DNA from: Planctomycetota bacterium | GTDB lineage: Bacteria > Planctomycetota > SZUA-567 > H5-PLA8 | Assembly (NCBI GenBank): GCA_023150555.1 | Contig: JAKLKQ010000021.1 | Span: 37,573 to 101,572, forward strand | Length of the DNA: 64,000 bases | Direction: 5' to 3' | In this document: piece by piece, positions 1 through 64,000 of the stretch | Layout of the letters: the number at the start of each line of letters is the position of its first letter | Position numbering within the stretch: the stretch's first letter is position 1 | Notes under the pieces: generated by a model | Told to the model about the DNA's origin: nothing | The model's database searches: none | Seen by the model: only the letters and a program-made list of their open reading frames with translations | Position numbers and translations under genes: made by a program

Positions 1-779
1 CTGGCCGCGTTGCCGTACATGCCGTAGTGGTTGCCGCCCGTTTCCAGGGGCTTCTCGGGCGCGTACTTCTTCTGCGGCTCCCAGGCGTTCTTGCCCGAGT
101 TCCCCGAGTAGTTGTTGCCGCAGGTGAGGAAGGTCTGCTGCAGGAAGGTCGGCTTCACCGGCAGCGTCTTGCCGTCCTGCGGGTACGTCTGCAGGTGCAG
201 GCCCTTGACCTCGCCGATCTTATCCCCCGGAAACGGGTAGACCGTGCGCACGTACTCGCCCTCGTGGCTGTACAGTTCCACGAAGTCCAGGCCGTTGCCG
301 CCGTCGTAGACGTACACGCCGTCGGGCGTCGCCTGCAGGATGCAGGCCTCGCGCCCCTGCCGCCGCTTGGGTTCGTTGAAGAGGTCCTTCTCGAACCTGG
401 GATCCAATCCCAGGGAGACGCGCACCGTCAACGAGTCCTTGTCGTCGATATACTTGCCCTGGTCGTCCTTGCCGTCCCAGACCAGCGTCTGCTCCAGGCT
501 GCCGGCCTTCAGCGGCGGGGGGGCGTTCTCGCCCAGCACTCCGCTGGCCAGGTGGCGCACGATCTGGCCGTCAGGCGTCTCGATGGCCACCGTCACGTCG
601 CAGGCGTCCTTCGAGGTGAAGGTGATCTCGACGCGGTCGCCCTTGCGTGTGACGCTGGGCTTGACGGCGAATTCGAAGACCTCCTTGCGCTTGACCTTCC
701 ACTCCGGCAGCGTCTCCTCCGCGGTCACGCCGGCGGCCAGCACAAGGACGAGCATCGAAAACAGACACGGCTTGGTCAT
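1..779 (-). CDS. Secreted NHL/FlgD-Ig-like repeat protein, partial (runs off the left edge)
   Basis: Minus-strand reading from ATG at 779 gives MTKPCLFSMLVLVLAAGVTAEETLPEWKVKRKEVFEFAVKPSVTRKGDRVEITFTSKDACDVTVAIETPDGQIVRHLASGVLGENAPPPL...; signal peptide, strong similarity to the 1065..4031 product; no stop before the window edge, so absent from the ORF track. Confidence 0.85.
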   Translation of the reverse strand, partial: MTKPCLFSMLVLVLAAGVTAEETLPEWKVKRKEVFEFAVKPSVTRKGDRVEITFTSKDACDVTVAIETPDGQIVRHLASGVLGENAPPPLKAGSLEQTLVWDGKDDQGKYIDDKDSLTVRVSLGLDPRFEKDLFNEPKRRQGREACILQATPDGVYVYDGGNGLDFVELYSHEGEYVRTVYPFPGDKIGEVKGLHLQTYPQDGKTLPVKPTFLQQTFLTCGNNYSGNSGKNAWEPQKKYAPEKPLETGGNHYGMYGNAA

Positions 780-1064
780 CGTGGTCTCCCGGTAGGACGG
801 TCGGGCCGTCGAGGTCGAAGCGCGGCGCCGCGAACGCCCCGTCATTATAGGGCATCGGTTCCGAATCGCGATGCGGAGGCGCGCCACGTCGGTCCTGCAT
901 ACACCTCGGGCCCGCCGATAGTGGATAAAAGGTACGCTCCGGGGCCGGATTTTCCGCCGCCCGGCGCACGCACCGAACTCCGCATCCATAAGCCGCGTAA
1001 GGGGTTAACCAGTATCCGCTGATATTAGTATCTGAACTTATGCGCGGCCCCGGCGCGCCGGAGT

Positions 1065-4031
1065 CTACTCGCCGGCCTTGTCGGGAACCTTGGCCAGCGG
1101 CGTGCGCGCCTCGGCGTGGTAGCCCAGCTTGACGCCCGCGATGCGCTGGTTGCCCGCATCGGCGATGAACAGGCGCTTGTCCGTAATCGTCGCCACGTAG
1201 GGCGCGAAGACGATGCCGACCTCGTCGCCGCCCAGCGGTACGCGGCTGTCCGGTCCCGCGCTGTCCACGTTGCCGTAGCGTCCCACACGCAGGATCAGAT
1301 TGCCGTTGGTGTCGAGGACCGCGACTTGGCAGCGGTCCAGTTCCGGCGCGAATGAGCGCCCGAAGTAGTCGAGGTAGAAGCGCGAGTTGTAGCACGCGCA
1401 GCCGCCGCCGGCATACGTCGCGTTCTTTCCGCAGAAACCCACGCCGCCGTACTTCCAGTCGGCGCCGTCGACCCAGAACGGCGTCCCGCCCTTGATCGCG
1501 GTGGGCGGTTCCTTGGGGCCCATGCCCTCGGTGATGGGAATGGGCACGATCGGCGAGCGGCTCGTCGTGACGATGCGCCCCCGCCCCACCGGGAACTTCA
1601 TCACCGTGCCGGTCATCTCGTTGTTGTAGCGCTTCCCATCCAGCACCCGCGTGGGCGAGGCCATCACGTAGACGGCGTCGTCCTTGTCCACGCCCAGGCC
1701 GTAGATGTCCGGCAGCCCGCCGACGGCGTCGCTGCGCACGGGATGGCCATGGCGGTCGAAGATGTGGACCTCGCCGAAGTACATCCGTCCGGGGTAGAAC
1801 TTCGGGCTGTAGACGCGCCCCTTCACCACGCGCGAACTCTCTTTGACCACCGAGCCGCTCCAGTTGGTGCCCGTCTCGACCATCTTCTCGTCGGTGCGGA
1901 AGGCCACCGGCGCAGGGGTGTCGCCCTTCGTGACGTAGCAGCTGATGCCCAGATGGTCCTTCACGCTCACGGTCATGCCGCCCAGATGCCAGCCCGTTCC
2001 GCAGTAGACGGGCAGGGCCGAGATCAGGTCCGTGGTGCGGCGGCGCTGGCTGTCGTCGCAGCTGACCTTATCGGCCTCCTCGCCGTAATCCCAGGGGACC
2101 TCGCGGAAGTTCGCCGGATCGTAGCGCGCGACCCAGATGCGTTCGCGCAGGTAGAAGTGGCCGTCGGGCCCGACGGCCATGTCCTCGGCGTCGAAGGGCA
2201 GTTGCAGCACGCGGTTCTTGGCCGTGGCGGGGTCGATCTCGACGACCTCGCGAAAGCACTTCTCGCGCGCGGCGGTGTGCTGCTCGGCGAGGTACAGCTT
2301 GTTGTTCTTGTGGTCGGCGTAGAGGCGCTGGCGCCAGTAGGCCGGCAGCGCGAGCTTGCCCTGGCGCTCGTGGACCTCGGGGCCGAAGTCGCGCACCAGT
2401 TCCAATTTGCCGCCGCGTTCCTCGTAGATGCGCACGAAGTTCCACGGGTAGGTCTCGCTGTACGCAGCATTCTGGCAGATCCACACGCGCGGTTTCTCGG
2501 ACCAGCTGTCCAACGCGACGGCGTACTCCAGCCCGCCCCAGCGGTTGTTCCACTTGTACGTCGGATGGTAGACCCGCGCGTCGATGCGCTTGTGGTCGGG
2601 CAGCAGCGGCAGCGCGCACTCGGCGAGTTTCTTCGGGTCGTCGAACGGCCCGAACTTCGTCATCTTGGGCTGGATGTCGAAGTCCTTCTTCTTGGCCGCC
2701 TGCCCCAGCGTGGTGTCGCTCTGGATCGTCCACGTGAATGCGTAGATCTCGCCCGACCTGCGGTGGATCGCCACCTTCGCGGGCTTGTCCACGCGGATCG
2801 ATTTCAGCAGCTTGCCGTCGGGCGCGAAGACCTGGATGCGGTCGTTCATGAAGTCGCTGACGTACACGCGGCCCTGCGCGTCGCAGTCGACGCTGGTGGG
2901 GTCGGTGAAGTGTTTGTCGTCGCTGCCGCTGTCGCCCTGCTTCATGCTCCCGGCGAACGGCTGCGGCGGGGCATCTTTCTCGTACTCGAGTTTCACGACG
3001 CCGTGCAGGCTGTCCTTGAACGCGAAGTCGCCGCCTTGGTCCCAGTAGTCCCGGTACAGGTAGCCCGTCGCGTACAGCGTCTTGCCGTCGGGCGAGAAGG
3101 CCAGGCTGACCGGGCTGCACGGATCGGTGCTGACCTTGCGGTTGCCACCGTTGCCGATCTGCGCCGGAAACGTCAATGAGGGTCCGCTCAGGGGCAGGCC
3201 GCCGCTGCTGCCGTCGGTCGCCAAACGGTTGAGCGTCCGGAAGCCCAGCGCGATGCGCGATCCCTGCACCGCGATCGCCAGCGCGCCGGCGCCGCACATC
3301 GACTGCTCGCGGTTCTCCTTCTCCGCCGTCGAGCCGCTCGTCAGGAGCGTCCCCTGGCAGAAGCCGATCTTGCGCGGCAGTGTCTGGCCGTCCTGCGGGA
3401 AGGTGTGCGTGTTCACGCCGATCACGTTGTCGACCTTGTCCGCGGGAAACGGGTAGACCGTGCGCAGGTAATTGCCATCGCGGTCGAAGAGGCGCAACTG
3501 ATCGACGGCACGGCCTTCGAAGACGTACATCCCGTCCGGTCCCGCGTACATGCGCGGCACCGGCAGGTTCACGAACGGCGTGCCGCCCAGCCACGAACCC
3601 ATCCGCCGCATCGGCTCCCACCACAGGTTGCGATCGAACTGCGGCTTCAGCCCCAGCGAGACCCGCACCGTGTGAGCGTCCTTGTCGTCGATGTAGAAGC
3701 CCAGGTCGTCCTTGCCGTCCCAGACGATCGTCTGCGCCTTGCTGTCCTTCTGGAACGGCGCCGGCGCGTTATGGCCCAGCACGCCGCTGGCCAGGTGCCG
3801 GATGATCTTCCCGTCCGCGGTCTCGATGGCCACCGTCACGTCGCAGTAGCCCTTCGATTCGAATCTGATCTCGACCCGGTCCCCGTCCCGCCGGATCGAC
3901 GGCGCCTGCTCGAACGCGAAGACCTCCTCGCGCTTGACCTTGAACTCGTCGGCGTCCGACGCGCTCGCACCGCGCGAAAAGAAGCACGCCGCGAAGGCCA
4001 GCAACGCCGCCGGGAAGATTCGCTTGTTCAT
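1065..4031 (-). CDS. Secreted NHL-repeat / FlgD Ig-like domain protein (988 aa)
   Basis: Signal peptide (MNKRIFPAALLAFAACFFSRGASA), CDVTVAIETADGKIIRHLASGVLG Ig-like segment, NHL-like repeats (GRVYVSDFMNDRIQVFAPDGKLL). Confidence 0.85.
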   Translation of the reverse strand: MNKRIFPAALLAFAACFFSRGASASDADEFKVKREEVFAFEQAPSIRRDGDRVEIRFESKGYCDVTVAIETADGKIIRHLASGVLGHNAPAPFQKDSKAQTIVWDGKDDLGFYIDDKDAHTVRVSLGLKPQFDRNLWWEPMRRMGSWLGGTPFVNLPVPRMYAGPDGMYVFEGRAVDQLRLFDRDGNYLRTVYPFPADKVDNVIGVNTHTFPQDGQTLPRKIGFCQGTLLTSGSTAEKENREQSMCGAGALAIAVQGSRIALGFRTLNRLATDGSSGGLPLSGPSLTFPAQIGNGGNRKVSTDPCSPVSLAFSPDGKTLYATGYLYRDYWDQGGDFAFKDSLHGVVKLEYEKDAPPQPFAGSMKQGDSGSDDKHFTDPTSVDCDAQGRVYVSDFMNDRIQVFAPDGKLLKSIRVDKPAKVAIHRRSGEIYAFTWTIQSDTTLGQAAKKKDFDIQPKMTKFGPFDDPKKLAECALPLLPDHKRIDARVYHPTYKWNNRWGGLEYAVALDSWSEKPRVWICQNAAYSETYPWNFVRIYEERGGKLELVRDFGPEVHERQGKLALPAYWRQRLYADHKNNKLYLAEQHTAAREKCFREVVEIDPATAKNRVLQLPFDAEDMAVGPDGHFYLRERIWVARYDPANFREVPWDYGEEADKVSCDDSQRRRTTDLISALPVYCGTGWHLGGMTVSVKDHLGISCYVTKGDTPAPVAFRTDEKMVETGTNWSGSVVKESSRVVKGRVYSPKFYPGRMYFGEVHIFDRHGHPVRSDAVGGLPDIYGLGVDKDDAVYVMASPTRVLDGKRYNNEMTGTVMKFPVGRGRIVTTSRSPIVPIPITEGMGPKEPPTAIKGGTPFWVDGADWKYGGVGFCGKNATYAGGGCACYNSRFYLDYFGRSFAPELDRCQVAVLDTNGNLILRVGRYGNVDSAGPDSRVPLGGDEVGIVFAPYVATITDKRLFIADAGNQRIAGVKLGYHAEARTPLAKVPDKAGE

Positions 4032-4284
4032 GAGACGGACCTCTGCTGTGCAGGAACGCCGGTGGCCCTGCGGGTTAAAGAAGGCCTATTCTGACATACG
4101 CCGGAGGACCGCGATATTTGAAAGAATGCAACCGCCTTTGAAAGCGCAAGTTAGCGCATCTATTCGTTCACAAACGGGCCAAGGTCTGGCGTGTTTTAAA
4201 CTAACCTGAACGACTCCAGGATATCTCGACTTTCCCAACCGCCGGGCTTAGAATTGCACGCGCTTCAGGAGGCGCTTCTGCACC

Positions 4285-5874
4285 ATGGACGGCTCACTCT
4301 CTTCCCCCTCCGCACTCCCCGGCGCCGACACGGCCGACGCGGGCGACGACCGTGCCGGGAGCAACGGCGCGCCCAGCCTGCTGATCGTCGAGGACGACGC
4401 GGCCATGCGCCGCATGTGCTGCGAACTCTTTCAGCGCCGCGGCTGCCGCACCGAAGACGCCGACTCCGTCGCCGGGGCGCTCGCGCGCGTCAAGAACGGC
4501 GTGGGAGGCAAGGCCCCGCCCATCGACATGGTGCTCACCGACGTGCGTCTGGGCCGCGACGCCAGCGGCATCGACCTCCTGCGCGACATCAAGGCCCTCG
4601 ATCCCGGCCTGCCCGTCCTGCTGATGACCGGCTACGCGACCGTGCAGGACGCCGTCGAGGCCATGAAGATCGGCGCCGCCGACTACGTCACCAAGCCCTT
4701 CGAACGCGCCGAACTGATCGCCAAGGTCGAACAGCATCTCGCGCTGAACGCCACGCGCCGCGCCCACCGCGCGCCGTCGCTGGGCGCCGGCCCCAACGCC
4801 TGGCTGCCGGGCCTGATCGGGCGCAGCGAAGCGATGCGCATCCTCTGCGAACGCCTCGCCGCCGCCGGCCAATCCAGCGCGACGGTGCTGATCACCGGCG
4901 AAAGCGGCACGGGCAAGGAACTGGCCGCGCGCGCGATCCACGAACACTCCCCGCGCAGCGGCAGGCCCTTCGTACCCGTCAACTGCGCCGCCCTGCCGGA
5001 GCACCTCATCGAGTCCGAACTCTTCGGCCACGTCGCCGGCAGCTTCACCGGCGCGGCCAAGGAAAACCCGGGGCTCTTCCGCGCCGCCGACGGCGGCACG
5101 ATCTTCCTCGACGAAACCGTCGACATGCCCAAGGACACGCAGGCCAAGCTCCTGCGCGTGCTGCAGGACCGCCGCATCCGCCCGGTGGGCTCGACCAGCG
5201 AGTTCCCCGTCAACGTGCGCGTCATCGCCGCGACCAACCGCGACGTCGAAGCCGCGCGCGCCGCCGGCGAACTGCGCGACGACCTCTACTACCGCCTCTC
5301 CGTCGTGCGCATCCACCTGCCGCCGATGCGCGAACGGCTCGAGGATCTACTGCCGCTGATCGACCACTTCCTCGCCAAGCACGCCAAGCGCCACGGCCGC
5401 CGCCTGCGCGGCATCGCGCCCGAAGCGCTTGCGCGGCTGAGTTCCTACCCGTGGCCGGGCAACGTGCGCGAGTTGGAATCGGTCATCGAGAGCGTCTACG
5501 CGCTGGGCCGAGGCGAGACCCTTCGCCTGGAAGACCTGCCCGAGTGGCTCGAACGCAACCCGCCCGGCGCCGCCAACGGCAACGGACACGCCGCACGCGC
5601 CGCTCACCCTGCCGCTTCCGCGCCGGCGCACGCGCCCTTGCCCGGCAGCGTCGGGGCCGCCGGGGCTGCCTCGGCCGTCCCGCCCATGCCGCCGGCGCCG
5701 CCGCCGCTGAGCCTCAGCGACATGGAGAAGGACGCGCTGATCCGCGCGCTGGCCGTCGCGCAGGGCAACAAATCCAAGGCCGCGCAGCTATTGGGCGTCT
5801 CGCGCAAGCGCCTGTACCGCATGCTCCACGACTATGGCCTGGCCGAAGACGCCGGCCCCGCCGGCGACGCGTAA
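4285..5874 (+). CDS. Sigma-54-dependent NtrC-family response regulator (REC-AAA+-Fis HTH)
   Basis: Receiver LLIVEDDAAMRRM...VLTDVRLG...YVTKPF; Walker A GESGTGKE; GSFTGA loop; C-terminal NKSKAAQLLGVSRKRLYRML HTH; AGGAGG upstream. Confidence 0.95.
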   Translation: MDGSLSSPSALPGADTADAGDDRAGSNGAPSLLIVEDDAAMRRMCCELFQRRGCRTEDADSVAGALARVKNGVGGKAPPIDMVLTDVRLGRDASGIDLLRDIKALDPGLPVLLMTGYATVQDAVEAMKIGAADYVTKPFERAELIAKVEQHLALNATRRAHRAPSLGAGPNAWLPGLIGRSEAMRILCERLAAAGQSSATVLITGESGTGKELAARAIHEHSPRSGRPFVPVNCAALPEHLIESELFGHVAGSFTGAAKENPGLFRAADGGTIFLDETVDMPKDTQAKLLRVLQDRRIRPVGSTSEFPVNVRVIAATNRDVEAARAAGELRDDLYYRLSVVRIHLPPMRERLEDLLPLIDHFLAKHAKRHGRRLRGIAPEALARLSSYPWPGNVRELESVIESVYALGRGETLRLEDLPEWLERNPPGAANGNGHAARAAHPAASAPAHAPLPGSVGAAGAASAVPPMPPAPPPLSLSDMEKDALIRALAVAQGNKSKAAQLLGVSRKRLYRMLHDYGLAEDAGPAGDA

Positions 5875-6146
5875 GCGCCCCGCCCCACAAACAACTTCAC
5901 CACAGAGACACAGAGGACACTGAGGCACGCAGAGAAAAGCTTTCTTTGGTTGAGCCGGACCCTGGCGTCCGGCTCCCGGTCCCCGCAAACTCTTTTCTTT
6001 GGCTGGCCCACCCCGGCAGGGGTGGCTGGCCCATAGGCCGCTGCGAGGCCCGCTCCCTACGCAATGCGTGAGCAACAAGCCGAAAGCGTCACCTCTTGCC
6101 CTGCCGGACAATTGGGTTAGACCAAAACCATTGTGGAGGTCGAACT

Positions 6147-6809
6147 GTGCGCGCATACACGCCGATTCTCGCCGCGCTCATCCTCTTGACGTTGGCACCT
6201 GCCTGCGCTCCAAAATGCAATGCGCAGGAAGAGCAGGCCAAACCGAACAGAGAAAACTCGGAGGCCAATTTCGAACAAGGCGTGTTGATCGCGGCCGGCT
6301 CCCAGGTTGCCTTCACGCTTGCGCGGGATATCGACTGCAGCATCAACCATACGGATGATCTCGGCTTCATGCCTTCCGTGGTCGCTTCCGCGGGCGCGGC
6401 CATGATCGTAGCCGCGATGTACTGGGAGCCCAAGACGGATGCCGGCCAGGTGGCGAGAGCAGTCATCTTCGCCTATGGCGGAAGCTTTATTCTTGCGGGT
6501 GCCCTCATCCATTCGGCCGCGAACGCGACCGGACACGACCCTGCGCTGGAAGACTTGGAGCGCGAAGGCAGCCTCGGTTTGGCGTTGATCGCCTGCCTGG
6601 CCTCGCTTGCGCTGGACACGTACCTGTACGCGACGGGCTTTGACCGGCCGCCGTTTATCACGACCGCGTTCACGCTGTTCGGGAGTAGCCTGATCGTCCT
6701 GCCCAATTTGCTGCCGGGTACGGGTCCCAAGCTCCGTGCACTGCGCAGATCGTTTGAAACGGTTGGATTGATTTTCTACGCGACCGCATTCATGAGTCTG
6801 ACAGGCTGA
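6147..6809 (+). CDS. Hypothetical multi-pass membrane protein
   Basis: ORF 6096..6809; GTG at 6147 gives a hydrophobic leader VRAYTPILAALILLTLAPACAP; several hydrophobic segments. Confidence 0.6.
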   Translation: MRAYTPILAALILLTLAPACAPKCNAQEEQAKPNRENSEANFEQGVLIAAGSQVAFTLARDIDCSINHTDDLGFMPSVVASAGAAMIVAAMYWEPKTDAGQVARAVIFAYGGSFILAGALIHSAANATGHDPALEDLEREGSLGLALIACLASLALDTYLYATGFDRPPFITTAFTLFGSSLIVLPNLLPGTGPKLRALRRSFETVGLIFYATAFMSLTG

Positions 6810-6980
6810 GTGACGGGCTGGCGTTTCTTTGCACAGAGCAGGGTCCGCCACCGCACCACCAAATCCTCAGAAATCCCCGAAAGACCCTTCCGCCAACCGG
6901 CAAGATACCGGCCGGACCGTGAGGACCCCGGCGGCGCAGCGCGCCCGCCGCCGGACGCCTCCTAAAATCAGAGGTTGCTC

Positions 6981-7268
6981 ATGACGCGCGATCCCCAGGT
7001 CTCGCCACCCACGCCGATTGCTTCGCCCACTCCGACGCCCCGCCGCCGCCCGCGCCTGCACGGCGTCACCGTAGCCGTGGTGCTCGCCGGTGCACTCACG
7101 ACAACCTGGTTCGCCACGCGACCGCATCCGCCGGCGCTCGGCAAGAGCGGCACCGTCTTCATGGCCTTCGAACCCGTTCGGCGTCTGCTTATCGCTTCCC
7201 TGGGCGTCGCAGCGACGTTCGCCGCTGCGACCGCGATGGAGTGCTTCGCGCGGCGGATGGACGCCTGA
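6981..7268 (+). CDS. Small hypothetical membrane protein
   Basis: ORF with two hydrophobic segments (GVTVAVVLAGALTTTWFA; LIASLGVAATFAAATAM). Confidence 0.45.
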   Translation: MTRDPQVSPPTPIASPTPTPRRRPRLHGVTVAVVLAGALTTTWFATRPHPPALGKSGTVFMAFEPVRRLLIASLGVAATFAAATAMECFARRMDA

Positions 7269-7324
7269 GCGAACGCGCACCCGCTACTCACGAGGAGAAC
7301 TTGCTCGATGCGCGGGAAGCCGCT

Positions 7325-8155
7325 ATGAGGCATCCGATGCATGCCGCACCCGAAACCGCTCCGACGCCCTCCGCGCCCGCCGACGCCGCGCTCTGGAAGC
7401 AGATCGCGCTGGCGCTGCGCGACGCGGTGCTGGCCGTCGTCCTCAAGACGCTCGCGTGGGGCGCGTGCGGCGCCGCGGCCGGCGTGGCCGTCTTCGGCGC
7501 GCTGTACTTCATCACGCCCGAATACCTCGCCTTCGCCACCGAACCGCTGGGTGAGTTCTCCGGGCCCGGCTTCGCGTTGCTGGCGCTGCTGTACGCGGCG
7601 GCCGGCGCGCTGGTCTTCGGCTACGCGGGGCTGGCACGCGGGATCGCGCGGGCGCTCTTCAAGCACGGCCTGGACGACGGTGCGCGCGTGGCCGCGCTGG
7701 CCGAAGCGATGCTCGACCACGCCGCCGCCCTGCTGAAGCTCGCGCCCGACGCCGAAGCGCTGCGCAACGTCCCGCTGGACCGCATCGAGGCCGTGCTGAA
7801 GGAAGCCGCTCAGGCGATGCTGGGCGAACGCCCCGGCGCGACTGGCGCCGGCGCGCTGCTGCGCCGCTTCCTGCGCCGCACGCACCGCTCGGTGATCGCG
7901 CGCATCGAGTCCGTCACGCTGGCCGAAGCCCGCGCGCAGCGCGACGAAAGCGGCGGCGGCGGCGTGGACATGGCCAAACTCCGCGGCGTGGCCGCGCGGC
8001 GCGCTTCGGAAGCCGTGCGCGCGGCGCTGGAGCGCGCGCTGGCCTTCAAGACCGCGCTCGCAGCCGGGCTCTTCGTGCTGGCAGCGGGGCTGCTGCCGCT
8101 GGCGTTCCACGCGGCCGGCGGCGCGATCGCCTTCCTGCTGGGCCTGGTGCTCTAA
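7325..8155 (+). CDS. Hypothetical membrane protein
   Basis: In-frame ATG at 7325 of ORF 7241..8155; multiple TM segments. Confidence 0.6.
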   Translation: MRHPMHAAPETAPTPSAPADAALWKQIALALRDAVLAVVLKTLAWGACGAAAGVAVFGALYFITPEYLAFATEPLGEFSGPGFALLALLYAAAGALVFGYAGLARGIARALFKHGLDDGARVAALAEAMLDHAAALLKLAPDAEALRNVPLDRIEAVLKEAAQAMLGERPGATGAGALLRRFLRRTHRSVIARIESVTLAEARAQRDESGGGGVDMAKLRGVAARRASEAVRAALERALAFKTALAAGLFVLAAGLLPLAFHAAGGAIAFLLGLVL

Positions 8156-8325
8156 AACGAATTCCACACCCCTAAACCGCTGCCGTTCTTGTAAGTTCTT
8201 GATTGCACCAAGTAGGTGCAGCCCGACGTGCATACCTAACGGATATTTAACCTACTTCGTGCAATGTAACACCCTGCACCTCGGGCACCTACATCATATC
8301 AACTACTTATGGCGTTTATCGCAAG

Positions 8326-8345
8326 AATGTTCGTCGACGAACATT
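8326..8345. repeat. Perfect 20-bp palindrome AATGTTCGTCGACGAACATT
   Basis: Sequence equals its own reverse complement; intergenic, about 155 bp upstream of the ECF-sigma ORF. Confidence 0.85.
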
Positions 8346-8500
8346 TTCGCATAATTGCGATTTCGCGAGGCCGGTGTGCACTACACTTACATGGATGGAG
8401 AGCCGCGCGATATTTTTTAACCACGCGGGTTGTGAGACGCCGCCGATTGCCTTTGTAAGCCACGGATGGGAAGCGGTACCCTAATGATCGGGGATCGGCC

Positions 8501-10099
8501 ATGGCGGGACGAGCGATGGCGAAGGCGCCTGAGACCACCGGGAACCGAAGCGCCGCGCCTGCGCCCGCCGCCGGCGATGCCGTTAGCGATCTCGCCGACG
8601 ACAACCTTCTGCAGCGCATCGCCGCGCGCGACCGCGAAGCCTTTCAGGAACTCTACCGCCGCCACGAGTCCGCCGCCTACGCGCTGGCCTGGCACATCGC
8701 CCGCCGCCGCGAACTCGCCGCCGAGGCCGTGCAGGAGGCCCTGCTGCGTGTGTGGACCTCCGCCGCGCAGTACGAGGCCGGCAACGCGCGGGCCTGGGTG
8801 CTGCGCATCGTCGCGCGCGAGGCCATCCGCTGCTGCCGCCAGCGCCACCGCCGCCGCAGGGAACTCGAGTCCGAGGACGGCGTCCCCGGCGAAACCGCCG
8901 ATGCGCCGGCCACGAGTCCCGGCGAGCACGCGGAGCGCCACGAGTTGCTCGGCGCGCTGCGCGAGCACCTGGGCCTGCTGACGCCCGTGCACCGCCAGGT
9001 CCTGGCGCTCTATTATGGCGGCGGACTGTCGCAGCGCGAGATCGCCGAGGCGCTCGAGACGACCCAGCAGACCGTCAGCAACAAGCTCGAGGACGCGATT
9101 CAACGGCTGCGCAAGGGTCTGGCCGAAGCCGGCGTCGCGGCGGCGCTGCCGCTGCTGGAGGGCGGCGGCTTGGGCGAAGCCCTGCACGGCGGCGTGGCGG
9201 CGCCGCCCGAACTGGGCGCGTCGGTGCAGGCGCAGCTTGGTAGCGCCACCGCGGCCAGCGCCCGCGCGGCGGCAGTGAAATCGGGCCTCGCGTGGCTGTG
9301 GTGGCTCGGCACACTCCTGCTCGGCGGCGGCGCGACCGTCTGGCTCCTGAGCCCAGCCGAGCCGGCGCCGGCGGCCGCGGAAACGGCCAAGACGCAAAGC
9401 GTATCGCCACCCGAGGCGCCGGCGAAGGTCGAGCCCGCAGCGAACGAGTTCCCGGCGCCGCCGGTCCTTTGGAATTTCACCAAGAAGCCTGCGGGGCCGG
9501 AGTTCCGCGTCTTCTCCGGGCGCTGGTTCTGGGCGCACGACGAGTTCGTCAACACGAACGTGATGGCCTCGCCGATGGCGCCCGGCCTGATGGGCGTGCT
9601 GCTGCCGGTGAAGCTTCCGCACAAGCCCTTCCGCGTGCGACTGCGCCACACCGCGATGCTGACGGGCCAGGCCACCAACGGCGTCCGCTGGACCGACGCC
9701 GGCGGCATGATTCCCTACGTGAAGTACCACTTCAAGAATAACCTCAGCGCGCCGATCGACGAATTCATGTACCACGACTACTACTTTTTCGACCGCTACT
9801 TCATCCACGCGCGTGACGATATCTTCTACCGCGTGGGCGTATACGAGAAGCCGTACCCCGCCGAATCGCTCGCGTTCGTCGCCGGCAACATGGTCGTCGC
9901 AAGCATCGAGGTCCGCGAGATTCCCGTGACGGACTGGCCCGCGAACGTGCGCAAGATCGCGGAGGACCCCATGGCATTCGTAAAGACGGTGGAATGCGAA
10001 ATCGGCGAGGTGAACCGCTACCACATCATGCAGCCCTTCTACGCGCCGGAAACGAAACTCGAGACGATCAAGCGAAGCGACGCGCCGGCGAAGCCCTGA
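8501..10099 (+). CDS. ECF sigma factor fused to a TM helix and extracytoplasmic domain (532 aa)
   Basis: N-term sigma region 2 (AFQELYRRHESAAYALAWHIARRRELAAEAVQEALLRVW) and region 4 (LSQREIAEALETTQQTVSNKLEDAIQRLRKGL); TM WLWWLGTLLLGGGATVWLL; ~230 aa C-terminal domain. Confidence 0.85.
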   Translation: MAGRAMAKAPETTGNRSAAPAPAAGDAVSDLADDNLLQRIAARDREAFQELYRRHESAAYALAWHIARRRELAAEAVQEALLRVWTSAAQYEAGNARAWVLRIVAREAIRCCRQRHRRRRELESEDGVPGETADAPATSPGEHAERHELLGALREHLGLLTPVHRQVLALYYGGGLSQREIAEALETTQQTVSNKLEDAIQRLRKGLAEAGVAAALPLLEGGGLGEALHGGVAAPPELGASVQAQLGSATAASARAAAVKSGLAWLWWLGTLLLGGGATVWLLSPAEPAPAAAETAKTQSVSPPEAPAKVEPAANEFPAPPVLWNFTKKPAGPEFRVFSGRWFWAHDEFVNTNVMASPMAPGLMGVLLPVKLPHKPFRVRLRHTAMLTGQATNGVRWTDAGGMIPYVKYHFKNNLSAPIDEFMYHDYYFFDRYFIHARDDIFYRVGVYEKPYPAESLAFVAGNMVVASIEVREIPVTDWPANVRKIAEDPMAFVKTVECEIGEVNRYHIMQPFYAPETKLETIKRSDAPAKP

Positions 10100-10106
10100 G
10101 CGCGCG

Positions 10107-11135
10107 TCAACCGATCCGCTTCAATTCCTTCAGCGTCTTCGGCCAGGCCAAGTCCGCGTAAAAGCGGTGGCCTTCGGGGCCCACGACCAGGTGGCAGCGG
10201 TCGGCCGCGCCGGCGGCCCTATAGATGCGCTTCAGCTTCGCGAACGCGCGCTTCACCGCGGCGATGGGGAAGATGGAATCGGCTTGGCCCGCAACGATCG
10301 TCACCGGGCGCGGCGCGAAGAGTCCCATCACATCGTACATCTCGCCGTGGTTCAGGATCCCGGGGATGTAGTTGTCGGCGCAGTGGTAGATCGAACCGAT
10401 CGAGTCGGCGAAAGTGCAAAAGTAGCACGACGGCATCGCGATGCGTACGCGCGGCAGCAGCGCGGCGGCAAAGACGCTGATCGTGCCGCCGCCGCTGTTC
10501 CCCATCACGCCGATGGTCTTCATCTTCACGTCGCGGCGCGTTTCGAGGTAATCGATGCCGCGGTCCACGTCCCACACGCGCTCGCCCAGCAGCGTGCGCC
10601 CGACCAGCAGCGCCTGCATCGTCGCGTCGTGGCATCCGTGGCTGGCAACCTGCTTCTGAACCTTCTCCTTGCGCTCGCCGAACGACCGCTGCTCGATGCA
10701 CAGCGCCGCCACGCCGCGGCGCAGGCAGCCGAGGCCGAAGTCACGGTCGCCGGCAACTTCAATCGTCTTGGACTCGTCGTCGAGCGCCACGGCGATCGAG
10801 TTGTGCATGCCGGTGCTGTGCCCTTGCAGGCAGATCATCCAATCGTAGGGCGGCTTCGCGTTCTTCGGCACGCAGACGTACGCCGGCACGTCGGCATGCG
10901 CTTCGGCGGTAAAGACGATCTTCTCGATGCGCCCCAGCGGATGCTCGCGCGACCACAGCGTCCGCACGCGCAGCGGACAGCGCTTCGCGGGCATCGCGCC
11001 CACGAGCTCGACGAGTTTCTTTCGCAGCTTGCGCTGCCATTGGCCCACGTCACCTCCTTTATAGGAGAGCGCCGGCTTCGTAGCGCGCATCGCGGCGCGG
11101 TGCACGAGGCTGGGCGAGTAGTTCAACGCGGGCAT
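10107..11135 (-). CDS. Alpha/beta hydrolase (acetyl-xylan-esterase/dienelactone-hydrolase-like)
   Basis: GVMGNSGGG nucleophile elbow, APRPVTIVAGQADSIFP, GPEGHRFY; start MPALNYS with AAGGAG SD, shorter than the ORF track. Confidence 0.75.
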   Translation of the reverse strand: MPALNYSPSLVHRAAMRATKPALSYKGGDVGQWQRKLRKKLVELVGAMPAKRCPLRVRTLWSREHPLGRIEKIVFTAEAHADVPAYVCVPKNAKPPYDWMICLQGHSTGMHNSIAVALDDESKTIEVAGDRDFGLGCLRRGVAALCIEQRSFGERKEKVQKQVASHGCHDATMQALLVGRTLLGERVWDVDRGIDYLETRRDVKMKTIGVMGNSGGGTISVFAAALLPRVRIAMPSCYFCTFADSIGSIYHCADNYIPGILNHGEMYDVMGLFAPRPVTIVAGQADSIFPIAAVKRAFAKLKRIYRAAGAADRCHLVVGPEGHRFYADLAWPKTLKELKRIG

Positions 11136-11253
11136 GAGGAGCGCTCCTTTTTCCGCTGCGGCGCTGGGTGTACGGGGCTTGTGCAATCCGGTATACCGGG
11201 CGCGCTTCGATTGGCCAGTCAACGCCGCAGCACGGGCATAGGCCGGAGGTCTT

Positions 11254-11778
11254 ATGTTCTTCAAACCTTACCGCGCGCCGCAGATCGCCGCCGCGCTGGC
11301 GTTGGTGCTGTTCGCCGCCGGCTGCGAACAGGCGGAGAAGACCGCCGCGAAACCCGAACCGGCATCTGTCGAAGCCAAGGAAGGCAAGCAGGAGAGCCCC
11401 GCGGCGTCTTCGGCGCCGTCGATCCACCACATCCTGCTCGAAGTCGCGGACCTGGACCGCAGCATTGTCTTCTACCGCGACCGGATGGGACTCAAGGTGA
11501 AGAGCCAGTCCGCCGAGTTCGCGACGCTGGAGTCGGCGAACGTCGGCGTGTACCTGTGGTCGAAGCGCTGGGACTGGGAGAAGCCGAGGCAGGAAGGCGA
11601 ACGCAACGGCCTGGGCATGTACCCGCACTTCGCCGTCGACGACGTCGGCGCGTGGACCAGGCGCCTGAAGGACGCGGGCGTCACGATCGTGCAGGAACCG
11701 CGGGAGTACAAGACCTTCAGCGAGGCCTTTATCGCCGACCCCGACGGCTACACCTGGGCCCTGATCAAGAGCAAGTAA
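11254..11778 (+). CDS. VOC/glyoxalase-fold protein with lipoprotein-like signal
   Basis: MFFKPYRAPQIAAALALVLFAAGCEQ lipobox then SIHHILLEVADLDRSIVFYRDRMGLKV...FIADPDGYTWALIK. Confidence 0.8.
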   Translation: MFFKPYRAPQIAAALALVLFAAGCEQAEKTAAKPEPASVEAKEGKQESPAASSAPSIHHILLEVADLDRSIVFYRDRMGLKVKSQSAEFATLESANVGVYLWSKRWDWEKPRQEGERNGLGMYPHFAVDDVGAWTRRLKDAGVTIVQEPREYKTFSEAFIADPDGYTWALIKSK

Positions 11779-11811
11779 CGCAAAGCGTAATGACACAGAG
11801 GACGCGGAACG

Positions 11812-13257
11812 ATGCTGCAGCCGCTCGAAGACTTCAAGCCCGCCGACCTGCCCGAGCGCACGCACGGCTTCTGGAAGATGGCCGGGCCCGGCGCAATCCT
11901 GGTGGGGCTGTCGATCGGCGCGGGGGAGATCATCATCTGGCCGCGCATCGTCGCCCAGCACGGCGGGACGATGATCTGGGCCGCGGTCGTCGGCGTCTTC
12001 CTGCAATTGTGGATCAACCTCGAGGTCGGACGCTGGACGATCGCGACGGGCGAGACGGTCTACACCGGCTATTCGCGCGTCTGGCGCGGCTTCGCATTCG
12101 CCTTCATCCTGCTCACGATTCTCGGCTGGCTGGCGCCGGGCTGGGCGATGGCCAGCGGCTTCGCGCTGCGCAGCCTGCTGAGCGAAGTCGTGCCCGGCGC
12201 GCAGGAGACCTTCGCCGGCGGCATCTTCGCCAGCGCGACGTTCTGGACGGGCGTCACCTTCGCAGGCGTCGCCGCGTTCCTCTTCGGGCCCAAGGTCGCC
12301 TACCAGGGCGTAGAAAAGACCATCGAGGTCCTTGTTTTGATCATCACCGTGGGCCTGATCGCGGTGGCCATCAAGGTCGGCAACGCCAAGACTTGGGAGC
12401 AGATGGGCGAAGGCCTGGCGAACGTGGCGACGTTCAAGATCTCCGAAGGCATGGACCGCAAGGCGTTCTTCATCGCGCTGGTCTTCGCGGGCGCGGGCGG
12501 CACGGCGAACCTGTTCTACACGTTTTACCTGCGCGACAAGAAGATCGGCATGGGCGAACGCGTACCCGAGATCCTCAATCCACTGCGCGGCCGGCAGGAG
12601 GCGATCCCCGCGACGGGCTTCAAGTACGAGGACAACGAGGCGAACGCCTCGCGCTTCCGCGCGTGGTGGCGCTACGTCAAGCAGGACCAGGCGCTCTTCT
12701 TCTTCGGCCTGAACACGTTGACGATCCTGCTCTTCATCTTCGGCGCGCTGGCGGTGCTCTACCCGGGCCGCAACGTCCCCGCGGAAGGCACGCTGATCCG
12801 CGACCAGGCGGAGATCCTGGGCGGGATCTGGGGCAATACGGGCCGCGTGCTCTTTCTGCTCATCGGCATGGCGACGCTGTACAGCACGCAGCTTGCGCTG
12901 GTCGACGGGGTGGCGCGTTCGCTGAGCGACATCGTCTACACGAACTTCACGTTCGCGCGAAAGCGCGCGTTGGGCTGGTGGTACATGGTCATCGCCGGAA
13001 GCTGGATGGCCGTGGGCACGGTGCTGGTGGCGGTGCTGGAACACCTGGGAAAAGGCGGGAACCTGGGCGTGCTCTTCTGCGCCGCGTACATGGGCGGCTT
13101 CGCGATGGCGCTGTACGTGCCGCTGACGCTGTACATGAACCTGAGGTACCTGCCCAAGAGCGCGCGGCCCGGCCCGTTCAACATCGGCATGATGGTGCTG
13201 GCGACGCTGGTCTACGGCGGCTTCGCGGTCTCCTGCATCGTATGGGAATTGCAGTAA
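11812..13257 (+). CDS. Nramp-related membrane transporter
   Basis: Multi-TM protein starting MAGPGAILVGLSIGAGEIIIWPRIV; Nramp-like layout. Confidence 0.65.
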   Translation: MLQPLEDFKPADLPERTHGFWKMAGPGAILVGLSIGAGEIIIWPRIVAQHGGTMIWAAVVGVFLQLWINLEVGRWTIATGETVYTGYSRVWRGFAFAFILLTILGWLAPGWAMASGFALRSLLSEVVPGAQETFAGGIFASATFWTGVTFAGVAAFLFGPKVAYQGVEKTIEVLVLIITVGLIAVAIKVGNAKTWEQMGEGLANVATFKISEGMDRKAFFIALVFAGAGGTANLFYTFYLRDKKIGMGERVPEILNPLRGRQEAIPATGFKYEDNEANASRFRAWWRYVKQDQALFFFGLNTLTILLFIFGALAVLYPGRNVPAEGTLIRDQAEILGGIWGNTGRVLFLLIGMATLYSTQLALVDGVARSLSDIVYTNFTFARKRALGWWYMVIAGSWMAVGTVLVAVLEHLGKGGNLGVLFCAAYMGGFAMALYVPLTLYMNLRYLPKSARPGPFNIGMMVLATLVYGGFAVSCIVWELQ

Positions 13258-13337
13258 CGCCGCCGAAAGAGATTTCTCCCCTTTCGTAATCCCAGGCACG
13301 GCGCCGCGCCGGCCTTTCCGCCACGGAGGATTATTGC

Positions 13338-14045
13338 ATGCGTCGCGCGTTCAGGTGGATCTGGAAGCGGGGCCTCCTGGCCAACTTCCTGGCCGGGTTG
13401 TTCGTCCTGCTTCCGGTGATGATCACCGTCGGGATCCTGGCCTGGGCCGGCGAGAAGACGAAGTGGCTGCTGGGGCGCGAGAGCGCCGTCGGGAAGTTCC
13501 TCCAAGACGTCTTCGGGCACATCGTGGACAGCGACACGCTGGCGCTGGCCATCGGCTACGCCGCGATCCTGGCCGCGATCTGGATGATCGGCGTGCTCTT
13601 CAAGTCCCTGGCCAAGCAGGGCTTGGACGACGCCTTTCACGGCCTCGTCGGGCGCATCCCCATCGTAAGCACGATCTACAAACCCATCGCGCAGGTCGTG
13701 AATCTGCTCAAAGGGGACGGCAGCAAGGACCTGTCCGGCCTGCCGGTCGTCTTCTGTTCCTTCGGCGGCGCACCGCAAGCCGGATTGGCGCCGGGCATCC
13801 AGTTCCTCGGGCTGCTCGCATCGCCCGAGACCTACCAACTCGAAGGCGCGGCCTGCCAACTGGTGTACGTGCCCACCGCACCGGTGCCGATGTCCGGCGG
13901 GCTGCTCTTCGTGCCGAAGGAGCGCATCCGGTTCGTGCCCGAGATGAGCGTCGACGACCTGATGAAGGTGTACCTCTCGCTGGGCGTGCTGACCCCGCAG
14001 GTCATGGCCGCGCGGTTCAAGGTGCCGGCGGAGGGGAAGGGTTAG
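13338..14045 (+). CDS. DUF502 family membrane protein
   Basis: LANFLAGLFVLLPVMITVGIL ... GRIPIVSTIYKPIAQVVNLL ... FVPTAP-like pattern typical of DUF502. Confidence 0.85.
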   Translation: MRRAFRWIWKRGLLANFLAGLFVLLPVMITVGILAWAGEKTKWLLGRESAVGKFLQDVFGHIVDSDTLALAIGYAAILAAIWMIGVLFKSLAKQGLDDAFHGLVGRIPIVSTIYKPIAQVVNLLKGDGSKDLSGLPVVFCSFGGAPQAGLAPGIQFLGLLASPETYQLEGAACQLVYVPTAPVPMSGGLLFVPKERIRFVPEMSVDDLMKVYLSLGVLTPQVMAARFKVPAEGKG

Positions 14046-14137
14046 GAATGGGCTAGTCAAACGCATCCTCTTTCCCGTGTCCTTTCTGCGCCTGGGCGGT
14101 TGATCTCTTTAGGGACCGCCGCACCGGAGGCGCCGCC

Positions 14138-14737
14138 ATGCCGCGCACGAATGCCTTTCAAATGAATAAGGAGAAACTCGTCTTCGCGCTGGCCCTTTGC
14201 GGACTGCTCGGATGCGTGGCGTACACCATCTATTCGCTGCCGCCCGAACTGGCGCCCGGCGCGCCGCTGACGCGCACTGCCGAGCTTCCGGAACTGAACC
14301 TGCGCCCGTTGTCGTCCACGGAACTCCGTTTCAACGACGACCGCGCCTCGCCGTTCATGATTCCGGGCACGGGACCCGAGCCCATCGATGTCAGGCAGGA
14401 TAAGATTGTATCCCCACCCGCCGGCATCCCCGCGCCGCCGTCCCAGGACCGCCTCAAGAAGCCGGAACCCCGGTCCGAACTGGCCGCCGCCGGGCCGCCG
14501 GTCTCGCTGCGTTTCGTGGGCGTGGTCAAGGCCGCCGGGCAGCGCCGGGCCCTGTTTCAAAGAGAAGGCGACCGCCGCGCCCTGGTTCTCGCCCCCGACC
14601 AGACCCTGCCGGGCCGGGATCTGCGCGTTCTGGCCATCGGAGCGCAGTCCATCCAGGTCGGCGGCGTAGGGTGTCCGAGCATGGAACTCCAGGCCGGCGA
14701 GACCCTTACGGTATCGTCGCAAGTCCAAGCCCAGTAA
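14138..14737 (+). CDS. Hypothetical membrane-anchored protein, GspC/PilP-like
   Basis: N-terminal TM then PVSLRFVGVVKAAGQRRALFQREGDRRALVLAPDQTLPGRDLRVLAI, resembling T2SS GspC/PilP modules. Confidence 0.45.
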   Translation: MPRTNAFQMNKEKLVFALALCGLLGCVAYTIYSLPPELAPGAPLTRTAELPELNLRPLSSTELRFNDDRASPFMIPGTGPEPIDVRQDKIVSPPAGIPAPPSQDRLKKPEPRSELAAAGPPVSLRFVGVVKAAGQRRALFQREGDRRALVLAPDQTLPGRDLRVLAIGAQSIQVGGVGCPSMELQAGETLTVSSQVQAQ

Positions 14738-14761
14738 ACCCTTGTAAATTCCCAGGGTTTT
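14736..14761 (+). terminator. Possible weak intrinsic terminator
   Basis: AAACCCT...AGGGTTTT hairpin overlapping the stop of 14138..14737. Confidence 0.35.
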
Positions 14762-14854
14762 CATATCATGTTCGGTTTGGGCCTCGTCTAAGGAGACGAG
14801 GCGGTGCCTCCTAATTGCTTGTGAATTGGGGACCTCGGCGCAAGCCGCGCGACT

Positions 14855-17800
14855 ATGGCACGACGCGTAACTTCCCGCAGGCCGGTCCCGGCCGCCTCCC
14901 TTTTGACGGTCGTAGTGGCGTTTTGCCTGGCGGCGGGTTTCCCCACCCTTTCTGCCCAGGAGACCGGGCCGGAAGTGCCCAAGCCCGTCCCCGATCCGAG
15001 TCTCGAAGCCGACGAGGTGGATGCGCCGCCCCTGCCGAGCTTCGAGTTCGACCTGGCCGAGACCTATCGCCGCACTGGCGCGGCACAGGATGCCGGCGCG
15101 CGCGGTGCCTTCGACGCCTTCGTGCCGACACGCATTCCCGAGACCATCCGGCCCGGCACCAAGGAGTACCGCCTGCCGCCGCCGGCCTTCGCCAACGGCG
15201 ACGCGCTGCAGCCCGACGAGCCCCTGCCCGCCATCTTCGTGAAGAAACCGCCGCCGCCGGAAGTGCTCTTCCCGCGCCCGCGTCCGGAGAGCTACCTCCC
15301 GCCGAGCGACACGGAACGCAACGCCGCGCTGGCCAAGGCCGAAAAGAACGGGAAGCGCGGAAAAAACGAGAAGCGCGGTAAGCGCGAGAAGACCCCCGAG
15401 CTGCCTGCGCCGCCGCCCGCACCGCCCGTCGAAGCACCAGAAACGGCCGAGGCCACCGAGACCACGGATCACGAAGCCGCCCGCGAGACGCGCACCGCCG
15501 CCGCCGGCACACCCACGCCGGTGGGCACGGAATCGGCGCCGCTGGAAGCCCTGCCCGCGCCGGTTGCTCCACCGGTGCCGCCCGCGGCACCTTCGGCCCC
15601 CGTCGCTCCCGCCGCGCCCACGGCGCCTGCCGCGCCAGCGAACACGATTGATGCGCCGGCTGCCGGCTCGCCGCGCGACGCTCGGTACATGGCGGCTTAC
15701 CGGCTCTCGGAGGCGACACGCACGAATGAGGCGGTGGCGCCTGAAAGTGCCGCGCCCCCCGCCACCGCCGAAGGCGCCACGCCCGAACCGGCGCCCCGCA
15801 CACCGGCCGCGGCCCTGGTCGACCTGGGCGAGCAGGACTACTGGACTGCCGGCGGTCAGAAGCCCGCCCCGGCCGCCGAAGGCAAACCCCAACCGCGCCC
15901 CGCCGACCCCGAGTTCCCGCGGCAATTTCCGGACGACGGAGCGACGGTGCAGCCGGCCCGCGCCGAGCGGCAGCTCTTCCGCGAAGTCACGCCGCGCGCG
16001 GGCGACCCGGAACTGCTGCGGCGCTGGCCGCGCACCGACAACCTCGAGACGGACGCCGGCACCCGCGCGCCAACGATGGAGCGCAGGAACGGCGACGACG
16101 CCCTGCTGGCCTTCGCGCCCGGCGCCGCTCCGCGCTTCCGCATGGGCGAAGGCCTCGACGATCCGGGCCACGAGCTCTCCGCGCCGCTGGTGCTTCCGTT
16201 GCCGGAGATCCCGGCGCTGGACACGCCCGGCGGGGACACTCCGGGCGAGGCTACCTCGAAGGGCGATCCCGCCGCGCGCCTGACCGTCCTGCAGAAACTC
16301 GCCGAGTTGACCGCGGCCGGCAAGAAAGATCCGGAGGAGAAGGACGGGAAGGACAAGAAAGGCGACCAGGCCCAGCGCGATCCCGAGAAGCTGGTCGCCG
16401 AGCACCTCCGCGAAGTCGAGGAAAAGAACAAGCTCCTGAAGGAACTCAATGCCGCCGGCGAGACGACGGCCGAAGCGCCGGATGGCGCGGGCGAAAGCGC
16501 CGCGAAGAATTCCGATGGCGGCCGCAACGCACGCGCGATGCACCTGCTGCAGGTCCTCAGCGGGGACCGCCCCACCGGCCTGCTGCGCGGACACATCGTC
16601 GACGCGCGGAGCAGGCAGCCGCTCCCAGCGCGAGTGCGCGTGGTCGACGAGACCGACTGCGCGGTCTCCGCGCAGGTGGTGGACCAGGGCTTCTGGTGCG
16701 ACGGGGCCTTTGCCGTGAAGGCGCTGGAAGGCATGGTCAACGTGGAAGTCAGCGCGGGGCGTTTCCGCTCGGCCTTCCGCAAGGCCTACCGCGTCGAGGG
16801 CAACAAGGCCACGGACGTGGTGATCGAGCTGGCGCTGCCGGAGCCGTTCGACTTCGCGCGCCGCGGCTGGTGCCTGGCCGACCTGGACCTGGCGCTGCTG
16901 GCGCCGGAAGGTGCGCGCACGGTCTGGAGCGGCGAGGCGCCGCTGCCGGCAGACGCGGCGCTGGTGGCGCGCGCGGAAGGCGTCGCCGTGCTGGGCCTGA
17001 ACGTGGCCTCGACGGTCCCCGACAAACCCGGCGAGAAACTCGAACCCGGCGCCGAAGCCGCCCTGCGCGAGGCGATCGAGAACTCCGCGGCGCCCGGGCA
17101 ACTGGTGCTGGCGACCTTCGGCGGGCCGGAGCATCCTTTCTGCGGAAGCGCCCTGGGCCTGGGCATGACATCCTGGCAGGATCTGCCCCGCAAACTCAAC
17201 GATCCCCACCAGCCGCTGCGCGACTGGTTCGGCGAACTGCGCCAGCACGGCGGCCTGGCGCTGTACACGGAGCTGTCCGGCCGGCGCACGGTGGACCCGC
17301 GCGAGGCCATCATTCCGGTGCTCCCGCGGCTGGTCGAGGACGGCTTCTACGCGAAGGATGACGCTCACGCACGGCTGTACGCGCCCACCGAGTTGCTCTT
17401 CGATACCATCGCGGGCGCCAGCTACGAGGGCCTGGTCTACGACGGCTCGGAGATCGCCGAGGCGATCTGGTTCAACCTGCTCAACCAGGGCTACGCCGTG
17501 CCGGCCGTCGGCGCCGGCGGCGGGACGCTGGAACAGGGACGCGTGCCATTCGGGCAGACGCTGCTGGCCATCGACGGAACGCCGACGCGCGAGAACGTGC
17601 TCGACGCGATCCGCCGCGGGCGCTGCTCGATCACCTTCGGCCCGGCGGTCTTCGCGAAGATCTTCGAACGCGACCGCGGCCCCGGCGACCGCCTGCCCGC
17701 CGACGGGCGCAAGCTGAGCCTGCAGATCCAGGCCTACGCCTCGATGACGCCCGGCGCGCGGCTGGAGCGCATTGAGGTCATCCGCAACGGCGCCGTCGTC

Positions 17801-18355
17801 TACACCGACCGCCCGGCCGAGGGCATGACACAGCTGCACGACTTCCGCTACCCCGTCGCCGAGACCCACGACGCGTGGTACATCGTGCGGATCACGGAGA
17901 GCATCGGGCCGAGCGAGACCGACCGCTCCCAGCGCATCGCGCTGACCAACCCCATCTATTTCGACGCGCCCGGCCGCGTGGGCCCCCGCCCCGCCCAGAC
18001 GCGCATGCGCGGCACGCTGCGCCGCCCCGGCGGCACGCCCATGGCCGGCACCGTGACCGTCCTGGAACCCGGCAAGCCCAAACGCGAGGTGGTCATCGGC
18101 GCCAACGGCCGCTACGAGGTCACTTACGCCTCGGCCGGTATCCTGATCTTCGCAGCGAAGGGCTACGAACCGGCCATGCGCAAGATCTTCGACCACCCGC
18201 GCGTCCAACGTGCCCTGGGCGAACTGCACACCGAGCGCGAGGCGAGCCTGAAGGAACACTTCGCCAAGCCGACGATCTTCGGGTCCTGGCGCCTGCTGCT
18301 GGCCGAACTCGAGGCCGACGTCGAACTGCGCCCAGCACGGCCCGCTCAGCCTTGA
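14855..18355 (+). CDS. Large secreted Pro/Ala-rich protein with CehA/McbA-like C-terminal domain
   Basis: Signal peptide; Pro-rich region; TRENVLDAIRRGRCSITFGPAVFAKIF...PGDRLPADGRKLSLQIQAYAS...LERIEVIRNGAVVYTDR typical of CehA/McbA-like proteins. Confidence 0.7.
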   Translation: MARRVTSRRPVPAASLLTVVVAFCLAAGFPTLSAQETGPEVPKPVPDPSLEADEVDAPPLPSFEFDLAETYRRTGAAQDAGARGAFDAFVPTRIPETIRPGTKEYRLPPPAFANGDALQPDEPLPAIFVKKPPPPEVLFPRPRPESYLPPSDTERNAALAKAEKNGKRGKNEKRGKREKTPELPAPPPAPPVEAPETAEATETTDHEAARETRTAAAGTPTPVGTESAPLEALPAPVAPPVPPAAPSAPVAPAAPTAPAAPANTIDAPAAGSPRDARYMAAYRLSEATRTNEAVAPESAAPPATAEGATPEPAPRTPAAALVDLGEQDYWTAGGQKPAPAAEGKPQPRPADPEFPRQFPDDGATVQPARAERQLFREVTPRAGDPELLRRWPRTDNLETDAGTRAPTMERRNGDDALLAFAPGAAPRFRMGEGLDDPGHELSAPLVLPLPEIPALDTPGGDTPGEATSKGDPAARLTVLQKLAELTAAGKKDPEEKDGKDKKGDQAQRDPEKLVAEHLREVEEKNKLLKELNAAGETTAEAPDGAGESAAKNSDGGRNARAMHLLQVLSGDRPTGLLRGHIVDARSRQPLPARVRVVDETDCAVSAQVVDQGFWCDGAFAVKALEGMVNVEVSAGRFRSAFRKAYRVEGNKATDVVIELALPEPFDFARRGWCLADLDLALLAPEGARTVWSGEAPLPADAALVARAEGVAVLGLNVASTVPDKPGEKLEPGAEAALREAIENSAAPGQLVLATFGGPEHPFCGSALGLGMTSWQDLPRKLNDPHQPLRDWFGELRQHGGLALYTELSGRRTVDPREAIIPVLPRLVEDGFYAKDDAHARLYAPTELLFDTIAGASYEGLVYDGSEIAEAIWFNLLNQGYAVPAVGAGGGTLEQGRVPFGQTLLAIDGTPTRENVLDAIRRGRCSITFGPAVFAKIFERDRGPGDRLPADGRKLSLQIQAYASMTPGARLERIEVIRNGAVVYTDRPAEGMTQLHDFRYPVAETHDAWYIVRITESIGPSETDRSQRIALTNPIYFDAPGRVGPRPAQTRMRGTLRRPGGTPMAGTVTVLEPGKPKREVVIGANGRYEVTYASAGILIFAAKGYEPAMRKIFDHPRVQRALGELHTEREASLKEHFAKPTIFGSWRLLLAELEADVELRPARPAQP

Positions 18356-18571
18356 CGCAACCCATCTCTCAAATACGTGCACTGGTGAGCCAACGCAACG
18401 TGCGTAATCTCGTTAACCTATGGGCCACAAAAGCTTTTGGAAAGATTGAGGTGAACCGCCGCCACGCGACGATCACCAATGTACGAGGGGTTTCATGAGC
18501 GGGACGGGCGGGGCGCCCAATCCTGTGTAACTCATTAATTTACAAAGAGTTATACATTGGATGTTGCATCC

Positions 18572-18600
18572 TTGACAGGGAGTCGCGCCTCGGCGAGAAT
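18572..18600 (+). promoter_or_regulatory. Sigma-70-like promoter TTGACA-N17-GAGAAT
   Basis: Exact -35 TTGACA, 17-bp spacer, 4/6 -10; upstream of 18715 CDS; preceded by inverted repeats. Confidence 0.5.
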
Positions 18601-18714
18601 CCTGAACCTGTTACCCGGTAAGTTTTAAGGACATAAACCGGTTGCCGAGAGGTCCGGTGTGGGGATAGGTTAAGGGTAGTTCCGGGGGCACATTGAGCAG
18701 GAGGAGCGCCGTAG

Positions 18715-21192
18715 ATGAGTAAGTCTACGATCCGGAGCATTTGTACACCACTGGCGATGGGCCTGTTGTTGGCCGCAATCGGGTTCAGTTTCTCGATGGC
18801 GACCACGCCTTCGGGCGCCGGTGCCCGGCTGGTGCCGGCCTGCACCGTGCCACCGCCAGATTTCGTTACGGGCCACGAGTCCAGCACCTCGGCAACCTGT
18901 TTCGACTTGGGCACGGTGGTAGTGAACCGCGAATTCACGCGTATCATCAACGTCCGGGACGGCACTCCGCCTTTCACCTTTTCGATCCTTACCGGCACGG
19001 TCCCGCGCCCGCAGAACAGCGTGCTCACACTGTCCAGTGCCGGCCAGTCGTCGATTCTCCTGACCGGCACCTTCCGAGGCCGCAGCCCCGACGACGGCGC
19101 TTGCCTGCCGCACGAAGGTGGACCCAATGTTCCTCCTGCCGCTCCGGACGACTACCACGTCTTTGAGCTGGAAGTCGAAGAGACCCTCAGCGGCACCATA
19201 GATACGCAGTTTTTCTGCATTCGCCTTGAGGAGATCACCGACGTCAACACGGAGATCGGGAATACCTCGGGCGACGAGTTCATCATCGAGGACCTGACCA
19301 ACGTCGCGCCCGTGATCGATCCCCTCGGCTTCGGCAGCCCGGTTCCCCCAGCTCCATTTCTGGGCACCAGCGACGGAGTCAGCTTCAATGACCTGCCCAA
19401 TGCCCTGCAACGCCAACCCTACAATTATCAGCTCCACATCAACGGCGGATTCCGCACGGGCGGCGACCTCATCACCCCGCTGGACTATACGCCCTCCGAC
19501 GACCTGACCCTTTTCAACCACGCCGGCGCCATCGCTCCCGACACCACCAGCGTCTTTTCAGGCCTGTCCGACGGGACGTACACCTTCGAGGTCGCCGACG
19601 TGGACTCCGACGGCGTGTTCGATCTGCTCGTCAGTTCGGACGTCGATCCTGGCCTGACGGGCTCCACGACCCAGACCTTCAACGACGTCATGGGTGCCGG
19701 CGGTGTCGTCCCCGGAGGCGCTGTGCTGTGCATCGGATCGCTGGGTGTACGCATGAACACCGCGGCGCCGCCAATTCCCGGGGGTACCGATCCGGTCGAT
19801 ACGGTCAAGATCGGCGACGTCTGGGTCATGGATGTCACGGCCTTCGAGCCCCCGGACATCATCTTCAGCCTGCACCCGGACAGCACGGACATGCCGCCCG
19901 GCCTGAGCCTCAGCGAGGACGGCCTGGTCTCGGGCACGCCTGACATCGCCGGCGACTACACGTTCATAGTAATCGCACAACAGGTCGAACGCACCGACGA
20001 CCCGGACACGGGCGAAGAGATCATCACCGTGCTCAAAGAGGCCGTAAGGCAGATCTTCCTGCGCGTCGATCCAGGCCCCATCAACAGCCAGTTCGTGCTG
20101 ACCAAAGGCCAGGTGACCTTCGACTTCGGCCATGCCGACAGCGACACCATGCGCTTGAACCTCCTTCTGGCGAAGGACCTGCTCAGGGACTTCTCCCAGT
20201 TGGAAGGCGCCACCTTCGACCTCGAGATCGGCGCGAACAACGATCGCATAGTCCTGTCCTCGTTGCTCACGGAAGGCCCGCTCACCTTTGGCCCGCAGGG
20301 CAGCATCGACTACCCGCCCCAACTGGCTATCGGCGACGAGCCGGGCAAGTACGCCAGCGATCCGAACATCCTGGTCAAGCCGTTGAACCCGAACCTGGGC
20401 GGCTTGAACCTGTTCATCTCCAACATCAGCCTCAAGAAGGCGATGGATGCGGCCAGCCTGGGGGCCTCGGGCATCATGGTCGTGCCGATCTCCATCGTCA
20501 TCACCGGCATCCAGACCGATTCGGGCCCACTCGACCTGCGGCTCGACGAGCTGGTTTCCTTTGCCTTCAAGAAGAGGAGCCTGGGCGCCTCGTCGACCAT
20601 GCCCAAGGGGTTCGCGGGTGCCACGGCCGGCGTCGGCCAGTTCATCATCGCGCCCGCCAACGGCTCGATCATCTTCGACCCCACCACCGGCAGCGACACC
20701 CTGAGCATGACCCTCAAGGGCTTCCTGCGTGACAACGTGCCCATTGCACCCCTGCTAACGCCTGGAAATCCGGTTCCGACCACGCTTGCTGACACGCGAA
20801 TGGACGTCCTGCTCGGCCTGCAGTGCGGCATGAGCACCCTCATGGAAGGCGGCGGCGTGGCGCCGTTCACCACCATCAAGAACACCACCAGCGCGAACGG
20901 ATTGGGCGGCAAGCTGATCATCACGTGCACCGATCCGGACGTTCCCGTGGCGCTCTTCGCCCTCAACAAGGCCACCGGTGCGTTCGTCATGAAGCTGCGA
21001 AGCCCGGCCACCAATGCCGGCCTGATCGCCGGCCTGGTCCCGCCGGACTCCCTGGTCCTGGACGTGGACGATCCGTTCGTCTTGACGGTGCGCATCCGGC
21101 TGTACCAAGAGTCCGACAACACCAACGTCGTGATCGACGCGACTTATTCGCTGGTGCTCTTCCGCAAGGGCAGGAAGCTGAACCTGAAGTAG
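18715..21192 (+). CDS. Secreted protein with putative Ig (He_PIG-like) domain
   Basis: Signal peptide; PPGLSLSEDGLVSGTPDIAGDYTFIVIAQQ. Confidence 0.7.
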   Translation: MSKSTIRSICTPLAMGLLLAAIGFSFSMATTPSGAGARLVPACTVPPPDFVTGHESSTSATCFDLGTVVVNREFTRIINVRDGTPPFTFSILTGTVPRPQNSVLTLSSAGQSSILLTGTFRGRSPDDGACLPHEGGPNVPPAAPDDYHVFELEVEETLSGTIDTQFFCIRLEEITDVNTEIGNTSGDEFIIEDLTNVAPVIDPLGFGSPVPPAPFLGTSDGVSFNDLPNALQRQPYNYQLHINGGFRTGGDLITPLDYTPSDDLTLFNHAGAIAPDTTSVFSGLSDGTYTFEVADVDSDGVFDLLVSSDVDPGLTGSTTQTFNDVMGAGGVVPGGAVLCIGSLGVRMNTAAPPIPGGTDPVDTVKIGDVWVMDVTAFEPPDIIFSLHPDSTDMPPGLSLSEDGLVSGTPDIAGDYTFIVIAQQVERTDDPDTGEEIITVLKEAVRQIFLRVDPGPINSQFVLTKGQVTFDFGHADSDTMRLNLLLAKDLLRDFSQLEGATFDLEIGANNDRIVLSSLLTEGPLTFGPQGSIDYPPQLAIGDEPGKYASDPNILVKPLNPNLGGLNLFISNISLKKAMDAASLGASGIMVVPISIVITGIQTDSGPLDLRLDELVSFAFKKRSLGASSTMPKGFAGATAGVGQFIIAPANGSIIFDPTTGSDTLSMTLKGFLRDNVPIAPLLTPGNPVPTTLADTRMDVLLGLQCGMSTLMEGGGVAPFTTIKNTTSANGLGGKLIITCTDPDVPVALFALNKATGAFVMKLRSPATNAGLIAGLVPPDSLVLDVDDPFVLTVRIRLYQESDNTNVVIDATYSLVLFRKGRKLNLK

Positions 21193-21212
21193 GCGCAGCG
21201 AGAGCCGAACGC

Positions 21213-21246
21213 AAAACGCCCGCGGGAGACCCCCGCGGGCGTTTTT
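21213..21246. terminator. Bidirectional Rho-independent terminator between convergent genes
   Basis: AAAACGCCCGCGGG-AGACC-CCCGCGGGCGTTTTT perfect stem with T-tract on both strands. Confidence 0.95.
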
Positions 21247-21272
21247 CTTTGTGCGCTTCGATTGCGGGAGCC

Positions 21273-21581
21273 TCAGAACGCTTCGAGATGCTCCACAACC
21301 GATATGAGCAGTTTGCCGTCGCCGATCCGGCCGGTCCGAGCGCCATCCAGGATCGCGCGCTCGACGCCGGCAAACGCGCCGTCCTCGCAGTAGACCTCCA
21401 GGCAGGCCTTGGGCAGGAACGTCATCTCATACTCCTGGCCGCGGTACATCTCCAGGTGGCCCTTCTGCCGCCCGTACCCGCGCACCTCGGAGACCAGGAT
21501 CTCCAGCACGCCTTCCTGGGGCAGCCGGTCGAGCACGTCTTCCAGCTTGAAGGGCTTCACGATGGCTGTGATCTTCTTCAT
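21273..21581 (-). CDS. PII nitrogen-regulatory family protein (102 aa)
   Basis: MKKITAIVKPFKLEDV, GYGRQKGHLEMYRGQEYEMTFLPK T-loop, ARTGRIGDGKLLI. Confidence 0.95.
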   Translation of the reverse strand: MKKITAIVKPFKLEDVLDRLPQEGVLEILVSEVRGYGRQKGHLEMYRGQEYEMTFLPKACLEVYCEDGAFAGVERAILDGARTGRIGDGKLLISVVEHLEAF

Positions 21582-21649
21582 GCGCTAAGCGTCCGGGGAC
21601 CGGCGCTACAGCCGCCAATCCGCAATCCCACCTCCGCGATCCGCACTCG

Positions 21650-22696
21650 TTACAGGCTGCGGCCCTTCAGGCCCAGGGTCTCGGCGAACCCGCACATCAG
21701 GTTGAGGTTCTGCAGGGCCTGGCCCGCGGCGCCCTTGACCAGGTTGTCCAGCGCGGAAGCCACGACCACCTGCCCGCTGCGCTCGACCACCTGCACCGCC
21801 ACGTCGCAGTAGTTGCTGCGCGCGACGTTGCTGATCGCCACGGCGTCGACCTTGTCGAGCACCCTCACGAAGGGCGCGCGTTCGGCCGTGTAATACGCGC
21901 GGAACGCCTCCTGCGCCTTCTCGGTCGTCAGCCCAGCCTTGGGGCGCGCGAAAGCCGTGGTCAGGATCCCGCGGTCCAGCGGCGCCAGGTGCGGGACGAA
22001 GGTCACCTTCGGCGCGCGCCCACAGGCCAGCGCCAGGCCCATCTCGATCTCGGGCGTGTGCTTGTGGTTGCCCACGCCGTACGCGCGCAGGTTCTCGTCG
22101 ATGTCCACGAACAGGTTCGGGTTCTTGGGGAGGTACTGCCGCCCGGCCCCACTGAGCCCCGAATAGCTGTCGACCACCAGCCCGGCGTCCTCGACCAGGC
22201 CTTCGGCCAACAGCGGCGCGAGCGCCAGCACGGCGGACGTGACGTAGCAGCCCGGGTTGCCGACCAACTGGGCCCTGCGCACGGCCTCCTTGTTCAGCTC
22301 CGGCAGGCCCCAGACGGTCTTCTCAAGCAGCTCCTTGCAGCCGTGAAGTTCCTTGTACCAGGCCTCGTAGACGGCCGGGTCCTTGAAGCGGAACTCGCCG
22401 CCGATGTCGATGACCTTGGCGCCGCCGGCCAGCAGCCCCGGCACCCACTGGAAGGTCTCGGCGCCCTTCTTGGCGCAGAAGACCACGTCGCTGGCCTTGG
22501 CGACCTCGGCGGGCGTAGCGGAGACGGTGGACAGGTCGCACTCGCCGCGCAGGCTCGGCAGCAGTTCGCCGATGGGCTTGCCGGCGGCGTGCTCGCTGAC
22601 CAGCAGCGCGATCTTGCACTCGGGGTGTCCCAGCAGCACGCGCAGCAGGCACTCGCCCACCAATCCCGTGGCGCCGACGATGGAGACGCGAATCAT
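21650..22696 (-). CDS. argC: N-acetyl-gamma-glutamyl-phosphate reductase
   Basis: VGATGLVGECLLRVL N-term, GNPGCY active-site motif. Confidence 0.95.
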   Translation of the reverse strand: MIRVSIVGATGLVGECLLRVLLGHPECKIALLVSEHAAGKPIGELLPSLRGECDLSTVSATPAEVAKASDVVFCAKKGAETFQWVPGLLAGGAKVIDIGGEFRFKDPAVYEAWYKELHGCKELLEKTVWGLPELNKEAVRRAQLVGNPGCYVTSAVLALAPLLAEGLVEDAGLVVDSYSGLSGAGRQYLPKNPNLFVDIDENLRAYGVGNHKHTPEIEMGLALACGRAPKVTFVPHLAPLDRGILTTAFARPKAGLTTEKAQEAFRAYYTAERAPFVRVLDKVDAVAISNVARSNYCDVAVQVVERSGQVVVASALDNLVKGAAGQALQNLNLMCGFAETLGLKGRSL

Positions 22697-22831
22697 TGAT
22701 CAACTCCTGGTTCTTCCAGGCCCGTCCGACAGAGCAACACGTTACGAAAGCGGCGCGCGGCGCGCAAGCAATACGGCAGGGCATTGGGCATAGGGTCTGT
22801 AGAAGGAACGCTGTACGGCTGAAGGCTGCTT

Positions 22832-23218
22832 TTACACCCCGCCCAGCGAGCCGGTGGACCTGAGTTCGGTTGCGTCGGAATCCCAATCCACGCGCGGGGC
22901 GTCGCCCCATAGGGCCTCGAGGTTGTAATAGTCGCGCAGGGTCGGCGAGAAGACGTGGACGACGACGTCGCCGTAGTCGAGCAGCATCCATTGGCTGGCG
23001 GCGTCGCCTTCCTGGCCGAGCTTCTTCAGGCCGCGCTGCTTGAGCTCCTTGTCGATCTCGCCCACGATGGCGCGGGCCTGGAGCTTGGACAGGGCGGTGG
23101 CAATGACGAAGAAGTCGGCCACGTCCGACTCGCCGCGCAGGTCGTAGATGACGATGTCCTCGCCTTTCTTGTCCTCGGCGACGGACGCCGCGAAGCGGGC
23201 CAGTTCGATACCGTTCAT
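22832..23218 (-). CDS. rsfS: Ribosomal silencing factor
   Basis: DIVIYDLRGESDVADFFVIATALSKLQARAI...DYGDVVVHVFSPTLRDYYNLEALW. Confidence 0.95.
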   Translation of the reverse strand: MNGIELARFAASVAEDKKGEDIVIYDLRGESDVADFFVIATALSKLQARAIVGEIDKELKQRGLKKLGQEGDAASQWMLLDYGDVVVHVFSPTLRDYYNLEALWGDAPRVDWDSDATELRSTGSLGGV

Positions 23219-23224
23219 CGCGGG

Positions 23225-25861
23225 TTACCCGATGTTCAAGGAGTAGGCCACGATCAGGCCGGCGAAGACGACGCTGACCATCGTCATCAATTTGATGAGG
23301 ATGTTCAGGCTGGGACCGGCGGTGTCCTTGAAGGGGTCGCCGACGGTGTCGCCGATCACGGTCGCGCCGTGAATGGGGTTCTTGGCCTTGCTGCGGTTTT
23401 CGGCGGAGACCACCTGGCCGTCGGGCGTGACGTACTCACCCTTCTCATTCTTCAGGTACTTGCCGCCGTAGTTGCCGCGTTCGATATGCTTCTTGGCATT
23501 GTCCCAGGCGCCGCCCGAGTTGTTCAGCATGACCGCCAGCACAAAGCCGCAGGTCAGGCCGCCGGCGAGCAGCCCCATGACGCCGTTTACTCCCATCACC
23601 ATGCCGACGACGACCGGAACGATGATCGCCAGCAGCGACGGCAAGATCATCTCGCGCTGGGCGCCGGCCGTGGAAATGGCCACGCAGCGCGCGTAGTCGG
23701 GCTTGTCGGTTCCGGCCATGATGCCCGGCTTCTCCTTGAACTGCCGCCGGACCTCCTCGACCATTTTGCCCGCCGCGCGGCCGACCGCCTTCATCGCCAT
23801 CGCGCAGAAGACGTAGGCCATCATGCCGCCCAGGAACAGCCCGCAGATCACCATTGGGTTCATCAGGGTGATGTCGAAGGCCTTGGCGAAGTCCGCAATC
23901 TTGGCGTCGGCGGTGCCCATCAAATGGACCTTGCCGGCGGTCAAATCCGCCGCATGGTCCGCCTGGAACTTATCCACCGCCGCCTTTATCGGCCCGCTAA
24001 TTCGATCCGCAGCGCCTTCGTAGAAATACCAGGTCGTGTTCTTAATGTTGTAAATCAAGGATGGCTGCTGGTTGGCGAGCTTCCCAAGCCAGAGCCGAAT
24101 CTCCTCGATGTATGCGGCTAACAACGCCATGGCGGTCAGCGCGGCCGAACCGATGGCGAAGCCTTTGCCCGTCGCGGCCGTGGTGTTGCCCAGGCTGTCC
24201 AACGCGTCGGTGCGCTCGCGCACTTCCGGCCCCAGGTGGCTCATCTCGGCGTTGCCGCCGGCGTTGTCGGCGATGGGGCCGTAGGCGTCGGTAGCCAGGG
24301 TAATGCCCAGCGTAGCCAGCATGCCCACTGCGGCGAAGGAGACGCCGTACAAGCCCTTGGCCATGGCATCTACACTGCCGTCGAAGCCTCCCGAGAAGCC
24401 GTACGCCAACAGGATGCCGACCACGATCGTGACGACCGGAATGCCGGTCGAATACATGCCCGTGCCGATGCCGTCGATGATCGTCGTCGCCGGACCCATC
24501 TGCGCCTGGTAGGCGATGCCCTTGGTGGGCGCGTACTCGTCAGAGGTGTAGTACTCCGTCGCCTGGCCGATGATGACGCCTGCCAGCAGGCCCACCACCA
24601 CCGCGCCCGCGACGCCCATGGGAATCAGGCCTAGGGCCGCGATGCCGAAGGTGGCGGCCAGAATCAAAATCGAACTCAGCAGCGTGCCGCGCAGCAGCGC
24701 CGTCAGCAGGTTGCGCTGCGTGGCGCCTTCTTTGGTCCGCACCGCGAAGATGCCAATGATCGAGAGCAGGTTGCCGATGCCGGCAATGATCAACGGCGCG
24801 ATAACCGCAGCCAAGCCGAAGGTCGTGCTCGTCCCGGCCTTGATCGGGACGTCCATGATGGCCGCGCCCAGGGCCGCCGTGGCCAGGATCGAGCCGCAAT
24901 AGGACTCGTACAGGTCCGCGCCCATGCCCGCGACGTCGCCGACGTTGTCGCCCACGTTGTCGGCGATGGTGGCGGGGTTGCGGGGGTCGTCTTCGGGGAT
25001 GCCGGCCTCGACCTTACCGACCAGGTCGGCTCCCACGTCCGCCGCCTTGGTGTAGATGCCGCCGCCCACGCGCGCGAACAGCGCCTGCGTGCTGGCGCCC
25101 ATCCCGAAGGTGATCATCGTGGTGGTGATCTCGATCATCTTCGCGTGGACGAAGGTATGGTCCTTCAGCCAGACCGGATCCCACGCGGCGCCGGTGGCCG
25201 CAAGACCCGCCTTCTGGGCCAATCCGAGGCTCAGGCCCCAGACGTTGTTGTCGTACACGTAGTTGAGCGCCAAGTACCAGGCCACGATGTCCAGCAGCCC
25301 GAAACCGACGACCACCAGGCCCATCACCGCGCCGCTGCGGAAGGCCACCTGCAGGCCCTGGTTCAGGCTCTTGGTCGCGCCCTGCGCCGTGCGCGACGAT
25401 GCATTCGTCGCCGTGCGCATGCCCAGGAAACCGCACAAGCCGCTGAAGAAGCCGCCGGTCAGGAAGGCCACCGGCACGAAGGGATTCTGAATCCCCATAA
25501 AGGCCAACACTGCGAAGATGACGACCAGAACCACGAACACCAGGCCGACGACGCGGTACTGGCGGTAGAGATACGCGTAAGCGCCTTCACGCACCGCCTG
25601 GGCGATCTCCTTCATCTTGTCGTTGCCTTCGTCGGCAGCCATGAGCTTCTTGTAGAAGACCATCGCGAAGAAGAGCGCCGAGACGGCGCCGATCGGCGCG
25701 AGCCAGAAGAGCGCCTGCGCCAGGTTGGCGGCTGACGAGCCGACTGCCTCCGCGTCGGCGGGCGGCGGCCCTTCAGCGGCTTGGAGCGCCGTGTGCACCC
25801 ACACGGCCGCGACCGCAAACAATGCGAAAAGCCCCCATACGCGCCAGCTGCGACCTTGCAT
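23225..25861 (-). CDS. hppA: Membrane-bound H+/Na+-translocating pyrophosphatase
   Basis: [66 protein letters not shown]...[17 protein letters not shown]. Confidence 0.97.
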
Positions 25862-26121
25862 CGGTATTACCCCTCCAAATCCTTGGATCCCTTAATGTTA
25901 GAAGACCCCTGCAAAAGCCCGCTGAGTGCCAAATGCCTCTCGAATGCCCATGTGCAACCGACAGAAAGGAACCGTATACCCGGGGGTCGGTTTTTCAGCA
26001 ACCCGCTTCCAGGACCCTTTTTTAGGGCCCCTCCCTCGTTCGGTTGTGTGGGATGCAAAGGCTGGGTATGCCGGCACGTCCCGGGGCCCGATGGAGTCCC
26101 TGCCCCGCTACGCCCTCAGAG

Positions 26122-26319
26122 TCATCGCTTGGGGCTCCGCCCCGTCTTCTCCCTGGTCTTCTCGGCCTGCCGCTGCTTGCGGCGCTTGCGCTCGCTGGGC
26201 TTCTCGAAGTACGAGATCTTCTTCATGTCCTTCGTCAGGCCCTCTTTCTCGCACTGCTTCTTGAAGCGGCGCAAGGTCTTATCCAGGGGCTCTCCGGAAC
26301 GGGCTTCAACACGAATCAT
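26122..26319 (-). CDS. rpsU: 30S ribosomal protein bS21
   Basis: MIRVEARSGEPLDKTLRRFKKQCEKEGLTKDMKKISYFEKPSERKRRK. Confidence 0.93.
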   Translation of the reverse strand: MIRVEARSGEPLDKTLRRFKKQCEKEGLTKDMKKISYFEKPSERKRRKQRQAEKTREKTGRSPKR

Positions 26320-26583
26320 GCGGCTGCCGTGCTCCTCTCTGCCAAAAACGTGCTACGCGGCGCTGCGTGGTGGGCGCCGGCACGCCGCCGGAGCTCCCTT
26401 GCCCCGCCCCAACCGGGCGGGCCGCACTGCGCCAGATAAACCGGTAAGGTTACGCGGGCGACCGGAAGGAATCAAGTCCAGCCTGGATGCCTCGAAAGCC
26501 CGGCCCGGCATGGATTTGACGCCCGCCAAGAGCGGTCCATACTCGCATACAGCACCCTCTCACCTTCCATAAGGAGCCCCCGC

Positions 26584-28083
26584 ATGAGCGCCAAAGCCGC
26601 CGTCCGCATCGAACGCGACACCATGGGCGAAGTCGAAGTCCCCGCCGAGGCCCTCTGGGGAGCCCAGACCCAGCGCAGCCTGGGCAACTTCAAGGTCAGC
26701 GTCGAGAAGATGCCCCGCGAGGTCGTCCACGCCCTGATCCTCTGCAAGAAGGCCGCGGCCCTGGTGAACAAGGACCTCAAGACCCTCGACGCCAAGCTCG
26801 CCGACGCCATCGTGGCCGCCGCAGACGAGGTCCTGGGCGGGCAGCACGCCGACGCCTTCCCGCTCGTGGTCTGGCAGACCGGCAGCGGCACGCAATCTAA
26901 CATGAATGCCAACGAGGTCTTAGCGAATCGCGCCAGCGAGATCCTCGGCGGGCCGCGCGGCGAAGAACGGCTCGTGCACCCCAACGACCACGTCAACAAG
27001 GGCCAGTCGTCGAACGACATCTTCCCCACGGCGATGCACGTCGCCGCGGTTTGCGGCATCCGCGAGACGCTCATTCCCAAGGTCGCCGCGCTGCGCGACG
27101 AATTGAAGAAGAAGTCCGCCGCGTTCATGGGCATCGTCAAGATCGGGCGCACGCATCTCCAGGATGCCACGCCACTTACGCTGGGCCAGGAGTTCAGCGG
27201 CTACGTCGCGATGCTGGACCACGGCCTCGCGCACCTGGAAGCCGCGCTGCCGCACCTGCAGGAACTCGCCCTCGGCGGCACGGCCGTCGGCACGGGGCTG
27301 AACGCGCATCCCGAGTACGCCGTGCGCGTGGCGAAGAAGATCGCCGAACTGACCGGCCACCCGTTCGTGACCGCGCCCAACAAGTTCGAAGCGCTGGCCG
27401 CGAAGGACGCCTTCGTGCACGGCCACGGCGCCATAAAGACGCTCGCCGCCTCGCTTAACAAGATCGCCAACGACATCCGCTGGCTCGCCAGTGGCCCGCG
27501 CTGCGGCATCGGCGAGATCAACATTCCCGAGAACGAACCCGGCAGCAGCATCATGCCCGGCAAGGTCAACCCCACGCAGTGCGAGATGATGACGATGGCC
27601 TGCGCGCAGGTCTTCGGCAACGACGTGGCGATCAACATCGGCGGCGCGTCGGGCAACTTCGAACTCAACGTCTTCAAGCCGCTCATCATCCATAACTTCA
27701 TGCACAGCGTCAGGTTACTGGGCGATGGGTCAGAGTCCCTGCGGACCAACTGCGTCGAAGGCATCGAGCCCAACAGGGAGCGCATCGACCACAACCTGCG
27801 CAACAGCCTGATGCTGGTGACGGCGCTGAACCCGCACATCGGCTACGACAACGCGGCCAAGATCGCCAAGCACGCCCACAAAAAAGGGCAGACGCTGAAG
27901 GAGGCCGCCGTCGACCTCAAGCTGTTGACGGCGAAGGACTTCGACGAATGGGTGATCCCCGAAAAGATGGTCGGCGACATCGGCAAGGCCGCGTCCAAGA
28001 AGATCCCCGCGGCCGCGCCCGCCGCAGCCAAGACGCTCGCCACGCGCGCAGGAAAAGCGCAGAAGGTCGCGCGCAAAAAGTAG
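26584..28083 (+). CDS. fumC: Class II fumarate hydratase
   Basis: [16 protein letters not shown] signature; full-length similarity. Confidence 0.97.
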
Positions 28084-28117
28084 CGCCCCCGCAAGCTCAA
28101 CCGCACACCGGGCACTC

Positions 28118-28191
28118 ACGAGATTTCGCGACTGACGAAAAATGTCGGTCGCGAGATTTCGCGAGTTGCTCGCGAAATTTCGCGAATCACC
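28118..28191. repeat. Cluster of TTTCGCGA repeats forming a ~16-bp-stem hairpin
   Basis: CGCGAGATTTCGCGAG-TTG-CTCGCGAAATTTCGCG (one mismatch) plus a further direct copy CGAGATTTCGCGA upstream. Confidence 0.8.
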
Positions 28192-28715
28192 ACGTGCTGC
28201 GCGACGTGCTGGAGTGCACATGGCGATTTGTATCGATCTATCCTCGATTTCAACATGGTGCATCGGCGCGCGTGCCACGAAATCATTGGACTTACGACGA
28301 TTTTGCGCGACGTGCTGCACCGAGGTGCAAATAGGGTTTACGTGAACGAAGGGTGTTACGTTGCACATCGTGGATGTGTTACGTTGCTCGTTGTGCTGCG
28401 CAAAGTGCATTATACGCAAAGCGTAATAGCAGGGCTCAGGCTTCAGGAATCGGGATTCAGGAATGGAGCGCCTCCGGCGCACTTTCCTGGACCGGCACGC
28501 CTGCGCCCGATCAACCCCAAGAAGGGTAGCGAAGCCACGCCGCCCCTGCCGCCTGAATCCTGCTTCCTGATCCCTGACTAGATTAGGATACGCCAGCGAA
28601 GTGCGGGGTGCATACGAACGAATGGCCCGGACGTCACCACGTCCGGGTCGAGGCGATGAAATCGTCACGACAAGATTCATCCGGGAGACGTTCAAGCTTG
28701 CGGGACGCCGCCGCA

Positions 28716-28795
28716 CAGCCGGCCACCCTTCGGCGCAAAGCGCCGAACGCGTCCGCCACCGCCCCGCCGCTCCGCCCCCTTATATAAGGAGGCGC
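28716..28795. repeat. Palindromic intergenic repeat, copy 1
   Basis: CAGCCGGCCACCCTTCGGCGCAAAGCGCCGAACGCGTC ... TATAAGGAGGCGC; shared with 33811..33874. Confidence 0.7.
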
Positions 28796-29092
28796 AAGGC
28801 CCGCCGAAAGAATCGCTCACTCGCGGCGCCGAAGTGCGCTACAATCCCGGCATGACCCGCAAGCACCTCACCGCCGCCCGCATAACAATGCGTCCAAACT
28901 TTCGGGTTGCATGTAAATCGCCGCTGGATACCTTATGCAACAGAGAATTGGGAGCGCCGCCTTCGTAACTTTTATATGTTTTTTCATGCAGAACAAACAC
29001 TTGCCTGCGCTATGATTCACAAGGGATGATTGGAGTTGCAGCACTTTTTGGCGAGCCGGCTCACTTGCAACGACGTCCGGGGAGCTTGACCC

Positions 29093-30574
29093 ATGTTGTC
29101 CGAAGTCGAACAGGTTCGCTTAAGGATATCCAGAGCCACCGACGCGAAAAAGAAATCGCAGTACGGCCAGTTCTTCACCTCCGAACGCACGGCCGCTTTT
29201 ATGGCCGGACTGTTCCCGCGAAGCAAGGGGACCTGCCACTTGCTGGATGCAGGCGCAGGGATCGGTTCGCTTTCCGCCGCGTTTCTAGAGCGCTGGCGCA
29301 GCGGGGAACTGAAATTTGACCATGTCGAATTGGAAGCCTTCGAAATCGACGAGACCCTTCATGAGCCTCTGAACGAAACGCTCAGACGGTTCGACCGTAA
29401 GTCCTTTACCAAACGCGTTCGGGGCGACGATTTTGTCCTTACGGCCTCCGATTGGCTCTCGGGTACGCTCTTCATGTCGCCGCCACAATTTACCCACGCA
29501 ATCCTAAACCCACCGTACAAGAAGATTGGTAGTTCCTCCGCCCATAGAATCGCCTTGCGCCGAGTCGGAATTGAGACGGTAAATCTTTATTCGGCGTTCG
29601 TTGCGCTGGCCGTTTCTCTCTTAGCTCCTGGCGGCCAAATTGTTGCGATTGTACCCAGGAGTTTCTGCAACGGCCCCTATTACCGCCCCTTCCGGGAATT
29701 CGTCCTCAATCGGTGTGTCATTCGTCATCTCCATTTGTTCGACTCACGCGATAAGGCGTTCAAGGACGACGACGTGCTCCAAGAGAACGTAATCGTCCGG
29801 TTGGAGCGCGGCGGGCGCCAACAAGAGGTGACCGTTTCAACCTCCGGAGACGACACGTTCAGCGACATATCGACGCGCAAACATTCCTTCGATGCCATTG
29901 TTGAGCCGAACGATTCCGAACGCTTCATTCACATCCCAACTTGCGCTCCAGGAACTTCCGAAACAACAGGCTCCCCCGCGTTTCATCATTCCTTGGGCGA
30001 TATTGGGCTCAGCGTATCGACGGGGCCGGTGGTCGATTTCCGGCTTCGGGATCATTTGGTGCGGATGCCGGAAAAGGGATGCGTCCCCCTGCTATACGCG
30101 TGCCACCTCACACCCACAGGCACGGTCTGGCCTTTGCAGGACTCGAAGAAACCCAATGCCATCCTGCGAAACGACGAGACCGAAAAGTGGCTCTACCCCA
30201 ATGGGTTTTACTGTGTGGTCAGGCGATTCTCGTCGAAGGAAGAAAAGCGGCGAATCGTCGCAAGGGTTGTCGATCCTCGCTCGTTCAAGAAGACTCCCGC
30301 ACTTGGGTTCGAGAATCACCTCAATGTCTTTCACGAGAACAGGAATGGCGTTCCGGAGGCGCTGGCCCACGGACTCGCGGCCTACTTGAATTCAACCATG
30401 GTCGATGAAAGCTTCCGGCGGTTTAATGGACACACCCAAGTCAATGCAACCGACCTAAGGCAAATGAAGTACCTGAGCCGGCAGGACCTTATCGGTCTTG
30501 GAAAGTGGGCGATGAAACAAGGAATTCCTTCGCAGAGCGCGATCGATAAAAAGCTCGGAACATTGCCTGCATGA
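29093..30574 (+). CDS. Type II R-M N6-adenine DNA methyltransferase (BsuBI/PstI-like partner)
   Basis: LLDAGAGIGSLSAAF motif I and AILNPPYKK catalytic motif; 4-bp overlap with restriction gene. Confidence 0.9.
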   Translation: MLSEVEQVRLRISRATDAKKKSQYGQFFTSERTAAFMAGLFPRSKGTCHLLDAGAGIGSLSAAFLERWRSGELKFDHVELEAFEIDETLHEPLNETLRRFDRKSFTKRVRGDDFVLTASDWLSGTLFMSPPQFTHAILNPPYKKIGSSSAHRIALRRVGIETVNLYSAFVALAVSLLAPGGQIVAIVPRSFCNGPYYRPFREFVLNRCVIRHLHLFDSRDKAFKDDDVLQENVIVRLERGGRQQEVTVSTSGDDTFSDISTRKHSFDAIVEPNDSERFIHIPTCAPGTSETTGSPAFHHSLGDIGLSVSTGPVVDFRLRDHLVRMPEKGCVPLLYACHLTPTGTVWPLQDSKKPNAILRNDETEKWLYPNGFYCVVRRFSSKEEKRRIVARVVDPRSFKKTPALGFENHLNVFHENRNGVPEALAHGLAAYLNSTMVDESFRRFNGHTQVNATDLRQMKYLSRQDLIGLGKWAMKQGIPSQSAIDKKLGTLPA

Positions 30575-31530
30575 GCACGTCCAAAAGAAGTCGCCAAATA
30601 AGGGCCGCGCTCAAAATTCTGACGGCACTCGGATTACCGCGCGCACAACAGAACGAACGCTCGGCGCTTTGCCTGTTAGCCTTGTCGAGCATTACGCCAG
30701 AAAGGTCGTGGGCCGAGGCGGAGGCTCCGCTGATTGGCATCACGCCGATCATGGATTGGGCGCGGGACCACTACAGAAAGCGGTATGCTCCAAATACGCG
30801 AGAAACAATTCGCCGCCAAACCATGCACCAATTCTGCGATGCGGGCATAGCCCTTTACAATCCCGACAAACCGGATCGAGCGGTCAACAGCCCACATGCG
30901 GTCTACCAGATCGAGCCTGCCGCCCTGGAATTGGTTCGCCTTTGGGGGACTTCGAATTGGAACAAGGCACTTAAGACTTACCTTGTCGAAAGGGAAACCC
31001 TGGTCGCCAAATACAAGAAGGCGCGTGTTCAACGGCAAATCCCCGTCGAGATTTCGCCAGGGAAGAAAATTTCGCTCAGTCCGGGCGAACACAGCGAACT
31101 CATTCGCGCAATCATTGAGGACTTCGCGCCTCGCTTTGCCCCAGGAAGCACTCTCGTCTATGTCGGAGACACCGGCAAGAAATGGGGATACTTTGATGCC
31201 CCCTTGTTGTCGAAACTGGGCATAACGGTTGATTCGCATGGGAAGATGCCGGATGTTGCTCTTTACTATTCAACAAAGAACTGGCTGCTGCTTGCGGAGG
31301 CCGTGACGAGCCACGGTCCTGTAGACGGCAAACGCCATCAAGAGCTCGCTAAACTATTCGCCGGATCGACGGCAGGTTTGGTTTTTGTAACCGCCTTTCC
31401 CAATCGCACGGTAATGAGCAGATATCTTGGCGATATCGCATGGGAAACCGAAGTATGGGTGGCCGACGCGCCGTCACATCTCATTCACTTTAACGGAGTC
31501 CGGTTTTTGGGCCCATACGATCCATCTTAG
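30571..31530 (+). CDS. BsuBI/PstI-family restriction endonuclease
   Basis: ALKILTALGLPRAQQNERSALCLLAL N-term and TLVYVGDTGKKWGYFDAPLLSKLGI...HGKMPDVALYYSTKNWLLLAEAVTSHGPVDGKRHQEL catalytic region. Confidence 0.92.
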   Translation: MSTSKRSRQIRAALKILTALGLPRAQQNERSALCLLALSSITPERSWAEAEAPLIGITPIMDWARDHYRKRYAPNTRETIRRQTMHQFCDAGIALYNPDKPDRAVNSPHAVYQIEPAALELVRLWGTSNWNKALKTYLVERETLVAKYKKARVQRQIPVEISPGKKISLSPGEHSELIRAIIEDFAPRFAPGSTLVYVGDTGKKWGYFDAPLLSKLGITVDSHGKMPDVALYYSTKNWLLLAEAVTSHGPVDGKRHQELAKLFAGSTAGLVFVTAFPNRTVMSRYLGDIAWETEVWVADAPSHLIHFNGVRFLGPYDPS

Positions 31531-31602
31531 AAAATCGCGCGCCCTCCTGCTGCGCCCCGGTCTCGCAGGTGAAGTCGCCGAAGGCCGGCAGCACCGCGCC
31601 GG

Positions 31603-32412
31603 TTACGGGGGCAACGGCAGGCGGCCCATGCGCACCTCGATGGGCGTCCTGCCAAAGTGGCGCTTGAAGGCGCGAGAGAAATAGAACGGGCTGCCAAAAC
31701 GGAGTTTCTCGGCCACCTCCTTCACCGCGACACCGCCCTGAGCCAACGCGCTCCAGGCATAGTTCATGCGCCTGGCCACCAGATAGTTGTGCGGCGTCAC
31801 GCTGAACGTGCGCTTGAAGCAGCGGTGGAAATACACGGGGCAAAGGTGCACGCTTTCGGCGACGTCTTCCAGCGACGGATTCTCGAGGAAATGCCCGTCC
31901 ATGAAGGCCAGCGCGGGCTTGAGCGCCGCGAAGGCCTGCGGCGCCCCGGCGCCGCGCGGCGGGTCTGCCGGAGCCGGCAGCGCCATCCATTCCGCACAGG
32001 CCCACGCCAGCATGGCCTGCGTCCGGAAGACGTCGCGTGGAGATCGCGCGTCGAAGAGTTCCTGCATGCGCCGGTACACCGGCTTCCAGAAAGACCACTT
32101 CGCAGCCGGCCAGCGCAGGCCGCCGGCGAACCGCGCGACGACGAAGTTCATCTCCATCGAGTCGGGGCGGAAGTGCAACCAGTCGAGCGTCATGCGGCGC
32201 GCGCAGCGGTAGCGGATCCAGCGGTAGCCGGGCAGCAGGTAGATGTAACCGGCCCGCAGTTCCACGGTGCGGCCCCGATAGAGGAACTCCGCGCGGCCCC
32301 TGCGCGGGAAATACAGGCGGTGGTAGTCCGCGTACTGCCAGTCCGTGGCGCGCCACTTCGGCGTGCAGGTGAAGGCGCCGCCGCCCAGCAGGGCGCTCGA
32401 ATAGCTGTCCAT
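31603..32412 (-). CDS. AraC-family transcriptional regulator
   Basis: Double HTH: LEDVAESVHLCPVYFHRCFKRTFSVTPHNYLVARRMNYA...VAEKLRFGSPFYFSRAFKRHFGRTP. Confidence 0.93.
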   Translation of the reverse strand: MDSYSSALLGGGAFTCTPKWRATDWQYADYHRLYFPRRGRAEFLYRGRTVELRAGYIYLLPGYRWIRYRCARRMTLDWLHFRPDSMEMNFVVARFAGGLRWPAAKWSFWKPVYRRMQELFDARSPRDVFRTQAMLAWACAEWMALPAPADPPRGAGAPQAFAALKPALAFMDGHFLENPSLEDVAESVHLCPVYFHRCFKRTFSVTPHNYLVARRMNYAWSALAQGGVAVKEVAEKLRFGSPFYFSRAFKRHFGRTPIEVRMGRLPLPP

Positions 32413-32529
32413 GCCCTCACTCTACCCCGCCCGTCCCGGACCGGAAGTCAAGAAAAGACATGTTTCTGTCAGCTTAGTCCATTTAGAACCTGCCCCCGTT
32501 GCGTTAGGTTCATCCATGTCGCTTCCCCA

Positions 32530-32805
32530 AGCAGTCCGTTGAAAAAGGGGCCAGGCCGCGTTGCGAGTAATTTTCGCACTGAACGAGGCGCGCGAAGCGG
32601 AGCCGTAGCTGGAGGCTACGGCGAGCGTAGCGGAACGAAGTTCAGGACGAAAAGGCCCGCAACCCTTTGGGCAGCCTTGTCTTGCGATCCGGACCTGCGT
32701 TGCGCTTCGCTGCGGCGTATCTTCTCGATACGCCTCGACTATGCGCGCCTTGGTCCAAATCACAATCCAAGGCTGCGCGGCCTGGCCCTTTTTCAACGGG
32801 CTGCT
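32530..32805. mobile_element. MITE-like element with ~30-bp terminal inverted repeats and two internal nested hairpins
   Basis: Ends AGCAGTCCGTTGAAAAAGGGGCCAGGCCGCG / CGCGGCCTGGCCCTTTTTCAACGGGCTGCT; internal stems 32602-32609/32615-32622 and 32714-32721/32727-32734. Confidence 0.75.
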
Positions 32806-32829
32806 AGGCCCCGAGAGGAGTCCGATGCC

Positions 32830-33687
32830 ATGTCCCCTGACGCCGACGATCCGATGAGCCGCCGCGACCTCGCCTTCAAGCCCGTTTCAAATCCCGCGCC
32901 CAGGGTGCTGACGGCCGAACAGATCGAGCGCTACAACCGCGACGGGTACCTCACGCCATTCCCCATCTACAACGCGGCCGGCGCGGCGCGCAACCGCGCG
33001 TACTTCGACCGGCTCCTGGCGATGCTCAAGGCCTTCAAGGACGGGCGCGACACTTACGCGATCAACGGATACCACACGCACTGCCGGGGCATTTGGGACA
33101 TGGTCATGAATCCCGCGATCCTGGATATCGTGGAAGACTTGGTCGGCCCGGACATCGTCTGCTGGGGCACGCACTTCTTCTGCAAGCTGCCGCACGACCC
33201 CAAGTCGGTGCCGTGGCACCAGGACGCGTCGTACTGGCCGTTCACGCCCGCGCGCACCGTTACGGTTTGGCTGGCCATCGACGACACGGATACGGAGAAC
33301 GCCTGCATGTCCTTTCTTCCGGGCACCCACCGCCTGGGGCACCTGGCCTGGAAGCGCTCCGACAAGCCTGCGGTGCTGAATCAGGAGATCGAGGAGATCG
33401 GGCAGTACGGGCGCCCGGTGCCCGTGGAGTTGAAGGCCGGCGAGATCGAGCTGCACGCGGACATGCTTGCGCACGGTTCGCCGCCGAACACGTCCTCGCG
33501 CCGGCGCTGTGGGCTGACGATGCGCTATTGCCCGACGAGCGTGCGGTCCGTCAATGGCGGCTGGCGCAGCCAGGCCATCCTGTGCCGCGGCAGGGATCCC
33601 GACGCCTACTGGACGCCCGCGCCGCGGCCCGATGGCGAGGACTTGGCGATTCCAGCTAAGCGCAAGGAACTGATTGGCGCGAATTAG
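32830..33687 (+). CDS. Phytanoyl-CoA dioxygenase (PhyH)-family Fe(II)/2OG oxygenase
   Basis: In-frame ATG 32830; HQD...H metal motif (PWHQDASYW; ADMLAHGSPPN); LPGTHRLGHL. Confidence 0.88.
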   Translation: MSPDADDPMSRRDLAFKPVSNPAPRVLTAEQIERYNRDGYLTPFPIYNAAGAARNRAYFDRLLAMLKAFKDGRDTYAINGYHTHCRGIWDMVMNPAILDIVEDLVGPDIVCWGTHFFCKLPHDPKSVPWHQDASYWPFTPARTVTVWLAIDDTDTENACMSFLPGTHRLGHLAWKRSDKPAVLNQEIEEIGQYGRPVPVELKAGEIELHADMLAHGSPPNTSSRRRCGLTMRYCPTSVRSVNGGWRSQAILCRGRDPDAYWTPAPRPDGEDLAIPAKRKELIGAN

Positions 33688-33714
33688 GCCCATTGAAAAA
33701 GGGGCGCGGCCGCG
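33688..33714 (+). repeat. Solo copy of the MITE-like terminus
   Basis: GCCCATTGAAAAAGGGGCGCGGCCGCG, close match to the TIR at 32530..32560, immediately after the PhyH stop. Confidence 0.7.
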
Positions 33715-33719
33715 TTCTG

Positions 33720-33800
33720 CGGCTGTTGAACATCTTCTGGAAGTCCCAGTGGTCGTAGAACTCCGTGCCGTAGCGCCGGTCGCTGGGACGGAGGTAGCCG
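33720..33800 (-). repeat. C-terminal-peptide module, copy A
   Basis: Minus-strand GGYLRPSDRRYGTEFYDHWDFQKMFNSR; about 90% identical by eye to 42391..42469. Confidence 0.85.
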
Positions 33801-33810
33801 CCCGCGGACG

Positions 33811-33874
33811 CAGCCGGCCTCCATTCGGCGCGCAGCGCCGAACGCGTCAACCGCCTCCTGATATAAGGAGGCGC
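33811..33874. repeat. Palindromic intergenic repeat, copy 2
   Basis: CAGCCGGCCTCCATTCGGCGCGCAGCGCCGAACGCGTC...ATATAAGGAGGCGC; conserved 8-bp stem with changed loop. Confidence 0.7.
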
Positions 33875-33981
33875 GGGAGTTCATCCGCGCCAACCGCCAT
33901 GTCCTTGAACCGCGGCGTCGCCGATTGCCTGGCGGGGCCGGAGAACCGAAATCGTGCGCTCAGCCGGTACAACACAAGAAG

Positions 33982-34314
33982 TCAATGCGGAACAGAACTC
34001 GAGAATACGTTGAGGACAACCACGCCGGCTACGATCAAGGAAAGTCCGATAAGGGCCGGCGTATCCAGCGCCTGTCCCAGGAAGATCCATGCGACCAGGG
34101 CAATCAGGGCGACGCCTACACCGGACCAGATTGCATAAACCACCCCCACCGGGATGGTTTCGAGCGTGAGCGACAGAAAGTAGAACGCGGACAGGTAGCC
34201 GACGGCAACGATAATCGACGGCCAAAAGCGCGTAAAGCCTTCGGAAGACTTCAGCGCCGAAGTGGCGATCACTTCGCTGCATATAGCCACGGCAAGTATC
34301 AGCCACTTCTGCAT
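33982..34314 (-). CDS. SMR-family efflux protein (EmrE/Qac-like)
   Basis: EVIATSALKSSEGFTRFWPS; VVYAIWSGVGVALIAL; start trimmed to MQKWLILAVA. Confidence 0.92.
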   Translation of the reverse strand: MQKWLILAVAICSEVIATSALKSSEGFTRFWPSIIVAVGYLSAFYFLSLTLETIPVGVVYAIWSGVGVALIALVAWIFLGQALDTPALIGLSLIVAGVVVLNVFSSSVPH

Positions 34315-34359
34315 TCGCCTGATCCTCCGCCACCGAACGCCAACCATCTATTGGTCCGC

Positions 34360-35487
34360 CTATGCGCCCCCGGCGGACGCAAGACCCGCCGAAGCAACCG
34401 CTTCCATGGCCCGGTTGTAGAATTGGTGGAACATCGCCATGCCATCCTCGTACGGCCTTTGATACGGGCCCTCGGCTTCACGGCGCTGCTGGTACAGAAG
34501 CCTGCGGCCCGTCGCAATGCGGCTGCACAGGTCCGAATCCTCAAGCATGGTCTCTTCGCACGCCGCTTCCGCGGCGGCCACCAGGTCGGGCCGTGCCTCG
34601 GCGATGTCCCGGTGATGAAAGTAGTCGGAATACAACACCGAAGATTCCGGACCGGTTGGATGAATGGTCGTGATCAGCATGTACAGCGGATAACACTCGA
34701 TCATGAGATTGGGGTAATACATAAGGAGAATGCCCGCGTATTCGGGAATATCCCCTTTGAAGAACTCAAGCAAACCATCGATCCATTTCCTGTAAACGGG
34801 CGTGGCGTTATTCGAGCGCAAGTGGCGCGGCGAACGCGGCCTGATGAGTTGCGCATGATACTCCCCATGCTCGACCCATTGCATGCTGGGCATATCCAGG
34901 AAGGCGCAGAATCCCGGATGGATAAAAGGAATGTGGTAGTTTTCGCCGAAAACGTCGATGTAATGCTTCCAGTTATAGCCGACATCCTCGCGGACGGTCC
35001 GCCGATAGACCATCTTGTCGATCTGCATGGCTTCCAACAGGTGAAAATCCTCAAAGACCGGGCCGGGCTGCGACGGCCCCTCGAACAGCAGGCCCTTCCA
35101 TTGCAGCAACTCGCCCTTGCCGAGCCGAACCGTGGCTTTCTCATCCCGATAAAGAGGAGAGTGCACGCACCGGCCGTCGTGTTCATAGCTCCAGCGGTGC
35201 ATCGGACAGGTCAAGAACCGGCTGTTTCCGCAACCCGAAAGCATCTGCGCCTGGCGATGGGCGCAGATATTGTCGATCAGTTGCAGTTGGCCTCCTTTCT
35301 TGGTGAGAATCTTCGAATCCTGCAGCCGCTCAACGACATAGTAGTCGCAATCGTTCTTTACCTTTCCGGCCGCGGTCAGGTAGCTGACTCGGTTCCGAAA
35401 AAGCAGGTCCAACTCCATTTGGTATACTTCCGCATCGAAATAGCTTCGGACAGGTATACCGGCTGCCTTCTTCACCATGGACGGCAC
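34360..35487 (-). CDS. Rieske non-heme iron oxygenase, alpha subunit
   Basis: Rieske CAH...CPMH (DNICAHRQAQMLSGCGNSRFLTCPMHRWSYEHDG) and NWKHYIDVFGENYHIPFIHPGF catalytic region. Confidence 0.93.
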   Translation of the reverse strand: MPSMVKKAAGIPVRSYFDAEVYQMELDLLFRNRVSYLTAAGKVKNDCDYYVVERLQDSKILTKKGGQLQLIDNICAHRQAQMLSGCGNSRFLTCPMHRWSYEHDGRCVHSPLYRDEKATVRLGKGELLQWKGLLFEGPSQPGPVFEDFHLLEAMQIDKMVYRRTVREDVGYNWKHYIDVFGENYHIPFIHPGFCAFLDMPSMQWVEHGEYHAQLIRPRSPRHLRSNNATPVYRKWIDGLLEFFKGDIPEYAGILLMYYPNLMIECYPLYMLITTIHPTGPESSVLYSDYFHHRDIAEARPDLVAAAEAACEETMLEDSDLCSRIATGRRLLYQQRREAEGPYQRPYEDGMAMFHQFYNRAMEAVASAGLASAGGA

Positions 35488-35495
35488 CCTCCCCT

Positions 35496-36386
35496 CTACT
35501 GGATGCGCTCTAGGAAATCGGCAATGGTGCCGGCCACCAGGGCCTTTTCGCGGTCGACGGTCGCAAGGTGATACGAGTCCTCGAGGATCAGCGACTCAAA
35601 CACCCTGCTGCTTGCTCCGGCCTGGATATCCTTGAGGCTTCGAAGGCTGGACACTTCATCATCCAGCGGATGGATGGCGCATATTGGAGCGGTAATCTTG
35701 TCCAGATGCTTTCGAACGTAATGGTTCATCTGCCGCATCTCGCAAATGCTTCGAAATGGGATTTTCGAGTAATGTGTTTTTGAAGAAGCGCACATTTTAG
35801 ACTTGATCCACCGGCGGATATTTTCGTCTTTCACTCCGTATGGATGGCTCTCCTTGACGTTGTACAGAAAATAGAGCGGCGTGTAGACCGCATAGGGGAT
35901 CAAACACGTCGTCCATGGCAGCCCCCATCCATCGAAATGGAGGGTAGTTGAAATCGGGCAGATACTCTTTATGCGGCAGCCGTTGCGAATGCCGAGGTAC
36001 AGCGCCAGCACCGCGCCCATGCACAGACCGGACACCGAAACCGTCGAATACCGTGCAGAGACCTTCTCGAATTCCGCCTGGGCGGCCGAAGCAAAATCCT
36101 GCCATTTCAATTTCCTGAGCTGGCTGTAGTGCGCGCAATGGCCCGGCAGCACCGGAAGTTCGACGTGAAATCCCTTCCGCTGCAAGGTACGGCGAAGGTA
36201 CAGCATCTCCGCCGGGCTGCCGCCCAGGCCGTGGAAGAGCAGCACGGCATGCTCGGAAGTCTTTCGAATTCGCACGCCGCTCAGCCCATCGCCGCGTGGG
36301 GAGGCGGGCCATCGAGTCCCGGCTTCGAGGTTTCCCGTGGGCGCATGTTGCGTTGGCGCGTCTGGCTGGCCAGATGGCTCCATCAT
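35496..36386 (-). CDS. Alpha/beta hydrolase with Cys nucleophile elbow (GLCMG)
   Basis: VLLFHGLGGSPAEM oxyanion region; VSGLCMGAVLALYLG elbow; HPLDDEV and SYHLAT for Asp/His. Confidence 0.85.
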   Translation of the reverse strand: MMEPSGQPDAPTQHAPTGNLEAGTRWPASPRGDGLSGVRIRKTSEHAVLLFHGLGGSPAEMLYLRRTLQRKGFHVELPVLPGHCAHYSQLRKLKWQDFASAAQAEFEKVSARYSTVSVSGLCMGAVLALYLGIRNGCRIKSICPISTTLHFDGWGLPWTTCLIPYAVYTPLYFLYNVKESHPYGVKDENIRRWIKSKMCASSKTHYSKIPFRSICEMRQMNHYVRKHLDKITAPICAIHPLDDEVSSLRSLKDIQAGASSRVFESLILEDSYHLATVDREKALVAGTIADFLERIQ

Positions 36387-36440
36387 GCGACACCTCCTCC
36401 TTAAGAGCCAAGAATTGGTGCATTCGGCAACGGAACCGGG

Positions 36441-38030
36441 TTACTGGCCGTCTTGGAACTCGAACTTGATTCTCTCTTGCGTCAGCATTTTTGTTTGGCT
36501 GAGAGGAACCAGCTTCGCCGGGTCGCGAATCGCTTCGGGAACCTCGGCGTCCTCCAGTTCGCGCACTTCCAATTTCTGCAAAACCAGATTCTTGAAGGCA
36601 AAGCAGATCCGGTCCGCAGGACGCGCGGATTCAAATTCCTGGAAAAAGATCGGGCCGGTGCTTGAATTGAAACAGGTGACCAGATAGCGGCCCAGCACAT
36701 ACGTGTGCAGGTTAAGCTCATCCTGGGAAGCCGGCGAACTCAACTTCCAGCATGTGAATCGAATGGATTCCTGACTATTGCACCAGGCAAATAGCATGAA
36801 GCCTCTGTTGGGCTCATGCCCATCGACCCGGCCACCCTCCTGGGGAAGTTCAGACACCTTTGCCGTCAGACGCACAGGACCGGAAGGAATCCGGCAAGGA
36901 ATTTCTACTACGGCAAACCTCTGGCTCGCGTCGGCCGCGTCCCGTGGCGCTTCCGCGAACTGCTGGGGCACATGATACATTCCCGCACCGGTTGAGGCCC
37001 TACCGGCCTTCCATTTCCATTCGCCTAGACGCAGCCGCATTTCCTTATGCGGGCCACGCTCGAAGTCCCAACTTGCATGCAGCTTTTCTTTTCCGGCGGA
37101 AAGCGTCTCGCCCTGCATGCCCGGCGGCGTTGCCTTTGATTCAGCCTGGCCGGATTCGGCAGGCGCGGCTGCAGGAGGAGAAGTTTCTGGAATGGAGCGG
37201 ATGAAGACTCCGCACACCACGGCCAGGAGTGCCACTGCGCCAACCCACACCCCTTTCCAAGCAGAAAGGGGCGCTGCCGCTTTGCCGCTTGAACGAGCGG
37301 CCGATCGAGTGGAAATCCTTTTCAGCACCCGTGCCTGGATTCCGTGGGGAACCTCGCCCACGGACCCGATCGCTTCAGCGAACAACTCGGAACTCAGCGC
37401 GGGCACGGCCGAGGCGAGGCCCGCCGACTTCAGGTTCAGCCGCAGGCGTTCCAGGGCGTCCTGGATGCGCACCGAGACCGTACTCTGGGGGAGCTTCATC
37501 AGATTGGAGATCTCGGCCTGCGTCATTTCTCCCACATAGTAGAGCACGAGCATCTGCCGCAGTTCTAGCGGCAGCTTCGCCAGCATCTCCCAAAGCGTGC
37601 GGTGGAGTTCCAGCCGGTTCGCGGCCTCCGCCGGATTGGGGCTTTCGGTTGCCTTGGGCTCGTTCATTCTGGCCTTCAACCTTTTCTTCTCGTTCTGTTC
37701 CCGCCGGACGACGCGCAGTCCCCTGTTCGCGACAACGCGCATAAGCCACGCCTCGGCCCGGGCATGCGTTGGTTGGTATTTTTCCGCCTGCATCCACACG
37801 GCAAACATGGCCTCTTGCACGATCTCCTCGGCAAGGGCTGCGTTCGCTACCAGGTAATAGGCAATCTTGTAGGCGCGCGCGTGGTGGCGGTTAAAGAGTT
37901 CGGTAAAGGCCGCCTTGTTGCGCCGGCCGGCTATGGTCGTCAGCAGGTCTTCGTCCGAACGTGAAGCCCAGTCCTCTACCTCGTCCTCGGCGCGGGCCTT
38001 CGGTTTGAGGGGTTGAATGCCCATATTCAT
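36441..38030 (-). CDS. ECF sigma factor fused to a TM helix and extracytoplasmic domain (529 aa)
   Basis: AFTELFNRHHARAYKIAYYLVANAALAEEIVQEAMFAVW; MTQAEISNLMKLPQSTVSVRIQDALERLRLNL; TM GVWVGAVALLAVVCGVFI; C-terminal ~230 aa. Confidence 0.88.
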   Translation of the reverse strand: MNMGIQPLKPKARAEDEVEDWASRSDEDLLTTIAGRRNKAAFTELFNRHHARAYKIAYYLVANAALAEEIVQEAMFAVWMQAEKYQPTHARAEAWLMRVVANRGLRVVRREQNEKKRLKARMNEPKATESPNPAEAANRLELHRTLWEMLAKLPLELRQMLVLYYVGEMTQAEISNLMKLPQSTVSVRIQDALERLRLNLKSAGLASAVPALSSELFAEAIGSVGEVPHGIQARVLKRISTRSAARSSGKAAAPLSAWKGVWVGAVALLAVVCGVFIRSIPETSPPAAAPAESGQAESKATPPGMQGETLSAGKEKLHASWDFERGPHKEMRLRLGEWKWKAGRASTGAGMYHVPQQFAEAPRDAADASQRFAVVEIPCRIPSGPVRLTAKVSELPQEGGRVDGHEPNRGFMLFAWCNSQESIRFTCWKLSSPASQDELNLHTYVLGRYLVTCFNSSTGPIFFQEFESARPADRICFAFKNLVLQKLEVRELEDAEVPEAIRDPAKLVPLSQTKMLTQERIKFEFQDGQ

Positions 38031-38292
38031 GCCCTTGGCGCCCTACCTTTCTGAAGGTAATGCGCACCATGAGAAGATTTCATCAAGAAATTCAGGAATC
38101 TTATGGTCTGCGCGCTCAGCGGGGAGGGCTTGTCTCTCAACTACCTTAAGCATAAAGACTTAACCGATACCAGCGGGCGCGTTGCGACTCGCGCGGCGGA
38201 GCGGCTGGCGGGCCAATGGCTATTCCAGGAAGAGGTGCAGCCTTGGCGAACGTGTCCCCTGTCAGGCCCCGCCGATGGAAAATTGATCTAGC

Positions 38293-38382
38293 GCCCGCTC
38301 AGCGGTTGCCGAACATCTTGCGGAAGGCCCAGTGGTCGTAGAAGCCCAGCCGTACTGCCGGTCGCTGGGGCGGAAGAAGCCG
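38293..38382 (-). repeat. C-terminal-peptide module, copy B (frameshifted remnant)
   Basis: Minus strand GFFRPSDRQYG...(1-nt deletion)...FYDHWAFRKMFGNR-stop; homologous to copy C including sequence beyond the stop. Confidence 0.8.
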
Positions 38383-38548
38383 ACCCGCCGGCGGGGCGGC
38401 CCCGTTACATTTAACCCCGCATAATACCGCAGAGGTCCGGGTTTCGGCGGGCCCGCGCGGTCCGCGGTGTACAAATCTTCAGAGCGCGGCGGGGGCATGT
38501 CTTGGTTTACCCGCCCCGCCGGACTATCCTGGCACAAGGAGTGCTCCC

Positions 38549-41239
38549 ATGACCCCCGCCTACCCTGCGGCCCAACGCATGACCCGCCTGCACCTTTTCC
38601 GGATCGCATGCCTCCTTCTATTGTTTGGCTCCGGCGCCGCGCAGCATGCCGCGGACGCCGCGCCTGCTGCCCCCGCCTTCGCGCAGGAACCTTCGGTGCG
38701 GCGGGACGGTTCGGGCTGGCGCATCGACTTCGCCGTTGCCGCGCCGACGGACGTGACGATCTACATCCAGGACGCCGAAGGCAGAATCGTGCGCCACCTC
38801 GTCTCGGGCGTGCTGGGCGAGAACCCGCCCGCGCCGCTGGTGCCGGGGCTGAAGCAGTCGGTGCCCTGGGACGGCAAGGCCGACCTGGACCGCGACGCGG
38901 GCGCGGGGCCGTTTACCGCACGCGTCTGCCTGGGCATGAAGGTGGACTACGACGGCGAGGTGCTCTCGGACCGCCTCTCGCTGACGCGCTTGCGGGCGCT
39001 GGCCGCGGGGCCCGACGGGACGCTGTACATCGTCACGCGCATCGGGACCTCGGGGCCCAACTGGAAGGGCCACCGTCTGATCGCGCTCAACCGCGACGGC
39101 ACCTACCAGCGCACGGTCCTGCCGCCGCCGGCGGGGCTTGGAAGGGAGCAGTGGAAGAACCTGGGCGCGCGCACGATCACGCTGGACGGGCGCGAGGCGC
39201 CGGTCTTTCTCGAACTTCAGACGAGGCAGCTGACAGGCCTGGACTTCGCGGGCGGCTACTACAACGGGACGGACGCCGGCCCCGGCATCGCCCTGACGCC
39301 CGGCGGCTACGCGCTGACGCTGCAGAACGACGGCTCGATGGCGATGGTCGCGCTGGACCCGCACAAGCAGGACCTGCCCCTGAACGCGCCCAAGCTGCTC
39401 CCGGACCTGAAGCTCTCGAGCTTCCTGACCAACGAGCGCAGTTTCGTGGCGGTGTCGGGTGACGGAGTGTACGCCTATTTCACGGGCATCGCGCCGAGCC
39501 GGCTCTATTCGAGCAAGCCGGCCCAGAAGATTCCTGCCGTCTACCGCGTAAAGCTGCCGGAGCGTTCGCCGGCCGAGGTCTTCTACGGGAACCCCGCGAA
39601 GGCCGGCGACGACGACGGCGAGGTCTCCGCCGACGTCGGCAGCCTGGCCGCCGACGGCCGCGGGACGCTGTTCGTCACCGACCCAGCCCACGACCGCATC
39701 CTGGCGCTGGACGAGGCCTCCCGGAAATGCCTGGGCCGGCTGAAGGTCGAGAAGCCGCAGAAGATCGCCGTGGACCGGACCTCGGGCGCGCTCTACGTGC
39801 TCGGGAATCCCGGCCACCGCAACCACAAGGTCGAGCTGCTCAAGTTCAACTCGTGGAAGGACCCCAAGCCGGCGGCGAAGATCGAACTGAACGGCCTGGT
39901 GCGGACCAGCGCCGCGCACTGGGACCTGGCGGTGGACGGCTCGGCGCAGCCCCCGGTGCTGTGGGCGACCGACAACTACCTACTGCTGCGGATCGAGGAC
40001 CAGGGCGCAGCTTTCTCGAAACCCGCGCGCATCGGCAACTCGTCGATGGGCGACGCCTCCTTCGTAGACGTCAGCGTGGACCGCTTCCGCGAGCCCAACG
40101 AGGTCTACATCCGCAGCCGCTTCTACGCGTGGACGCGCATCAACGAGGCCACCGGTGCGCAGGAGACCGTCTCGCTGGCGATTCCCAGCAACGGGGGTTC
40201 GTGCCTGCAGGCGGGGCCGGACGGCCACCTGTACACGCCCGCGTGGCCCTGCTACCTGCTGAAGTGGGATCGCAACGGCAAGCGCGTGCCCTGGGGGCAG
40301 CCGTTCGAGAAGCCGCCGGGCAGCGAGAAGCACCACGTCCTGGCGCGCAAGGACCCGATCTCCAACGCCATCTTCGCGCGCGTGGCGATGATCTATATGA
40401 CCCACACGCACGGCATCCGCTACGACGGGCAGCATTTTATCTTCGAGGGCCAGGGGCGCGTGGCGAAGGCGCTGAACGAGATCGACCCCGGCGGCAAGCG
40501 CGTAGGACAGCCGGTGATCTGGAACGCCACGGACAACGCGATCGGCCCGCGCTTCGACCCGCAGGGAAACATCTACGTCGCCGACGTCGTGCGGCCGCTC
40601 GACCGCATGGTCCCGCCGGAACTGGCGGAACTGGCCGGCGAACTGAAGCCCGGCGGGCGGATCTCGGGCCCCGCGTCCGAGGCGATCCGTTCGTACGGCA
40701 GCATCCTGAAGTTCTCGCCCAAGGGCGGCGCGATCGAGTTCCCCGGCGTCGCCGGCGTGGCCAAGAGCATGATGGAGCCCAAGCCCTACGAGGGCGAGAT
40801 GAAACTCGATCCTTCGCTGAAGGCCGTGGAGATGGCGGCCAGCACCCGCGACCTGGCGATCGTCTCCGCGAAGGTCACCGGCGCGCAGTGGGCGCACTTC
40901 GGGATCAGCCACGTGGAACTGACGCAATGCAATTGCGAGAACACGCGCTTCGACGTGGACTGGTTCGGGCGCGTCTGGTATCCGGACCTGGCCTGCTACC
41001 GCGTGGGGGTGCTCGACACCAACGGCAACCCCATCGCGCGCTTCGGCGGCTACGGCAACGCCGACTCCATGGGACCCGAGAGCAAGGACGAACGCCTGGC
41101 CGAGCCCGGCCTGGCCTTTACCTGGCTGATCGGCGTCGCCGCTTCGGACCGCCACGTCTACATGGGCGACAGCATGAACCAGCGCCTGCTGCGCGGGCGC
41201 ATCGCCTACGCGAAGGAAGCCGCCTGCGCGGTCAAGTAG
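38549..41239 (+). CDS. Secreted NHL/FlgD Ig-like repeat protein (third paralog)
   Basis: FAQEPSVRRDGSGWRIDFAVAAPTDVTIYIQDAEGRIVRHLVSGVLGENPPAPL; likely start at internal Met 38579 before the signal peptide. Confidence 0.85.
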   Translation: MTPAYPAAQRMTRLHLFRIACLLLLFGSGAAQHAADAAPAAPAFAQEPSVRRDGSGWRIDFAVAAPTDVTIYIQDAEGRIVRHLVSGVLGENPPAPLVPGLKQSVPWDGKADLDRDAGAGPFTARVCLGMKVDYDGEVLSDRLSLTRLRALAAGPDGTLYIVTRIGTSGPNWKGHRLIALNRDGTYQRTVLPPPAGLGREQWKNLGARTITLDGREAPVFLELQTRQLTGLDFAGGYYNGTDAGPGIALTPGGYALTLQNDGSMAMVALDPHKQDLPLNAPKLLPDLKLSSFLTNERSFVAVSGDGVYAYFTGIAPSRLYSSKPAQKIPAVYRVKLPERSPAEVFYGNPAKAGDDDGEVSADVGSLAADGRGTLFVTDPAHDRILALDEASRKCLGRLKVEKPQKIAVDRTSGALYVLGNPGHRNHKVELLKFNSWKDPKPAAKIELNGLVRTSAAHWDLAVDGSAQPPVLWATDNYLLLRIEDQGAAFSKPARIGNSSMGDASFVDVSVDRFREPNEVYIRSRFYAWTRINEATGAQETVSLAIPSNGGSCLQAGPDGHLYTPAWPCYLLKWDRNGKRVPWGQPFEKPPGSEKHHVLARKDPISNAIFARVAMIYMTHTHGIRYDGQHFIFEGQGRVAKALNEIDPGGKRVGQPVIWNATDNAIGPRFDPQGNIYVADVVRPLDRMVPPELAELAGELKPGGRISGPASEAIRSYGSILKFSPKGGAIEFPGVAGVAKSMMEPKPYEGEMKLDPSLKAVEMAASTRDLAIVSAKVTGAQWAHFGISHVELTQCNCENTRFDVDWFGRVWYPDLACYRVGVLDTNGNPIARFGGYGNADSMGPESKDERLAEPGLAFTWLIGVAASDRHVYMGDSMNQRLLRGRIAYAKEAACAVK

Positions 41240-42338
41240 GCGCCGGGCCCGCCGTGCCAGCGTCGACCCACGCGGCGGGAACGCGCACCGGCGGCGCGCC
41301 CGCCGGCTCGAAGACCGCGCGCAGCGCCCGTTCGCCCACGATCCGAAAATCGAACGCCATGCCGCTGATCCCGGGCTTCGCGGACAAGCCCTGGAAGCAC
41401 GCCACGCTGAACGCGCCCGGCACGCGCCGGCCCGCCTTGCGCGCGGCGCGAATCACCAGCTCCGCGGTTCGCGCGTCCGAGACCAGCGCCGCCGTGTAGC
41501 CCGCGCGCGGCCCGGCCACCGAGCGGATGTTCGGGCTGTCGGGCGTCTCGGTGTGGAAGGCCGTGTGGAGGTCCTTCTTGCGGGCGTGCAAACCCGCGGC
41601 CTTCAGCGCGGCCTCGTAGCCGGCCTGGCGTTCGCGGGAATCGGGGTCGATACCCCGCCGGGTAAACGAGATGCGCCGCAGGAAGGCGATGCGGCGGTGG
41701 CCCATGCCGATCAGGCGCTCGGTGCAGGCGCGCGCGGCTTCGAAGTTGTCCACGCCAACGCAGCGCAGGCCCCTGGGCGCAGAGGGATAATCGGCGAGCA
41801 CCACCGGCACCGCCAGCTTCTGACATTCGCGCAGCACGCCGTCGGAAACCAGGCCGGTGACCAGGATGCCCGACTGCGGCATGTCCATCCAGCCGGACGG
41901 GAGCTTGGTACGCAACGCGTACGAACTGACGACGATCAGCGCGCACTCCATCCGCCCCGCCCCGTCCTCTATGCCGCGCTGCAACTCCGCGGCGTCGGAG
42001 CCCTTCAGCTTCAGGTGCAGGGGCATGGGGACGAGCTGCAGGACCGCGCGCCGGGGATCGAGGGGCTCCTGGTTGCCGCCGGGGCGGGCCACCGCCAGGC
42101 GGCGCTTGGGCGAGCGGGCAATCCAGCCTTCCTGGTGCAGCAGCCGCGTCGCCGCGCGCACGGTATCGACGGTGGTCTGGAGGTCCCGCGCAAGCGTCCG
42201 CTGCGAAGGCAGGATTTCCCCTGGCTTCCAGACGCCCTTGACGATGCGCTGCCGCAACGCATCGGCGATGCGCCGGAACGCCGTGCCGGCCTGAACGGGA
42301 CGCCCGCGTTTTCGGCCGCCGGAACCTGAAGATGCCAT
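41232..42338 (-). CDS. GntR-type HTH fused to LacI-like sensor domain regulator
   Basis: ALRQRIVKGVWKPGEILPSQRTLARDLQTTVDTVRAATRLLHQEGW wHTH; VGVDNFEAARACTERLIGMGHRRIAFL. Confidence 0.88.
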   Translation of the reverse strand: MASSGSGGRKRGRPVQAGTAFRRIADALRQRIVKGVWKPGEILPSQRTLARDLQTTVDTVRAATRLLHQEGWIARSPKRRLAVARPGGNQEPLDPRRAVLQLVPMPLHLKLKGSDAAELQRGIEDGAGRMECALIVVSSYALRTKLPSGWMDMPQSGILVTGLVSDGVLRECQKLAVPVVLADYPSAPRGLRCVGVDNFEAARACTERLIGMGHRRIAFLRRISFTRRGIDPDSRERQAGYEAALKAAGLHARKKDLHTAFHTETPDSPNIRSVAGPRAGYTAALVSDARTAELVIRAARKAGRRVPGAFSVACFQGLSAKPGISGMAFDFRIVGERALRAVFEPAGAPPVRVPAAWVDAGTAGPAPT

Positions 42339-42386
42339 GGGTGACCCGTAAAGCTCCGGCGCCGCCGTACCAGGAGCGCAGCCCGC

Positions 42387-43583
42387 TCAGCGGTTGCCGA
42401 ACATCTTCTGGAAGTCCCAGTGGTCGTAGAACTCCTTGCCGTAGCGCCGGTCGCTGGGGCGGAAGAAGCCGCTCGCCGTCTCGCGGTCGACCGTCCGGAA
42501 TTCTTCGCGTCGCCAGACCTTGTCCGCCGGGCGCGCGGCCTCCTTTGGGTACGCCTCCTTGGGGTACGCCTCCGCCGGCGTCGTCGCGCTCTCCGCTTCG
42601 GCCAGCGCCGACGGCGTCGGGTAGCTGCGCTTTACCAGCACCAGCGCTCGGAGTTCCTCCAGCTTCGCCATGTAGTCCGGATCCTTCCGGTCGAGTTCGG
42701 GTTCGCCCAGCTGCGGCGGCAGAAGATCGAAGTTCTGGTCGTACCAGCCGATGTACGCACGCAGCGCCTCCTGCACCAGCGGGCTGCGGGGTTCGACGCC
42801 CGGGAACGCCAGGCCCGTTAGCCGCGGCAGCGTCTCGCGCAGCGCGCGGATGTACGGCCGCTGGAACCAGGCGACTTCGCCCTCTTCCGGCATCACCGAA
42901 TAGAAGGACTCGATCAGCGCCTTGCCCGCGTTGCGCGCGCCGAAGTCGCCCAGCAGTTCGGCGCAGATCGCGCGGGCTTCGGCGGTGGATCCGCCCAGCG
43001 CCTTCGCGAGTTCGGGCACGATCACGGGACCGAGCGCGCGCAGGCGTTCCTTCCCGGCGGTGCGCTCGGCGGGATCGTCGCTTTCCGCCAGCACGAAGGC
43101 GGCGTCGAACTTCGTCTGAGTCGCCTCGTCGAGCACCGGCCACAGGGGCGCCTCCGGCGCGGCGGGCGCGGCTTTCGGCGTTTCAGGTGCAGGTGCGGGT
43201 GCAACGGGCTCGACGGGTGCGGGTGCGGGCGGTTCGGTCGTCTCCTGCGAAGGCTTCACTTCCTTCGGAGCTTCAGGCGCAACTGCGGGCGCGGGCATGG
43301 GAGCGTCTTCCTGGAAGCCCGTGGACTTGATCGTAGGCTCGGGCCCCACCTGCATCACCGCGGGCGTGCGCCTGCGCCGCACGAAGGTGACCTTCTCCTT
43401 CTTGAAGGAGCGCAGCCGGCCGCTGTCGTGCTCGCGGACGGTCAGCACGAGCGGCGTCTCCTGCTCGACCAGGCCCAGGATCTCGCGGCCGTCGTCGAGG
43501 AATACCAGATCGAGGCTTCCGCTCTCCTGCGCAAAGCCCGGTGCGCAGCAGACGAAAACGAGAACCGGCAGCCAGCCTTTCAT
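42387..43583 (-). CDS. Secreted HEAT-like repeat protein carrying C-terminal module copy C
   Basis: Signal peptide MKGWLPVLVFVCCAPGFAQ; HEAT-like helices; ends SGFFRPSDRRYGKEFYDHWDFQKMFGNR-stop. Confidence 0.75.
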   Translation of the reverse strand: MKGWLPVLVFVCCAPGFAQESGSLDLVFLDDGREILGLVEQETPLVLTVREHDSGRLRSFKKEKVTFVRRRRTPAVMQVGPEPTIKSTGFQEDAPMPAPAVAPEAPKEVKPSQETTEPPAPAPVEPVAPAPAPETPKAAPAAPEAPLWPVLDEATQTKFDAAFVLAESDDPAERTAGKERLRALGPVIVPELAKALGGSTAEARAICAELLGDFGARNAGKALIESFYSVMPEEGEVAWFQRPYIRALRETLPRLTGLAFPGVEPRSPLVQEALRAYIGWYDQNFDLLPPQLGEPELDRKDPDYMAKLEELRALVLVKRSYPTPSALAEAESATTPAEAYPKEAYPKEAARPADKVWRREEFRTVDRETASGFFRPSDRRYGKEFYDHWDFQKMFGNR

Positions 43584-43848
43584 GCCCAGCGCCTCCTATA
43601 AGTAAGACGCATGAGATCGCGTCTTCCTCAATCTCCGTTTCACCATCGGCGTAACTTCCGCGAGCGGTACAGTCTATACGATCCGCGGAATGTTCACGAG
43701 AGGGAAGAATGCAGGGGCGAGCGGTCAGGGGTGAGCGAAGGTGAGGCTTCGCCGCACCTTTTTGAACCGGCTCATCACTGAAAGATTTGGCTGAAGATTG
43801 CAGCAGGGTGGCGAAGTCACACCTGCGCTGACCCCTCGCCCCAGGCGT

Positions 43849-44292
43849 TTACCCCGCCAGCAGCGCGCGGAATTCGCGAGGCGTGAAGAACGACTGCTGC
43901 TCCTCGTCGAGCACCGTCACGCCGAACTGCTCGAAGAGCTGCACGTACAGGCGGAAAAAGACCTTCTTCGGCGCGATGGTCGCGGCGTTGATGGTGAGGA
44001 TCTCGCCAGGCGCGGGCGGTCCGGCCTCGGCGCGGACCTTCAGGATCACGCCTTCCTCGACCTGCCACTGCAGGCGCATGGTGTCGCTGTGCTCTTCCCA
44101 CGGCGCCTTCGGCATCTCGGCCATGTGCGGGACCTCGAAGAGGCGCTCGGTGACCTCTTCTATTCGGCCCAGCGAATGCAGGTCGATCGGCAGGATCTTA
44201 TCGTTCTTGGGTGGAACGGGATCGGGTTTCCAGAAACTGAAGCGGACGATCTTCGAGTCCGGCGCGGGATTGGGATCGGCAGGATGGCTCAT
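43849..44292 (-). CDS. Hypothetical protein
   Basis: 147-aa ORF with own start and balanced composition. Confidence 0.55.
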   Translation of the reverse strand: MSHPADPNPAPDSKIVRFSFWKPDPVPPKNDKILPIDLHSLGRIEEVTERLFEVPHMAEMPKAPWEEHSDTMRLQWQVEEGVILKVRAEAGPPAPGEILTINAATIAPKKVFFRLYVQLFEQFGVTVLDEEQQSFFTPREFRALLAG

Positions 44293-44479
44293 GCGGAATC
44301 GGCTCCTTTTCCTCCCCCTTCGCTCCTTTGCGCTGCGCCCGCCCTACTCCTGTATAGTAAATATATCATTAAAGCTTCACGAAATCGACTTTTGTGAAAC
44401 GCGCTTTGCCTCTTTTCGATCCGTTTTCCTCCTCTACAATGCAGACGTTCCCCGAACGAAAAGCACTCAGGAGATTCTC

Positions 44480-46603
44480 ATGCCCGCCACGAGGAAAAAA
44501 GCGCGCACGCCTGCACCAGTGCAATTCCCACGGCGAGGAACTCCGCCCGACCGCACCGGCTACCCGCACTACGAGGCCATCGGCCAAAGCAACGCGCGCT
44601 GGCGCGCCGAATACCTGCGCGAACTCAAGCGCCGCCGCGCCGAACGCCAGGCGCTGCTCGAGGACCGAGCCGGCGGGCGAAAGGCGCAGAAACAGCGCGC
44701 CGCGCGGCGCTTCGCGCAGGTTCGCAATGCGTTAGCGGAGAACATGGGCCTGAAGATCGCCGCCTCAGCGCCCAAATCCGCCGCCAAGGTGCCGGCCTTC
44801 CGCTTCGCGACCTACGGCGCCGGCGAGACGGGCTTGAAGGGTCCCTTCCGCCACGCCGACGTGCTGACGCTGTGGCTGCGCGTGCCCGGCGCCGCGTGGG
44901 CCGACCCACGCGAAGGCGACGGCGAGTTGGAACTGCTCCTTCTTCTGCCACGCGGACACGCGCCCAAAGGCGGCCGTCCGCTGGTGCTGGCGCTGCCCGA
45001 CTGCGGGCCGTGGCTGACCGGCGGCGAAGACCCCGCCACGACGGCGCGCGGGTTGGGCTACGCGCTGGCGCTGCGCGGGGCCGTGGTGGCCATCCCAAAA
45101 CTGCCGGCGTACGAACGCTTCAGCGTGACGCTTAACAAGCAGCGCATCGCGGAAGGCACCTGCACGCTGGGCGCGCTGCTGTACGAAGCCGCCGGGGCGA
45201 TCTCCGCGCTGCTGGCGCACCAGGCGAACCATGCGCCGCAGGCCGTTCGCGCGTGGGTCGCCGGGCGCGGCCTGGGCGCGACGCTGGCGCTGATGCTGGG
45301 GGCGCTCGACGGGCGCGTCGCGGGGGTGCTGGCCGAAGCGCCCGTGCTGGTCGGTTCGGGCGAAGACCCCGAGGCCCTCTGGGTGCCGCGCTTCAATCGC
45401 ACCACCGACCTTCCGGAACTGGCCGCGTCACTCGCGCCGCGCCCGCTGGCGCTGGTAGCGGGACCCAGGCAGAAGGACGTGCTCGCCGGGCCGCCGTGCG
45501 ACGTCCGCGCCCTCGCCCGCGCTGCGAAGGCCGCCTTCGCCCTGCACGGTGCGCGTACGGAGTTGAAACTTTTCGCCGCGAACAAGCACGGTGCCGCGGC
45601 GGACTGGATCGTCGAACCGAAGCGTTCGCAAGGAGCGAAGGGCCCGCGCGGCGAGCTTGCGCGCGGCGCGAAGCCCCAACGCATCTACGCGATCGAGAAA
45701 ATCAAATCGGCCGCCGCGTGGAAGCGCGCGCGCGGGAAGCTCTCCGCGGCCTACCGCGAAGCCGGCGGCATCCCGGCGCGCAACAAACCGCTGGGCGTGA
45801 AATTGATCGGCGCCGCGAAGCTGCGCGACTGCACGCGCCAGGAATACCACGTCCGCACGGGGCGCTTCACGTACGCGAACGTGACCTTTCTGCGCCCGCT
45901 GGGGCCCGAGAAGCAGCGCACGACGATCCTGTGCCTGCCGGGCTCGGGCAGTGACGTGGCGCGCGTGGAGAGCCAGTACGCGCACGAGGTCGTCGCGAAG
46001 GGTTGGAACGCCGCGATCATCGACGCGCGCGTGGCGCTGTATCCGTTCCACCCGGACATCCCCGAAAGCGGCAACCTGATCAACCAGTCCGTGCACGATT
46101 TGCTCTGCGCGCTGGATTACGTCGCCAAGCGAAACGACGTCGACGCCACGCGCATCGGCGCGATGGGCGTCTCGCAGGGCGGCACGCATTCGTGGATGCT
46201 CGCGATGCTCGACGAACGCGTCGCCGCGGCGGCGCCGGTCTGCGGGATCTGCACCTGGCGAAGCCTGCCCAAGCCGCAATCGCTGGACACCCAGGGCCCG
46301 CCGCTGCGCACGGCGCTGGACAGCCACAGCTTCTACTACTACACGCCCGGCGTGCTGCACTTCGCCGACCAGCAGGACCTGATCGCGATGATCGCGCCGC
46401 GCCCGCTGTGCTTCATCGGAGCGGACAGGGACTACTGCTTCCCACTCGACGGAATGCGCGAATGTGACCGGGACCTGCGGCGGCTCTACCGGATGATGGG
46501 CGCAGGGAAGAATTACGAATACGTCGAATTCGCCGGGCCGCACAGCATGCCGCCGCACACCAGACGCAAGGCGTATGCGTTTTTCAGGAAGGTCTTGCGG
46601 TGA
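44480..46603 (+). CDS. Tandem alpha/beta hydrolase (707 aa), degenerate N-domain and active-like C-domain
   Basis: ATG 44480 with GGAG upstream; N-domain GRGLGAT lacks Ser; C-domain GAMGVSQGGTHSW, FIGADRDYCFP, GPHSMP. Confidence 0.75.
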   Translation: MPATRKKARTPAPVQFPRRGTPPDRTGYPHYEAIGQSNARWRAEYLRELKRRRAERQALLEDRAGGRKAQKQRAARRFAQVRNALAENMGLKIAASAPKSAAKVPAFRFATYGAGETGLKGPFRHADVLTLWLRVPGAAWADPREGDGELELLLLLPRGHAPKGGRPLVLALPDCGPWLTGGEDPATTARGLGYALALRGAVVAIPKLPAYERFSVTLNKQRIAEGTCTLGALLYEAAGAISALLAHQANHAPQAVRAWVAGRGLGATLALMLGALDGRVAGVLAEAPVLVGSGEDPEALWVPRFNRTTDLPELAASLAPRPLALVAGPRQKDVLAGPPCDVRALARAAKAAFALHGARTELKLFAANKHGAAADWIVEPKRSQGAKGPRGELARGAKPQRIYAIEKIKSAAAWKRARGKLSAAYREAGGIPARNKPLGVKLIGAAKLRDCTRQEYHVRTGRFTYANVTFLRPLGPEKQRTTILCLPGSGSDVARVESQYAHEVVAKGWNAAIIDARVALYPFHPDIPESGNLINQSVHDLLCALDYVAKRNDVDATRIGAMGVSQGGTHSWMLAMLDERVAAAAPVCGICTWRSLPKPQSLDTQGPPLRTALDSHSFYYYTPGVLHFADQQDLIAMIAPRPLCFIGADRDYCFPLDGMRECDRDLRRLYRMMGAGKNYEYVEFAGPHSMPPHTRRKAYAFFRKVLR

Positions 46604-46612
46604 GCACCGGGC

Positions 46613-47698
46613 TTACACAAGTTCCAACGGAAAACTCGTCAGCCGCTCCAGCCCCGCGTCCGTAACGAGGTAGTTCTGCTCGAGGCGGATGCCGGCGTTC
46701 AGTTCCTTCGAGTACAGCCCCGGCTCCATGGTGAAGACGTCGCCAGCCTCGAGCACGCTCTCGAACTCGGGGTTCAGCTGCGGGGCCTCGTGCGGCGCCA
46801 GCCCGATGCCGTGGCCGAGGTGATGCACCAGGCCGCTGTGGCCGGCGTCGGCGAGAAAGGCCTTGGCTTCGTCGTAGAGCGCCTGCCCCGTCACGCCCGG
46901 CTTCGCTTTACGCTCAAGATGCTTAAGGCATTCGATAATCTTCGCGCAGGCGGCATGCTGAACGTCGGTGCCCTTGCGGTCCACGGCGAAGGTGCGGCAG
47001 TTGTCGGCGTGGTAGCCGTGCAGCGACGGGCCCGCGTCGATGACGTACAACTCCCCGGCCTGCATCGGTCGCCTTCGCGGCGATCCCCCGCCCTTGCCGC
47101 TGCAGTAGTCGTTGCCGAAGCGCTCCAGGTCCTCGCCCGCCGCGCGCATCGCCGCCGCGCGGACTTCGACGAAGAAGTCGAACTCGTCCACGCCCGGCTT
47201 GATGTGTTCCTTCACGTACGCGTACATGGCCTCACTGACCGCGATGGCCTTGCGCAGGCAGGCGACCTCGTCGGGATCCTTCTTTTTGCGCAGGCCCAGG
47301 ATCGTCGAAGTCAGGTCGACGGCCATCGGGCCGGCGCGCTGGGTCAAGGCGCCGGCGCCGAGCAGGTCCGTGCCGAGCAGTTTGCCGGGCGGGAGCGCAC
47401 GCGCCAGGGCCATCGCGGCCAGGTGCGGCTGTTCGCTGGGCATCGTGGCGTGCTTGTGCGCGGGGTACTCGAGGATCTCGTCGGCGGCCACCGTCTTTGC
47501 GTCGATCTTCCAGCCCACGAGCGATACTCTGCCCTGCGCGCTCAGGTAGGCGGCGCCCGCGTGGTTCCAGTGGCAGCGGTAGCCGGTGAAGTAGTAGACG
47601 TGCTCGCGGAAGGCCAGCAGCGCGCCGGCCAGGCCCTGCGCATCCAGCGCCGCGAGCAGGCGCTTCTGGCGCGCGCGGCAGCCTTCGACAGTCAGCAT
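46613..47698 (-). CDS. M24-family peptidase (Xaa-Pro aminopeptidase-like)
   Basis: YVIDAGPSLHGYHADNCRTF, HHLGHGIGLAPHE, FTMEPGLY, RLEQNYLVT. Confidence 0.9.
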   Translation of the reverse strand: MLTVEGCRARQKRLLAALDAQGLAGALLAFREHVYYFTGYRCHWNHAGAAYLSAQGRVSLVGWKIDAKTVAADEILEYPAHKHATMPSEQPHLAAMALARALPPGKLLGTDLLGAGALTQRAGPMAVDLTSTILGLRKKKDPDEVACLRKAIAVSEAMYAYVKEHIKPGVDEFDFFVEVRAAAMRAAGEDLERFGNDYCSGKGGGSPRRRPMQAGELYVIDAGPSLHGYHADNCRTFAVDRKGTDVQHAACAKIIECLKHLERKAKPGVTGQALYDEAKAFLADAGHSGLVHHLGHGIGLAPHEAPQLNPEFESVLEAGDVFTMEPGLYSKELNAGIRLEQNYLVTDAGLERLTSFPLELV

Positions 47699-47777
47699 GG
47701 CCGACCCCTCCTTGGAATAGTGTTCGAGCAGAGGCATCCTACTGGCGAGGCCTTCGCGATTCGAGCATACTTGCCGC

Positions 47778-48833
47778 ATGCAGAGCACCGACCAGGAACT
47801 AATTCTGGAACTGGCCCGGGCGCACGGCTTCGCGCGCGCCGGCTTGGCGGCCGTTCCGCCCGACGGCAACGCGCCGCGCGCCGCGAGCCTGGAAGCGTGG
47901 CTGGCGCGCGGCCTGCAGGGACCCCTCGATTACCTGCTCCAGAACGCCGCAACGCGCGCGCACCCGCGCGAACGCTTTCCGTGGGCCAGGAGCGTGCTCT
48001 GCCTAGGCGCGCACTACGACGGCGGGGCGAAGGGCGTTGCGGGCCTGGATCTTTCGGCGCACGTGGCGCGCTACGCGCGCGGGCGCGACTACCACGCCGT
48101 CTTCGAGAAGCGCCTGAAAGCTCTGGCGCGCGCGCTGGTCGACGCGGGCCTGGCCGGGCAGGCGCACTGGTACGTCGATACCGGTCCGGTGCTCGAGCGC
48201 GCGTGGGCCGAGGCCGCGGGGCTGGGCTGGATCGGCAAGAACACCTGCCTGATCCATCCGAAGCACGGCAGCTACATGCTGCTTGCGGAACTGCTGCTCG
48301 ACGTGGAGGTCCCCGCCGCCGAAGCGCACGCCGACCACTGCGGCACGTGCACGCGCTGCCTGGACGCATGCCCGACGAACGCCTTCGCGGCGCCGGGCGT
48401 GCTGGACGCCGGCCGCTGCATCGTGACGTGGAACCTGGAGCAGAAGGGCGACGTACCGGAGGCGCGCTGGACCGAGCACCACGGCTGGGCGGCGGGCTGC
48501 GACCTCTGCCAGAGCGTCTGCCCCTACAACGCGCCCGAACGGTTGCCCGCGCCCGACGCTGAACTGGCCGCGCCGCTGCCGTGGGAAGAGTTGACGCTCG
48601 CCGAAGCGATCACGTTGGCGCGCGAGGCCTACGACGAGGCTTTTCGCGGCAGCGCGCTGCGGCGCACGGGCTGGAAGGGCTTAAGGCTGGGCGCGATCAC
48701 GGCGGCGGGCAACGTTCGAGCGGAAGCGACGCGCGCGAGTCTGGAGGCATGCCTGGACGATGCGGACGAAGCGATCCGCGCACGAGCGGCCTGGGCGTTG
48801 AAAGAGATGGAGCGGGCGGCTAGCCGTCCGTAG
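47778..48833 (+). CDS. queG: Epoxyqueuosine reductase
   Basis: CGTCTRCLDACPTNAF and CDLCQSVCPYN Fe-S motifs; GLGWIGKNTCLIHPKHGSYMLLAELLLDV. Confidence 0.93.
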   Translation: MQSTDQELILELARAHGFARAGLAAVPPDGNAPRAASLEAWLARGLQGPLDYLLQNAATRAHPRERFPWARSVLCLGAHYDGGAKGVAGLDLSAHVARYARGRDYHAVFEKRLKALARALVDAGLAGQAHWYVDTGPVLERAWAEAAGLGWIGKNTCLIHPKHGSYMLLAELLLDVEVPAAEAHADHCGTCTRCLDACPTNAFAAPGVLDAGRCIVTWNLEQKGDVPEARWTEHHGWAAGCDLCQSVCPYNAPERLPAPDAELAAPLPWEELTLAEAITLAREAYDEAFRGSALRRTGWKGLRLGAITAAGNVRAEATRASLEACLDDADEAIRARAAWALKEMERAASRP

Positions 48834-50028
48834 GACCGCGCTCGGCGTCGGGGCCGAACTCGTCGCCGCTTGGCGTGACGGGCGTCTTGTTCTCGGCGGG
48901 CGCGGGCGTTTCGGTCTTCTCGCCGCCGTCGGGCGCCGGCGTGGGATTGGTGCCATCCTGGGCCTTGCGCTTCTGGGTGGAGATCTGGTTCTCGATCTTG
49001 AAGATCTCGTCGTTGACGAGGTACAAGTCGGAGTTGATGGACTGGCCGATGTTCTCCCATCCGGCGTACTCGTCGCCGGCGAACTTGGGGTCCTCGCGGA
49101 ACATCTCGATCTTGGTGGCGCAGTCGTCGAGCGCCATCTTGGCGTCGCGGTACAGCTGCAGGGCCTCCTCGAGCTTGCCGTCCTTAAACACTTCACTGGC
49201 CTTTTTGGCCAGGAGGCGGGCCTTGCCATGGCTGGCCTTGACATCTTTGCCCGGGTTGCGCTCGATGACCGTCGGCCCCTTCTGCTGATCCTTGGGCAGG
49301 ATCAGGTAGATGCCCAGGCCAATGCAGGCCAGGAGCATCAGCAAGCAGACCAGGATCACGACAAGCTTGAAGTTGTCGCGCTTGGGCGGCCCGCCGCCGC
49401 CGCCGCGTCCGCTGGCCCGCCCGCTGGCTCGGCCGGTGGCCGGCTGGACGCCGCTGGCCTTGGCGGTGCTGCGCTTGCTGCTGGTCCCGGCGGCGGAGGA
49501 GGAACCCGCGACACCCGCTCCGAACCGAGAGCGCTTGGCACCCTTCGCGGGCTCTTCCTTCGCCGCCGAGACGTTGCGATACAAGTTGCTGGTCTTGGCC
49601 CCTGCCGCGGCGACAGGATCGGCCGGTGGCGGCTTGGCCCGGCTGGTAGCACGGGCCGGAGCCGCCTTCTTCGTCTTGCCGCCCTTCTTCAGTTCCTCGT
49701 CTTCGCCTTCTTCGTCTTCGGATTCGTCGTCGTCGAGGTCGTCATCGTCGTCGTCCTCGTCGAGATCCTCATCGTCGAAGTCCTCGTCCTCAAAGTCCTC
49801 GTCCTCGAAGTCCTCGTCCTCGAGGTCCTCGTCTTCTTCCTCGAAGTCTTCGTCTTCTTCTTCCTCGTCGTCTTCCTCTTCCTCGTCGTCTTCCTCTTGC
49901 TCGTCGTCTTCCTCTTCGTCCTCGTCCCACTCCTCGTCCTTCTTCTTCTTGGCGAGGTTCTTGGGCGACGAAGCGTTCCCCTTTGCGGCCGCCTCCTTTT
50001 CGTTCGGCGACCTCCCTGGTGTGGCCAT
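48820..50028 (-). CDS. Membrane-anchored protein with long poly-Asp/Glu tract
   Basis: ~90-residue D/E-rich segment, TM FKLVVILVCLLMLLACIGLGIYLIL, C-terminal helical domain. Confidence 0.75.
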   Translation of the reverse strand: MATPGRSPNEKEAAAKGNASSPKNLAKKKKDEEWDEDEEEDDEQEEDDEEEEDDEEEEDEDFEEEDEDLEDEDFEDEDFEDEDFDDEDLDEDDDDDDLDDDESEDEEGEDEELKKGGKTKKAAPARATSRAKPPPADPVAAAGAKTSNLYRNVSAAKEEPAKGAKRSRFGAGVAGSSSAAGTSSKRSTAKASGVQPATGRASGRASGRGGGGGPPKRDNFKLVVILVCLLMLLACIGLGIYLILPKDQQKGPTVIERNPGKDVKASHGKARLLAKKASEVFKDGKLEEALQLYRDAKMALDDCATKIEMFREDPKFAGDEYAGWENIGQSINSDLYLVNDEIFKIENQISTQKRKAQDGTNPTPAPDGGEKTETPAPAENKTPVTPSGDEFGPDAERGPTDG

Positions 50029-50288
50029 GCTAACAATCCTCCTTGTTCTGCGAACGGGCCCTATCCCGGCTTCGGCTGTGCTGTAGGTTGAGCAAACCAG
50101 GGCTACTGTAAAGTGCTTTTTTCGTTGCCGTCAAGAGCAATATAGAGTTGGCACCAATTTCCCGGCATCCCGAGTACGGGGTCCGGCGTCCGCACTTTTC
50201 CCGGTATTACAACTCGATTCGCTCCAAATAGTTACAGAAACAGGAAAAGGCCTGCCCTAATTCCCCTGCTCCAAAGTACGGGATGGCC

Positions 50289-53200
50289 TCAGGGCTCGTG
50301 CGCGACCGGCATCGCGGCTTTCGCACCGTGGCGCTGCAGGCGTTCGGCCAGCGGTTCAAGCAGCCCGCGCACGAAGCCGTGCAGCGCGGCCTCGTCGTGC
50401 TTGGCCTTCAGCGGCAGGCCGAACGAAAGCGTCGTCTCGTCGACGACGCGCACGCCCTTCAGTTCGGGCAGCCCGCGCAGCGCGCGGTCGATGGACTTCA
50501 TGTCCCAGCCGAAGAATTTGAACACCAGGCGGCCTTCCTCGGGCTCGATCCCGATGTACGGCACCGACGCCGCGCTGGCCTCCAGGCGCAGCTTGGCTTC
50601 CTCGAAGAGCCGTCCCGCCGCCTCCGGAAGCGGCCCGAAGCGCTCCTTCACTTCCTCGCGCAGCGCGTCGATCTGCTTCGGCCCGCGGGCGTCGTCGAGG
50701 CGACGGTAGACCTCCAGCACCGCCTTAGGGTCCTCGATGTAAGTCTCGGGCAGGAAGGCCGCCCCGCGCAGCTGCAGGTTCACTTCCAGCGGCTCGGCCT
50801 CCGGCGGCTGCCCGCGCAGCTCCTTCACGGTCGCGTCGAGCAGCCGGCAGTAGAGGTCGTAGCCGACCTCCGCGATCCAGCCCGACTGCTCGCCGCCCAA
50901 CACGTTGCCCGCGCCGCGGATCTCCAGGTCCTTCAGCGCGATCTGGAAGCCCGCGCCAAGGTCGTCGAACTCCTCCAGCGCGCGCAGGCGCCGCAGGCCT
51001 TCGGGCGTTAAGGCGCTCTTCTCCGGCAGCAGCAGGTAGCAGTAGGCCTGGATGTCACTGCGCCCCACGCGCCCGCGCAGCTGGTGCAGTTCGGCGAGGC
51101 CGAAGCGGTCGGCCTCGTGGACGAGCATCGTGTTGGCGGTGGGGATGTCGAGGCCGCTCTCGACGATGGTGGTGCTGACCAGCACGTCGATCTCGCGGCG
51201 CAGGAAGAGGTCCATCACGGCCTCGAGTTCGTCGCCGTCCATCTGGCCGTGGCCGGTCGCGAAGCGCGCCTCGGGAACCAGTTCCGCCAGGCGCGCGCGG
51301 AATTCCTCCAGATCGTGCACGCGCGGATGCACGACGAAGACCTGCCCGCCGCGGCTGATCTCGCGCAGGATCGCGCGGCGCAGCAGGTCGTCGCTGACGC
51401 GCGCGACCTTGGTGTGAATCGAGCGGCGGTTGCGCGGCGGCGTGGCCAGGTTCGAGATGTCGCGCAGGCCCAACAACGCCATGTGCAGCGTTCTGGGAAT
51501 AGGTGTGGCGGTCAGCGTCAGCACGTCGACGCTGTGGCGCAGGTTCTTGAAGAATTCCTTGTGCTCGACGCCGAAGCGCTGCTCCTCGTCGACGATCGCC
51601 AGGCCCAGGTCGTTGAAGTGCACGTCCTTCTGCAGCACCCGGTGCGTGCCGATGATCACGTCCAGGCGCCCGACGGCTAGGCGCTGCAGGATGCCCTTCT
51701 GCTGCTGCCGCGACTTGAAGCGCGACAGCGTCTCGACGCTGACGGGGTAGCCCGCGAAGCGTTCCTTGAACGTGCGCCCGTGCTGCTCGCACAACAGCGT
51801 CGTCGGCACCAGCACGGCGACCTGCTTGCCCGCGCAGACGGCCTTGAACGCCGCGCGCACCGCGACCTCGGTCTTGCCGAAGCCCACGTCGCCGCACAGC
51901 AGGCGGTCCATCGGCCAAGTCGCCTGCATGTCGCGCTTGACCGATGCGATCGCGCTGAGCTGGTCGTCGGTCTCGTCGTAAGGGAACGAGTTCTCGAACG
52001 CGCCCTGCCACTCGGTGTCCGGACCGTACACGATGCCCGGGCGGCTGCGGCGCGCGGCCTGCACCTTCAGCAGGTCCTCGGCCAGGTCGCGGATCGCCGA
52101 CTGCGCGCGCGCCTTCTTCCTCGCCCAGGTCTTGCCGCCGATCTTCGAGAGTTCCAGATTCGCGGAGCTGCCCACGTATCGGCTGACCCAGTGGATGTGC
52201 GCGGCCGGGACGTACAGCTTCACGTCGTCGGCAAACTGCAGCGTGAGGTAGTCCTCCATGCGCCCGCTCTTCTCGAGCCGCGACAATCCCAGGTAGCGCG
52301 CGATGCCGTGCTGCGCGTGCACCACATAATCGCCGAGGTTCAGCTCAAAGAGCCCGGCCAGCGGGCGCGCGTCGGGCGGGATCTTGCGGCGGCGCGCGGA
52401 GGATTCGGCGGCGGCGTGCTTGCGCCGGCCCAGGATCTCGCGGTCGCTGGTGGCGGCCAAGCCCGCTCCGCGCAGGTCGAAGCCCGACGAGATGCGCCCG
52501 ATGCGCAGCTGCACCGCCGGCGCAGGCAGCACCCCCGCGTCGGACAGCAGCGTCTCGAGGCGCTTCAGATCGCCGGGCGTCTCGCAGAAGACGTACAGCG
52601 CCATGCGCGAAGCGGCGAGCTTCTTCCACGCGAGCGCGCGCGGGGAGATCTCGCCCTGCAGGCGCTGCAGCGAGGTGCACGCCACGCGCGGGATTCTTCC
52701 GTCGCCGTCGCCTTCATCGTCTCGAATGGGCTCGTCGTCGAGCGGGTAGTCCTCGACGTCCGCATCGCCGTCGCGCCTGACGCGGTCCTCGCCCGCGGCG
52801 GCGTGCAGGGCCAGCGTATCGAAGCGCGCCTCGGCGCGCGCGCGCAGCTCGTCGAACGGCACGTGCAGGCTGCGCCCGCTGACCAGGCTGGCGGCGTACA
52901 GTTCCGCGCGGCGGGCGAGCGTCTTCGGATCGAGCCACAGCACCGCGGTGCCCGGCGGGAGATGGTCCAGCAGCGTGAAGGGCCCCGGCCCCGCGCCGGG
53001 CGAGAAGAGCTTGCGCAGGCGCTTGGGCGAAGCGTCCAGGATCTCGACGGACTCGACGGGCTCCTCGTTGCGCTGCATCATCGGATCGAAGTGCGCGATC
53101 GATTCGATACGGTCGTCGAAGAACTCGACGCGGCACGGATGCTCGGTGCTGAACGGATAGACATCCAGGATGCCGCCGCGCAGGGAGTACTCGCCGCGGA

Positions 53201-54023
53201 CTTCCACCTGCCCGGTGCGCTCGAAGCCGGCCTCCGCCAGCCGCCGCCCCAGCGCGATGGGGTCCCACGTGCCGCCGGCGCGCAGCACGATGCGTTCGCC
53301 CGGATCGCCCGGCGGTTCGCACGGCTGCATCAGCGACGCCACCGGCGCGACCAGGACCAGCGCCTCGGGCGTGCCCCCCGCGCCGGCAAGGGCCGCGATG
53401 CGGTCGAGCACTCGCCCGCGCCCGGCCAGCGCCGCGCCTTCGGGGCGGTCAGTCTCCGTCGGCAGCACGTCCCACGCCGGAAAGACAAGCGTCTCGAGCG
53501 GCAACCGCGCCTTCAGATCGTCGGGCAGCGTGGCCGTCGCGGGCAGCGTGTGGTCGGCCCAATCTTCCGATTGCGGAGTGCGGGCTTCGGATTGCGGATT
53601 GGGAGACTTGGATTTCTTGCGCTTCGAGGGCGCGTCCGGCTTCGCTTCGCCTCCCTTATCAGTGTCCGCGGGGGCACTGTTGAGCGGCGTGCGGCGCATC
53701 TCGTGCGCGCGAGCGGCCTCGGCGGCGGACTGGAAGGCGCGCAGATCGGCGATGAGGTCGTCGGCCTCGTCGGGACCTTCGACGACGGCCAGCACGACGG
53801 ACGCCGGAGCGCCCTGGGCGTTGCCCGCTCTTCCGCGGGCGGCGGCGCCAACGGCCAGCGACCGCGCCGCGCCCAGCAGGCCGGCGACGGCGTCGTGGCG
53901 GAGTTTCCCCTCGCCGGACGTTCTCCCCTCGGAGGACCCAGCGGCGGTTTGGGCGGCACGGGCACAGAATGCCGCCAGCGCGGGCAGTTTCGCGACGCGC
54001 TCGAACGGCGACGGCAACGTCAT
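50289..54023 (-). CDS. mfd: Transcription-repair coupling factor
   Basis: GDVGFGKTEVAVRAAFKAV, IVDEEQRFGVEHKE, LGDYVVHAQHGIARYLGL; likely start MTLPSPFER. Confidence 0.96.
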   Translation of the reverse strand: MTLPSPFERVAKLPALAAFCARAAQTAAGSSEGRTSGEGKLRHDAVAGLLGAARSLAVGAAARGRAGNAQGAPASVVLAVVEGPDEADDLIADLRAFQSAAEAARAHEMRRTPLNSAPADTDKGGEAKPDAPSKRKKSKSPNPQSEARTPQSEDWADHTLPATATLPDDLKARLPLETLVFPAWDVLPTETDRPEGAALAGRGRVLDRIAALAGAGGTPEALVLVAPVASLMQPCEPPGDPGERIVLRAGGTWDPIALGRRLAEAGFERTGQVEVRGEYSLRGGILDVYPFSTEHPCRVEFFDDRIESIAHFDPMMQRNEEPVESVEILDASPKRLRKLFSPGAGPGPFTLLDHLPPGTAVLWLDPKTLARRAELYAASLVSGRSLHVPFDELRARAEARFDTLALHAAAGEDRVRRDGDADVEDYPLDDEPIRDDEGDGDGRIPRVACTSLQRLQGEISPRALAWKKLAASRMALYVFCETPGDLKRLETLLSDAGVLPAPAVQLRIGRISSGFDLRGAGLAATSDREILGRRKHAAAESSARRRKIPPDARPLAGLFELNLGDYVVHAQHGIARYLGLSRLEKSGRMEDYLTLQFADDVKLYVPAAHIHWVSRYVGSSANLELSKIGGKTWARKKARAQSAIRDLAEDLLKVQAARRSRPGIVYGPDTEWQGAFENSFPYDETDDQLSAIASVKRDMQATWPMDRLLCGDVGFGKTEVAVRAAFKAVCAGKQVAVLVPTTLLCEQHGRTFKERFAGYPVSVETLSRFKSRQQQKGILQRLAVGRLDVIIGTHRVLQKDVHFNDLGLAIVDEEQRFGVEHKEFFKNLRHSVDVLTLTATPIPRTLHMALLGLRDISNLATPPRNRRSIHTKVARVSDDLLRRAILREISRGGQVFVVHPRVHDLEEFRARLAELVPEARFATGHGQMDGDELEAVMDLFLRREIDVLVSTTIVESGLDIPTANTMLVHEADRFGLAELHQLRGRVGRSDIQAYCYLLLPEKSALTPEGLRRLRALEEFDDLGAGFQIALKDLEIRGAGNVLGGEQSGWIAEVGYDLYCRLLDATVKELRGQPPEAEPLEVNLQLRGAAFLPETYIEDPKAVLEVYRRLDDARGPKQIDALREEVKERFGPLPEAAGRLFEEAKLRLEASAASVPYIGIEPEEGRLVFKFFGWDMKSIDRALRGLPELKGVRVVDETTLSFGLPLKAKHDEAALHGFVRGLLEPLAERLQRHGAKAAMPVAHEP

Positions 54024-54257
54024 GGAGGAGAGTCTACCTCCCGCAATGGCGAGAAGCAAAGGTGGCGGCAGGGGTCAGGCGTGGAGCGCCTCCGCGCCTG
54101 CTTTGAAACGACATTGGCCGCCAGCTGTTTCAAAATGCCGAGGCGAAGCCGCATCCATTGCTCGCCCCTCAAACCTGCCCTTGCCCCGTCCGCCTTGCGG
54201 CAATCGAAAGCACTGGCTATCCTTCGTGTGCCACAACTCCTATCGAAGGAGCCCGCC

Positions 54258-55535
54258 ATGCTCGATACGAACGTGCTGGACGAACGTCTCACCGCGCTGG
54301 AAGGCGACCTCGTCGAACTCACGCAGGCGCTGGTCCGTATCGACACCGTCAACCCCTACAGCGGCGACCGGAAGGCCCCCGGCGAAAGCAAGGGCCAGAA
54401 ATACATCGAGAAGTACTTCAAGAAGATGGGCGCCACGAAGATCGAGGTCTTCGAGCCGAAGGAAGGCATCTACGATCGCATGGGCGTGCGCGGGCCGAAG
54501 GAACGCCGCTTCGCCGGGCGGCCGAACGTCGTCGCGCGCTTCAAGTTCAAGCGCCCCGGGCCGAAGTTCCTCTTCAACGGCCACATGGACACCGTCGGCG
54601 CCGAAGGCATGACCATCGACCCGTGGTCGGGCGAACTGAAGAACGGGCGCATCTGGGGACGCGGGAGCGCCGACCAGAAGGGCCTGCTGGCCGCGGCCGT
54701 GATCGCGGCCAAGGCGCTGCTGGGCTTCAAGGACGAGTTGTGCGGCGAACTGATTGTCATGAGCGTCGTCGACGAGGAATGCAACGGCGCGGGCGCCGGG
54801 ACGCTGGCCTGCGTCGAACGCGGCATCCGCGCCGACGCGGGACTGCTGACCGACGGCTTCGACTACAAGCTCTGCCGCGAGGCCAACGGGTTGATTACAC
54901 CGGAGGTCTTCGTACAGGGCGAAAGCGGCCACTGCTGCTCGCCGCAGGACGCCGTCAGCGCCATCGACAAGACGATCCTCGTGAAAATGGGCATCGACCG
55001 CTTCATCCGCGCGCGCGCGAAGAAACATCCCACCCTGCCCGTCAACCTGGGCGTGATGCGCAGCGGCGTGCTGCCCGGCACCGTACCCAACGACGGCTAC
55101 CTGGCGCTGAACGTCGAGTACGCGCTCGAGGAAGCCGACGCGGCGAAGCCCAACGGCGAGTCCGTGAAGCAGCAACTGGTCGCTGCGATTCGCGAAGAGA
55201 TCGAGGCTTCAGGCGACGCGTGGCTGAAGGAACACCCGCCGCGCGTCGAGTTGCTCAAGGACTTCCCGCCGTTTTCGGTGCCCGACAAGTCCCGAGTCGT
55301 GCAGGATGCGCTGGCCGCGGCGAAGGAAGTGGTCGGCCCCGAAGTCGGCTTCCAGCGCTTCATCCCCACCTGCGACGGCGGGCACCTGTACCTGCGCGGC
55401 AAGATCCCGATGGTCTTCTTCGGCACCGCCGAACTGGCGCAGTGCCACACGCCGCACGAATCCGTCGCGGTGAACGACCTGATGGCCGCGCTGCGCGTCT
55501 ACGCGCGGGTGGCGGCACGGCAGCTGGCGAGGTAA
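54258..55535 (+). CDS. M20-family metallopeptidase (ArgE/DapE-like)
   Basis: In-frame ATG 54258; FLFNGHMDTVG, WGRGSADQKGLLAA, SVVDEECNGAG. Confidence 0.9.
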   Translation: MLDTNVLDERLTALEGDLVELTQALVRIDTVNPYSGDRKAPGESKGQKYIEKYFKKMGATKIEVFEPKEGIYDRMGVRGPKERRFAGRPNVVARFKFKRPGPKFLFNGHMDTVGAEGMTIDPWSGELKNGRIWGRGSADQKGLLAAAVIAAKALLGFKDELCGELIVMSVVDEECNGAGAGTLACVERGIRADAGLLTDGFDYKLCREANGLITPEVFVQGESGHCCSPQDAVSAIDKTILVKMGIDRFIRARAKKHPTLPVNLGVMRSGVLPGTVPNDGYLALNVEYALEEADAAKPNGESVKQQLVAAIREEIEASGDAWLKEHPPRVELLKDFPPFSVPDKSRVVQDALAAAKEVVGPEVGFQRFIPTCDGGHLYLRGKIPMVFFGTAELAQCHTPHESVAVNDLMAALRVYARVAARQLAR

Positions 55536-55630
55536 CGGGAGACAAGCGCCTCGCATGACAATCCGCATTCCGAAATCCGCAGTCCGCAATCGCTTTGCCG
55601 TCCAACCGCGCTTTTTAAGGAGAGCACCCG

Positions 55631-57181
55631 ATGGCTAAAGTTTCCTGGACCAAGCTCGACTCCAAGCTCCGCGCCGACGTCCTGTTCGTGCCCGTATCCG
55701 TACCGAAGGGCAAGGCCTCCGCCCCGAAAGTCGCCGGCCTGCGCGGCGCCGCCGTGGCCCGGCTGAAGGAACTCGCGAAGAACTACCACGGCCAGAAGCG
55801 CGCCGGCGCCATCGACGCCACCACGCTCCCGCCGGGCGGGAAGATCGCTCGCGTCGCGCTGCTGAGCCTGGGCGAGAAGAAGGCGCCCAGCGCCCAGGAA
55901 CTGCGCCTGGCCGCCGCCGCCGCGGTGAAGTGGTGCGAGGCCAACCGCTGCGGCAGCGCCGCCGTGGCCCTCGACGCGCTGCGCGCCGCCGCCGGCGCGG
56001 AGGCCGCGGGGCCCTTCGCCGAAGGCGCAGGGCTGGCCGGCTACCGCTTCGACACAATGCGCAAGAAGCCCGCCGGGCAGGTGCGGCTCACTTCGCTGCG
56101 GCTGGCCAGCACCAAGGCGGAAAAGGCTGTCGCGGCTGCGCTCAAGCGCGCCGGGGCGCTGGCCGACGCCGCGAACCTGGTGCGACAGTTGGGCCACACG
56201 CCGCCGAACGTGATCAACCCCGTCACGCTGGCCGAGAAGGCGAAGGAACTCGCCAAGGAATTCGGGCTGAAGTACAGCGTGCTCGACGAGAAGCAGATGA
56301 AGAAGATGGGCATGGGCGCGATCCTGGCAGTCGGCGCGGGCTCGGCGACGCCCCCGCGCATCATCGCGCTCGAACACGCCGGCAAGAACCCCAAGGCCGC
56401 GCCGGTGGTGCTGGTCGGCAAGGCGATCACGCTCGACAGCGGCGGCATCTCGATCAAACCCGCCGACAGCATCCCCGACATGAAGTACGACAAGCAGGGC
56501 GGCATGACCGTGATCGGCGCGCTGACGGCCTGCGCGGCGCTGAACGTGGCGCAGCGCGTGGTCGGCGTGATCGGTTCGGCCGAGAACGTCATCGACAGCA
56601 ACGCCTACCGCCCCGGCGACATCCTGACCGCGATGAACGGGAAGACCATCGAAGTCGCCAACACCGACGCCGAAGGGCGCCTGGTCCTGGCCGACGCGCT
56701 GCACTGGGCCGAGAACACCTACAAGCCCGCCGCGATGGTCGACCTGGCGACGCTGACCGGCGCGTGCGTGGTCGCGCTGGGCAAGCACGCCGCGGGGCTG
56801 TTCACGCGCGACGACAAACTCTCCGCGCAGCTTCTGGCCGCCGCGCGGCGCGCGCACGAAGGCCTCTGGCGCATGCCGATGTGGCCGGCCTACCGCAAGC
56901 AGATCGAATCGACGGAGGCCGACATCAAGAACACCGGCGGGCGCGGCGGCGGCAGCATCACCGCGGCGCTGTTCCTTCAGGAGTTCGTCACGACGGCGAC
57001 GCCGTGGGCGCACCTGGACATCGCGGGCGTGGCCAACGACACGTCGGCCTCGCCGCTGTGCCCCGTCGGCGCGACGGGCTGGGGCGTGCGCACGCTGGTG
57101 GACTGGGTCGAGAACCGCGATAAGCCCGATACCGGCACCGACGCCGAAGGCGACGTCGATACGGATGCGAGCCAGGAGTGA
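55631..57181 (+). CDS. pepA: Leucyl aminopeptidase (M17)
   Basis: VGKAITLDSGGISIKP, NTDAEGRLVLADAL. Confidence 0.92.
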   Translation: MAKVSWTKLDSKLRADVLFVPVSVPKGKASAPKVAGLRGAAVARLKELAKNYHGQKRAGAIDATTLPPGGKIARVALLSLGEKKAPSAQELRLAAAAAVKWCEANRCGSAAVALDALRAAAGAEAAGPFAEGAGLAGYRFDTMRKKPAGQVRLTSLRLASTKAEKAVAAALKRAGALADAANLVRQLGHTPPNVINPVTLAEKAKELAKEFGLKYSVLDEKQMKKMGMGAILAVGAGSATPPRIIALEHAGKNPKAAPVVLVGKAITLDSGGISIKPADSIPDMKYDKQGGMTVIGALTACAALNVAQRVVGVIGSAENVIDSNAYRPGDILTAMNGKTIEVANTDAEGRLVLADALHWAENTYKPAAMVDLATLTGACVVALGKHAAGLFTRDDKLSAQLLAAARRAHEGLWRMPMWPAYRKQIESTEADIKNTGGRGGGSITAALFLQEFVTTATPWAHLDIAGVANDTSASPLCPVGATGWGVRTLVDWVENRDKPDTGTDAEGDVDTDASQE

Positions 57182-57463
57182 CGGCTTTAATACGGAGGAC
57201 GCCGAGACCACAGCGCTCGGCGTTCTCCGATTTTGGATTTTAGGTTTTGGATTTTGGATTGGCGCGCGACCGCCAACCATTCGTCTCACGTCATTCGTAC
57301 TTCGTCATTCGCCGTTCCTCACCCCTCTCCCCTCGCCCCTGTCCTTGCCGTCAGGATCGTTTCGTGCTAGTCCCGTGCCCCGCCGCCTAGCCGCATCCGC
57401 GCGCATCGTGCTAGGGTACCCTTGGACGCGCATACCCGCGCCCAGCCGTCCGGAGGGCCCGCC

Positions 57464-58471
57464 ATGTCGATGACCCAGCGCGAACGCTTCCACGCCATCG
57501 CCCGCTTCCAGCCCTTCGACCGCCTGCCGGTGATCGAGTGGGCCACGTGGTGGAACAAGACCATCGAGCGCTGGCGCGGCGAGGGCCTGCCGAGGACGAT
57601 CGATGGCACCGTGCCGATCGCCGAATACTTCGGGCTGGACGTCTACGAGCAGCACTGGTTCCGCATGCGCCGGAACCTCCCGCCGACGCCGCACAAGGAC
57701 GGCGTGCTGGTGAAGAACTCCGACGACTACGAGCGCCTGCGCCCGCACCTGTACCCCTGGCCGCCGTGCGAGCCCGCGAAATTCGAACGCTGGAAGCAGG
57801 AGCGCGAAGCCGGAGCGAAGGTCTTCTGGATCACGCTGGAAGGCTTCTTCTGGTTCCCGCGCACGCTCTTCGGCATCGAGGCGCACCTGACGGCCTTCTA
57901 CGACGAACCCGAACTGATGCACCGCATCAACGCCGACCTGGCGGACTACCATATTCGCATCGTCGAGTGGCTCGGAAAGATCTGCGCGCCGGACTTCATG
58001 ACCTTCGCCGAGGACATGAGCTACAACCACGGCTCGATGATCGCCAAGCCGATGTTCGACGAATTCATGAAGCCGTACTACCAGCGCGTCGTGCCGCGCC
58101 TGAAGGAACACGGCGTCGTGACGCTGGTCGATAGCGACGGCGACATCACCAAGCCCGTCGGCTGGTTCCAGGAGGCGGGCCTGGAAGGCGCGCTGCCGCT
58201 GGAGCGCCAGGCGGGCGTGGACATCGCGAAGCTGCGGGCGCTCTACCCGCGCATGGTCTTCATGGGGCACTACGACAAGATGGCGATGGACAAGGGCGAG
58301 GCCGCGCTGCGCGCCGAGTTCGAACGCCTGCTGCCCACCGCCGCGCACGGCGGCTTCTTCCCCAGCGTCGACCACCAGACCCCGCCGGGCGTCTCGTACG
58401 AGCAGTACCAGTGCTACCTGAGGCTCTTCCGCGAATACGCCCGTAGCGCGGGCACACTTACGCGCGCCTGA
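57464..58471 (+). CDS. Uroporphyrinogen decarboxylase-family (URO-D/MtaA-like) protein
   Basis: MTQRERFHAIARFQPFDRLPVIEW...; C-terminal GFFPSVDHQTPPGVSYEQYQCYLRLFREY. Confidence 0.75.
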   Translation: MSMTQRERFHAIARFQPFDRLPVIEWATWWNKTIERWRGEGLPRTIDGTVPIAEYFGLDVYEQHWFRMRRNLPPTPHKDGVLVKNSDDYERLRPHLYPWPPCEPAKFERWKQEREAGAKVFWITLEGFFWFPRTLFGIEAHLTAFYDEPELMHRINADLADYHIRIVEWLGKICAPDFMTFAEDMSYNHGSMIAKPMFDEFMKPYYQRVVPRLKEHGVVTLVDSDGDITKPVGWFQEAGLEGALPLERQAGVDIAKLRALYPRMVFMGHYDKMAMDKGEAALRAEFERLLPTAAHGGFFPSVDHQTPPGVSYEQYQCYLRLFREYARSAGTLTRA

Positions 58472-58583
58472 CACGTTTAACCACAGAGAGCACAGAGAAC
58501 GGAATTGGGGATTCGAGTCCCTGGTTTCAGGTTTGAAGTTTGAGAATTGTTTGAATCTTGGTTCTATATCTCTAATCTCTTAT

Positions 58584-59510
58584 CTATTCCTTCTTATCTG
58601 CCTTCACCAGTTCGAAGCTCTCCAGCGCTTTCTCGATCTCCGGCAGGTGCTCCTTCACGAGCAGATCGTGGAGCATGCTCGTGGCGATGAAGGCCTGGCC
58701 GTCGGCGACGAAGACCCACTGGCGCCAGGTGTGGTCGGCCTGGGCGGTCTTGGTCTGGTAGTAGCGCGTGTCCAGGCGCCCGAGCTTCACCTTCTTCATG
58801 TCGCGCAGTTCGATGCGCCGGTCGAAGTTCTTCGCGATGTTCAGGGCCAGCTGGTCGCGGACCTTCTCGAGGTTCACCGCCGCGTCCTTCTCGAAGCTGT
58901 ACGACCCCATCATGTAGATCTCGAGGTAGACCGGTTCCTGGTCGGGCTTTTCACTCTCGGGACGGTAGTAGACCAGCCGGCCTCTTGGGTTCTCGGTCCA
59001 CCTTACGGGCAGCGCGAGCTTGTACGGCAGGGGCGCGGGGCCGGGCGTGAAGACCCACACGTCCCATTTCTCGTTGTAGCGCCAGGTGCTCTGCGTCTGC
59101 CGCGCCAGCACGTCCAGGCGCTCGCGCCAGGTCGGCTTGTAGTCCTCGGGCGCGACCTCCTCGACCGGCGAGTCCTGCAGGCCCTCGTGCTGGGCGTACA
59201 GCATCACGTGGCGCTGGCGCTGGATCTCGTTGGCGACCTCCGCGAAGGTGCCTTCGAAGCGGAAGGCGGTGCGTTCGTTGAGGAACTGCTCGCGCTGCGC
59301 CGGGCTAAGCGGCCGGCGGTGCTTGAGTTCCTCCTCCGGGTCGAGGATCTCGTGAGCGGCCAGCGCTTCGGGCTCGGCACCGGCTTTGGCTTCGGCGGCG
59401 GGCGCTTCGGACTTGCCTTGGGGCGGCGTGTCCTCGGCGGCGGGCGCGGCGCAAGCCAGTCCAGCCAGAGCCGCGGCGAACCAAATCGGAATTTTTCTCG
59501 CAGAAAGCAT
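58584..59510 (-). CDS. Hypothetical secreted protein
   Basis: Signal peptide MLSARKIPIWFAAALAGLACAAPAA; single long ORF. Confidence 0.65.
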   Translation of the reverse strand: MLSARKIPIWFAAALAGLACAAPAAEDTPPQGKSEAPAAEAKAGAEPEALAAHEILDPEEELKHRRPLSPAQREQFLNERTAFRFEGTFAEVANEIQRQRHVMLYAQHEGLQDSPVEEVAPEDYKPTWRERLDVLARQTQSTWRYNEKWDVWVFTPGPAPLPYKLALPVRWTENPRGRLVYYRPESEKPDQEPVYLEIYMMGSYSFEKDAAVNLEKVRDQLALNIAKNFDRRIELRDMKKVKLGRLDTRYYQTKTAQADHTWRQWVFVADGQAFIATSMLHDLLVKEHLPEIEKALESFELVKADKKE

Positions 59511-59647
59511 TGCTCGTTCGTCCTTGACGCAGGCTTATAGAGTTTACCTGAAACACGCGAATGCGCCCACGCAACATTCGTCTCTTTTCAAGCGCGCCGC
59601 GTTGCGCCAGAATGAAGGCGCCGAAGCGATAAATCGAGGATCCCGCC

Positions 59648-61096
59648 ATGCGACGTCTTGCGTGCCTGTGTTTGCTGGGCGTGTTGGGCTTTCTCACGGT
59701 GCTTCCGCGCGCGGCCCGAAGTGAAGACGCCGCGGATGGCGAAGCCTTCGAAAAGGGCAAGCTCATCGCCGCGGTGAAGACGAAGGACGACCCCAAGCAG
59801 ACCTACGCGCTGTACCTGCCCAAGGCCTACGACCCGGCGAAGAAGTGGCCCATCCTGTACGCCTTCAGCCCCAACGCGCGCGGCACCGATCCCGTGCGGC
59901 TGTTCCAGGAGACGGCCGAACGCTACGGCTGGATCGTCGCCGGCAGCAACAACTCGCAGAACGGCCCGCACGAACCGATCGTCAAGGCCCTGGCCGCGAT
60001 CTGGAAGGACACCCGCGCGCGGCTGTCCATCGACGACAAGCGCCTGTACGCCACCGGCTTCAGCGGCGGCGCGCGCGTGGGCTTCCACCTCGCGCTGGAA
60101 AAGGAAGAGACCGAGAAAATCCCCTTCGCGGGCGTAATCCCCTGCGGCGCGGCCTTCCCCAGTTCGAACCAGCTGCCCAAGAAGGACAGCGCGCTGCTGG
60201 TCTGCGGCGTCGTCGGCGAGACCTGCTTCAACCACGGCGAACTTCTGCGCATGGACCAGACCCTGCGCACGCTGAACGTGCGCCACCGCGTGCTGGTCTT
60301 CAACGGCGGGCACGAATGGCCTCCGGCGGCCTACTGCGCTCTGGCCGCGCGCTACATGCAGCTGCACGCGCTGTGCGCCGCCGCCCGCGCCGCCAAGCCG
60401 TCGCCCGAGGCCGACGCCGAACTCACCGCACTGCTCGCCGAGGAGACCGCCGAGGCCGAAGCGCTGCTGGACAAGCCCGCCACCTTCTTCGACGGCTACC
60501 GCCGCATCAAGGAATGGGCCGCCGCCTGCCAGGGGCTGGCCCAGGGCGAAGCCCTGGCGAAGAAGGCCGCGGAGCTGGAGGCCGGCGAGCAGTACAAGAA
60601 GGACACCGCCGCCTACGCGGCGCTGGACAAACTCCGCGAGGACCTGGGCAAGATCAAGGACGACAACGAACAGTTCAAGGAGACCGTCAACCGGCTGACG
60701 GCCTTCATCACCGAACACCCCGATACGTTCGCCTGCGAGCACGTCAAGGTGCAGCTCAACGAGCTGCCCCGCCGCATGGCCCAGGGCGGCGTGATGCTCT
60801 TGCAGCAGAAGAACTACGAGGCCGCCGTGATGTACCTCAACCGCGCCAAGCTGCTGATGCCCGAGGACCCCAACGTGCCCTTCTACCTGGCCATGGGCCT
60901 GGCGCAGACGCAAAAGCTCGACGAGGCCTGCGCGTCGCTGGCCGAGGCCGTGAAACTCGGGTTCAAGGACCGCAAGCAGATCGAACAGGGCAAGCTCTTC
61001 GATCCGATCAAGGACATGGACGCATTCAAAAAGGTGCTCGCCGAGCTGCAAGGCGGCCCCGCTGAGAAGACCGAGGACACCGCGAAGACCGAATAA
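59648..61096 (+). CDS. Secreted alpha/beta hydrolase (PHB-depolymerase-like) with C-terminal TPR-like region
   Basis: Signal peptide; YATGFSGGARVGFHLAL; FNGGHEWPP; TPR-like LLQQKNYEAAVMYLNRAKLLMPEDPNVPFYLAMGLAQ. Confidence 0.75.
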   Translation: MRRLACLCLLGVLGFLTVLPRAARSEDAADGEAFEKGKLIAAVKTKDDPKQTYALYLPKAYDPAKKWPILYAFSPNARGTDPVRLFQETAERYGWIVAGSNNSQNGPHEPIVKALAAIWKDTRARLSIDDKRLYATGFSGGARVGFHLALEKEETEKIPFAGVIPCGAAFPSSNQLPKKDSALLVCGVVGETCFNHGELLRMDQTLRTLNVRHRVLVFNGGHEWPPAAYCALAARYMQLHALCAAARAAKPSPEADAELTALLAEETAEAEALLDKPATFFDGYRRIKEWAAACQGLAQGEALAKKAAELEAGEQYKKDTAAYAALDKLREDLGKIKDDNEQFKETVNRLTAFITEHPDTFACEHVKVQLNELPRRMAQGGVMLLQQKNYEAAVMYLNRAKLLMPEDPNVPFYLAMGLAQTQKLDEACASLAEAVKLGFKDRKQIEQGKLFDPIKDMDAFKKVLAELQGGPAEKTEDTAKTE

Positions 61097-61130
61097 CCCG
61101 ATGCCGGCGAAGGAGGTCCGGCCCAACCCC

Positions 61131-62243
61131 ATGAATACGATCTCCCTGCTCTACGTGGCCGGCGGCCTGGCGGTGCTGGTGGCCGGCGCCGAGGTCCTGG
61201 TGCGCGGCGCCTCGCGCTTGGCGCTGGCGTTGGGCATCACGCCGCTGGTCGTGGGCCTGACGGTGGTGGCCTTCGGGACCAGCGCGCCCGAACTGGCCAT
61301 CAGCGTGAAGTCGGTCTGGTCCGGCCAGGCCGACATCGCACTGGGCAACGTGGTCGGCAGCAACATCTTCAACGTGCTCTTCATCCTCGGCGTGGCCGCG
61401 CTGGTCGCGCCGCTGGCCGTCGACCGCCAGCTGATCCGCATCGAGGTGCCGCTAATGATCGGCTGCTCGGTCCTCGCCTACGTGCTCTGCCTGGACCGCT
61501 CGGTGAGCCGCCTCGACGGGGTGCTGCTGGCCGTGGGCATCGTCGCGTACACGGCCTGGGTGGTGCGCGAAAGCCGCAAGAAGACGGCCGCCGCGAAGAA
61601 CGGCGCCGCAACCGCCCCAGAAGCACCGGCCGCCCCGGACGCTGCGGCGGCGGCTCCGAAGCGAAGCCTGCCGTGGCTGGTGGTGCTGATCCTCCTCGGG
61701 CTGGGGATGCTGGTGGCGGGCTCGAACCTCTTTCTGGCCGGGGCCATCGAGATGGCCCAGGCGCTGGGCGTCAGCGAGTTGGTCATCGGGCTGACGCTGG
61801 TCGCGGGCGGGACCTCGCTGCCGGAAGTGGCGACCTCGGTGATGGCGAGCTTCAAGGGCGAACGCGAGATCGCCGTCGGCAACGTGGTCGGCAGCAATAT
61901 CTTTAACATCCTGTGCGTGCTGGGCGTATCGGCAGCCGCGAGTTCCGATGGGATCCCGGTCGCGAAAGGCGCGCTGGACTTCGACCTGCCGGTGATGATC
62001 GCGGTGGCCGTCGCCTGCCTGCCCATTTTCGTCACGGGCGGCACCATCGAACGCTGGGAAGGCGTGGTCTTCTTCGCGTACTACATCGCCTACGTGGCGT
62101 GGCTGGTCCTGCACGCGCAGGAACACCCGCTGCTGGAAGACTTCCGCGTGACGATCCTGGGCTTCGTGGCGCCGCTGACGGCCCTGACGCTGGGCGTGCT
62201 GCTGATCCGCCACCTGCGCCGCCGCCCGGCGGGCGGAGCGTGA
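61131..62243 (+). CDS. Calcium/sodium antiporter (CaCA family)
   Basis: VVAFGTSAPELAISV...GNVVGSNIFNVLFILG and GGTSLPEVATSVMAS...GNVVGSNIFNILCVLG internal repeat. Confidence 0.92.
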   Translation: MNTISLLYVAGGLAVLVAGAEVLVRGASRLALALGITPLVVGLTVVAFGTSAPELAISVKSVWSGQADIALGNVVGSNIFNVLFILGVAALVAPLAVDRQLIRIEVPLMIGCSVLAYVLCLDRSVSRLDGVLLAVGIVAYTAWVVRESRKKTAAAKNGAATAPEAPAAPDAAAAAPKRSLPWLVVLILLGLGMLVAGSNLFLAGAIEMAQALGVSELVIGLTLVAGGTSLPEVATSVMASFKGEREIAVGNVVGSNIFNILCVLGVSAAASSDGIPVAKGALDFDLPVMIAVAVACLPIFVTGGTIERWEGVVFFAYYIAYVAWLVLHAQEHPLLEDFRVTILGFVAPLTALTLGVLLIRHLRRRPAGGA

Positions 62244-62352
62244 CGACTTCAAACCACCAAGGCACAAAGAACGGGGATAGGATTTTGGGTTTTGGTTTTT
62301 GGATTGGCCTGCGGGTGTTCAAATCGCAACTTCGCTCGCCGGGCGCACCCCA

Positions 62353-63222
62353 CTATTTCAGCTCAGGCAATTCACCTTCATATAATAGACGAATCGGATT
62401 GTGCTCATGGTGAAAGACCCATTTTGCTTTTTCCTGGTCAAAGTCCAGCCCAACGCAAATCAACACGGGCTCCAACTCCTTCTCGAATCTCTTTTCGCGA
62501 ATTAGAAGGGCCTTGTATTCTCCGATCATGAACCAGTTCTGCCTCCCTTTAAGTAAAGCTTTAAACAGCGGGAGCGGATTTTGTTTTGGAAAATCGGCAT
62601 AATATTTTCCAATTCCCTCGATCGACTTTCCAATATACAGAGGCGAACTCCCTGGGGTATACTAAATATAATTAGCAGCAATCTCCTTATATTTCTTCTC
62701 GCTGTAAAGTGAGACCACCTTTTCAAGAAACGCCGCAATCTCCTCCTCTTCCTGCTTTGACGGCTTTCGCAATTTCGGCTGGCCCTTCGCAAGCTCGGCG
62801 TCCTTCGGCGCCGCAAGCTCCGTCCAGGTCTTCTCGATCGCAGCCAACTGCCGCAACTCTTCGGTCCGCGTCTTCGGACGAAGCTGCGAATCGCCCCGCA
62901 GGTCGCCCAGCAGTTCCTGGGTCGCGTTCTGGATAAGGGCGATATTCTCGCCATCCCTGTACGCCTTGAGGATCTCGCGCTCGCGGTCGTTCAGCGCTTC
63001 CGCCTTCTTGCTGCTGAGCTTGGTGTACGTCGCGTGGTAGTCGTTTACGATCTTGTACTCTTCGGCGAAGTCGCCGACCGCGGCTTCCAACAGCCCAAGG
63101 TACTCCTTCGGCGGCGTCACGTACTCGTCGTCGCCTTCGGCGCCTTTCTGGTCGGCGCCCTTTTCCGGCGTCTTTTCTTCCGCGCGCACGAACTGCGTCT
63201 TTTGGCGCCACGAAAAAAGCAA
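62353..63222 (-). pseudogene. Candidate gene interrupted by an in-frame TAG
   Basis: ORF 62662..63222 ends ...KKYKEIAANYI-TAG; the same frame continues 102 codons (YTPGSSPLYIGKSIEGIGKYYADFPKQNPLPLFKALLKGRQNWFMIGEYKALLIREKRFEKELEPVLICVGLDFDQEKAKWVFHHEHNPIRLLYEGELPELK) to TAG at 62353-62355. Confidence 0.6.
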
Positions 63223-64000
63223 AAGTGAAATTTTCTATTCATTGTGCCGCATAGGATTACAGGTTTCCCGAACGGATTATTTTTACCCATTGTCGTTCAA
63301 GTACGTGCAGGTTCAGTTGCTGGGCTTGAGGTGTCGGGCTAATGGGAAGGGCGCTCGGGTTTTGCCGTTCCTCGCCCATCGCCTCTCGCCGATGACCCCT
63401 GTGCAGTACGCAGTACCCGCGGCAGGACGTCGTTCGATGGACGAGCGAGGTCATCGCCTTTCCGCGGTTTGCCGGTGCCAAAGAAGTGCGCAGTACCGCC
63501 TGTCCCGGGTTCCTCGCGTCCGGAGCGAGGGGCGCGGCGGGCAACGGCAAGCCGGGGAAAGCGAAGGCCATCCGCACGCGCGTTCATGTCTAGCGATCGA
63601 CCCCGCGTGCGAAGTTTGCGCAAACAGACTTCGCGCACCGTGGTAGGCCGCGCCCCTTTGCATCGGTGTCATGCCGGGGGCCCGGGACAGGCACCGCATT
63701 TCGATTGCGGATTGCGGATTTGGGATTGGAGGGCATGAGAAAGATGAATTGACTGCGAGAAAGCAGGCACAAACAGAAGTCGGCGATGAACCGATTTCAT
63801 AATCTCCCCATTGATGCATTTAGACATTGAGATACCGGACCAATGATTAAATGACTCAATGAACAAATGAATAATTCCTGCGGTGACCGGGACCCGAGAA
63901 CCGGCCTGCCCACCGAAGCCTGGGCGAAGGCCGGGTATCCGGACTTCGGAACGGATAGTTTCGAGTTCAGACTTGGCGGCTGCAAACCGTTAAAGGGAAA

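Follow-up and report, generated by a model that had tools for sequence, protein, structure and literature searches.

The window, a stretch of 64,000 nucleotides from a Planctomycetota genome (G000; 6.62 Mb in 183 contigs), carries a short palindromic element, hereafter the MITE, in the upstream region common to an AraC-family regulator gene and a PhyH-family dioxygenase gene. The features of the locus are as follows.

31603 to 32412, minus strand: AraC-family regulator, the divergent neighbour (Pfam HTH_AraC, 5e-19)
32528 to 32531, no strand: left target-site duplication, CAAG, degraded from CTAG (copy alignment and flank table)
32532 to 32560, plus strand: left terminal inverted repeat (TIR), CAGTCCGTTGAAAAAGGGGCCAGGCCGCG (inverted-repeat search and copy alignment)
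32561 to 32663, plus strand: left lobe, an imperfect hairpin with apical stem GCCGTAGC/GCTACGGC at 32602-32609/32615-32622 (fold and covariation)
32664 to 32670, plus strand: inter-lobe junction, within the conserved stretch CGCAACCCTTTGGGCAGCC (alignments)
32671 to 32776, plus strand: right lobe, an imperfect hairpin with apical stem GGCGTATC/GATACGCC at 32714-32721/32727-32734
32777 to 32803, minus strand: right TIR, reverse complement CAGCCCGTTGAAAAAGGGCCAGGCCGC
32804 to 32807, no strand: right target-site duplication, CTAG (copy alignment and flank table)
32813 to 32832, plus strand: probable ribosome-binding site of the PhyH gene, with its ATG (32830) (sequence)
32830 to 33687, plus strand: PhyH-family dioxygenase gene, directly downstream of the MITE (Pfam PhyH, 3e-30)

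The MITE ends about 6 bases ahead of the likely ribosome-binding site of the PhyH gene, and a terminator-like pattern lies at its right end. Elsewhere in the window, at 29093-31530, adjoining genes for an Eco57I-type methylase and a BsuBI/PstI-type restriction endonuclease form a probable restriction-modification pair.

The original prediction described a 276-bp element at 32530-32805. The element itself stands, and its exact edges do not: alignment of copies, together with the flank table described below, places it at 32532-32803 (272 bp). The TIRs that had been proposed were recovered, 32527-32549 and 32786-32808 being 91% complementary, and 32543-32560 and 32776-32793 94%. In the minimum-energy fold 32561-32584 pairs with 32640-32662 to form the left lobe as claimed; the pairing of 32671-32695 with 32752-32776 in the right lobe was borne out at 80%, as were the inner stems of both lobes. 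Open frames crossing the MITE are parts of accidental ORFs, in keeping with the absence of coding capacity noted earlier.

A genome-wide search yielded dispersed copies, so the sequence is not unique. The window's genome contains at least 18 near-full copies, the window's included, at least two more that are truncated at contig ends, and assorted fragments. The near-full copies are 78-92% identical to the window copy, that is, 8-22% divergent. When copies were aligned together with their flanks, similarity ended sharply at CAGCCCG...CGGGCTG, and the flanking DNA was unrelated among copies. Relatives of 275 bp with 76-78% identity occur in G006 and G003, both from a different genus of the family. 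Phage and plasmid collections gave no DNA match to the MITE, and comparison of copy flanks with the genomes of relatives recovered no clean match or clean junction representing an empty site. At one locus (L038) a MITE copy directly occupies the CTAG at the end of a different MITE. G011, a genome belonging to a different family of the class, has a 326-bp element with two lobes and this TIR (L119, 1501-1826), whose centre is like that of the window MITE.

To define the target-site duplication, 84 end pairs were tabulated with their flanks. The flanking 4-mers were identical in 49 of the 84, with consensus CTAG, and 32 pairs had CTAG on both sides; in control columns beside the 4-mer only 13-24 of 84 matched. 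The remaining end pairs differ by at least one base, which is what old copies would be expected to show. As CTAG is palindromic, the informative cases are the 17 direct pairs of non-palindromic flanks (CTAA 6, TTAG 6, ATAG 3, CTAT 1 and CCAG 1), against which stand only two exactly inverted pairs (ATAG/CTAT). The duplication is therefore 4 bp, and the window copy accordingly spans 32532-32803 with CAAG and CTAG alongside, the left one degraded. These data also bear on the idea that an IS630/Tc1-mariner transposase drives the MITE and duplicates only the TA within CTAG. Such a TA does lie inside the CTAG flanks, and one DDE_3 protein is encoded in the window's genome. However, in the CTAA, TTAG and ATAG cases the two flanks match out to the first and last base of the 4-mer, which indicates that all four base pairs are duplicated, and the DDE_3 genes that were found do not have this TIR around them. 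We rejected this highly improbable explanation on both grounds.

Ends of the type CAGCCCGTTGAAAAAGGG occur across Planctomycetota both on short palindromes, most commonly of 124-125, 133-135, 158 and 164-166 bp, and on insertion sequences (ISs) of 1.2-1.65 kb. The exact end TAGCAGCCCGTTGAAAAA was present in 20 of 392 Planctomycetota genomes, and the reversed control in none. Named records carrying the same TIR are mostly from planctomycetes, and G212, a genome of this phylum, contains a 2,600-base stretch identical to Thalassoglobus neptunius KOR42. At 10 distinct places a transposase homologue is enclosed by two such TIRs; the domains of these partner transposases are DUF772, DDE_Tnp_1_6 and DDE_Tnp_1. 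Among viral contigs of IMG/VR, two carry an IS with this TIR, one copy complete between its TIRs and one cut (L289, 5020-6538, and L290, 8771-9119).

A matching transposase gene was also found in the window's own genome, with only its N-terminal part assembled. It lies on contig 122, where it is cut by the contig end, and the part present is 51% identical to a Thalassoglobus neptunius protein. The edge of this IS is CTAGCAGCCCGTTGAAAAAGGG, and over 18 bp interior to the duplication it matches the MITE end, three bases further than the part common to the phylum; the first 18 bp of the left TIR of the window copy equal this own-genome IS end but for one base. IS and MITE ends agree past the widely shared bases within one genome in two cases, by GGG in the window's genome and by GTCG in G250; in G275 the two ends differ. 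Complete ISs with these ends occur in the genomes of relatives, while the window's genome has one IS end assembled.

The original prediction had offered two readings, a non-autonomous element or a structured RNA. The former is favoured by the dispersal of copies with sharp common edges, by the TIRs, by the 4-bp duplication and by the presence in this genome of a transposase gene accompanied by the same end. The window element is very probably a non-autonomous MITE of an IS5/IS1182-like DDE transposase with the same TIR, and from these common ends we infer that it would be mobilised in trans by that transposase. In the pathway we propose, the DDE transposase of the IS5/IS1182-like IS would bind both MITE ends, excise or copy the MITE, and insert it at CTAG-like sites with duplication of 4 bp. 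The two hairpin lobes carry no gene, and their pairing would most likely be upheld by template switching between the arms of each quasi-palindrome.

The partner transposases were compared with established families. The best-scoring model was IS1182 (NCBIfam NF033551), which gave 163.6-214.3 bits for four full-length proteins, below its cut-off of 270; the IS5_4 model (NF033581) gave 85.9-124.5 bits, below its cut-off of 140. On these scores the partner group falls between IS1182 and IS5. The IS5 group makes a 4-bp YTAR target duplication, and a duplication of this type was found across the MITE/IS end family as well as at an element on plasmid pLB1. The transposase of the latter (BAF30450, annotated 'IS5 family') is 46% identical to a partner transposase, and the element, with ends CAGGCCGTTGACGAA and CAGCGCGGTGACGAA and CTAA on both sides, matches the end pattern and duplication size seen here. 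Further relatives are on plasmids of Pseudomonadota and Solidesulfovibrio. Members of the IS1182 family such as IS1272 resemble the partner transposases in combining DUF772 with a DDE domain and in having IS1182 as the best model. IS1272, however, targets and replaces hairpins without target duplication (PMC5678879, PMC4923244), whereas the partner group duplicates 4 bp and thus inserts differently.

Among small bacterial repeats, REP/BIME-type elements, which depend on a RAYT (Y1) transposase for their movement, would likewise give multi-copy extragenic palindromes. REPs are given as 20-40 bp in one account (PMC3733652), while the MITE has long TIRs, a 4-bp duplication and ends matching an element with a DDE transposase, so that this origin is scarcely credible. 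The window MITE resembles ERIC, Correia and RUP, which are bacterial MITEs and are similarly short, non-coding, bounded by TIRs, palindromic, multi-copy and target-duplicating. It differs from them in its TIR and transposase group, and in being double-lobed, with two inverted homologous hairpins inside.

The folding predicted earlier was confirmed against shuffled sequences. The plus strand folds at -166.6 kcal/mol, compared with -117.3 ± 5.7 for shuffles (z -8.7), and the minus strand gives z -10.1, with none of 200 shuffles equally good. Each lobe is a quasi-palindrome by itself, and the left and right lobes are homologous in inverted orientation (score 39, shuffled maximum 25). A consensus structure on 25 full copies had 97.2% of cells paired, with two-sided changes at 27 of 75 pairs; control structures shifted by 1-3 columns had 31-38% paired and 5-7 pairs changed on both sides. 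Such a stable fold and strong covariation, in a copy lying between a divergent regulator and the PhyH gene, are what a repeated structured RNA or cis-regulatory RNA family might display. Nevertheless, no Rfam match reached the gathering score and a lax threshold gave only chance-level matches; folding is of similar quality on the two strands; the copies are bounded by paired TIRs and a 4-bp duplication and have unrelated flanks; and interiors are wholly different between genera while the ends are unchanged. An RNA family is therefore very unlikely.

The way in which pairing is maintained was examined in changes specific to single copies. At paired columns in the window's genome there were 53 one-sided changes, 12 mirrored doubles and one non-pairing double. 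Individual copies can hold several mirrored changes, as with seven in C140 and four in C121b. Template switching between arms is described as a cause of such homogenisation (PMC8794818). Part of the mirrored pairing can be put down to selection for equal TIRs, which accounts less easily for the lobes; most likely the pairing of the lobes is kept by arm-to-arm template-switch correction, perhaps with a contribution from selection on the TIRs. Since either this correction or selection on pairing explains the mirrored changes, covariation is not evidence of RNA function here.

It is also conceivable, if rather doubtful, that selection for binding of a host or transposase factor, and not template-switch correction, maintains the hairpins. 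Recurrence of the left-lobe core under other TIRs and the clustering of element sizes noted above are in its favour. Against it, interiors are unalignable between genera, a candidate phylum-wide apical motif was dropped because only 9 of 63 elements held it, and the mirrored singletons of a single genome are what correction would be expected to leave.

The left-lobe core was also found inside CTAG-flanked elements of 166-169 bp with different TIRs, in the window's genome and in G006. Elements with this core and other TIRs, CTAGTGG... and CTAGTGTCCTG..., are at L038 (about 440-608), L053 and L075-L079; no transposase with either of these ends was identified. At L052 (612-735) there is an apparent chimera of a CAGCCCG-type left end and a CTAGTGG-type right part. 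The core under other TIRs, together with this chimera, suggests exchange of ends around a common core, in a handful of copies. A modular MITE, in which one palindromic core paired by template switching changes its ends and so outlives any one transposase, is a tentative extension that we regard as less probable than not. The end sets it would comprise are CAGCCCGTTGAAAAAGGG, TGGTCGGACAC..., TGTCCTGTAAG... and TGGRCCTTCAA..., each fitting a different CTAG-targeting transposase, and this assignment is speculative to the same degree as the modular reading of which it is part.

Five sites in the window's genome hold only CTAG-CAGCCCGTTGAAAAAGGGCTG-CTAG, or nearly so, with unrelated flanks (L164-L168; C137:32935, C140:1234, C44:119791, C141:18010 and C77:92920). 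These 21-bp palindromes consist of two TIR ends, and look like nearly precise excisions in which the DNA from the GGG of one TIR to the GGG of the other was deleted. Nearly precise excision has been described for Tn10, and the remnants resemble its outcome. The TAG of one remnant is the stop codon of a gene. An origin of the palindromes in which an IS end is duplicated in inverted orientation was considered on the basis of L150 (1399-1655; Thalassoglobus neptunius KOR42), where 126-bp arms from an IS end form a perfect palindrome, and was rejected. This structure may be an assembly misjoin, because its two flanks have their matches on different contigs in a relative and its arm length is near an assembly k-mer of 127; it may also be a MITE at its birth.

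The window MITE represents a new family within a well-known class of elements. Its 18-bp end recurs in MITEs and ISs across Planctomycetota and in some other phyla, and no description of this sequence turned up when the open literature was searched; the end therefore provides a label for these repeats, which at present clutter or break Planctomycetota assemblies. Covariation is commonly read as a sign of functional RNA, and the window MITE cautions against such a reading. Mirrored changes within individual copies document, in nature, the way in which long inverted repeats remain paired.
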